In this document: piece after piece, positions 1 to 36,498 of the stretch | Layout: every line of letters starts with the position of its first letter | Position numbering within the stretch: position 1 is the first letter of the stretch | DNA from: a virus | DNA: 36,498 nt | Virus record (IMG/VR): IMGVR_UViG_3300007960_000070 | Coordinates: 1 to 36,498 of that record | Strand: one strand, 5' to 3' | The notes under the pieces: model-generated | What the model saw: the letters and a program-made list of their open reading frames with translations, nothing else | The model's database searches: none | What the model was told of the DNA's origin: nothing | Position numbers and translations under genes: made by a program

Positions 1-2535
1 TCCTGATAATGCTGTTAAATTATAAGAAGTCACAAAATCATCATATTTTAAATATCTTTCGACATAATAGTTACCAGAATCTATTATAATTTTTGCTGGT
101 CGTGGTATTGTTAAATCATAATAAATTGTTCCAGATATTTCTAATTTCTTTTTAGTAAGTATCTGTGATAAAAAATATTTAGTTTCAGTTTCTGTATTAA
201 CTTCACTTACAATATAGTCACCAATTTTAAGTGAATCTGCTTCACTTGAAGATATTCTAATTCTTTTACCACCATCAAATGTAGTATTTATTAAAATACG
301 TTTATTTATATTTCCAACTTTAGAAGAAAATGTTATTTCATTGCTTGATACATTTTCATATAAATTGTCGTCGATTCGTTTTTTATTTCCAAAGACTAAA
401 GATGTTGTACTATTTTTAGTTAAATTAGAATCTTCATATATTTTCACTTTAACAACTTCTATACCGTTAAGATCTTTTGTTTTTTCAAATCCAGTATAAT
501 ATGGATTTATAACAGTAGTCGCACCTGTTATTTCTTTATAATATAAGTCTTCTGATGTTATAACACCAGATTCCCAATCTTTATAAAAATTAGATGCTTT
601 ATATGCCGTAATTACATTTGAATTTATATCAAATACTGAAGGTCTATATGATATATTAGCACTTCCTGAATTTATAATCGGTCTAGTTATTGCATATGCA
701 CCAAATGTAATATACCAAGAATCACTAGTTAATTCTGAAAAATTATTTAGAGATACTAAATTAACGGTTGCACCATTTGATGCTTGTATTAATACTGAAG
801 ATACTGTTACTGTAGTATCTCCGTTTGAATCTATAGTACCACTAGAAAAAGTTAAATTTCCTATTTTATTAGAATTATTTTTTAAATATACAACGTTAGC
901 CGTCAATGACGGTGAAAGATCTGCAACATTCCATATACCTTTGAAAGTAATAGTATTTGCAGATACATTTGTATTTTTAATTTTATAACCGGCAGACCAT
1001 TTAACTTTAAATGTATTATCAATTTGTGCAATATCGCTAGATGCTGTTAATGTTAAAGTTGTTCTATTATTTAATGAATCATATGTTGATGATAAAAATT
1101 CAAAATAATATTTTGATATACCATCTGTTACATAAATATATTCATTTGCCATATTTAGACTAAAATCGTCATGTCTATTTTGTATAGTAATAGTATTTGC
1201 ACTAACATTTGCTGATACCACATTGTATTGAAATATATTTTCAGATTCTTTATCTGGATGTGTATAATTAATTATTGTATTTCCAGAAGAAGTTGAATAA
1301 TTTTTAATTGTTGCAAATTTTGAATTATTATTTAATTCTATTAAAGAATAATTTGCAGTAATGTTTGCTTGAACTGCCGTACCATTTAATCTTATTCTAT
1401 TTGAAAATAATCCCTCATTTGCAGTGCCTATAGTATTTTCATATTTAATAGAAGTATTTGCTAATAGATTTTGTTCTGTAGTAAATGTAGATTTTTGTGT
1501 ATATGTTAAATTTTCTAATAAATTAAATTTATATGAAAGGAAATCTACAGATTCTACAACATCATCTGGATTACATAAACTATGTCCAATCATATCGAAT
1601 TCTTTAAAATCAGTAGATTCAAATGAATTTAAATAATCTGAATCTATTGATGCAAGTATTCCTAATCTTGAAGTATATGCATTTATAATTGAATCTATTG
1701 AATATGATATTCCAGTACCATCTACAACATCTGGAATTATAGCACCTGTTACAGATAATAGTAATTCAAAATCTGAAGAATTTTCAAAACTTATTATAGA
1801 TTCTTTTTTAAGACCATTTGCATTAAAGTATTTTGAATATATTGGATCTGTCGATAATGCAGCATAATCAGAAAAATCGCCTTTTACTATAAGAACATCA
1901 ACAAAAAATTCTGACATGTTATCATCTGGATCGATATACTTAGGAACATTTACTGTACCGTTATAATATTCTTTAGCAGATAAATCAAATTGTTTTTGTT
2001 TTTTAGATTTTTTAATTAAAATTGAAACATTATTTTGATTTAGATTTACAAATGACAATATAGAATTAGAAGCACCTACATATGTATTTACAACAGATAA
2101 TAAATTATCTTGTGATGGTTTCCAGAATTTTTCTCTATCAAAAAATGAACTATATAATTCTTTTATTTTTGATGGATTAATAGCCGCAGGCGACGTTGAA
2201 AACGCTCTAAAATCCACTGTATCTGTACTATTTTCACTTTCATCTATTGGTAATAAATTTAAAGCAAGTATCGGACCTGTTTGTAATGCAATATCTATAG
2301 ACCTATGAAAAAATGATCCTCTTTTTTCTAAAGAAGTATCAATCGGTCCATAAATTTGAAGTCTTTCAGTTGTGTCGGAAATTCTAGTTACTCTATTAAA
2401 AGGTCCAACTTTTGAAAATCCTATTAATAATCTATTTTCGGATAAATTAGAAAACACTCTATCTTCTTGTGTTGCATCAATTTCGAGTGTTGTTATTCCT
2501 GGTCCTTTAAAATTTGCTAAATTAATATTTGCCAT
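1..2535 (-). CDS. Tail sheath protein, second paralogue (C-terminus cut by window edge)
   Basis: The reading frame is open from ATG at 2535 to the left edge, giving 845 residues without a stop. It is a paralogue of the neighbouring sheath protein: both share blocks such as RGSFFHRS followed by ALQ-GP-LAL-LLP, YSKYF--NGLKK, and DMIGH. In T4, gp18 forms the contractile tube around the tail tube; the same role is inferred here. At the window edge the sequence aligns with about residue 755 of the neighbour, so this copy carries extra material in the middle and its conserved C-terminal sheath core lies outside the window. The middle is rich in Asn, Ser, Thr and Val with repeated SANT/SSN-type segments, typical of beta-rich surface insertions. 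A late-promoter-like motif lies 26-36 bases upstream and a strong terminator separates it from the upstream sheath gene, so the two can be transcribed separately. The family call is firm; why there are two copies is unknown. Confidence 0.88.
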   Translation of the reverse strand, partial: MANINLANFKGPGITTLEIDATQEDRVFSNLSENRLLIGFSKVGPFNRVTRISDTTERLQIYGPIDTSLEKRGSFFHRSIDIALQTGPILALNLLPIDESENSTDTVDFRAFSTSPAAINPSKIKELYSSFFDREKFWKPSQDNLLSVVNTYVGASNSILSFVNLNQNNVSILIKKSKKQKQFDLSAKEYYNGTVNVPKYIDPDDNMSEFFVDVLIVKGDFSDYAALSTDPIYSKYFNANGLKKESIISFENSSDFELLLSVTGAIIPDVVDGTGISYSIDSIINAYTSRLGILASIDSDYLNSFESTDFKEFDMIGHSLCNPDDVVESVDFLSYKFNLLENLTYTQKSTFTTEQNLLANTSIKYENTIGTANEGLFSNRIRLNGTAVQANITANYSLIELNNNSKFATIKNYSTSSGNTIINYTHPDKESENIFQYNVVSANVSANTITIQNRHDDFSLNMANEYIYVTDGISKYYFEFLSSTYDSLNNRTTLTLTASSDIAQIDNTFKVKWSAGYKIKNTNVSANTITFKGIWNVADLSPSLTANVVYLKNNSNKIGNLTFSSGTIDSNGDTTVTVSSVLIQASNGATVNLVSLNNFSELTSDSWYITFGAYAITRPIINSGSANISYRPSVFDINSNVITAYKASNFYKDWESGVITSEDLYYKEITGATTVINPYYTGFEKTKDLNGIEVVKVKIYEDSNLTKNSTTSLVFGNKKRIDDNLYENVSSNEITFSSKVGNINKRILINTTFDGGKRIRISSSEADSLKIGDYIVSEVNTETETKYFLSQILTKKKLEISGTIYYDLTIPRPAKIIIDSGNYYVERYLKYDDFVTSYNLTALSG

Positions 2536-2560
2536 TTGAAGTATCTTATGTTCTTTATTA

Positions 2561-2571
2561 TCTATATATTT
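2561..2571 (-). promoter_or_regulatory. Late-promoter-like motif for sheath paralogue 2
   Basis: Minus strand reads AAATATATAGA, 26-36 bases upstream of the ATG at 2535. It matches the motif repeated upstream of other structural genes in this window. It sits just after the terminator that ends the upstream sheath gene. Function is inferred from recurrence and position. Confidence 0.55.
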
Positions 2572-2579
2572 AAAAATAA

Positions 2580-2618
2580 AAAAGTCTAAAGTTGTTTAAA
2601 ACATAACTTTAGACTTTT
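2580..2618 (-). terminator. Intrinsic terminator between the two sheath genes
   Basis: A perfect 14-bp inverted repeat (2580-2593 paired with 2605-2618) has an 11-base loop and is followed on the minus strand by a T-rich run (TTATTTTTA). It lies 28 bases after the stop of the 1119-residue sheath gene, where a factor-independent terminator is expected. The stem is mostly A/T but long. It is the clearest terminator in the window. Confidence 0.8.
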
Positions 2619-2645
2619 AAATAATAAAATAATTATAATGTTCTA

Positions 2646-5600
2646 TTAAAATCCAGTTTGTGATAATCTACCAGCACCAGTTACTGTAACTTTATTAACA
2701 AATTTTCTTATTGGGAACGCTGGTTCAATTTCAATATCTACAATACCAAAACCTTGTTGGATTGTTTCTGGAACATTGTTTGTTTCATTCATTGTAACTT
2801 TAAATGCAGTAATACCACCATTAGTTTGTACGGTCTGTAAAAATGTTCTAATTCTATCAGATATTTCAGTTCTTAAATTTTCATCATTATATTTGAATAA
2901 ATAACTTTCAAGAATATCTTCAATTGCATCTTCAATAGTTATTAATACATCTCTTAATGATAAATTATTAAATGCTGATCTTGTAGTTTGATATGCCATT
3001 AAATCGTCAAATATAACATAACCTGCATTTGGTTTAATAACAATAGGATTTAATCCAATTTCAACTAAATATGCTCTTTCTGCACTTGTAAAATTGTATT
3101 CAACAGTTCCAGTAGACCTAGATTGTGAAATTACACCATTTGGTAAACCAGCAACTGGTAAAAATTGTTGACCGTTTAAAAACTTCTGAACAAATCTATT
3201 AGAAATTGCTGCAGCTGGTGGCACAGGGAATATTCTTCTGTTTTCTCTAACCATTGGATAAGATATAAAGAATCCTGCGTATTTAGAACCATTTGCCTCT
3301 GTTGGTAATGAATATCTAATGCTTGGACCAAGACTTAGATTTCCACCATCTTTAATATATTGTACATTTAAAGTTGGTTTTGGATTTCCAGTGGCCGGTG
3401 ATGGTGCATCTGTAAATCTTGGATTTGTAGATTCTTTAAATTCTTTAATAGATGGTGCATTCATGATTGCAAGACATTTTTGTCTATCTTTTGCAAGTCT
3501 AGTCATTATTGATTTAGGATAAGACTCCGCTGCAAGACCACCGCTAAATGTATCTACAATATATCTAAATTCTATTTGTTCACTATCAGATAATGCTTTA
3601 AATAAATTAGTGCCCGGTGACATAACTTCAATAATTTTTTCTAATTGTGATTGTTTATTTAAAAAATTTCCAGGTATATGGAATGCGCCCATTTGGAATC
3701 CAATAAGCGAATGTAAATTATAATTGCTTACAAAATCCTCAAATTTCTTCATTCTATAAATTTCTTCACCAGAATTGTTGACTATGTAAATATCATTTGC
3801 TGCAGTTATTGTATATGATCCATCTTCATTTTTAACTTTTCCAATAACTTTTGTTAAATAATCAATATATTCAGTATCTTTAAATATTTGAGTCATCAAA
3901 TAATCACCAATATTAATTAATGCGCCATTTGCTGATGATATTTTCACTGATTTTTGGTCAGTTGATTGTGAACCTGTAATAATTTTAATTGCTTTAATAA
4001 TATTTTCAGCACCAGTTTTTACAGTAAATGTTCCATCGTCTGCCGGAGACCCTACAGAAGATGTTGCAGATAATGCAGATGTACTATAGAAACTTATTTT
4101 AGCAACAGGTATACCATTAGTATCTTCAATTTTTTCAATTTTAATATATTGTCCATCTGAAGTTTGATTACCATTTATAATAATACCATCTAATGCATTT
4201 TTATAAATATCATCACCAGCATAAGAATATAACGTACTAGCAACATTTGCAACGTGTACCGGTGACGGATTGTAATCAAAACCAAAGAAATAATTTGAAT
4301 CTGCATTTTGTAATACATAATAATCTGAAACTATAATATCATGTGTTACATTTGAAATACCTGCAGATACTAAAGATGTAGATAATCCGTCAAATGCAAG
4401 ATTTGCAGTTGACCCGATAGAATCTACCGCAACATTTGAAACTCTTGCATATAATCCAGAAACTGATGAATTTGCAGTAGATTTTGGTTTAAAATATACT
4501 TGAGCACCAAGTTGAGGTCCACCTTTAGTATAAGATGTTACAGTAATATTATTTGCAGATAAATCTGTATTATCAAAAGAATATTTTAAATTTGTTTCTT
4601 CGTTATTTTTATTTTTATTTCTAGATGTTAAATATAAATAAGTTCTTTCATCACCTTGTGCATTGTTTTCATTTTTTTCAAAATAATCTACAATTGAAAA
4701 ATATGTAACATTTGCTGATATTCCAGTAGTTTCATAACCGTTAACAATTGCTTCACCTAATTTAATATTTTCTAATATAGTATTATATTCTGCAAGTGCA
4801 ATAGTTTCAGAATTAAGCGGTTTTTCAATTTTAATTCTGTTATTTAACATACCTTTATCAGTTGTAGTATAAAGTGATACAACTTCAACATTTGTTAAAC
4901 TAGATGTTGTTAAAATACTAGATAAGGTATTTGCTGAAATTGCAGTACCATATGTTTTTTCATCTATTAAATTTTTTCTATATGATAAGAAATCAATATC
5001 AGTAACTTCATTAGATTCACCATATGCTTGTGCAATTTTATGTCCAATCATATCTACATCAGAGTCTGAACTTGATCTATTAGAATAATCTTCTAGCATT
5101 TCTTTATCAATTGTTGCAAATAAACCAAGAGATGTCACTAATTGATTAATTTTAGAATCAATCGACCAATTTTCATTATTACCATCTATTAAATCTGGAA
5201 TAATTGAACCTTCTACTCTATTTAATAAAGTTACTGTTTCATCTGCTAAGAAGTTTTGAAGTTGACCTTTTTTAAGACCATTAAGATCAAAATATTTTGA
5301 ATAAACAGGATCGGCAGATAATGTTTTATAGTCGCCCCAATCACCTTCAATTGCGATTACTTCTACAAAATAATCATTCATATAATCAAAGTCTTGAATA
5401 TATTCTGGAACATTTCCTGCGCCATAAAATTCTCTTGCAGTTATATTAAATCCTCTAATATCAACTTTTCTAATTAATACTGATGTTTTAGTTTGTCCAA
5501 TATTTGCAATTGATAAAATTTTACCAAGTGATGCGCCATTTTGATCAACTAATGCTGCGAAACTTTCTTCATCTAAATTCCAAAATCTTTCCTTATCATA

Positions 5601-6005
5601 AAAAGATGAATACAATGCTTTTGTTGTTTTAGAATTTTTAGATGCTGAATCAATAGAAAAAGATTTATAATCTACTAAATCTCTATCAAAAGATTCGTCT
5701 TGTCCATTATTTACTGGCAATAACGCCAATGCTAATGTTGGTCCAGCTTGTAGAGCAGTTTCTAAAGATCTATGGAAAAATGAACCTCTATTTTCTAAGA
5801 ATGTATCCTTAGTTCCGTAAATTTTTTCTGCTTCTTTTTGGTCTCTTACTAAATATGGTCTATTAAAAAGACCTCTTCTTGAAAAACCAATAACCAATCT
5901 AGTTGTACCGATTGTAATCTGTGGATAACCGGAATCGTCAAATTCTACGGTATACACTCCTGGTGCTATAAATTGGCTAAGGTCTAATGCGTTGTTATCT
6001 GCCAT
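2646..6005 (-). CDS. Tail sheath protein, giant form (1119 aa)
   Basis: Contractile tail sheath subunit of the T4 gp18 family. The N-terminus has the classic start of sheath proteins (FIAPGVYTVEFDDSG, residues 12-26), followed by a P-loop-free beta region with GFSRRGLFNRP. The C-terminal part (about residues 740-1119) holds the conserved sheath core with MTRLAKDRQKCLAIMNAP, the SISYPM/R-NRRIFPVPPAAA block, and a C-terminal block ending FPIRKFVNKVTVTGAGRLSQTGF-like residues. It is far longer than T4 gp18 (659 residues); the excess lies in a central beta-rich, Ser/Asn/Thr-rich insertion at about 330-720, probably exposed on the tail surface. ATG at 6005 is preceded by an A-rich leader, not a Shine-Dalgarno sequence. 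A late-promoter-like motif lies 38-49 bases upstream and a strong terminator follows the stop. Confidence 0.92.
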   Translation of the reverse strand: MADNNALDLSQFIAPGVYTVEFDDSGYPQITIGTTRLVIGFSRRGLFNRPYLVRDQKEAEKIYGTKDTFLENRGSFFHRSLETALQAGPTLALALLPVNNGQDESFDRDLVDYKSFSIDSASKNSKTTKALYSSFYDKERFWNLDEESFAALVDQNGASLGKILSIANIGQTKTSVLIRKVDIRGFNITAREFYGAGNVPEYIQDFDYMNDYFVEVIAIEGDWGDYKTLSADPVYSKYFDLNGLKKGQLQNFLADETVTLLNRVEGSIIPDLIDGNNENWSIDSKINQLVTSLGLFATIDKEMLEDYSNRSSSDSDVDMIGHKIAQAYGESNEVTDIDFLSYRKNLIDEKTYGTAISANTLSSILTTSSLTNVEVVSLYTTTDKGMLNNRIKIEKPLNSETIALAEYNTILENIKLGEAIVNGYETTGISANVTYFSIVDYFEKNENNAQGDERTYLYLTSRNKNKNNEETNLKYSFDNTDLSANNITVTSYTKGGPQLGAQVYFKPKSTANSSVSGLYARVSNVAVDSIGSTANLAFDGLSTSLVSAGISNVTHDIIVSDYYVLQNADSNYFFGFDYNPSPVHVANVASTLYSYAGDDIYKNALDGIIINGNQTSDGQYIKIEKIEDTNGIPVAKISFYSTSALSATSSVGSPADDGTFTVKTGAENIIKAIKIITGSQSTDQKSVKISSANGALINIGDYLMTQIFKDTEYIDYLTKVIGKVKNEDGSYTITAANDIYIVNNSGEEIYRMKKFEDFVSNYNLHSLIGFQMGAFHIPGNFLNKQSQLEKIIEVMSPGTNLFKALSDSEQIEFRYIVDTFSGGLAAESYPKSIMTRLAKDRQKCLAIMNAPSIKEFKESTNPRFTDAPSPATGNPKPTLNVQYIKDGGNLSLGPSIRYSLPTEANGSKYAGFFISYPMVRENRRIFPVPPAAAISNRFVQKFLNGQQFLPVAGLPNGVISQSRSTGTVEYNFTSAERAYLVEIGLNPIVIKPNAGYVIFDDLMAYQTTRSAFNNLSLRDVLITIEDAIEDILESYLFKYNDENLRTEISDRIRTFLQTVQTNGGITAFKVTMNETNNVPETIQQGFGIVDIEIEPAFPIRKFVNKVTVTGAGRLSQTGF

Positions 6006-6032
6006 TTTAAGTTACTTATTGATTTTCTAAAT

Positions 6033-6605
6033 TTATGATATACTATATATATTTAATTCTATTTTAGGATTGATTATACAGTAAAAACCTAAATCAGAAT
6101 TAACAGTACCATCTATGTTTTTTATATTTAAAATCCAAGATTCGACAAATGCTTTTATTCCAAAATGCTGAAATAATGTTATTTGAAAATTTCTAACTTC
6201 TTCAGTTTTCATGTTTTTTGCAAGAGACCTTAAATGATTTTCATTTATGTCTTCAGGTTGCCATATTTCAACATAATCACTGATTAAATAATACATTTGC
6301 TCAGGATCTGATTTCCAAAGATATTTAAACATTTCAACCATTTGGTCAATTTTTAAATAATCACCAATATCATTTCTTGATTCTATAAATCGGTCTGGCG
6401 ATATTTCAGCAGTTACTATATGGTCACCATAATATCTTGCTGCTTCTATATTATCTGCAAAATAAATACCAATACCTTCTTGCATATTTCCACTCAAATC
6501 CATGTTTTCTATTTTAATTTCTGTAGTACCATGATTATCGGCATGATATACTGTAATTAAATTAGAATCATTATAATCTTCGAATAATTTTATATAGTTT
6601 TTCAT
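6033..6605 (-). CDS. ADP-ribosyltransferase-like protein with putative capsid-targeting leader
   Basis: A 190-residue protein. Residues 19-21 (VYH) and 43-60 (EGIGIYFADNIEAARYYG) followed by VTAEISPDRF resemble the NAD-binding half of ART/PARP-like folds, where a His or Arg strand is followed by a G-x-Y-F/T-D-x-x-E-A-x-x-Y-G segment. The third catalytic residue, usually a Glu near the C-terminus, cannot be assigned by eye. The N-terminus, MKNYIKLFE, resembles the capsid-targeting sequence of T4 internal head proteins (IPI, Alt), which end in [LI]xE and are cut there by the prohead protease. T4 Alt is itself a packaged ADP-ribosyltransferase that modifies host RNA polymerase. The gene lies 9 bases after the neck gene and 27 before the sheath, so it should be expressed late, as a virion protein would be. 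The ART fold call is moderate and the packaging idea is inference. Confidence 0.55.
   Translation of the reverse strand: MKNYIKLFEDYNDSNLITVYHADNHGTTEIKIENMDLSGNMQEGIGIYFADNIEAARYYGDHIVTAEISPDRFIESRNDIGDYLKIDQMVEMFKYLWKSDPEQMYYLISDYVEIWQPEDINENHLRSLAKNMKTEEVRNFQITLFQHFGIKAFVESWILNIKNIDGTVNSDLGFYCIINPKIELNIYSIS
6043..6054 (-). promoter_or_regulatory. Late-promoter-like motif for sheath paralogue 1
   Basis: Minus strand reads AAATATATATAG, 38-49 bases upstream of the sheath ATG at 6005. It lies inside the last codons of the upstream ART-like gene. It is one of the recurring copies seen before structural genes. Confidence 0.5.
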
Positions 6606-6614
6606 AATTAAATA

Positions 6615-7346
6615 TTAATGGAAGAATTCTAAATAATTTGAAGGTTGCAATTCTTCTATTTTTGTTTTAACATCATCCATCATTTGTTTACCTTCTGATT
6701 TTAATTCAGCAGTATTTAATGATGCGCCACCCGGTAAATTCATAGTGATAATAGTTGTCATTCTACCAAGAGATAATAATGCAGCACCTCTGACATAATC
6801 GATGAAAAATGGGTCATCGTATAATGATTCACTTGGAATTTTAACATAAGTTTTTAATACTAAATCAGTTCTAGGATTTGAACCTTCTATAATTAAATTA
6901 TGTGTATTTTCATTATAATAATATCTTATCCAATCTCTGATAAATGCTTTTGATAAATCGTAATAACTTGCGTATACTACACGATTTAAAAGTTCATCAG
7001 ATGAATACGATCCTAAAAATACGTCAGCTGCTATTAATCTTGATATTGAAAGGTCAGTATCACCGATACCGATTCTTGATGCACCAAATGTTTCTCTGCA
7101 TTCTGTTACAGAAATTACACAATCTGGTAAAGGGACTTGTCTAAATTCTTTAAAATTATTAGTTTTAAAATAATCTTTTGGTATTATATAATATCTTGAT
7201 TCTACAGCTCTATCATAATATCTATAAAACCATCTTTCTGCATCTAATATTCTTTCTGCAATTTCACCTTCTGATAATTTAACAGGTATACCATAAGATG
7301 AAGTCATAAATCTTTGAACATTTTGTATTAATTCAGATTTAGTCAT
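6615..7346 (-). CDS. Neck / head-completion protein, T4 gp13-like
   Basis: A 243-residue protein that resembles T4 gp13, which sits at the head-tail joint. Seen directly: LSEGEIAERILDAERWFYRYYD (starting at residue 24) has the spacing of the gp13 segment LTPDQI--CI--AL--Y-EYH-DG. A C-terminal LPGG at 204-207 is followed by a charged helix ending in KIEELQP, as in gp13 (LPGG followed by a helix with E-ALREELYLL). It is somewhat shorter than T4 gp13 (309 residues). Its place directly ahead of the sheath genes fits the neck/tail module of T4-like phages. The ATG at 7346 is preceded by a late-promoter-like motif embedded in a palindrome. Confidence 0.65.
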   Translation of the reverse strand: MTKSELIQNVQRFMTSSYGIPVKLSEGEIAERILDAERWFYRYYDRAVESRYYIIPKDYFKTNNFKEFRQVPLPDCVISVTECRETFGASRIGIGDTDLSISRLIAADVFLGSYSSDELLNRVVYASYYDLSKAFIRDWIRYYYNENTHNLIIEGSNPRTDLVLKTYVKIPSESLYDDPFFIDYVRGAALLSLGRMTTIITMNLPGGASLNTAELKSEGKQMMDDVKTKIEELQPSNYLEFFH

Positions 7347-7353
7347 TTTATAT

Positions 7354-7388
7354 GAAATGTAAATATTTACTTTATATATTTACATTTC
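7354..7388. repeat. Perfect 13-bp palindrome around the neck-gene promoter
   Basis: GAAATGTAAATAT (7354-7366) is an exact inverted repeat of 7376-7388 with a 9-base spacer. It spans the stop codon of the UvsY-like gene and the late-promoter-like motif for the neck gene. Neither side has a strong T-run, so it does not look like a normal terminator. It could be an operator, an RNA hairpin at the 3' end of the upstream message, or both. Confidence 0.6.
7370..7381 (-). promoter_or_regulatory. Late-promoter-like motif for the neck gene
   Basis: Minus strand reads AAATATATAAAG, 24-35 bases upstream of the ATG at 7346. This is the best match to the motif consensus in the window and is identical to the copy upstream of the fibre gene at 21780. 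It lies across one arm and the loop of the palindrome 7354-7388. Confidence 0.6.
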
Positions 7389-7847
7389 ACTACGATAACT
7401 TTCTACTTCAATTCTATATTTAATACCATAAACCATATTATTTAAAATATTATAAATCTCTTCATAAAATTCGACTTGAGAATTTAATATTTCCATAGCT
7501 TTCATTGAATTTTTTAAATTACCTTCAATTATAATATTTTTTTCTGCTGCGGTATATCTATAACTTTTTTCTTCAGTATATGTTTTTAAAATTGAATATT
7601 TTTTATCTCGTACAGCATTTGTTTTTTTAATAACCATATTAACTAAATTTCTTTTATAATCTGATATAAATCCAAGAGCTGAATATAGTTCAACTTGAAG
7701 ATCTGGAATTTTTTTAATATCTTTCATCATATTAGAAAATTCAGTTATTTTATTTTTCCATTTTTCACGGTCGGCACTAAATAATTTTTCTATTTTAGAT
7801 TCGTCTTCAAAAGAGAGGTTTTGGTCTATATTTATTAAATTTTCCAT
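7380..7847 (-). CDS. UvsY-like recombination mediator (tentative)
   Basis: A 155-residue, highly charged, helical protein. The C-terminal half (residues 98-150) has the layout of T4 UvsY and its cyanophage relatives: an E-x-x-I/L-x-x-D/G-x-x-L-x-K-S/A segment, then a helix with EFYEEIYNIL and a final N-x-x-Y/F-x-I-K-x-x-I-E-x-x-x-Y/F. UvsY loads the UvsX recombinase onto ssDNA covered by gp32. Length is close to T4 UvsY (137 residues). It overlaps the preceding small gene by 41 bases. The presence of UvsW in the same leftward run supports a recombination role. UvsX is not in the window. The similarity is short and helical, so an unrelated coiled-coil protein is possible. Confidence 0.45.
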   Translation of the reverse strand: MENLINIDQNLSFEDESKIEKLFSADREKWKNKITEFSNMMKDIKKIPDLQVELYSALGFISDYKRNLVNMVIKKTNAVRDKKYSILKTYTEEKSYRYTAAEKNIIIEGNLKNSMKAMEILNSQVEFYEEIYNILNNMVYGIKYRIEVESYRSEM

Positions 7848-8031
7848 TTGTTTTGCTATTAGTTATTATTTGATTTATTTCAATATTCGCGTATTTAGGT
7901 TCACCTAATTCAAAATGTATAGGTTCGGTATTTGGTGTAATATCAGATTGCAAAATAAAAAAACCATGTACTTTTATATCTTCTATTTTTATTTCATTAC
8001 TTCTTTGTTCTTTTGTATCTGAAAATAACAT
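7807..8031 (-). CDS. Small unknown protein (74 aa) overlapping the UvsY-like gene
   Basis: The product starts MLFSDTKEQ and ends KYRPKPLF. I chose ATG at 8031 over the TTG directly before it because AGGG lies about 8 bases upstream of the ATG. No known domain is visible; the middle alternates hydrophobic residues (VHGFFILQSDI) like a small beta fold. Its end overlaps the start of the downstream gene by 41 bases in another frame, and it stops with TGA, one of the few TGA stops in the window. The tight overlap on both sides supports a real gene. Function not recognised. Confidence 0.6.
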   Translation of the reverse strand: MLFSDTKEQRSNEIKIEDIKVHGFFILQSDITPNTEPIHFELGEPKYANIEINQIITNSKTNGKFNKYRPKPLF

Positions 8032-8046
8032 CAAATAACCCTAAAT

Positions 8047-8799
8047 TTACTTTTTTTCAACCAATTCTTCCTCCGACAATGATGCATCATCAGATTCCCA
8101 TTTTAAAATTTCAGTTTGTCCAGAATCTGGATCTTCAGCAATTGTTTCAGTTTCAGGAGTTTCCACATATTCCATATTTAAAAAGTTTTCAAAAATATAT
8201 TGTTTAATAGATTTTTCAAAATTCTTTTTCATGAAATCAGTATTAACACTATTCATAAAATATGCTACAATATCATCTACCGCATTATCAAAAGTATTGT
8301 AAATTAAATCAAAAGTAATTTTATCTATAAATTCTAATTCCATATTTATAGGAATATTTACATTCACTTTATTTTTTCTTTTTATTAATATTAAATCTAT
8401 TGGATTTTGACTTTCTATTTTATTTGATTCTGTATTGCTAACATTTACATTATTATTCTTATTATTAATTCTTTGATTAAATGCAGCTTCTTCTTCTTCA
8501 GACATAATACCAAGTTGTTCTTCAATACTATTAACACCGGGTGCACTGCCATTCATTTTAGCAGCGTATAGCGGATCTTGTATACTAGATTTACCAACAG
8601 ACATCATAATTTCATGAAATTGTTTTGATTCTATTTTGACATTATTTGTCATTATAAAATATAATGTATTACCATCTGGTGACAATTCATACGACTTTAT
8701 TTCTGTAACTTGTCCAGTTTTTGGACCAGTTAAAAATTCATATTTATTTCCAAATACATCTAAGTATTCGCTATGTGCTTGTTCTTTGGTATACGGCAT
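8047..8799 (-). CDS. Unknown protein in neck/tail region (250 aa)
   Basis: I do not recognise this protein. The first 70 residues look folded and beta-rich (YEFLTGPKTGQ, LSPDGNTLYFIMTNNV). Residues about 90-140 are a low-complexity, Asn- and Glu-rich linker (EEEEAAF, NNKNNNVNVSN). The C-terminal 40 residues are strongly acidic (ETETIAEDPDSG, SLSEEELVEKK). Between them a helical segment (about 150-205) contains FDLIYNTFDNAVDDIVAYF. It is 15 bases before the next gene and 32 after the previous one, in one leftward run leading to the neck and sheath genes. A virion assembly role is possible from position only. Confidence 0.75.
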   Translation of the reverse strand: MPYTKEQAHSEYLDVFGNKYEFLTGPKTGQVTEIKSYELSPDGNTLYFIMTNNVKIESKQFHEIMMSVGKSSIQDPLYAAKMNGSAPGVNSIEEQLGIMSEEEEAAFNQRINNKNNNVNVSNTESNKIESQNPIDLILIKRKNKVNVNIPINMELEFIDKITFDLIYNTFDNAVDDIVAYFMNSVNTDFMKKNFEKSIKQYIFENFLNMEYVETPETETIAEDPDSGQTEILKWESDDASLSEEELVEKK

Positions 8800-8831
8800 A
8801 TTTGTAAATCCTAATTTTAAATATTTTATTA

Positions 8832-9182
8832 TTATTTTTTTAAAAAGTTTTGTTCTAAATTTTCAATATACGTAATTAATTCTTTTTCATTAGGTTTCAT
8901 TAAATCACGTAATTCATAATCTTTTTTTAATTGTTGTAATTGTAAATATAAATATTTTAAGCAATTCCTAAAATATTCATGTAATGTTAAATTTTGTTCT
9001 ATAATATTATAATCAACCATATAAATTTCTGAATGATCTCCAATTTTATATCTTAAAAATTTATTAGTTTTTATATTAATTATTTTATAATAAAATATAA
9101 CTTTACCAAAATTTTCAGAATCTACTGTTATATTAGTATTTAATTGTTTACCAAAAACGTCTATTTCTAATACATTATTCAT
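8832..9182 (-). CDS. Unknown small protein (116 aa) coupled to UvsW
   Basis: The ATG at 9182 overlaps the TGA stop of the UvsW gene (ATGA), so translation is probably coupled. The N-terminal 55 residues are beta-like (VFGKQLNTNITVDS, GKVIFYYKIINI); the rest is a helical stretch with YLYLQLQQLKKDYELRDL and ends in FLKK. No family recognised. Coupling to UvsW may reflect expression timing only. Confidence 0.7.
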   Translation of the reverse strand: MNNVLEIDVFGKQLNTNITVDSENFGKVIFYYKIINIKTNKFLRYKIGDHSEIYMVDYNIIEQNLTLHEYFRNCLKYLYLQLQQLKKDYELRDLMKPNEKELITYIENLEQNFLKK

Positions 9183-10729
9183 AATTTTATTTTATAAATT
9201 TTTACAGGAAATTCTTCATTTTTATAAATATTTTTACGTTCTTCACCATGTTTCCAAAGGTAATTAGATTTATAATTTTTTTTACCAGGTTCTTTATATC
9301 TAAAATCATCAACAATATCTATTATATTAACCTTTTTTTTACCTTCTAATTTTCTCATACCACGACCAATAGATTGCTTAATTAATTTTTCAGATTTATA
9401 AGATTCAATTAAAAATACATTATGTAAATTTTTAATTGATATACCGGTAGAAAATGTACCAAATGAAGCTATTAAAATTTTATTATTTCCACTTTCCATT
9501 TTCTTTTTATAATTATCTCTTATATCACCAGGTGTTTGTCCATCAACATAAAAACATTCTTTATTATTATTATGTTCTTTAAGTGTATCTAATAACTTTT
9601 TACCATATCCTTTTTCAATAGATGAAAAAAGAACCAATGTATTTTTTGTAGTTTTTTCTAAAAGTTTAATTATAAATTTAAATCTTTTATTAGATGATAC
9701 TACCAAATCTTTTTCTAATGCAAGAAGTTTAGATTTATCGAAATTTTTTCTACCGTGTAATTCTATTATCATTTTACGTTTATCTTCTGGCAAATAACTT
9801 AATTGAAATATTTTTACATTTACAGGTGTTGCAAAATTTTGATCAATTAATTCTTTAGGTGATATTTTATAAATCATCGGACCTAAATGCTCTTGTATTC
9901 CAAAACCTTCTGCATGATTACCAACACCTGTTGTGCCAGAAAGTCCCATTCTATATTTAACATTTACACATTTAGATAATACTTCTTTAACTGTCTTTGC
10001 ATTTGCTGTATGTGACTCATCAACTAATACTGCATCAAATACTTCAAAATATTCAGAAGGTTTTTTAATTAATGATTGAAATGTACCAATTGAAATATCA
10101 TATTTAGATATTTGTGCTTTTTTATGCTCAGATGTTTCACCGGATACCATAGTAATTTTTAAATTTTTACTATGTATATTATATTCTTGAAAATCTTCAT
10201 ATGATTGAAGCACTAATCCAACAGTCGGAACTATTATTAAAATTTTAAAATCTTGTTTTTGCTGTTCGTATAAATGTTGAATATATTTATAAATCATAAA
10301 TATTATAAGTGTCTTACCTGCAGACGTCGCCATTTCCGCAATCATTCTACGATATTTAACAAATTTATAAACAGCTTCAATTTGATAATATCTTGGTTTA
10401 AATTCTGAATTTTTAAAATACTCATTAAAATAAGATTCTATATCTTCTTTTTTTATTGAAGAATCTATAATGTCATTTAAAAAAGATTTATTAATATTAA
10501 ATTTATATTTTTCACATACATCTAATAATTCTCTCCAAAGACCAATTGGTATAAATTTATCTTTATATAAAAAATTAAAATAACCGTCCCAAACTTTTTT
10601 CTTAACTAAGGGATTATTCCAATGATTTTTAATTCTTTTCTTAAATGATATTTGCAATTGTCGTAATTCAATACTTGATGCTTGATCTATCGAAATTGCA
10701 GTATTATCATACATTAAAGATACTTTCAA
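9179..10729 (-). CDS. uvsW: UvsW-like SF2 DNA/RNA helicase
   Basis: A 516-residue superfamily 2 helicase very close in layout to T4 UvsW, which drives branch migration of recombination intermediates, unwinds R-loops at origins and helps switch replication to the recombination mode. Motif I is ATSAGKT (134-140), motif II DESH (237-240), motif III SGTTG (264-268) and motif VI QSIGRGMR (452-459). The first ~110 residues form the small N-terminal domain typical of UvsW. I use the TTG at 10729 as start: AAGGAAATATC lies just upstream and the TTG overlaps the TGA of the preceding gene; the next ATG is residue 6. The stop overlaps the next gene (ATGA). Length matches T4 UvsW (587 with its full C-terminus) minus some C-terminal residues. 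Confidence 0.92.
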   Translation of the reverse strand: MKVSLMYDNTAISIDQASSIELRQLQISFKKRIKNHWNNPLVKKKVWDGYFNFLYKDKFIPIGLWRELLDVCEKYKFNINKSFLNDIIDSSIKKEDIESYFNEYFKNSEFKPRYYQIEAVYKFVKYRRMIAEMATSAGKTLIIFMIYKYIQHLYEQQKQDFKILIIVPTVGLVLQSYEDFQEYNIHSKNLKITMVSGETSEHKKAQISKYDISIGTFQSLIKKPSEYFEVFDAVLVDESHTANAKTVKEVLSKCVNVKYRMGLSGTTGVGNHAEGFGIQEHLGPMIYKISPKELIDQNFATPVNVKIFQLSYLPEDKRKMIIELHGRKNFDKSKLLALEKDLVVSSNKRFKFIIKLLEKTTKNTLVLFSSIEKGYGKKLLDTLKEHNNNKECFYVDGQTPGDIRDNYKKKMESGNNKILIASFGTFSTGISIKNLHNVFLIESYKSEKLIKQSIGRGMRKLEGKKKVNIIDIVDDFRYKEPGKKNYKSNYLWKHGEERKNIYKNEEFPVKIYKIKL

Positions 10730-11127
10730 GATATTTCCTTAATAAATTCTTCAAAATCTTTTTTTGTTCCTTCTGGATCAAACTTAAGAGAATCTTCAAA
10801 TACTTTTAATGAATACCCATTTATATTAAGATATAACATTAATTGTTCTTTATCTTTTGGATACCATGTATTATTTTTTTCTTTAGATACTATTTTAGTA
10901 TAAAAAAATTTGGGTGTACTTTTATGTCCTGTTTTTTTTAAAAATCTAACTATAGTATCTACAGAATTACTTGCATTAATTTTTTGCATATTTAAAAAAT
11001 TAGCAACGTTTGGATACTTAATAGATAAAAATCTATTATACATGAAAAAATGCTTAGATTTTTCGTATTTAGTAATTTCGTCATTTTCTTTAGTAAACGA
11101 CGCATTTATATATTCAAATAAATTCAT
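10726..11127 (-). CDS. Conserved-looking phage protein of unknown function (133 aa)
   Basis: A small protein starting MNLFEYINASFTK. Residues 24-50 (KSKHFFMYNRFLSIKYPNVANFLN) followed by a basic stretch TGHKSTPKFFYTK resemble small proteins found beside replication and recombination genes in other large myophages, but I cannot name the family. The C-terminus is acidic and helical (FDPEGTKKDFEEFIKEIS). It overlaps the TTG start of uvsW by 4 bases and follows the ClpP-like gene by 1 base, so it belongs to the same message. The LFE at residues 3-5 matches the packaged-protein leader pattern only weakly, and this gene's context argues for a DNA-metabolism role. Confidence 0.65.
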   Translation of the reverse strand: MNLFEYINASFTKENDEITKYEKSKHFFMYNRFLSIKYPNVANFLNMQKINASNSVDTIVRFLKKTGHKSTPKFFYTKIVSKEKNNTWYPKDKEQLMLYLNINGYSLKVFEDSLKFDPEGTKKDFEEFIKEIS

Positions 11128-11128
11128 A

Positions 11129-11686
11129 TTATTTTTTGTTTTTTATACCAATAATTATATGTGCTAATTCATATTTTTGAATTTCATCTAATGTAAAATG
11201 CCAATCTTCTTGTTTTGTGTCTTTTGATTTAAGGTCTTTTCTAGTTAATTTGCATCTAGATGTAATATATTTTTCATAACGTTCTTGTGAACCTTCTAAT
11301 TGTTTATGGTTAATACGGATTGCTTCTATATTGTCCCAAATTCCAGAAGATAATTGATGATACATTAAACCAGCTTCTTTGTATACAATTCTTTCATGCC
11401 CACCCAAAAATATAATAAAGCCACCAGACATTGCAACAGTTGAACATATAGTTCTAATTGGAGTTATTGATTGTGCTATAAATTCAGAAAACCCTAAACT
11501 TATATGTAAACTTCCACCGAAGCTATTAATATGTATTTCAATAGGTTCTCTTTCAAAATCTATAATATTTTCCTCTTGTATAGCATCATCATTGTTCCAT
11601 TCTGCAATTTTTAATATTGCATCAGATACTGAATCTTCATTTATTTCACCAGTTATTATTAAAATTCTTTTGTTTTTTTTATCCAT
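11129..11686 (-). CDS. clpP: ClpP-like serine protease
   Basis: A 185-residue protein of the ClpP/crotonase fold (family S14). Visible features: the oxyanion-loop block HINSFGGS (52-59); the nucleophile Ser87 in STVAMSGGF; His110 in LMYHQLSSG; and a catalytic Asp candidate at 161 (DWHFTLDEIQKYELA), matching the D-x-x-F/M-x-x-x-E-A-x-x-Y-G-L block of bacterial ClpP. All three catalytic residues are present, so an active peptidase is likely. It overlaps the thyX gene by 8 bases. In bacteria ClpP works with ClpX/A; no unfoldase of that type is in the window, so it may use host ATPases. A role as prohead protease cannot be excluded, but its location in a metabolism run does not suggest one. Confidence 0.85.
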   Translation of the reverse strand: MDKKNKRILIITGEINEDSVSDAILKIAEWNNDDAIQEENIIDFEREPIEIHINSFGGSLHISLGFSEFIAQSITPIRTICSTVAMSGGFIIFLGGHERIVYKEAGLMYHQLSSGIWDNIEAIRINHKQLEGSQERYEKYITSRCKLTRKDLKSKDTKQEDWHFTLDEIQKYELAHIIIGIKNKK

Positions 11687-12563
11687 TTTCTAAGTTTAAT
11701 TTTTTAATAAGTTCATTTTTTTCTCTATTATTAGATATAATAGTATTATTTTCAATGTAAGATTTAATTTCATCATTTGTTATGTTTTTGTCTTTAAATA
11801 AATTTTTCAATAATCTAATGTCATCATTTGAAAACTCACAGCCATTCAACCAGTAGTTTTCAAATGCTTCACATGCCAATGGAAATATAGGTTTAACCAT
11901 TTTATAAATTGCATTAGCGTATTCTTGTATTTCATATTGTGCATGAGAATCCATTCTTAATTGTAAAAATCTAAATAAATTTAATAAATTAACTTTCCAA
12001 TACCATTCAGTATAATTAGACAATGGTAGATTTATTCTAGCCAATTCTCTTGACATATCAGTATTTAAATAATACTTATATTCTTTAAAAGAATTTTCAG
12101 TAGATTCTTTCATTTTCAATTGCATTATCATTTGTGTAGATAATGAAAACTCACCATTGCCATCTGTGCCTTGTTTATTTGTTTTAGACTGAGTTTGTAT
12201 TCTTTCAACGTTAGGTATATAAAACTCATCAGACATTTCAGAATATCTTCCTGAATATTCATTAAGTGACGCAGTTCTATGTCTGACCCATTGTCTAGCG
12301 ACAAATATTGGCATTTTAGCATGTATTTTTATTTCAGCTTGTTCAAAAGGACTTGTATGCTTATGTCTCATTAAATATCTTATAAGACCCCTATCTTGAT
12401 TTACTGTTTTTGTTCCTTTACCATATGATACTCGTGCAGCTTGAGTTATTGCAGAATCTCCTGTACCATCATCTGAAATTCTAGGCATTACATCAATTAA
12501 TCTAACAAATCCATGGTCTAATACATCATTTTTTAGATTTTTGTCTTTTAATATATCTATCAA
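11679..12563 (-). CDS. thyX: Flavin-dependent thymidylate synthase ThyX
   Basis: ThyX makes dTMP from dUMP with FAD, NADPH and methylene-tetrahydrofolate, feeding phage DNA synthesis. The signature [15 protein letters not shown] (94-108) matches the RHRxxSxNExSxRYS motif exactly. Upstream are the family's [10 protein letters not shown] (15-24) and [10 protein letters not shown]; downstream is [35 protein letters not shown], also typical. At 294 residues it is slightly long, with an extra charged C-terminal tail (about 255-294). I use the TTG at 12563: AAGGA lies 7-8 bases upstream, and the next ATG (residue 26) would remove the conserved N-terminus. It follows a small unknown gene by 10 bases and overlaps the ClpP-like gene. 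Confidence 0.95.
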   Translation of the reverse strand: [294 protein letters not shown]

Positions 12564-12573
12564 TTTTAAATCC

Positions 12574-12885
12574 TTATGAAGTAATTAATTCTAATTCTTT
12601 TTGATTTCCTATAGAAACAATATCAATTTCCGTAAAATGAGGATGCCCGTCATATACTTTCCATGATTTCCACCATCCAATTTTAGGTCTTATTTTATAA
12701 CAAGTTTTTGAACTGTCATATATTAAGTTTTCGCCTGTTGGCAAAATTGCCAAATATATTGGTTTTTGAATTGTAATATGTGATCCATTTGGAAAATGAT
12801 ATTCTAATGTTTTTTTTCCAGATACATCAGTAAATTTTATATCCGTATTATTTATAAATTCATTTAATATAGTATTTTCTGACAT
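12574..12885 (-). CDS. Unknown small protein (103 aa)
   Basis: The product starts MSENTILNEFIN and has a beta-rich middle with an unusual Trp-rich loop (GWWKSWKVYDGHPHFTEID). No family recognised. ATG at 12885 follows AATTGGAGATTAAT, a plausible weak ribosome site. It lies 10 bases before thyX, so it is likely on the same message. The 192 bases upstream hold a possible readthrough extension of the previous gene and a weak terminator. Confidence 0.65.
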   Translation of the reverse strand: MSENTILNEFINNTDIKFTDVSGKKTLEYHFPNGSHITIQKPIYLAILPTGENLIYDSSKTCYKIRPKIGWWKSWKVYDGHPHFTEIDIVSIGNQKELELITS

Positions 12886-12930
12886 TATTAATCTCCAATT
12901 TTTATAATATTATATAATATTTTAGTTAAT

Positions 12931-12959
12931 TAAAAATAAAAAGTTCTATATTTTTATAG
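12931..12959 (-). terminator. Weak hairpin plus T-run
   Basis: On the minus strand CTATA-AAAA-TATAG is followed by AACTTTTTATTTTTA. The stem is only 5 A/T pairs, so termination would be weak. It ends right where the in-frame extension of the upstream gene stops (TAG at 12946-12948), which makes it a natural gene end. Confidence 0.3.
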
Positions 12960-13077
12960 TAATTTTTGGGTATAATATATTTATATTATGTTCAAATCCT
13001 ACTATTTTAATATTTATTATTTTTTCAATATGCACTACTTCAACTTCAGAAATTTCAGATTTTAAAAAGTCTTCATG
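12946..13077 (-). other. In-frame open extension after a TAG stop
   Basis: After the TAG at 13078-13080 the same frame stays open for 43 codons to a second TAG at 12946. The sequence reads like protein (HEDFLKSEISEVEVVHIEKI, then IKIVGFEHNINILYPKITIKI), with alternating hydrophobic residues, in spite of the AT-rich context where stops are frequent. There is no ATG at its start; a GTG (VHIEKI) could begin a short product. It may be the original C-terminus of the upstream gene, cut by a nonsense change, or be made by readthrough. Confidence 0.4.
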
Positions 13078-13347
13078 CTAATCAATTTTTATATTTTGCA
13101 TTTCAACTTTAACATCATTATCTATTAATAATGTCTGCTCCCAAGTTTTTTCATCATAATTAAATTTTACTTTTATCCATTTTTTTGCATCTTTAGGTGC
13201 GTTGTATTGTGTGCTATTTGGTGAAAAAAATATACCATCAGATATAGGAATGTCATCTTGCTCTAATGAAATAAGTATAAAACCTTTAGTTCCAAGTGAT
13301 TCACCAAGTATACCTTTGGTGACTAATGAATGTGCAATTAATGACAT
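13078..13347 (-). CDS. Unknown small protein (89 aa), possibly truncated by TAG
   Basis: The product starts MSLIAHSLVTKGILGES and contains DDIPISDGIFFSPNSTQY and KKWIKVKFNYDEKTWEQTLLID, a mainly beta-type sequence. Family not recognised. ATG at 13347 lies 36 bases from a late-promoter-like motif that is back to back with the terminase promoter. It ends in TAG, a rare stop here, and the frame continues open for 43 more codons, giving a possible 133-codon reading frame (12946-13347). Expression divergent from the terminase genes suggests a late protein. Confidence 0.65.
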   Translation of the reverse strand: MSLIAHSLVTKGILGESLGTKGFILISLEQDDIPISDGIFFSPNSTQYNAPKDAKKWIKVKFNYDEKTWEQTLLIDNDVKVEMQNIKID

Positions 13348-13371
13348 TAAATTAAAATGATAAACATTAAT

Positions 13372-13383
13372 AAATATATATAC
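13372..13383 (+). promoter_or_regulatory. Late-promoter-like motif for terminase operon
   Basis: Plus strand reads AAATATATATAC, 32-43 bases upstream of the ATG at 13415. It is the only clear plus-strand copy in the window, matching the only plus-strand operon. It adjoins the minus-strand copy at 13383-13394. Confidence 0.55.
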
Positions 13384-13394
13384 TTATATATTAA
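13383..13394 (-). promoter_or_regulatory. Late-promoter-like motif, leftward
   Basis: Minus strand reads TTAATATATAAG, 36-47 bases upstream of the ATG at 13347. It shares one base with the plus-strand motif, so the two divergent promoters probably compete for one polymerase complex. Confidence 0.5.
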
Positions 13395-13414
13395 ACTTAA
13401 ATTAAGGTAAATTA

Positions 13415-14164
13415 ATGTCTAATACCCCACAAAATTCTGAAAATTGGGAAATACAAGATTGGGACAAAATAAAGGATACTATTAAAAAAGAAGACAATCA
13501 AAATGAAGATATTTCTTTAAATGACCTTGAACGTATGTTAAATACTACACCAGATATAGTTAAAACTATTACTGAACCAATAATTCCACAATCTAATGAA
13601 CTTAATAAGTTATTTGATGACACATATAAACTTGCAAATACTAAAGCTAGAATTATTGTAAAATCATTAGCAGCATTTTATTTAGATACCGATCATCTTG
13701 AAGAAGAATATGTAAAAAGTAAAATTAAACAAGATGTATTAAATTTTAGTTCTTATATGTATAGCATAGAACAAAATCGTGAAATGATGAATGAAATTAT
13801 GCGCGAAATAAAAACTGGTAATGTAAACCCTAGAATGTTTGAAGTTTACGCTACTTTACAAAAAGCAAATCTCAGTTTAATTAAAGATAAAAAACAGTAT
13901 CAACAAATTATGGAAGCTGAATACGAAAACTTCAGAGACTCAGTTATTAAAAAATCTAATAGAATTGAAGGATTTGATGGCAAAGCTATAGAAATTGATT
14001 TTGATGAAGATAATGATAACGTATTTAGAGGCAGTAAAAATTTAATTAGTTCACTCTTAGACGACGCTGATGATATTATAACTGATAATATATTAAACCA
14101 TGAAATTCCAGACAATAATGAAGATAATATAGAACTTCCAAATTATGATGAAAAAGAAGATTAA
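13415..14164 (+). CDS. Small terminase subunit candidate (gp16-like)
   Basis: A 249-residue acidic, helical protein directly upstream of the large terminase (2 bases between stop and next ATG). The core, about residues 70-175, is a run of helices (LANTKARIIVKSLAAFYLD, QDVLNFSSYMYSIEQNREMM, NPRMFEVYATLQKANLSLI) as in T4-type small terminases, which form rings that recognise DNA and stimulate the gp17 ATPase. NPRMFEVYATLQKANL in particular resembles the conserved helix of gp16 relatives. N- and C-terminal ends are disordered and acidic (ending NYDEKED). ATG at 13415 has AAGG about 9 bases upstream. Identity rests on position and helical layout. Confidence 0.75.
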   Translation: MSNTPQNSENWEIQDWDKIKDTIKKEDNQNEDISLNDLERMLNTTPDIVKTITEPIIPQSNELNKLFDDTYKLANTKARIIVKSLAAFYLDTDHLEEEYVKSKIKQDVLNFSSYMYSIEQNREMMNEIMREIKTGNVNPRMFEVYATLQKANLSLIKDKKQYQQIMEAEYENFRDSVIKKSNRIEGFDGKAIEIDFDEDNDNVFRGSKNLISSLLDDADDIITDNILNHEIPDNNEDNIELPNYDEKED

Positions 14165-14166
14165 AA

Positions 14167-16650
14167 ATGGCAAATCAAATTCCAACTTTTAAAGGTAGTC
14201 TAGTTTCTACACTTATCCAAAAAAAGGACGATAATAAAAAAGACAATGCAAGTGTTTGGTCTACGGCAAAAGTAGAAGAAGCTATGCTATATTTAAGTAA
14301 AGGTAAAAAACCTCCGATTGGTAATCCATTTTTTGAAAGAAAATTTGGACAAAGAAAAGCCAATCTAGTATTTGAATATACTCCACAAGAAATAGAAGAA
14401 TTAAAAAAATGTAAACGAGATATATTTTATTTTGCAGAAAAATATTGTATGATTAAAACCGATGAAGGTTTATATACACATTTTAATTTAAGAGACTATC
14501 AAAAAAATGCACTACAAGTAATACAAGATAAACAAAAGATAGTGTATATGGCCTCGAGGCAAATCGGAAAATGTTCACAACCTAATATATACATAGACTT
14601 ACAAAATCCAAACGGAGAAATAAAAAAATTTTTATTTTCAGATTTTTTTTATGATTTTATAGATAAAAGTTTTTTTGATAAAATAAAAAAAGCATTATGG
14701 AAAATATATTCGAAACTAGACTTTTTAAAATATATTATTTTAATATTAATTCAATTAATAGAATATTTTGAATATAAGAATTATGACGAATCAGAAAAAA
14801 TAGTAAAAACTATAAAACTGCCAGACGGTTATAAAATAAAAACAGATACCGGATTCAAAAGCATTTCACATATACATCAGACCAAGCGTTTTCAGAAGTT
14901 TAGAATACAAACAAATTCTGGTAAATGGTTTGAGGGTGCAGATAAACACATATTTTTTGATGAAAATATGAATGAAATATTTTTAGATCAATTATCTATT
15001 GGTAGTTTAATACAAACTGAAGATGGCTTAGAAAAAGTAACATATATAAAATCTTATAGTTCACGAATTGGGATGTATGACGTTACAGTAGATGATAAAA
15101 ATCATAGATTTTATACAAATGGAATATTGAGTCATAATACTATTATGACTTCACTTACTTTATTACATTATATATGTTTTAATGTAGAAAAAAACGTGCT
15201 TTTGGTTGCAAATAAAGGTGATACTTCAAAAGAAGTTATGAATAAAATGAAAGAGATTTATGTTAGATTGCCATTTTTCATGCAACCTGGAATTGAAAAT
15301 TGGGCAGTTAACTCTGTAAGTTTTGATAATGACTGTTACATTCAAGCAATTGCAACGACGTCTACACCTGCTATTGGTTTTACTATTGACTTTTTGTATA
15401 TTGATGAGTTTGCGCATATACCTCCGAATATTGCAACATTATTTTGGAAATCTGTAATACCTACTATGGATGCAGTTAAGACGTCTAAAATGGTAATAAC
15501 GTCTACACCTAATGGTATGAATTTATTTTATGACGTGTATACTGCTGCTGAAAAAAATCTTAATGGATATACGCCTATTAAAACATATTGGCATGAAGTT
15601 CCAGGTCGTGATGATATTTGGAGAGACGATAAAGTTGCTGAACTTGGTAATGGTAATATGGATTTAGGATTTGAATTATTTAATCAGGAATATGATTTAC
15701 AATTTATAACTGATTCTATATTACTTATAGATAATGATACGTTGAATGTATTGAATAGTAAACAAATGTATTTCAAACATCAAGTTATAGATGAACTTGA
15801 AGATTCAAGTTTAGATTATTCAAAACTTAAATGGCATCCAGATTTTGAAGAATTATTAAAAAATAAAGAAAATATGCAATTTATTTTATCTATAGATTTG
15901 GGATATGGTATGCTTAAAGATTATTCAGTTATTAATATATTTAATATAACAACATTATCTAATGATGAAATAATGAATATGAACAATGCAAAAAGTGAAA
16001 TTGATTATTTAAAATTAAAACAAATTGGTTTATACCGAAGTAATGACCAAGAACCAAAAGAGGTTGCAAATATTGTAATGGAAATAGTAAAATTTTTAGG
16101 TATTGATAATACTCTTATTAATTTTGAAGTTAATGCAGCAGGTGATTATTTTTATAAATGTCTTGAAGAAGATGATGAATTTTTTGATGACCTTGTTATT
16201 CAAACAAGTCATTCTAAGATTGCAAAAATTCAAAGACCTGGTGTTAAAACTACGAATCAAAAGGTAAATTATTGTAAAGAACTTAAAACACAATTGAGAT
16301 ACGGCCAAGTTGAAGTTTATGAGTGGGAAACAATTGAAGAACTTAAAGTATTTGGTATGAATAAAGATAAAACATCATACGAAGCAATGAAAGGACATGA
16401 TGATATAGTAATGTCGATGGTTATAAATATGGGAATCAAACAAAGTTTTAATTATTCTGAAGTATTGAAAGATGTTTTAGAATTATATAGTAAGGAACAA
16501 TTGGATCTCATTTATGAGAAATTATCATTTTCAGAAAATACTGAACAAATTGATTATAACCAAGCATTTGAATATGCAGACCAATTAATAAATAGACTAC
16601 AATATAAGAGTGAAAATCCTTTAAGCGGTTTTAATAATTTTAGTGTTTAA
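14167..16650 (+). CDS. terL: Large terminase subunit (gp17-like) interrupted by a mini-intein
   Basis: The DNA-packaging motor ATPase and headful nuclease. The 827-residue precursor holds an intein at 136-324; without it the protein is 638 residues, close to T4 gp17 (610). ATPase domain: Walker A is split as SRQIGK / T (spliced SRQIGKT), Walker B is FLYIDEF with D413-E414, and the coupling motif is VITSTPNG (443-450). Nuclease domain: RNase-H-type acids D577 (LSIDLGYG), E654 (INFEVNAAGD) and D745 or D746 (KGHDDIVMS). Until the intein is removed, Walker A cannot form, so packaging activity needs protein splicing. It follows the small terminase by 2 bases, and its stop overlaps the stop of the convergent minus-strand gene by 2 bases. 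Confidence 0.96.
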   Translation: MANQIPTFKGSLVSTLIQKKDDNKKDNASVWSTAKVEEAMLYLSKGKKPPIGNPFFERKFGQRKANLVFEYTPQEIEELKKCKRDIFYFAEKYCMIKTDEGLYTHFNLRDYQKNALQVIQDKQKIVYMASRQIGKCSQPNIYIDLQNPNGEIKKFLFSDFFYDFIDKSFFDKIKKALWKIYSKLDFLKYIILILIQLIEYFEYKNYDESEKIVKTIKLPDGYKIKTDTGFKSISHIHQTKRFQKFRIQTNSGKWFEGADKHIFFDENMNEIFLDQLSIGSLIQTEDGLEKVTYIKSYSSRIGMYDVTVDDKNHRFYTNGILSHNTIMTSLTLLHYICFNVEKNVLLVANKGDTSKEVMNKMKEIYVRLPFFMQPGIENWAVNSVSFDNDCYIQAIATTSTPAIGFTIDFLYIDEFAHIPPNIATLFWKSVIPTMDAVKTSKMVITSTPNGMNLFYDVYTAAEKNLNGYTPIKTYWHEVPGRDDIWRDDKVAELGNGNMDLGFELFNQEYDLQFITDSILLIDNDTLNVLNSKQMYFKHQVIDELEDSSLDYSKLKWHPDFEELLKNKENMQFILSIDLGYGMLKDYSVINIFNITTLSNDEIMNMNNAKSEIDYLKLKQIGLYRSNDQEPKEVANIVMEIVKFLGIDNTLINFEVNAAGDYFYKCLEEDDEFFDDLVIQTSHSKIAKIQRPGVKTTNQKVNYCKELKTQLRYGQVEVYEWETIEELKVFGMNKDKTSYEAMKGHDDIVMSMVINMGIKQSFNYSEVLKDVLELYSKEQLDLIYEKLSFSENTEQIDYNQAFEYADQLINRLQYKSENPLSGFNNFSV
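14572..15138 (+). other. Mini-intein inside terminase Walker A (189 aa)
   Basis: A self-splicing protein element, residues 136-324 of the precursor. It starts with Cys136 directly after SRQIGK and ends LSHN (321-324) followed by Thr325 as the +1 nucleophile. Block B is EGADKHIFF with the catalytic His261; block F/G reads YDVTVDDKNHRFYTNGILSHN-like with penultimate His323 and terminal Asn324. All residues for splicing are present. No LAGLIDADG or HNH endonuclease motif is visible; the space between block A and block B (about 160-220) instead holds a Lys/Phe-rich helix and a very hydrophobic stretch (FLKYIILILIQLIEYFEY). It is thus a mini-intein unable to home by itself. Confidence 0.93.
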
Positions 16651-17987
16651 ACATCTAATAAAAATTGACCAATATTTGGGAATTGTGGAAGTGGTGCAGG
16701 TATTCTTTGTATAGGATATGATTTCCTAACTTCTTCTGATATAAGTTTAGTATTAGAATTTTTATTTATTTTTGTATTATTCATAGTTTCGGCAGTTTGT
16801 AAATTTGTATCTACTTCTTGCACATTTGGTTTTTGTGAATTTTCTTCTTTTAATATTTCAATTTCATGATATGTTTCTAAAACTTTTTCATGTAAGTTAT
16901 TTATAATTTCTTTAACTTCTATTATTTCTGTATTTTCTTTATTCATAAATTTAGTAGTTAATGAATTTATTATAGTTTCATCAAAAATGTTAGTATTTTC
17001 ATTTGATGTAAAATCGGCATTTGCAATATATTCATTGGTCTTTTGTATTTCATTATATAAATTAGATATTTCAGAATTTATATTATTAATATTTAAAGTA
17101 CTTAAATATTCATTATACGTTGAACCTTCTAATATAGATTCATTATAAACAGGACCTTCAATATTACTAATATTTACGCCAGATACATTTTCAATATTTT
17201 CAATATTTTGTATATCGGTATTATTAGTATTTTTAAACACTTGAGTTATTTCATTAAATATATTTGATATTTCTTGTGTAATATTTTCAATGGAATTAGA
17301 AGATTCTGTAGTATTCTGTATATTTGTAATAGGTGTATTAACACTTTCAAAATTATCAAAAAATGATTTTTGAATATTTGTAGATTCAATATTATTTATA
17401 ATATCTTGAAAATATGTATTTGATATATTTTCAAAATTTATATTTGCAAATTCTGATTTATTTTCAAAGACCTGTTGTAATTGTGTTGCTAAATCATTTT
17501 TAAAAGATTCAATTATATTTGTATCGGTGTTTGATATTATTTTTTCAAAATATTCTGTTGGTATAAATTCTTTTATTTTTTGAAAAATAGTATTTTCAGT
17601 TTCCAATAATTTTTCAGAAACTGTATTTATAATAATACTATTTCCATCTGAAAATATTAAATCTTTTTTTTCTTTAATAATTTCTATTAAATCTACTATA
17701 TTGATACCTTCAGAAATTTTTTCTATTAAAATAGGGTCTGTTTTAATATATTCTATAATTTTCTGAATTTCAGATTCTGGAATTTGTGCATTATATTCTA
17801 GAATTTTTTCTGGAATTTCATCTACAGATTCAATTTTTAATAATGATAATGATTCTAAATTTGAAATAGTATCTTCTGAAAATATATCACCAAAAGAAAA
17901 TATAGATTCTCCAATTTCTGAAAAATCTATATTTAATGATGGGAAAAGATCTTCTGATTTTAATATTTTTTCTAAATATTCAAACAT
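16647..17987 (-). CDS. Unknown Asn/Glu/Ile-rich, probably elongated protein (446 aa)
   Basis: I do not recognise the family. The protein is strongly acidic and made largely of I, N, E, S and T. Residues about 1-215 look helical (EKILEYNAQIPESEIQKI, NIVDLIEIIKEKKDLI). Residues 215-330 are low-complexity with many NI/NT/EN repeats (IQNIENIENVSGVNISNIEG), and 345-395 form a likely coiled coil (KEIINNLHEKVLETYHEIEILKEEN). The last 25 residues change character to basic and Pro-rich (YPIQRIPAPLPQFPNIGQF), like a docking tail. Its stop codon overlaps that of terL from the other strand. Position one base after the next gene (TAATATG) puts it last in a leftward message. Structural or scaffold-like roles are guesses. 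Confidence 0.7.
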   Translation of the reverse strand: MFEYLEKILKSEDLFPSLNIDFSEIGESIFSFGDIFSEDTISNLESLSLLKIESVDEIPEKILEYNAQIPESEIQKIIEYIKTDPILIEKISEGINIVDLIEIIKEKKDLIFSDGNSIIINTVSEKLLETENTIFQKIKEFIPTEYFEKIISNTDTNIIESFKNDLATQLQQVFENKSEFANINFENISNTYFQDIINNIESTNIQKSFFDNFESVNTPITNIQNTTESSNSIENITQEISNIFNEITQVFKNTNNTDIQNIENIENVSGVNISNIEGPVYNESILEGSTYNEYLSTLNINNINSEISNLYNEIQKTNEYIANADFTSNENTNIFDETIINSLTTKFMNKENTEIIEVKEIINNLHEKVLETYHEIEILKEENSQKPNVQEVDTNLQTAETMNNTKINKNSNTKLISEEVRKSYPIQRIPAPLPQFPNIGQFLLDV

Positions 17988-17988
17988 A

Positions 17989-18288
17989 TTAAGATATTAT
18001 TGGTGTTATATTTTCATAGATATTTAAATCTAATTTTTTTGGTAAATTACAAACTTTTACATTTTCAAATTGTATAAGTCTTACGTCGTTTTCGCAGTCT
18101 AAAATTAAAATTTCATTATGTGCTGATTCTGTTATTTTATGTGAAATTACACAACCTAAATATGTCAATCCATCTTTTTTACTTTTTACAGAAACCCATG
18201 TGCCTTTTTCAAATCCTTTATTTTTAAATGATTTGTTATTTTCTTGTATAATATCAATAAATGTTTTAATATATTTTCTTTTTAACAT
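17989..18288 (-). CDS. Unknown small protein, SH3/KOW-like (99 aa)
   Basis: A basic N-terminal helix (MLKRKYIKTFIDIIQEN) is followed by a compact beta segment, FEKGTWVSVKSKKDGLTYLG then CVISHKI and EILILDCENDVRLIQFENV, with the look of a small SH3-like barrel. No specific family recognised. It is separated by 1 base from both neighbours (TAATATG junctions), so translation of the three genes 16647-18856 is probably coupled. Confidence 0.65.
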   Translation of the reverse strand: MLKRKYIKTFIDIIQENNKSFKNKGFEKGTWVSVKSKKDGLTYLGCVISHKITESAHNEILILDCENDVRLIQFENVKVCNLPKKLDLNIYENITPIIS

Positions 18289-18289
18289 A

Positions 18290-18856
18290 TTATCCTAAAT
18301 CTATTTCTACATATACCCATTCATCTGTAGTATATAATTCAATTTTATTTGATGCAATTCCATATTTTGAGACCAATTCACGTTTCATTCTTTGTGATTC
18401 TTTTATATCAATGTATCCTGGTGTTTCTTTACCAACATTTCCATGTTCTCTTGTACTAAAAATTATAATACCATCTTCTTTTTCAATAGACCAATTGCCA
18501 AAATTATCTTTAACATATTTAATAATACTATCGATTAAATGTATTTGATCCTCAAATTTTTGTGATGCCCTTGAGTCTTCTTCTTTTTTAATGTATAACG
18601 ATTTAATATAAGAATCTATAAATGAATAATCCGATGGTATACCTGAATCTTCATCCCATATAACACCTATAGCATATTTATCATTTGGATCGGATTCTCT
18701 ACCACCTGTAATTTCCTTAAGCGTTCCAAATTCTAAAACTCTGTCATACGTTCTATTTTTACCATTTTCAAATTTTTTATTATATGATACTTTATTATGA
18801 GAATAAATTATTATATCCTCAGTATTGAATGATTCAAAAAGTGTAAAGTTTTTCAT
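18290..18856 (-). CDS. Unknown protein with putative capsid-targeting leader (188 aa)
   Basis: The N-terminus MKNFTLFESFN is close to the T4 capsid-targeting form and ends in the gp21-type cleavage pattern LFE (residues 6-8). The body is a folded alpha/beta protein with TGGRESDPNDKYAIGVIWDED, a charged helix at about 95-125, and WSIEKEDGIIIFSTREHG; no enzyme motif is evident. A leader of this type suggests packaging in the head and delivery with the DNA. It lies 17 bases after the large fibre gene. Function not recognised. Confidence 0.65.
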   Translation of the reverse strand: MKNFTLFESFNTEDIIIYSHNKVSYNKKFENGKNRTYDRVLEFGTLKEITGGRESDPNDKYAIGVIWDEDSGIPSDYSFIDSYIKSLYIKKEEDSRASQKFEDQIHLIDSIIKYVKDNFGNWSIEKEDGIIIFSTREHGNVGKETPGYIDIKESQRMKRELVSKYGIASNKIELYTTDEWVYVEIDLG

Positions 18857-18873
18857 ATTATTTTCTTATTATT

Positions 18874-21780
18874 TTAACAAATTTCTGGATACAATAAAGT
18901 AACATTTCCAAACGTTTGGCCTCCTGTATATCTAACACGAACTGTTAAATTACCAGTTCTTGTAGTAGGTCCAAACGATATTTTTCTAATAGTTGCATTT
19001 GGAATTCCACCAGAATAATAAGTCAAATCTAATGCAGGATCTCCGTAATCAACAGGTTTAAATCCATTTGCAGGGTATGCTTCATTTGCATCAACCCAAT
19101 CTGTTCCAATTGAAGGCGTATCATTATTTCTAACTCTTGCTTGTATGTCAAAGTTAGATGTCATTGTAGTACCATTTAAGAAATCTGAAAATACTGTACC
19201 ATTTGTACCATTTAATTGAACAACAACGTAGCTTTCACCTTCAATATAACCTAAGTTAAATTCATTCCAAGACGAGTCTGAAACTTCAGGTATTACATTT
19301 GATTTTACTACGTCTTTAAATGATATTGTTCGGTCTATTGTACCTATTCTAACAAACACATTTCCAGTTCTTTCTACAGTCCCAAAAGTTGCTCTCCTAT
19401 AATTTGGATTTTCTTCCATCCATGATAAATCAAGCGCTGCGTCACCATTATCTACTGGATTTGCAATATTCGCAAAATTATATGACTTATTAATATCCAA
19501 CCAACCAGTAGATTGGTCAACATTTGAATTATTATTTACTTTAATATACATTTTTAAATTAGATGTAACAGTAACACCGTCTAATAAATCATATCCGATA
19601 CCTGCTGTATTTCTAATTTCTACATTATAAAATTTCTCTGCGTCAACTTCACCAATATAAAATGTTGCCCATCTATAAGTTGTTGAATTATTATCATAAT
19701 TTGGATATGGTATTAAGTTTCCTGAAAAATTAATACCAGAATTTACATTTGCATAATTTATTTTAGGATAAAAATATCTATCTCCAAATAATTGAAGTTC
19801 ATCGTTAGACATTATATTTGCTTGACTTTGTGCATCAGTATATGTATTACCCCAATCTACATTTGCAGTACCTGTCGGATATAATCCAATGCCAGAATAT
19901 AATCTAACGTTTGCCTCTGTTGTAAATGAATCCACTGGAAATTCTTGCGCTTCAGTTATTAATGAAAAAGATTCATTTAATGCATTATATCCAGTTATTT
20001 CAAATTGTGGTGATGAATCTATTATATTTGCTGCAACATTTGCTGCAACATTTCTTAATTGAATAATTGGACCATCTGATGTCGGTGTTGCCGGTAGTGT
20101 AAACGGTGGTCGATTAGATACACTTAAAATTTCAGTATTAGCAAAATTAATAAATTTATCACTTTTCATTATTTCAGAACTAATAGAAGCAATATTTGTA
20201 TTATTATAAAAATATCTAACAGCATCTTTTAAATCAAAATCAAAAAATATTGTATCGTTCTCTTTTAATACAGGTACACCTGATAAATATTTCATACTTG
20301 TATAAACATTCGCAATATAATTTTGGGCGTTTGCGATATTTGGAGTTCTATTATTTTCAACATAAAATACAATTTCACTATTTGCAGTTGATGATAAGTG
20401 TGTAAAATTAAATCTATATGAATTTGCAGATGGTGTTAAATTAGATAATGTAACAGCATTTGCATATATTGAATTATAAAATCCTTTATAACCTGATGTT
20501 GTTCCATAATGATCGTCTCGCTTTACTGTAAAAGTATATACATTTGAAATATCGTTGACCTGTATCACGTTTGGTTTAATATTTGGTACTGTGGATAGGT
20601 CAATTGCATTTGTGGTGTATGACGTATCCGGTGTATATAAATATGATTTCAAAGTTCCAGAATTATATGGAATAAATCTTTCTGATGATTCTACTTCAGC
20701 ATTTGCACTATCTGATATAATATATGTTGCAACATTTCCATAACCTAAATTTGAAATACCACCACTTGAATTTGGTGTAAGTAAAGTCATAGATACTTGT
20801 GATATATTATTTGGCTTTTTCGGTGCAAAAGAATTTATAAATTTTGATATATCAAAAAATGCGTCCAGTAATCTAGTATTTGCACTCCACTCTTCAAAAT
20901 AAGCATTTATCCATGCTCCATCAGTTGGGTCTGATCCGACATGTGAAAATACAGCGATATTTGAATTTGTCATGCCACCGATAGAAGTAAGTGCATTTAT
21001 ATTAATATCATTATAAATTGAAGTTGAATTTGAAATATAAGTATATGCAACTTTATATAAATTATTATCAAATACTAAAAGTTGGTCTTTTAAATATAAA
21101 GTATTAGTAGACCATCTAAAAACTTTAGATTTTAAGTCTTCGGCAAATTGTTCAGGTGATATATTAAGAGGTGCTTGACCTTCATAAAAATCAGTAATTG
21201 GTAATGGTCTTAAAACATCTTGTAATGTTGCATTTGGAACTACTAAAACAAAACCTAAAAATACATAACCATTATCAATTGATGGAACTGGTATGTCTGA
21301 CCTAGATATTCCTTTAAATACTTTAAAATCTACACCATAAAAATTATCAGAAGAATCAATAGATGTTAAGTCACCTTTAACTGCTATAGCATCAAGTCTT
21401 GACCAATTTCCAACATTAGAATCTATTGTTATACTTGAATCATCTACATCTACTGCCGAATTATATTTATATGTTCTACCTTTAATTCTAACTTTCCCAG
21501 CAGATACATTTATTTCTGTAATAGATACACCAGAGGTACTTAAAGTCAATCCAGATAAAATTCCGTCTTGTCTACCAAATGCAACAGGTTGCGTATTATC
21601 TTGTGTAAATATTTCACCTTCTGTAATATTTAAACCTAGTTCTGCATTATAAATTGTATTATCTGTCCAAAGTGATGCATCGTCAACGTGATTTGTTCCA
21701 ACTGGTGGAATATCAGGTCTAGCATTACTTAAAATTTTTTCAGTTCTTCTAACTAAATTTTTGGTAAGTTTCTTTGCCAT
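18874..21780 (-). CDS. Large tail fibre / baseplate-type structural protein with tandem C-terminal repeats
   Basis: A 968-residue virion protein. The N-terminus (about 1-130) has NARPDIPPVGTNHVDD, LNITEGEIFTQDN and INVSAGKVRIKGRTYKY, a layout seen in T4-like baseplate and fibre proteins where it attaches to the baseplate. The centre is beta-rich and Asn/Ser/Thr-rich. The C-terminus has two homologous domains of about 115 residues: 705-820 and 841-955, matched by GWLDINKSY / DWVDANEAY, PVDNGDAALDL / PVDYGDPALDL and ERTGNVFVRI / TRTGNLTVRV. Such repeats usually bind receptors or trimerise. A late-promoter-like motif identical to the neck-gene copy lies 25-36 bases upstream. Exact T4 counterpart is not assigned. 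Confidence 0.8.
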   Translation of the reverse strand: MAKKLTKNLVRRTEKILSNARPDIPPVGTNHVDDASLWTDNTIYNAELGLNITEGEIFTQDNTQPVAFGRQDGILSGLTLSTSGVSITEINVSAGKVRIKGRTYKYNSAVDVDDSSITIDSNVGNWSRLDAIAVKGDLTSIDSSDNFYGVDFKVFKGISRSDIPVPSIDNGYVFLGFVLVVPNATLQDVLRPLPITDFYEGQAPLNISPEQFAEDLKSKVFRWSTNTLYLKDQLLVFDNNLYKVAYTYISNSTSIYNDININALTSIGGMTNSNIAVFSHVGSDPTDGAWINAYFEEWSANTRLLDAFFDISKFINSFAPKKPNNISQVSMTLLTPNSSGGISNLGYGNVATYIISDSANAEVESSERFIPYNSGTLKSYLYTPDTSYTTNAIDLSTVPNIKPNVIQVNDISNVYTFTVKRDDHYGTTSGYKGFYNSIYANAVTLSNLTPSANSYRFNFTHLSSTANSEIVFYVENNRTPNIANAQNYIANVYTSMKYLSGVPVLKENDTIFFDFDLKDAVRYFYNNTNIASISSEIMKSDKFINFANTEILSVSNRPPFTLPATPTSDGPIIQLRNVAANVAANIIDSSPQFEITGYNALNESFSLITEAQEFPVDSFTTEANVRLYSGIGLYPTGTANVDWGNTYTDAQSQANIMSNDELQLFGDRYFYPKINYANVNSGINFSGNLIPYPNYDNNSTTYRWATFYIGEVDAEKFYNVEIRNTAGIGYDLLDGVTVTSNLKMYIKVNNNSNVDQSTGWLDINKSYNFANIANPVDNGDAALDLSWMEENPNYRRATFGTVERTGNVFVRIGTIDRTISFKDVVKSNVIPEVSDSSWNEFNLGYIEGESYVVVQLNGTNGTVFSDFLNGTTMTSNFDIQARVRNNDTPSIGTDWVDANEAYPANGFKPVDYGDPALDLTYYSGGIPNATIRKISFGPTTRTGNLTVRVRYTGGQTFGNVTLLYPEIC

Positions 21781-21804
21781 TTGAAAAATTATTTCCGATT
21801 TATT

Positions 21805-21816
21805 CTTTATATATTT
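21805..21816 (-). promoter_or_regulatory. Late-promoter-like motif for fibre gene
   Basis: Minus strand reads AAATATATAAAG, 25-36 bases upstream of the ATG at 21780, identical to the copy at 7370-7381. Confidence 0.6.
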
Positions 21817-21820
21817 GAAA

Positions 21821-22741
21821 TTAGTTTAGAGATTTTTCAACACCTTTAACTTCTTTAGGCATTTTCATTCTTAATCTATCTTCAATTATAATTTTAAAAT
21901 TCTTAATTATATCTTTAAGAACTTTATTATGTTTAAAATTTTTAGAAGATACAATTTTCCAAACACTTTCAAAAGTTTTAATACTATCTAAATCGTCAAT
22001 TCCTAATAATATATTGATTATTCTTTTAGGATTATCTGTTATTTTAGTATATGTATTTTGTATTTTTTCATATTTAGGTTTTCTAATACCTTCATTTTGT
22101 TCGATCACTGTCCATAATCCTGCATTTTTAACCATTCTATATCTTGTATAACTTTGAATATCATCTTTTGTAAAATATCTTTGGTCTATGTCATATTTTA
22201 CTTTATTAAAATGCACAGACTTTGCAACGGCTTCTATTAAAGCATTTCTATAAAGACCTTTATAATTTGATTCAGTTGGTCTAGGTGCATGATATATAAA
22301 AGTACCCCAGTTTAAATTAGTAACTGGTATTATATCAACTTGTATGTATCTACCTTTTCTTATTCTTAATCTTGCAGAAATAACACCGATGATTGAAAAT
22401 ACTCTAGATCTTATTTTAAGTTTTTTTAATCTATTTTGAATATTTTGTAATACTTTATCAATATCTTTAGGATGTGTTAAATTTATTGAAGAAAATGCGT
22501 CCATTTTAACTATAACATCTATATCATTAATTTTAGTAACACCTTTTTTTCCATTAAAACTTCCAACAATTGCCCATTGGTTTGAATTTAAACCAAGTTG
22601 TTGTTCTAATAATTCAATAACTTCATCTTTAATTTCATTAGAATTTTTAGCTGTAAAATTACTTAAATCTTTGAAAGCTCTACCGCCTTCAAAGATTTTT
22701 TCGTTTTCTTTAAATTTATTATATTCTTCAAATAATAACAT
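21821..22741 (-). CDS. Nucleotidyltransferase-fold protein with putative capsid-targeting leader
   Basis: A 306-residue protein with the pol-beta/MNT-type nucleotidyltransferase signature: G60-S61 in WAIVGSFNGKKG, the paired acids D73 and D75 in KINDIDVIV, and a third acid D136 in RYIQVDIIPV. All three metal-binding acids are present, so transfer of a nucleotide to a protein, RNA or small molecule is plausible. The N-terminus MLLFEEYNKFKENEKIFEGGRAF matches the LFE leader pattern at residues 3-5. The C-terminal half is basic and helical (DDIQSYTRYRMVKNAG, IKNFKIIIEDRLRMKM) and could bind nucleic acid or the target. Its ATG overlaps the stop of the upstream gene by 1 base. The substrate is unknown; a toxin-like or tRNA-modifying effector is one possibility. 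Confidence 0.7.
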   Translation of the reverse strand: MLLFEEYNKFKENEKIFEGGRAFKDLSNFTAKNSNEIKDEVIELLEQQLGLNSNQWAIVGSFNGKKGVTKINDIDVIVKMDAFSSINLTHPKDIDKVLQNIQNRLKKLKIRSRVFSIIGVISARLRIRKGRYIQVDIIPVTNLNWGTFIYHAPRPTESNYKGLYRNALIEAVAKSVHFNKVKYDIDQRYFTKDDIQSYTRYRMVKNAGLWTVIEQNEGIRKPKYEKIQNTYTKITDNPKRIINILLGIDDLDSIKTFESVWKIVSSKNFKHNKVLKDIIKNFKIIIEDRLRMKMPKEVKGVEKSLN

Positions 22742-23136
22742 TATTTAACCTCTGTTCCTGATATACCTTTTACTGATACATCTAAAGGTTTAATTGTTAA
22801 AAGTTTTTTGTCTTTATCAATTAATGTGATTTCAGTCCATTCACCTTTAGAATTTTGTTTCCCAGATACAAATGTTCCAGTAATTTCTTCAAATGTTTTT
22901 GCATTTGTTAATTGCAGAACATCACCTTTTTTAATTGGAACTTGTAAACGTGGACCTACATTCATTTTAGGTTCTACTTGATTTCTAGTAGTATTCATAC
23001 CTAAAAGTTTAACGGTAAATGATGCATTTCCAAATGCATGCATCCACATACCACCTAACATAGGATGTAGATAACCTTGACTTGCATTTATTTCATTTAA
23101 TTGTTTAAATTCCTTAAATTTTTTAATCTGTGTCAT
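22741..23136 (-). CDS. Unknown small beta protein with putative capsid-targeting leader (131 aa)
   Basis: The leader MTQIKKFKEFKQLNE is basic with aromatic residues and ends in LNE (13-15), an [LI]xE cleavage pattern. After it comes INASQGYLHPMLGGMWMHAFG and a beta-rich body with IKKGDVLQLTNAKTFEEITGTF and WTEITLIDKDKKLLTIKPLDV, like a small SH3- or OB-type barrel. No family recognised. It is coupled to the nucleotidyltransferase gene by a TAATG overlap, and a late-promoter-like motif lies 21-31 bases upstream, consistent with a late virion protein. Confidence 0.65.
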   Translation of the reverse strand: MTQIKKFKEFKQLNEINASQGYLHPMLGGMWMHAFGNASFTVKLLGMNTTRNQVEPKMNVGPRLQVPIKKGDVLQLTNAKTFEEITGTFVSGKQNSKGEWTEITLIDKDKKLLTIKPLDVSVKGISGTEVK

Positions 23137-23153
23137 TAATATAGATTTCTTTA

Positions 23154-24866
23154 TTATCTATATATTTTGATTCTCCGAGTTATAAACTCAGGTAATATAG
23201 GTCGGCCTGATATTTTAGTTTTTAATATATTATAAAAACCTTTATCTAAAATATATGTTTCACAATAATCATCTTTACTTCTAATAGATCTTCCAATGCC
23301 TTGAACAAAATTTATACAAGTTTCCCACAAATACCAATTTTTATCTTTTTCAAATCTTTTATTAACATATGAATCACCTAAATTAAGATATGGTATTTTC
23401 ATAAATATTTGGCATCTAGACATATCATCTTTCATATCAAGACCTTCCAATATTGATGGTCCCGCTATGAAAAAATTCTTTTTACGTCTTAACTCTAAAA
23501 TAAGCGCATTTTTTTCAAGTGTGTTTTTATAAAATCTAATTTTTTTATTACTTTTAGTATGTGTTTTAAGTAAATCTGAATTAGTCGAAGAACCTGTATG
23601 AATTATTCCTGATGCATGTTGACTTACAATTTCATCAATTTTTTCGACTTGCATTTTTATAGTTTCATTTTTTTTATTATACGACATATCATAATTTGGA
23701 TAAAATATAATAGGCGAATTTTGATAATTAAAAGTACTAGGTATTTCTATAATTTTTGTATTTTTTATACCTAAATGTTCTACAAAAAAGTTATGATTTA
23801 AAAATGTTGCTGAAAGAAATATACCAAAATCATATAATTTATGGAATACTTTTTTCATCATATATGAAGGTTCAAGACAATATAATTCTATATTATTATT
23901 TGAGTATTGTTTATGTAATAAACCTTCTGGGTCATTTTTAACTACATTAATATAATCTTTAATTTTTATATAATTATCATTTATAGATTTAAACATTTTT
24001 AATAAATAAATATTTTGATCTGGTATCTTCATATCTTTATTTGAAATTTCTTCATTTTCATTTAATAATATTGGATAACCTATTATTAATTTTTCTAATA
24101 ATTGTTCTAAATATTTTAAAGATATTAATATATCTTTTGCAGGCATATCTTTTTTTAAGTTATTGAAAATTTTTTGAATTTTATTAAATAATATATTTGG
24201 ATCTTCATTAGAAATTTTATTTAATCTATTATAATCAATAATAGGTTGTACATTTGTAATCATTTTTTCATTAATCTTTGGGGAAAAATGATTAGAAACT
24301 ATATTAACAACATTATGCGCTTCGTCAAAAAATACAAAATTTCTTTTTTCAAATAATGGATTAGTTTGATTTGGCGTAACATAATGTTGTTGCATTAGCC
24401 AATAATTATAATTTAATATTGAAGTTGAAGCTATACCTGCAGCATCTCTACGACTATAATAGGAACAATCTTGATAACATGGTAATGCCCTTCTTTTATT
24501 TCCTGTTATATTTTTAAGAGTACAATCACTAGTACTCATTTTATTATAATTTATATCACACGTATAATTATCTAATCCTTTAACAGAAACATATGGAAAA
24601 TTAAAACTTTTTATGTCATCTTCATATTGGTCCTGTAACGTCGTATCTGAAGTTAAAATATAACCATTTTTATTAAATGACTCATTTAATATTCTAGCCG
24701 CAAACATAGATATTATAGATTTACCAGATCCTGTTGGTGCATCAATTATAATATTAGATTTTGGATTTTGAATATATGATTCAATAATATGCGTTATTGT
24801 TTCCCTTTGAAATTGTCTAAATTCAAAATTTGGAAACAGTCTATCTATTTCTTTTTGTATATCCAT
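23154..24866 (-). CDS. XPD/DinG-type iron-sulfur DNA helicase
   Basis: A 570-residue superfamily 2 helicase of the Rad3/XPD/DinG group, which unwinds DNA 5' to 3' and resolves bubbles, flaps or R-loops. Motif I is APTGSGKS (43-50) and motif II is DEAH (181-184). Four cysteines at 103, 115, 130 and 134 lie between motifs I and II, as needed for the 4Fe-4S cluster of this group. Motif VI near residue 530 reads QGIGRSIRS. A Q-like motif FRQFQRE is at 16-22. It is shorter than bacterial DinG and carries no exonuclease domain. It lies 40 bases after the caspase-like gene. Together with UvsW it gives the phage two repair-type helicases. Confidence 0.88.
   Translation of the reverse strand: MDIQKEIDRLFPNFEFRQFQRETITHIIESYIQNPKSNIIIDAPTGSGKSIISMFAARILNESFNKNGYILTSDTTLQDQYEDDIKSFNFPYVSVKGLDNYTCDINYNKMSTSDCTLKNITGNKRRALPCYQDCSYYSRRDAAGIASTSILNYNYWLMQQHYVTPNQTNPLFEKRNFVFFDEAHNVVNIVSNHFSPKINEKMITNVQPIIDYNRLNKISNEDPNILFNKIQKIFNNLKKDMPAKDILISLKYLEQLLEKLIIGYPILLNENEEISNKDMKIPDQNIYLLKMFKSINDNYIKIKDYINVVKNDPEGLLHKQYSNNNIELYCLEPSYMMKKVFHKLYDFGIFLSATFLNHNFFVEHLGIKNTKIIEIPSTFNYQNSPIIFYPNYDMSYNKKNETIKMQVEKIDEIVSQHASGIIHTGSSTNSDLLKTHTKSNKKIRFYKNTLEKNALILELRRKKNFFIAGPSILEGLDMKDDMSRCQIFMKIPYLNLGDSYVNKRFEKDKNWYLWETCINFVQGIGRSIRSKDDYCETYILDKGFYNILKTKISGRPILPEFITRRIKIYR
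23157..23167 (-). promoter_or_regulatory. Late-promoter-like motif inside the helicase gene end
   Basis: Minus strand reads AAATATATAGA, 21-31 bases upstream of the ATG at 23136. The 9 following bases (TAATAAAGA) match those after the copy at 2561-2571 almost exactly. It overlaps the last codons and stop region of the helicase gene. Confidence 0.5.
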
Positions 24867-24873
24867 ATTATAT

Positions 24874-24895
24874 TTTAGTAAATAAAATTACTAAA
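24874..24895. repeat. 8-bp inverted repeat upstream of the helicase gene
   Basis: TTTAGTAA (24874-24881) pairs exactly with TTACTAAA (24888-24895) over a 6-base loop. On the plus strand it is followed by GTTTTATTTTTTT, which looks like a terminator, yet no plus-strand gene is nearby. On the minus strand it lies between the caspase-like gene and the helicase ATG at 24866. Role uncertain. Confidence 0.4.
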
Positions 24896-24906
24896 GTTTT
24901 ATTTTT

Positions 24907-25521
24907 TTAATCAAAAAGCTCGATTGATTTGCCTTCTTTGATAATACGTTTAAATCTTTGTTGAGGTGGAACACCTGCAACCATTATACCATTTTCAAAA
25001 TAATAAAATCTACTTTTATTATATTCTGCTACCATATTATTTGGAATATTAAATTCTTCATATACTTTATCTCTTATTTCGCGTGTAGGTAAATCAATAT
25101 ATTTTCCTACAAGTCTTGCAAATTCATGATTTTGAAATTCAATTTCATCTCTATCAAAATCTTCAATTTTACAATATAATGCTTCACCAAATTCTGAAAT
25201 AAACATTCCTGTAGAAAATCCAGACAATCCATGTCTTCTTACATATTGATCAGCATTACACCAAATATAAATTACATTATCTTTTTTCATTTTAATTGAG
25301 GATATTACTAATTGACTATTAAATACTGTCAAATATCCAATTAATCCTGTAGGTAAACCATGACCCAAAAATATTAATCTATCATGTGAGTCGATTAACT
25401 TAGCTAAAGCAAATGCGCTCTTTTCAGCAACATTTAAAATGGTAACATCTTTTATACCAGCATATATTGGTTTTAAAAAATCTGTGGTTTTATCTTCTAA
25501 ATGCAATACTAATGTTTTCAT
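24907..25521 (-). CDS. Caspase-like (clan CD) peptidase-fold protein, tentative
   Basis: A 204-residue alpha/beta protein. A hydrophobic strand ends in a His-Gly pair (DRLIFLGHG, H54-G55), and the next strand ends in a Cys (NVIYIWCNAD, C88). This order, strand-H-G then strand-x-C-x-A, is that of caspase-like peptidases (CHAT, gingipain, metacaspase), where His and Cys form the dyad. The following segment GLSGFSTGMFISEFGEA is well-formed and looks conserved. It is shorter than most CHAT domains. It could be a peptidase, a regulatory pseudo-enzyme, or an unrelated Rossmann-like protein. It sits between the unknown 25540-25857 gene and the helicase. Confidence 0.55.
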   Translation of the reverse strand: MKTLVLHLEDKTTDFLKPIYAGIKDVTILNVAEKSAFALAKLIDSHDRLIFLGHGLPTGLIGYLTVFNSQLVISSIKMKKDNVIYIWCNADQYVRRHGLSGFSTGMFISEFGEALYCKIEDFDRDEIEFQNHEFARLVGKYIDLPTREIRDKVYEEFNIPNNMVAEYNKSRFYYFENGIMVAGVPPQQRFKRIIKEGKSIELFD

Positions 25522-25539
25522 TTCTTCAATTCCTATTTA

Positions 25540-25857
25540 TTATACTAAAAAATTATTTTCTAATTTCTCTAATTCTACATATGCTTCTTGTATTAATTTA
25601 TTTGAATCTAAAATATTTTTAGGTTCAATTGTAAATTTATCATCATGTATTGCAAATGTATCACCGTCTATTTTAATTCTTATGATTTCATAATCTTGAA
25701 ATTCTAATATTCCTTCAGATATATCATTAGACACTATAACTTCTAATTCTATATCAAAAGATTTATTATTTTCTGCATATGTGTATGGAATGTATACTTG
25801 ATACGGTGCAACTGGCATATCTGGCAGCATTTTTATATTTTTTTCTATGCTTTTCAT
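25540..25857 (-). CDS. Unknown small protein (105 aa) behind a host-type promoter
   Basis: No family recognised. The sequence is beta-rich and acidic (SFDIELEVIVSNDISEG, IIRIKIDGDTFAIHDDKFTIEP) with a C-terminal helix (NKLIQEAYVELEKLENN). An upstream ATG at 25887 would add 10 residues, but it lies only 6 bases after a TAnnTTTG box and would give an almost leaderless start. The ATG at 25857 is preceded by TTTTAGGAAAACATATA, a good ribosome site, so I use it. The promoter type suggests early or middle expression, unlike the late structural genes on each side. Confidence 0.65.
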   Translation of the reverse strand: MKSIEKNIKMLPDMPVAPYQVYIPYTYAENNKSFDIELEVIVSNDISEGILEFQDYEIIRIKIDGDTFAIHDDKFTIEPKNILDSNKLIQEAYVELEKLENNFLV

Positions 25858-25893
25858 TATATGTTTTCCTAAAATTTGTTTTAACATCTAATG

Positions 25894-25901
25894 CAAATAT
25901 A
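25894..25901 (-). promoter_or_regulatory. Bacteroidota-type -7 box (TATATTTG)
   Basis: Minus strand reads TATATTTG followed by CATTAG, matching the TAnnTTTG box used by the primary sigma factor of Bacteroidota. Upstream is AAAAAGTTTTTCT, almost the same as the bases before the box at 36307-36314. The -33 TTTG is not clear here. Confidence 0.5.
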
Positions 25902-25938
25902 AGAAAAACTTTTTAAATAAAAAAATTATTTTTTTATT

Positions 25939-26532
25939 TTATACATTTAATTTTGCATAATCTCCAGATGTATGCACATAAACAACACCATTTTCATCTT
26001 CTGGTGTAGATACGCGTGTTATTATAATATTTATTATAGGTTCAGATATATTATTAATTTGTATATCTGTTTCAGTTGTGACATTTTTCATATTTAAGAC
26101 AAATCCAAACGCTAAAGATTCACCTTCAAAATAAAATAAATTTTCTTTATTATAATTAAAATTTGGATTTGATATTAAAGATTTACTAATATATGGGATA
26201 GCTAATTCAACATAATCATAAACATCGTCATTAGAAATATTCAAATCTGTAATACAATCAATTGCATTTTTTGTTAAAATTATATTATAATTTACATTAT
26301 ATTTTTGTCCAGATATTGTTTTTGTTATTTTATCTAATTTTTGTTTATAAATGTATTTATATAAATCAGAATTTTCAGAGTTAAAAGTATTTAAAGTTTT
26401 ACTTGTATCTCTTGTATATTTTTTAAAAGGCGCATTTTTAATGTTGTCTCTAATTGTATAATTATTATGAAAATCATTAACATCATCAATGCTTTCTTTA
26501 ATTATATTATATGTTTGGTAGTTTAGTATCAT
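25939..26532 (-). CDS. Unknown protein, paralogue A, with putative capsid-targeting leader
   Basis: I use the ATG at 26532, two bases after the stop of the upstream gene; an upstream TTG at 26559 would overlap that gene. The product starts MILNYQTYNIIKESIDD, with IKE (residues 11-13) as possible cleavage site. The C-terminal 125 residues match the neighbouring gene: IILTKNAIDCI / IYITKHTIDQL, LAIPYISKSLI / LILPYIAKALL, and a final beta segment with ISEPIINIIITR / LSPYIDIIVRS, then G-VYVHT / GEVFIDS. The N-terminal 60 residues are polar and variable. No known family. A tandem pair of small proteins with leaders fits T4-type internal head proteins. Confidence 0.65.
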   Translation of the reverse strand: MILNYQTYNIIKESIDDVNDFHNNYTIRDNIKNAPFKKYTRDTSKTLNTFNSENSDLYKYIYKQKLDKITKTISGQKYNVNYNIILTKNAIDCITDLNISNDDVYDYVELAIPYISKSLISNPNFNYNKENLFYFEGESLAFGFVLNMKNVTTETDIQINNISEPIINIIITRVSTPEDENGVVYVHTSGDYAKLNV

Positions 26533-26534
26533 AT

Positions 26535-27161
26535 TTAAAAAATTAAATCTTTTGTCCAACTGTCAATAAATACTTCACCTGTCTTATGCGTAGGTTGTAT
26601 TGCAGACCTTACTATTATATCAATATATGGTGAAAGTTGTGTATCTACTGGATTATTATTTTGTATTGCATCTGGAGAATGAAAACTATCTATTGTACAA
26701 ATATACGATATATGATCACCTTTAAATGTAAAAGCAAATTTAGAATTAGGTCTTAATGTACCATTCAATAATGCTTTTGCAATGTATGGTAAAATTAATT
26801 CAATTGATTGTAAAGGATAATTTTTATCATGTATAGAACTTCTTTTTTGTAATTGATCTATAGTATGTTTAGTTATATAGATGTTGAATATTGGTGATAT
26901 TGTATCTTTAATGTCTTTTTTTATATCTGCAAAATTATTTGGGTGTATAATATTATTTATTTTAGAATTATATTTTTGTTTTAATATTTCTTTATCTTTT
27001 CCCCTAAATCTTCTATTAGGTTCTTCAAAAGATGTTACAATTTTTACATCTTTTATTGGATATTCAGATTCATTAATTTGAGGTTTAGATGAATTTTTAC
27101 GTTTATTTAAAAACTTATTGTAAGATTCTTGTAAAATATAATATTGTTTATAACTTAACAT
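26535..27161 (-). CDS. Unknown protein, paralogue B, with putative capsid-targeting leader
   Basis: A 208-residue protein starting MLSYKQYYILQESYNKF; LQE at residues 10-12 fits the prohead-protease pattern. A basic, disordered stretch follows (NKRKNSSKPQ). The C-terminal domain is shared with the neighbouring gene (see paralogue A). It also contains FAFTFKGDHISYICTIDSF. It lies 19 bases after the 27181-27666 gene, downstream of structural genes, so late expression is likely. Function unknown. Confidence 0.65.
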   Translation of the reverse strand: MLSYKQYYILQESYNKFLNKRKNSSKPQINESEYPIKDVKIVTSFEEPNRRFRGKDKEILKQKYNSKINNIIHPNNFADIKKDIKDTISPIFNIYITKHTIDQLQKRSSIHDKNYPLQSIELILPYIAKALLNGTLRPNSKFAFTFKGDHISYICTIDSFHSPDAIQNNNPVDTQLSPYIDIIVRSAIQPTHKTGEVFIDSWTKDLIF

Positions 27162-27180
27162 TTAATATAAATTATTTTTT

Positions 27181-27666
27181 TTAAATACCTGCTATTATAC
27201 TAATAGTGGCATCATATGTACCACCAGATATATTTGCAATATTTGAAGATGGTGTACCATTATAAAACTTAAAAGTTTCTGCATATCTATTATTGCTTGT
27301 ACCTGTTAATACAGTTAATCTACCTAATGGCATATTTGTACAATTACCATAACTAAAATATGTATCGTCATTTTCTATATTTTTTTCATTCATTTTAGAA
27401 TTTTCATTTATTATTGCAATAAATTTTAAATCATCTGTTGCAACATTTTGTAGGAATGCATTTGCATTGAATTCTGCATATCCATTAATTGGCAATGAAA
27501 CTCTAGTAGTAAATGCAGTATTAACAGTCCATGTCATATCTTTAATATGTACTTTAGAACCTGGTAATAAATTTTCATAAACTGTTATACTATCATCACG
27601 AATAACTATTTGTGTTAAATCAGAATCATATTTACTCTTACAACTTAAATTTAATGCTGCCGACAT
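27181..27666 (-). CDS. Probable small virion/fibre-associated protein (161 aa)
   Basis: A beta-rich protein with few charged residues: ITVYENLLPGSKVHIKDMTW, VSLPINGYAEFNANAFLQN, and ending GGTYDATISIIAGI. The style (Asn/Thr/Ser-rich with short strands) resembles head- or tail-decoration and fibre proteins. No family recognised. It follows the 742-residue structural gene by 27 bases and has its own late-promoter-like motif 19-29 bases upstream. Confidence 0.65.
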   Translation of the reverse strand: MSAALNLSCKSKYDSDLTQIVIRDDSITVYENLLPGSKVHIKDMTWTVNTAFTTRVSLPINGYAEFNANAFLQNVATDDLKFIAIINENSKMNEKNIENDDTYFSYGNCTNMPLGRLTVLTGTSNNRYAETFKFYNGTPSSNIANISGGTYDATISIIAGI

Positions 27667-27684
27667 ATTTTGTTATTATATAAT

Positions 27685-27695
27685 GTATATATATT
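27685..27695 (-). promoter_or_regulatory. Late-promoter-like motif for 27181-27666
   Basis: Minus strand reads AATATATATAC, 19-29 bases upstream of the ATG at 27666. It matches the plus-strand terminase copy (AAATATATATAC) and overlaps the stop codon of the upstream gene. Confidence 0.45.
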
Positions 27696-29922
27696 ATCGT
27701 AAAATATCATATGTAAAAGTCATACTATCTGGGTCTAAACATGTTACTTCAATAATTGGAATACCTCCAGATATTTGAACTTCTATAGGTGTTAATGATG
27801 CGATTTCTACAGAATATGGACCATCTTTACTAGAAACTAGATTTTTAGAATCAGTGTATATCGATATTGCCTTATTTAACGTCATATTAAATTGATATTC
27901 GTGTCCAATTACTAATTTAAAAGATTGACCTTTTACCCACGATATAGAAGAATCATCTATAAAAATAATAAGGTTTTGTTTATTTACTAATGTAATAACA
28001 TCTGTTTTTAAATTAGCATTGTTTCCTAATATTTTTAAATAATTTGAACCTTCAACTAAACCATGATTATGATATAAATAATTATTTGTACCATTTAATA
28101 ATAATTTATCAAATGTTATTATTGATGAATCTTTTAAAGAATATGTACTATTTTTTGTTAATACTCTTACAATTCCAGGTATACTTCTATCTAATTCAAT
28201 ACCTCTACCAGATCTCAACACATCAATATTATAACTCATTTCAACTGATGTGAAATTTTTATAAATATTTAATATTTCTTGGTAATTTCTATTAATTAAA
28301 TCTAATATAGAATCAGAACTTGAAATAATATCAGATGATGCTAATAAAGATTGTTCTAAATCATTTATTCTATCTGTTAAAGATTCAACATTTTCAGAAG
28401 TTAATACTAAATCTTCTAATTCATCAATTTTCGATTTTAATACTTGTATATCTGCTAAATTTGTAGTTAATGCATCCGTAGCATTTCTTAAACTTTCCAA
28501 TGCTTCTAAAAATAAATGCATTGAAAAATTATTATACTCATTTACAGAATTAACGACTACTGCGTCATTTGCGTTTAAATCAAATTTTAAATTTAATTTC
28601 CATCCATACGCATTACCATTTTGTCTTGTAATTGCGTTTGGTTTATATTTTCTTTTTCTTTCAATTGAAGCACCAGTTGTAAGCGTGTCTTTTACTTTAT
28701 CTAAAAATAATACACCAAACAAATTAGTAGTAGAATCTGTTGGATTATTTAAGTCTTCTAAATCATAATATACTAATATTGCATTAAAATTAAAATCAGT
28801 CGAAGCATTTGATTTATTATAATCTTCAAAAGTTTTATATGTTCCAGTTAAATTATCAGAATATGACCTTGCTAAATCGAAATCTATAACAACACCATCT
28901 AAACGAGATCTTAAAAATTCTTTATCATTTGATATTGAATTTCTATATCCTGTAATTTTCATTGAATCATTTCTAGGGTCATTTAAGCGAGTAGGTTCAG
29001 TTCTATAAGAATTCGATTCAGGATTTGAAAACCACCAACCGTCGGTATATGAGTCTTCTCCGTATTTTTTAATTGATAAAGAATATGAATCTACACCAGA
29101 CGTTCCTTTTGTAAAAGAAGCATTGTCAGAATCATAATGCGCTCGTAAATCTAATCCATTTGGATGTGAATCTGAAAATGCTCTACCAACCAAATATTCT
29201 TTATTTAAAGATGACTCTGGATTATTTACTAAGATTGTATCAGATTTATAATTATCGTCATTGACTAAAGACTTAAATAATACTGTTGGCGTATTTCCTA
29301 CTTCTATAGGTATCATAAAATAAAGTTCTAAAAATGAAGAACCTTGATATTTTACGCCATTCACTATATCAATAGACCCAATATATTTAGTTACTTTATC
29401 ATATGTGTCGCTTTCGTCTTCTTCTACAAATCGCTTACCTATTTCTTGACGTTTATTAATATCATTAATTACTAATGAATCTTCTGTTCTTCTAGTTCTT
29501 TCACCGCCATCTTCTGGATTTCCAACATTTGCTTCTCTCCATCTTAAAGTACCCATTTCTTTTAACCATTTCCAAAAAACTCTTTCAGAAACAGTTCTAT
29601 TTTTTTTAGAATCATATGATGTTTGGGAAATTAATAAAGTTTCAAAATTTAAACAATAATTTTGAAAACTTTCAGCTAATGCGGTATTCCAATCTGATGA
29701 ATCTATTTTAATATAAGATGATGGTATATGGTCAATACCTAAGGTATTGATACCAGTTGTTGCGCTTTTTATGTCTGGTATGTCTAATAAAACGAATTTT
29801 GAAAATTTAAATTTTTTATTAGAATTTCCAGCCATTGAAATGTTAAAATCTTCTGAAGCTGAGGGGAATGTATAAAACGTTCCCCCGGTTCCTTTTATTG
29901 GCGTTATTAATGGTGTTGACAT
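27694..29922 (-). CDS. Large virion structural protein, baseplate or fibre type (742 aa)
   Basis: The N-terminal 450 residues are a large mixed domain with TGGTFYTFPSASEDFNISM, an acidic polar middle and many aromatic residues. Residues about 465-550 form a clear coiled coil (ADIQVLKSKIDELEDLVL, VESLTDRINDLEQSLLASS), typical of a trimeric fibre shaft. The C-terminal 190 residues are beta-rich (LLLNGTNNYLYHNHGLVEG, FKLVIGHEYQFNMTLN). The order globular, coiled coil, beta tip suggests a fibre or baseplate spike component. I do not assign a T4 counterpart. A late-promoter-like motif lies 29-39 bases upstream. Confidence 0.75.
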   Translation of the reverse strand: MSTPLITPIKGTGGTFYTFPSASEDFNISMAGNSNKKFKFSKFVLLDIPDIKSATTGINTLGIDHIPSSYIKIDSSDWNTALAESFQNYCLNFETLLISQTSYDSKKNRTVSERVFWKWLKEMGTLRWREANVGNPEDGGERTRRTEDSLVINDINKRQEIGKRFVEEDESDTYDKVTKYIGSIDIVNGVKYQGSSFLELYFMIPIEVGNTPTVLFKSLVNDDNYKSDTILVNNPESSLNKEYLVGRAFSDSHPNGLDLRAHYDSDNASFTKGTSGVDSYSLSIKKYGEDSYTDGWWFSNPESNSYRTEPTRLNDPRNDSMKITGYRNSISNDKEFLRSRLDGVVIDFDLARSYSDNLTGTYKTFEDYNKSNASTDFNFNAILVYYDLEDLNNPTDSTTNLFGVLFLDKVKDTLTTGASIERKRKYKPNAITRQNGNAYGWKLNLKFDLNANDAVVVNSVNEYNNFSMHLFLEALESLRNATDALTTNLADIQVLKSKIDELEDLVLTSENVESLTDRINDLEQSLLASSDIISSSDSILDLINRNYQEILNIYKNFTSVEMSYNIDVLRSGRGIELDRSIPGIVRVLTKNSTYSLKDSSIITFDKLLLNGTNNYLYHNHGLVEGSNYLKILGNNANLKTDVITLVNKQNLIIFIDDSSISWVKGQSFKLVIGHEYQFNMTLNKAISIYTDSKNLVSSKDGPYSVEIASLTPIEVQISGGIPIIEVTCLDPDSMTFTYDILR

Positions 29923-29950
29923 TTAAATAATTCTTATTTATTCTTAATAT

Positions 29951-29961
29951 CTTTATATATT
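29951..29961 (-). promoter_or_regulatory. Late-promoter-like motif for the 742-aa structural gene
   Basis: Minus strand reads AATATATAAAG, 29-39 bases upstream of the ATG at 29922. It separates the structural genes from the nucleotide-metabolism genes to the right. Confidence 0.55.
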
Positions 29962-29966
29962 CAATA

Positions 29967-30548
29967 TTAAATGTCAAGTCTATTTAGTATTTGTTCACAT
30001 ATTAAAAGAGGGTCTTTAAAATTACCATTAGGTTCACATACTTCATATATGATACAGTCTTCTATTGAAGTAATATTTACAAATTGCTTAAATTTATAAA
30101 TTTCATTTGTTTTATCTATTATATCTATAGAATGTGAAAGTCCGTCGTCATTTTGAATTACAGTTTGTATGTTTGGTATTAATACCACTAAATGTGGTTT
30201 TATTTCGTTTTTATTTGGTTCTAAAAATGTAGATTCAAATTTTTTAATTTCTTCTATTACTACATTTTCCGGCATATTTCTATACATTGGTCCATATACA
30301 TATTCTCCTAAATGTGAACGATTCCAAATTCCAAATTTTAGATTTCTAACTTCCATAGATTGTTTAGTATTTAACCATGTATTTTGCCAACCTTTAATTT
30401 GATAATTTAATTTATCATATTTTGGTATAGTAGACGGTGGTGACGAAAAATGATATGATATACAATTACCTAATTTATCTTGTAAATTTTTTTCTAATGT
30501 ATCTTTTCCAGTATTATCTGGACCTTCTATTATTATTAAATGTTTCAT
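29967..30548 (-). CDS. Deoxynucleoside monophosphate kinase, thymidylate-kinase-like
   Basis: A 193-residue P-loop kinase. Walker A is EGPDNTGKDT (8-17), and the catalytic/lid-associated segment WNRSHLGEYVYGPMYR (75-90) corresponds to the DRY/H-x-x-x-S/Y block of phage thymidylate kinases. It should phosphorylate dTMP or another dNMP, complementing ThyX in the window. The C-terminal part (about 115-190) is divergent. Its ATG overlaps the TGA stop of the upstream gene (ATGA). The substrate cannot be decided from sequence alone. Confidence 0.75.
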   Translation of the reverse strand: MKHLIIIEGPDNTGKDTLEKNLQDKLGNCISYHFSSPPSTIPKYDKLNYQIKGWQNTWLNTKQSMEVRNLKFGIWNRSHLGEYVYGPMYRNMPENVVIEEIKKFESTFLEPNKNEIKPHLVVLIPNIQTVIQNDDGLSHSIDIIDKTNEIYKFKQFVNITSIEDCIIYEVCEPNGNFKDPLLICEQILNRLDI

Positions 30549-30913
30549 AAATTTGAATTATAATTTAATATTACTCTTAAGTTTCTTTGTAGTTCTTCAA
30601 GATATTCTATTTCTATATTATATCCAACAATTCCTGCTTCAATTTTAGAATGTTTTAATAAAATATCAGAATATTTTTCATCTAATTTAGATCTTTGTTC
30701 AAATTCTGTTTTTCTTGAAGTTTCATTTGAATATTTCTTTTTATTATTTTCATCAACTTCATTTAGTATTTCTTCTTTAATTTGAGATTCACAATATGTT
30801 AATTCATCAACTATTTGATTCTTTTGTAAAATTAATGAATATCTTTCATGTTTTGCTTCTTTAATTTTTTCTGGCATTTTTAATAAATGCTCTACAATAT
30901 TATCATTTGTCAT
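30545..30913 (-). CDS. Unknown coiled-coil protein (122 aa)
   Basis: The whole protein is charged and helical (EKIKEAKHERYSLILQKNQI, KTEFEQRSKLDEKYSDILLK, EIEYLEELQRNLRVIL) with a central KKYSNETSRKTEFEQR. Small helical phage proteins with this N-E/S-x-x-R-x-x-E centre are often found next to recombination or replication genes, but I cannot name one. It overlaps both neighbours by 4 bases (ATGA), so it is translationally coupled with the DUF3310-like protein and the kinase. Confidence 0.65.
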   Translation of the reverse strand: MTNDNIVEHLLKMPEKIKEAKHERYSLILQKNQIVDELTYCESQIKEEILNEVDENNKKKYSNETSRKTEFEQRSKLDEKYSDILLKHSKIEAGIVGYNIEIEYLEELQRNLRVILNYNSNL

Positions 30914-31425
30914 TCTGACATCTCCATATATTTATCATAAAAAAGGTTACTTAATAATGCTTGATTAAAAATTTGTTTACTAATTTCATTAAATTTTAAA
31001 TAAACATTTTTAATTAAATCGTCTGTAATTCCATAAATAGATTGTGCTTCAGATTCAATTGCAAATATTAATAATTCAATCAATTGATCATCATGTTGAT
31101 TAAAAAAATTAATATGCATATTTTTAAATTCCATTAAATTATATGTTTCGGCGTCTTCATTTAATTTTAAAAATTTATCCATGATTGTATTATCTTTTCT
31201 ATTTTCTATTATTTGACAACACCAATATAAATAATCCAATGCTTTATCTAAATCTAAATGTTCTCCTTTTTCAGTACATCTACTTATGTATTTAATCAAA
31301 TTACCTTGACAAAAATTCAAATTTGGTGCAACACATAATTCAATAGGTTGAATAAAAATGCTTCTTTGTTTATAATGCTTTACTTCATTTTTTTTTAAAA
31401 ATGTTTTTACTATTTGTTTTTGCAT
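30910..31425 (-). CDS. DUF3310-like nucleotide-metabolism-associated protein
   Basis: Residues 26-68 carry the pattern of the DUF3310 domain: QPIEL, then LNFCQGNLIKYISRCTEKGE, then LDLDKALDYLYW, matching the usual IEPIE--...GN-IKYI-R---K---EDL-KA--YL. This domain is frequent in phages near DNA-metabolism genes; its function is not established. The C-terminal half (about 75-171) is a helical extension. It is 7 bases after the glycosyltransferase gene and overlaps the next gene by 4. Confidence 0.7.
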   Translation of the reverse strand: MQKQIVKTFLKKNEVKHYKQRSIFIQPIELCVAPNLNFCQGNLIKYISRCTEKGEHLDLDKALDYLYWCCQIIENRKDNTIMDKFLKLNEDAETYNLMEFKNMHINFFNQHDDQLIELLIFAIESEAQSIYGITDDLIKNVYLKFNEISKQIFNQALLSNLFYDKYMEMSE

Positions 31426-31432
31426 ATATTCC

Positions 31433-32122
31433 TTAATAATGAATTGCTAAAATTTTATTTACATATGATATTTTTAAATTTTTAAGTATGTTTTCATATG
31501 TAATTCCATCGATTAAATAACTGTCATTGCCTTTTTTAATTTCCCATTTATTATTTAACCATATATTATATTTAAACATAACATTTAAAGTATCGATATT
31601 GAATAATTCTGGAGGATTTCCTGATATTACAGCAACAATTTCTTCATAATTATTAACGTCTTTTAATACACTATTATAATATGAATTTACTGGACCATGA
31701 TGATATATTTTACATATTGCAGCGTCTGTATTATTTTTTAAAATACTATTATACATTTCATCTACAAATTCTGAAAATAAATAATTATCATCATCTAAAA
31801 ATAACAAATAATCAAACTCAGTATCATTAAAATATCCTAATTTATTATTTATAGCATCAATACCAAATTGTCTAGCATATGCACCCCAAGTATTTGATTT
31901 TTCTTCATTTGTATAAATAATTTCAGTATACATATTTTTATATTTAAAAAACTCAGGTGACATATCTTTTTCATAGCCGTCATATACTATTAATTGATAT
32001 ATTTTAATATATTCATTAACTTTTTGATTTTCTATTGATTTTATACATCTTTCTAAAACTTCTAAATTTTTAAAAAGAGTTGGTGTTATTATTAAAATAT
32101 TTTTTTGTTGGTCTATAGCCAT
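31433..32122 (-). CDS. Family 2-like glycosyltransferase
   Basis: A 229-residue GT-A fold enzyme. The N-terminus has IITPTLFKNLEVLERCIKSI (11-30), the usual nucleotide-sugar binding start, then a strand IYQLIVYDGY. The metal-binding DxD motif is FLDDDNYLF, with D110-D112, preceded by YARQFGIDAINN. It probably transfers a sugar to phage DNA bases, capsid proteins or a host glycan; phages use such enzymes to mask DNA or alter surfaces. Its start lies within the end of the primase gene (10-base overlap), an odd pairing that suggests a DNA-linked role, but this is inference. Confidence 0.8.
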   Translation of the reverse strand: MAIDQQKNILIITPTLFKNLEVLERCIKSIENQKVNEYIKIYQLIVYDGYEKDMSPEFFKYKNMYTEIIYTNEEKSNTWGAYARQFGIDAINNKLGYFNDTEFDYLLFLDDDNYLFSEFVDEMYNSILKNNTDAAICKIYHHGPVNSYYNSVLKDVNNYEEIVAVISGNPPELFNIDTLNVMFKYNIWLNNKWEIKKGNDSYLIDGITYENILKNLKISYVNKILAIHY

Positions 32123-33186
32123 ATTGAATCCATTTTGTTATTAGAGAAATATTTATTAAAATTAACTTTATAAATTTTATTATCTCTTAATTGTATAATT
32201 AAATCATTGAAATCTAATTTTTGTCCATCAATCCATTCAATTATAGGATATTCTTTAAAAAATAATCTCCACAGAAATACAGTTTTCTTTTCCATTAAAT
32301 ATTCTCTTGATTTTTTAATACCTTCATTATCAAAATCAAATAAAAATCTAGTATTTGCTGTTTCAAATGGCGGATGATTATGAACAGAACTAAGACCGAC
32401 TGAATTTTTAAATAAAAAAGAATCTATAGGTCCTTCAAAATATGTAATTGGTTTTGAAATATCGACATTCATAATATTAAAAAACCCTGAAAAATCATTT
32501 ATTTTTTTAAAAGATTCATCGTTATCTGGTGGAAGTGTCCATTTTAATTCTTGATAAATTTTTTCTAATTTATAAGTTAAATATTTTGTTTTTGCATTGA
32601 CATTAAAATTTCTGGTTTGATAACCTAATACCATTTCAGTATCATTATGCATATTTAAAATGAAAAGTTTATCATTATGTTCACTCCATAAAAAATTATT
32701 AAATTTTTTAAATCCACGATATTGTAAATATTTTAATTTTTTACTATTTTCAATTTCTTGTAATGAAAATAATTTTTTAAGTTCATTACGTGATACACAA
32801 TAATTTTTTACATGATCTTCTATATCACTATACAAAAAATTAAGATTACCAGTATACTCATTACTATTTGAGATTATGGTACTATCTAGCATTAAATCAT
32901 TTGAAATATTGCTAGATAGAAAACCGTAATCTTTCATTCTTAATAAAAAATCTTTAATTGGCATCCAAATATTACAATTATAACATTTATATGATTGTGT
33001 TTCATACCAAATGTTTCCTCTTTTTGCGTTTACATTTGATTCAGAATCCCCACAAAATGGACATGCAAAATTAAAACGTGTAGAATATTCATCTATTCTT
33101 TGCTTTTGAATTTCATCAAATCTATTTTCTAAGGCCTCTTTTATTTTTTCTTTGAGGTCTTCTGTTATATTTGAATGTTTTTTCAT
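32113..33186 (-). CDS. DNA primase, T4 gp61-like
   Basis: A 357-residue primase that should make RNA primers for lagging-strand synthesis with a gp41-type helicase (not in the window). The zinc-binding domain has C42-x2-C45 (CPFCGDS) and C68-x2-C71 (YKCYNCNIW). The Toprim core has the Glu motif FEGPIDSFLF (E251) and the acidic motif LFDFDNEG (283-289). T4 gp61 has the same CEGPIDSLFLPN-type block and the same zinc spacing. Length matches T4 gp61 (342). It ends in TAG, 10 bases inside the glycosyltransferase gene. Confidence 0.88.
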   Translation of the reverse strand: MKKHSNITEDLKEKIKEALENRFDEIQKQRIDEYSTRFNFACPFCGDSESNVNAKRGNIWYETQSYKCYNCNIWMPIKDFLLRMKDYGFLSSNISNDLMLDSTIISNSNEYTGNLNFLYSDIEDHVKNYCVSRNELKKLFSLQEIENSKKLKYLQYRGFKKFNNFLWSEHNDKLFILNMHNDTEMVLGYQTRNFNVNAKTKYLTYKLEKIYQELKWTLPPDNDESFKKINDFSGFFNIMNVDISKPITYFEGPIDSFLFKNSVGLSSVHNHPPFETANTRFLFDFDNEGIKKSREYLMEKKTVFLWRLFFKEYPIIEWIDGQKLDFNDLIIQLRDNKIYKVNFNKYFSNNKMDSIWL

Positions 33187-33194
33187 ATTTTTAT

Positions 33195-33485
33195 TTAATT
33201 AGCATTACTGTTATTTGTTCTGCTTTCTTTTAATTCTTTCATTTTTTTACGATACTGCGCTTGATATTCTTTTTGATATTCTTTTATTTTTTGAGCTTTT
33301 TCATCATTTATAATATATGTTTTTTGACGCTCTTTAGTCTTATTTAAAATATCATCACGATTCTCAATATAATAATTTTTCATATAATTTCGCATGTATT
33401 CAGAATTTTTCTCTTTATTTTTTTTTCTATACTCGCGTTGATATTCTCTTTGGTATGCTGTCATATCTTCTGTTTTGTTTTTCAT
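33195..33485 (-). CDS. Small highly charged protein with YQREYQREY repeats (96 aa)
   Basis: The protein is almost wholly built from Tyr, Lys, Arg, Glu and Gln with a recurring Y-x3-Y-x3 spacing: AYQREYQREYRKKNKEKN, YMRNYMKNYYIENRD, and IKEYQKEYQAQYRKKMKEL. This periodicity implies a long single helix with a Tyr stripe and many basic residues, suited to nucleic acid binding. No catalytic motif is present. It lies 8 bases before the primase gene and follows a candidate host-type promoter. Function unknown. Confidence 0.65.
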   Translation of the reverse strand: MKNKTEDMTAYQREYQREYRKKNKEKNSEYMRNYMKNYYIENRDDILNKTKERQKTYIINDEKAQKIKEYQKEYQAQYRKKMKELKESRTNNSNAN

Positions 33486-33511
33486 AACTTTTTCCGTTTG
33501 TGTAACATTTT

Positions 33512-33541
33512 AAAAGTTAAATTTAAAAATTTTTTTCCAAA
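33512..33541 (-). promoter_or_regulatory. Candidate Bacteroidota-type promoter for the primase cluster
   Basis: Minus strand has TTTG (33538-33541), an 18-base spacer and TAACTTTT (33512-33519), 5 of the 6 fixed positions of TAnnTTTG plus a plausible -33 element. It is 27 bases upstream of the ATG at 33485, in the largest gap (69 bases) in this part of the leftward run. The AT-rich context makes chance matches possible. Confidence 0.33.
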
Positions 33542-33554
33542 TAAAAAAATTTTT

Positions 33555-34760
33555 TTATAAAATTTGAGAAATTTTTGAATTTTGTATAATATTTAATTCA
33601 GTTTCAAAGTTATTAGAGTACATTTTAAGTATCTCAATGTGTTCCGTATTATCTTCGGATAATATTATAGAATAACTAGATTTATCAAATAAGAAATTAA
33701 GAAAACCTACAATTATATCTTGATCTATTATATCAAATTCTAAAGTATCATTAACTTTTAAAAATTTTATAACATTCTCGTGTTTAGGTATATCTGAAAA
33801 TTTTCCATTTTCAATATTGTTTGTTATGAATGATTTTAAACCATCTATTAAATATAATATGTGCTCCCTATTCAATTTAAGAATGTCATTAGCATCAAAA
33901 CCCGATAATATAGTATCTGCACTTATATCAGTCCATTTCCTTAAAAATTCTAATAAAGAATATGCTTTATTTCCTATAAATTTATTTGCGTGTATTTCAG
34001 TATATTTAATTATATTATCAATATCTTTTTCATTATTTAAAGCGTATAAAAGAGATTTTGAAAAAGACGATAATGACCTTGGTGATAAATAGGATATTAT
34101 ATCATCATTTTCATCGTCATCAGGACCTTCTGTTAAAAAATGCTTATTAGATGTAATCCATTCTAAAATTATAGGATTTATATTTTTAATAGCATAATTG
34201 TTTAACCAATAATCAAAATCAAATTCAAATTCATAATGTATAAGTCTACCACGCATTGCCATAGAAAAATCTTCAATATGTGAATCGTCCATATTTGAAG
34301 TAGCAATAAAATATACGTTGTCATTAAATTTAAAATTATAACCTATTTCACGTTCCATTAAAATTTGCAATGCCGCATTTTGGATTTCACGACGTGCTCT
34401 ATTTAATTCTTCAAATATAATAATTGTAGGTCTTTGATTTGCTTTAATTGCCCAATATGGAGGAATTTCTTTAACACAATCTTCATTGTCAATATTATCT
34501 ACCTTTGGATATAAACCAATTTCACTTTCATCTTTATGTGTTAAACGAATATCAATATACTGATATTCTAATTTTTTACACATATCTCTAATAATTGCAG
34601 TTTTACCAACACCAGGGTCACCTGACATTAAAACACAACCACCTGTATTTACGGTAGAATGCATCATTTGAAAAAATGATTGTTGTAATTCAGTTAAATT
34701 TTTAAAATTTGGTATACTAGATTCAAGTAAAGGATATTTTAAAAAATTATTAGATTTCAA
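33555..34760 (-). CDS. MoxR-type AAA+ ATPase
   Basis: A 401-residue AAA+ ATPase. Walker A is GDPGVGKT (47-54), Walker B is IIIFEELN (113-120), sensor 1 is ATSN (153-156) and the following AMRGRLIHYEF holds the arginine-finger region. This set is typical of MoxR/CbbQ-type ATPases, chaperones that act with a VWA-domain partner. The partner gene is directly upstream and overlaps this one by 11 bases. The TTG at 34760 is used as start, with GAGAGAT upstream; the next ATG (residue 32) would leave a shortened N-terminus. The C-terminal half (about 200-401) is an unrecognised helical region. Confidence 0.85.
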   Translation of the reverse strand: MKSNNFLKYPLLESSIPNFKNLTELQQSFFQMMHSTVNTGGCVLMSGDPGVGKTAIIRDMCKKLEYQYIDIRLTHKDESEIGLYPKVDNIDNEDCVKEIPPYWAIKANQRPTIIIFEELNRARREIQNAALQILMEREIGYNFKFNDNVYFIATSNMDDSHIEDFSMAMRGRLIHYEFEFDFDYWLNNYAIKNINPIILEWITSNKHFLTEGPDDDENDDIISYLSPRSLSSFSKSLLYALNNEKDIDNIIKYTEIHANKFIGNKAYSLLEFLRKWTDISADTILSGFDANDILKLNREHILYLIDGLKSFITNNIENGKFSDIPKHENVIKFLKVNDTLEFDIIDQDIIVGFLNFLFDKSSYSIILSEDNTEHIEILKMYSNNFETELNIIQNSKISQIL

Positions 34761-35934
34761 TTTTTATCTCTCTATATTTTTTACTTTTTTGATATAATGT
34801 AGGTTTTAAATTTGTATAAACTAATATAACTTCATTTAATTTTGATAAATCTAATTTATCAATATAACCATCTGTTATAATTATAGTTCCATTTTTATTA
34901 AGTGTTTTGTTTTTTGCAATATAATCTATACCAGGTTGAAGAATTGTTCCACCACATCCTATAAAATTTAGTTTTTTAAGGTCTGACGCCTTTTCATATA
35001 TTTCATGTGATTGAACTATAGTATCAACTTTAATTAAATTCATATGTAACATAGAATTTGTAATAATTCCAATAACTTCTTTTAATATATCTTTCATAGA
35101 ACCTGAAACATCTGCAATACAATTAAATGACATACTAGTTTTAATATTTCCTTTAACACCTGGTATGCCTTTCTTATTCAATTTTCTAAAAGTTTTTCTT
35201 CTATTAGAATATGCAGAGTCACTCATTAAAGTCTTTAATAATTTAACTGGGTTTTCTTTTCTTTTTTTAACATCATATATTAAATTTTTAATAATTCCAG
35301 GTATATTACCTTTTAATTCATTTTGTATTTCTTTATTGATTTTATTTAATTTATGTTGAATTTCTTCTTCAGTAATATCAAAAGAATCTAAATCAAAATG
35401 CTCATCAAAATATTCGCCTTTTTTTAAATTGTCAAACATTTGTTGAGTCTCAAAATATGTATGATCTTTTTTGTCTTTATTACTAATTAACCATTCATAA
35501 ATAGATTCAAATACAATTGGTCCATTATATTCATTTGGAAGTTTTATAATATTTTCAGGTTCTATAATATCCACATTGACTACCTTTTTTATATTTGCTG
35601 CTTGTTTATTTACAACCATATCCATCGCATAATTTGCAATATTTCTATCATATTTTTTAATTCTAGATAAATGTAAATTAATACAATGAAATATTTCATG
35701 CAATAAAATAAATCTAACTTCTGCTTCAGTTATATTTTCTATAAAATTGGTATTATACAATAATTTAAAACCATTTTTACTTACAGTTACCGCCATGGTT
35801 TTTATTTTATCATTTTCTTCAAAAACCATTTTAGATAAAAAATGCCCAAAATACGCTAAATTATTTTTGGGCAATATTATCCAATTTATAATATTATTCA
35901 TAATAATTGGATGTATATTTTTTTTATTTATCAT
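34750..35934 (-). CDS. VWA-like / metallopeptidase-like protein (DUF2201 type), MoxR partner
   Basis: A 394-residue protein with an N-terminal zinc-peptidase-like motif HEIFHCINLH (79-88, HExxH) and a C-terminal von Willebrand A domain. The MIDAS residues are visible: DVSGSM (275-280), the Thr in GCGGTILQPG (330) and IITDGYID (Asp355). This two-part layout is that of the DUF2201 family, usually coded next to a MoxR ATPase, as here. The pair probably remodels or inserts metal into a target. The HExxH suggests a bound metal but catalysis is not shown. It begins 2 bases after the broken phosphatase remnant. Confidence 0.82.
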   Translation of the reverse strand: MINKKNIHPIIMNNIINWIILPKNNLAYFGHFLSKMVFEENDKIKTMAVTVSKNGFKLLYNTNFIENITEAEVRFILLHEIFHCINLHLSRIKKYDRNIANYAMDMVVNKQAANIKKVVNVDIIEPENIIKLPNEYNGPIVFESIYEWLISNKDKKDHTYFETQQMFDNLKKGEYFDEHFDLDSFDITEEEIQHKLNKINKEIQNELKGNIPGIIKNLIYDVKKRKENPVKLLKTLMSDSAYSNRRKTFRKLNKKGIPGVKGNIKTSMSFNCIADVSGSMKDILKEVIGIITNSMLHMNLIKVDTIVQSHEIYEKASDLKKLNFIGCGGTILQPGIDYIAKNKTLNKNGTIIITDGYIDKLDLSKLNEVILVYTNLKPTLYQKSKKYREIKIEI

Positions 35935-35936
35935 GT

Positions 35937-36272
35937 TTAATAATCACATCTAATAGGTTGTAGACAAAATAAACCTAAAGACCTCCACATATCTATAACA
36001 TTTGTTCGGTCTTCAAAAACTGCAAGCACGTTGAAAATATTGAAAATAAATTCGACATATATCTGTTTTTTTATTTCAAAATTATTTCTATTATCATTTG
36101 TATTTTTCATAAAAAGATGAAAATCTTTATACTCTAATATATTATTTTTTAATCAATTATATGTAACATCTCGATAAGTTTTATTGCGTGATATTAAAAA
36201 TATAATATCAACATTATCATTTGCATATAATTCTAATTTATTATTTTCTTTTGAATAACTAACTTGATTCAT
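35937..36272 (-). pseudogene. Remnant of polynucleotide kinase 3'-phosphatase, in-frame TGA
   Basis: From ATG at 36272 the frame reads 39 residues, hits TGA at 36153-36155, then stays open for 71 more codons to TAA at 35937. Joined across the TGA it aligns with the C-terminal HAD phosphatase part of T4 PseT/Pnk: IIFLISRNKTYRDVTYN-x-LK (T4 QIVVVSGRE...YYRMTRKW) with the TGA just where Trp (TGG) is expected, then NVLAVFEDRTNVIDMWRSLG (T4 VKLAIDDRTQVVEMWRRIG). The nucleophile motif DxDGT is missing, since the frame starts after it. Conserved residues are altered: DDR is EDR, and the GD-RKD block is NDNRNN. The TGA, missing N-terminus and altered residues indicate a decaying gene. It still has a host-type promoter upstream. 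Confidence 0.72.
36153..36155 (-). other. In-frame TGA at conserved Trp position
   Basis: The minus strand reads TAT AAT TGA TTA AAA in the phosphatase remnant. The matching T4 position is Trp, so one change (TGG to TGA) explains it. TGA is a true stop elsewhere here (for example the ATGA overlaps at 9179 and 30545), and the long genes with many Trp all use TGG. Confidence 0.6.
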
Positions 36273-36359
36273 TATATTTTTCTCTTATTTGATTAAACTA
36301 ACAATTCAAACTTACGAAAACTTTTTGACAATTCCAAATTAATTATTAATTAGTTTAAT
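36273..36359 (-). other. Intergenic region with no further gene
   Basis: The 87 bases between the right-edge gene and the remnant are A/T-rich and hold the host-type promoter. I see no trace of the missing N-terminal DxDGT part of the phosphatase in any minus-strand frame. Confidence 0.6.
36307..36338 (-). promoter_or_regulatory. Bacteroidota-type promoter (TTTG-N20-TAAGTTTG)
   Basis: Minus strand has TTTG (36335-36338), a 20-base spacer and TAAGTTTG (36307-36314), a full match to the -33/-7 consensus of Bacteroidota housekeeping promoters with a normal spacer. It lies 35 bases upstream of the ATG at 36272, and probably drives the remnant and the VWA/MoxR genes behind it. The bases before the box (CAAAAAGTTTTCG) resemble those before the box at 25894-25901. 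Confidence 0.58.
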
Positions 36360-36498
36360 TTAATTATTTTCATCTATAATATCATAATAATAAACATCAT
36401 CATCTGAATTTATTATCCATTTGTCTGATTTTGATTCACATATCCATTCTTTATTATCAACTTTCCAATCAGGTTTTTTTGGAAATGGTTTAGTAACA
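36360..36498 (-). CDS. C-terminal end of a gene entering from the right edge
   Basis: An open minus-strand frame runs from the window edge to TAA at 36360, giving 45 residues that start VTKPFPKKPDWKVDNKEW and end VYYYDIIDENN. It is Trp/Lys/Asp-rich with WICESKSDKWIINSDDD in the middle. Too short to name; it could be the tail of a small phage protein. The start is outside the window. Confidence 0.55.
   Translation of the reverse strand, partial: VTKPFPKKPDWKVDNKEWICESKSDKWIINSDDDVYYYDIIDENN

What the first reader, a model, noticed from the sequence alone, without database searches (positions are those of the whole stretch)
14572..15138. Mini-intein splits the terminase Walker A motif between GK and T
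The sequence shows SRQIGK, then Cys136 ... LSHN324, then Thr325, with block B and block F/G present. The ATP-binding loop of the packaging motor is therefore absent until splicing. No homing endonuclease motif is visible. Inteins favour conserved ATPase motifs, but a small, endonuclease-free one at this exact site could be kept as a switch that delays packaging. It may also be one step from a split intein.
Basis: partly seen in the sequence, partly recalled or inferred. Interest (0 to 1): 0.72.

Follow-up and report, generated by a model that had tools for sequence, protein, structure and literature searches.

The report
Re-fused split intein in phage terminase
A phage's DNA-packaging motor gene carries a small self-removing protein insert right in its ATP-binding loop; in nearly all related phages the same insert is broken into two separately made halves, usually with a DNA-cutting gene between them, so this one-piece copy most likely lost that gene and grew back together.

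Summary
ORF 14167-16650 (+) is a T4-type terminase large subunit (TerL, gp17). It holds a 189-residue, endonuclease-free intein (14572-15138) between SRQIGK and T of Walker A. Removing it restores a gapless 638-residue TerL. The site itself is not new: P-loop TerL inteins are published and annotated.

Among 99 distinct inteins at this TerL site, 82 are split. In the window's own sub-family (85), 78 are split, mostly with a Vsr-like homing endonuclease gene between IntN and IntC. Only 5 are contiguous. The endonuclease is caught decaying (gaps of 9-590 nt, C-terminal scars). The window's linker is the IntN helical tail joined directly to the IntC helical head; AlphaFold makes it a hairpin with the seam in its turn. 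The five contiguous copies are not one clade (AU p = 2.5e-8), and at least two (L126, L114) are nested inside split clades, so re-fusion occurs.

For the window itself re-fusion is favoured but not proven: a never-split ancestor is not rejected (p = 0.22-0.73). Among the closest relatives found in IMG/VR, 73 of 80 have an empty site, so a selected packaging switch is not supported. Splicing was not tested.

The parts
13415..14164 (+). probable terminase small subunit (gp16-like), 249 aa, directly upstream
   Evidence: 28% identity to the ORF upstream of terL in L056 (E 2e-12) and in L104 (E 4e-10), pairwise comparisons only; gp16-gp17 position inferred
14167..14571 (+). TerL N-extein, residues 1-135, ending in the first half of Walker A (SRQIGK, 14554-14571)
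   Evidence: ORF and motif; gapless alignment of the joined flanks to L003/L004
14572..14664 (+). intein N-terminal splicing region (IntN core, residues 1-31), Cys1 nucleophile, block A
   Evidence: aligned with IntN of split relatives; AF2 pLDDT only 54-62 here because few full-length sequences were allowed
14665..14721 (+). IntN-type helical tail (residues 32-50, DKSFFDKIKKALWKIYSKLD), first arm of the hairpin; the seam lies at its 3' end
   Evidence: aligned with IntN tails ending just before a stop codon in split relatives; helix 32-45 in the AF2 model
14722..14778 (+). IntC-type helical head (residues 51-69, FLKYIILILIQLIEYFEYK), second arm of the hairpin; about 3 codons including the IntC start codon are missing compared with split relatives
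   Evidence: aligned with the first residues of IntC proteins; helix 49-69 in the AF2 model
14797..15138 (+). intein C-terminal splicing region (IntC core, residues 76-189): block B ADKH (14938-14949), block F (15073-15126), block G ILSHN (15124-15138)
   Evidence: invariant columns A123, D124, H126, M168, D170, H178, N183, N189 across 29 relatives; intein_Cterm match
15139..16650 (+). TerL C-extein from T325 (+1 nucleophile and Walker A Thr): rest of the ATPase domain and the nuclease domain
   Evidence: Pfam Terminase_6N at 325-465, weak Terminase_6C at 618-752

Best explanation
It is a class-1 mini-intein that should excise itself in cis. Cys1 attacks at the N-junction, the chain moves to Thr+1, Asn189 cyclises, and an intact Walker A (SRQIGKT) is left in a 638-residue terminase. 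It belongs to a homing-element family specific to this TerL site whose usual form is a split intein: IntN with a helical tail, a Vsr-like homing endonuclease gene overlapping the start of IntC, and IntC with a helical head. In the window lineage the endonuclease was most likely lost by deletion, and the two tails were joined in frame into a helical hairpin, re-creating a one-piece, immobile intein. It persists because only an exact deletion would restore the essential motor gene, and because the occupied site should not be cut by the endonuclease of co-infecting phages. Shown: anatomy, fold, family, distribution, endonuclease decay in relatives, several separate contiguous lineages. Inferred: splicing activity, the direction of change in the window itself, the reason for persistence.
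For: Intein anatomy and fold. Split relatives at the same site: LR756500, with IntN, an MTES_1575-like nuclease ORF and IntC in a row; LR756501, with the halves 12 kb apart. Of 99 distinct inteins at the site (95% identity), 82 split, 12 contiguous, 5 unclear; in the window's helix-tail clade 78 split, 5 contiguous, 2 unclear. Of 67 split cases with both halves located, 53 have gaps of at least 700 nt, and 47 gaps hold an ORF of at least 290 aa; 14 have short gaps. Scars: L056 keeps KCLDFLYD* in an 18-nt gap; L098 and L268 have IntN running into endonuclease C-terminal codons; L268 is very close to L132/L152, which keep a full-size endonuclease ORF. The window linker equals IntN tail plus IntC head less about 3 codons, with the seam in the hairpin turn. 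Contiguous copies are not one clade, AU p 2.5e-8; L126 pairs with split L222 (100/96) inside starred split clades, and L114 lies inside a starred clade of splits. The window falls among splits, support 84/84 within 91/92.
Against: Trees do not reject the window intein as sister to all its helix-tail relatives (p 0.48, 0.73, 0.22), so a never-split ancestor is possible for the window. No endonuclease scar is identifiable at the window's seam. No close relative of the window's TerL was found (at most about 45% identity). Nothing here shows that the intein splices.
Confidence: 0.64

Rival explanations
1. The window keeps the ancestral one-piece state. A contiguous intein with a helical hairpin linker came first, and a homing endonuclease gene inserted once into the hairpin turn, splitting the intein in the other lineages.
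For: AU tests do not reject the window outside all helix-tail relatives; all splits lie at about the same position, as one insertion would give.
Against: The best tree with most columns places the window among splits. Other contiguous members are nested in split clades, so re-fusion does occur. The outgroup one-piece inteins of Ackermannviridae lack the helical linker.
Confidence: 0.28
2. The intein is retained as a post-translational switch that delays packaging until conditions allow splicing.
For: The P-loop cannot be complete before splicing; no endonuclease remains to drive homing; small inteins at this site are found in the several Ackermannviridae genera sampled here.
Against: In the window's TerL lineage 73 of the 80 best matches lack it. 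The family's pattern is that of a mobile, decaying element. No regulatory feature was found.
Confidence: 0.05
3. The insertion does not splice and TerL works, or is dead, with it in place.
For: No experimental test; block B has Ala instead of Thr.
Against: Cys1, block B His, His188-Asn189 and Thr+1 are present; the ADxH motif is invariant in the family; the TerL frame is open and the Walker halves join exactly.
Confidence: 0.03

Closest known systems
Mycobacteriophage TerL1-a intein (PMC5050341)
   Same: Intein in the TerL P-loop, between the invariant Lys and Thr
   Different: Terminase_1 family host protein; the paper reports TerL inteins that splice and have endonuclease activity; no helical hairpin is described in the passages read
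Ackermannviridae TerL inteins (e.g. Salmonella phage Mooltan, PMC6486243; CBA120, LIMEstone1)
   Same: Contiguous, endonuclease-free intein at exactly the same site of a gp17-type TerL
   Different: About 159 aa in Mooltan, no helical hairpin linker; intein outside the window's helix-tail clade
Fractured-gene split inteins with Vsr-like homing endonuclease (gp41-type; L005 here)
   Same: IntN, free-standing endonuclease gene and IntC in that order; the L005 IntC in a DnaB-like helicase is 40% identical to the window intein
   Different: Different host gene, no helical tails, split rather than contiguous. The founding paper (Dassa 2009) was not readable here; known to me from memory and as a reference in PMC10448857
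AceL-TerL, GOS-TerL, Cat, VidaL atypical split inteins
   Same: Short IntN and long IntC; Cat and VidaL are among the best sequence or structure matches; AceL and GOS come from TerL
   Different: AceL, GOS and Cat have Cys at +1 (PMC11766414), so a different TerL site is inferred, probably the QEH|C site seen in PX29 and Va1; no helical tails

Membership tests
Intein (class 1) | Cys or Ser at position 1, block B His, His-Asn C-terminus, Cys/Ser/Thr at +1 | tested here: met
   C136 (intein residue 1), H126 of the intein, H188-N189, T325
Intein (class 1) | HINT fold | tested here: met
   AF2 mean pLDDT 83.2 (first 50 residues weak), Foldseek to 6vgv E 2.2e-8 and many other inteins
Intein (class 1) | host protein intact and homologous to intein-free relatives once removed | tested here: met
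   638-aa joined product aligns without a gap to L003/L004 at the site
Intein (class 1) | demonstrated splicing | not testable with these tools
   needs expression
Mini-intein | contiguous and without endonuclease domain | tested here: met
   single ORF; linker of about 45 residues is a helical hairpin; no endonuclease homology in the window
Split intein with free-standing homing endonuclease (TerL Walker A family) | IntN and IntC on separate ORFs | tested here: not met
   the window is one ORF and the IntC start codon is missing
Split intein with free-standing homing endonuclease (TerL Walker A family) | shared descent: same site, same core, same helical tails | tested here: met
   clade support 97/98 to 100/99; seam table
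AceL-TerL / GOS-TerL | Cys+1 insertion site, IntN of 25-37 aa, split | tested here: not met
   Thr+1, Walker A site, contiguous

The most novel reading that the evidence does not exclude
Naturally split inteins repeatedly grow back into one-piece inteins: after loss of the homing endonuclease gene the helical tails of IntN and IntC fuse into a hairpin, and the window is one of about five separate cases at a single TerL site.
Probability: 0.6. Interest if true: 0.55.

Novelty: new variant of a known kind. Interest (0 to 1): 0.42.

Why it matters
A review describes mini-inteins arising by loss of an embedded endonuclease domain, and split inteins arising by a break in a mini-intein (PMC7765530). 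Here one insertion site shows the path in the other direction with its intermediates: split with endonuclease, split with a decayed or scarred endonuclease, and one-piece. That makes the reversibility of intein splitting directly testable. The helical tails are also candidates for natural association elements of split inteins, of possible use in protein trans-splicing.

Tried and rejected
Search with the single window TerL in IMG/VR found nothing; alignments were needed. Straboviridae and Va1 TerL split inteins (PX29, 92A1, EniLVp02, Va1) were first thought to share the site, but they sit at QEH|C in the C-terminal part of TerL. CPt10 is inserted 3 residues upstream (RQ|SSK). Intein versus extein identity as proof of horizontal transfer of the window intein: rejected, because mean intein identity stays near 47-51% for extein identities from 20 to 60%. 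An endonuclease scar in the window seam (KLDFL resembles KCxDFL): rejected, since the same residues are explained by the ordinary IntN tail and IntC head. An alignment that mixed IntN and IntC fragments misplaced IntN and was not used for folding.

Full report
OBSERVATION. ORF 14167-16650 (+), 827 aa, is a T4-type large terminase (Pfam Terminase_6N, E 8.5e-14; PHROG terminase families). Residues 136-324 (14572-15138) form an intein between SRQIGK and T. Support: NCBIfam intein_Cterm above its cut-off, PDB matches to the Cat, gp41-1 and VidaL inteins, and an AlphaFold model (mean pLDDT 83.2, weak in the first 50 residues) whose best Foldseek matches are inteins (VidaL E 2.2e-8). Joining the flanks gives 638 aa and aligns to intein-free L003/L004 with no gap at the site. 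No homing endonuclease relative is present in the window.

THE SITE IS KNOWN. In mycobacteriophages the TerL1-a intein sits between the same Lys and Thr (PMC5050341). In gp17-type TerL the same site is occupied in Ackermannviridae (about 159-aa mini-intein, annotated as such in phage Mooltan; PMC6486243). A Campylobacter phage terminase intein was also published (PMC3322345); in the related CPt10 it sits three residues upstream.

THE RELATIVES ARE SPLIT. The closest TerL in the phage collection, LR756500 (462 kb), has TerL-N plus IntN (L002 1983-2558), a 366-aa ORF with weak MTES_1575/DUF559 nuclease similarity (2585-3685), and IntC plus TerL-C starting on the last base of that ORF; the equivalent L104 ORF has weak Vsr similarity. 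LR756501 (735 kb) has the halves 12 kb apart, and Salicola phage SCTP-2 about 173 kb apart. Among the 80 best IMG/VR matches to the TerL C-extein, 73 have an empty site and 6 have an intein (one is partial), all 6 split. Three scans for the intein itself, pooled with the other loci, gave 216 loci at this TerL site, 99 distinct at 95% identity: 82 split, 12 contiguous, 5 unclear. The helix-tail clade that holds the window has 85: 78 split, 5 contiguous (window, L126, L138, L114, L194), 2 unclear.

ENDONUCLEASE DECAY. Of 67 splits with both halves located, 53 have gaps of 700 nt or more, and 47 gaps hold an ORF of at least 290 aa, many ending in KCIxFLN-like residues and carrying EFxGxYWH-like motifs. 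Fourteen have short gaps with fragments or nothing. L056 keeps only KCLDFLYD* in an 18-nt gap. L098 reads from IntN into the endonuclease C-terminus. L268 has lost nearly all of it (scar NADPN*TIEKCIKFISG), while its very close relatives L132/L152 keep a full-size ORF. GGAA occurs at both deletion ends, suggesting short-repeat deletion (inference). In L303 the IntN stop overlaps the open IntC frame: one frameshift from fusion.

THE WINDOW'S LINKER. The window reads ...SFFDKIKKALWKIYSKLD-FLKYIILILIQLIEYFEYKN.... The left part matches IntN tails (e.g. L104 ...LTFLETIKYILYRILSKLA*), the right part IntC heads (e.g. L119 MHKFLKNIILFLIQLIEKWEYRN, L104 MRIGLRYIILFLIQLIEK). Only about three codons, including the start codon, are missing. 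In the model the two parts are helices 32-45 and 49-69, with the seam in or next to the turn.

DIRECTION. The five contiguous copies are not one clade (AU p 2.5e-8). L126 pairs with split L222 (100/96) inside nested starred split clades; L114 lies within a starred clade of splits; L138 pairs with split L118 (98/89). So re-fusion happens in this family. The window falls among splits in the tree with most columns (84/84 within 91/92), but a position outside all others is not rejected (p 0.48, 0.73, 0.22). For the window, re-fusion is therefore favoured by analogy and parsimony, not proven. The TerL extein tree is discordant: the window's TerL is a long branch near the LR756501/L003 group. Intein identity is nearly independent of extein identity below 60%, which fits lateral movement but does not prove it for the window.

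MECHANISM. Splicing in cis by the standard class-1 route is expected from Cys1, the block B His, His-Asn and Thr+1; it was not tested. The P-loop cannot be complete before splicing, so activity of the motor must wait for it, but patchy occurrence and endonuclease decay point to a selfish element rather than a selected switch. One-piece inteins in Ackermannviridae are common, so a role there is not excluded.

LIMITS. IMG/VR contigs are fragments; classes rest on ORF geometry. The key older papers on split inteins (Dassa 2009; the GOS-TerL paper) were not held, so novelty of the split Walker A family and of re-fusion is judged against the accessible papers only.

Noticed in passing
L002 5663-6475 (LR756500); L024 652-1824 (-) (LR756501): Truncated second TerL-like ORFs with a degenerate Walker A (QMGIS / QMGIT instead of xxGKT) in both huge-phage genomes that carry the split intein.
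   Followed up: no
L114, L147, L164: Inteins of one sub-clade begin with Ser or Thr instead of Cys.
   Followed up: no
L023 and L008 (Salicola phage SCTP-2): TerL-N+IntN and IntC+TerL-C lie about 173 kb apart, and a second intein seems to begin at Walker B (LLY|C).
   Followed up: partly
L013, L015, L016, L017: Separate set of split TerL inteins at a QEH|C site in the C-terminal part, some with GIY-YIG-like or Vsr-like endonuclease, probably the AceL/GOS-TerL site.
   Followed up: partly
L122, L127: The gap between IntN and IntC holds an ORF of about 650 aa of a different, larger endonuclease-like type; L002 6569-8416 (DUF7487 with Vsr-like domain) looks similar.
   Followed up: no
window 34750-35934 (-): PHROG names this an HNH endonuclease, but Pfam finds a DUF2201 metallopeptidase/VWA protein next to an AAA ATPase (33555-34760).
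   Followed up: partly
L002 (LSSQ|T), L007 (LNLN|T): Two split inteins lack the penultimate His; one ends in Gln instead of Asn.
   Followed up: no
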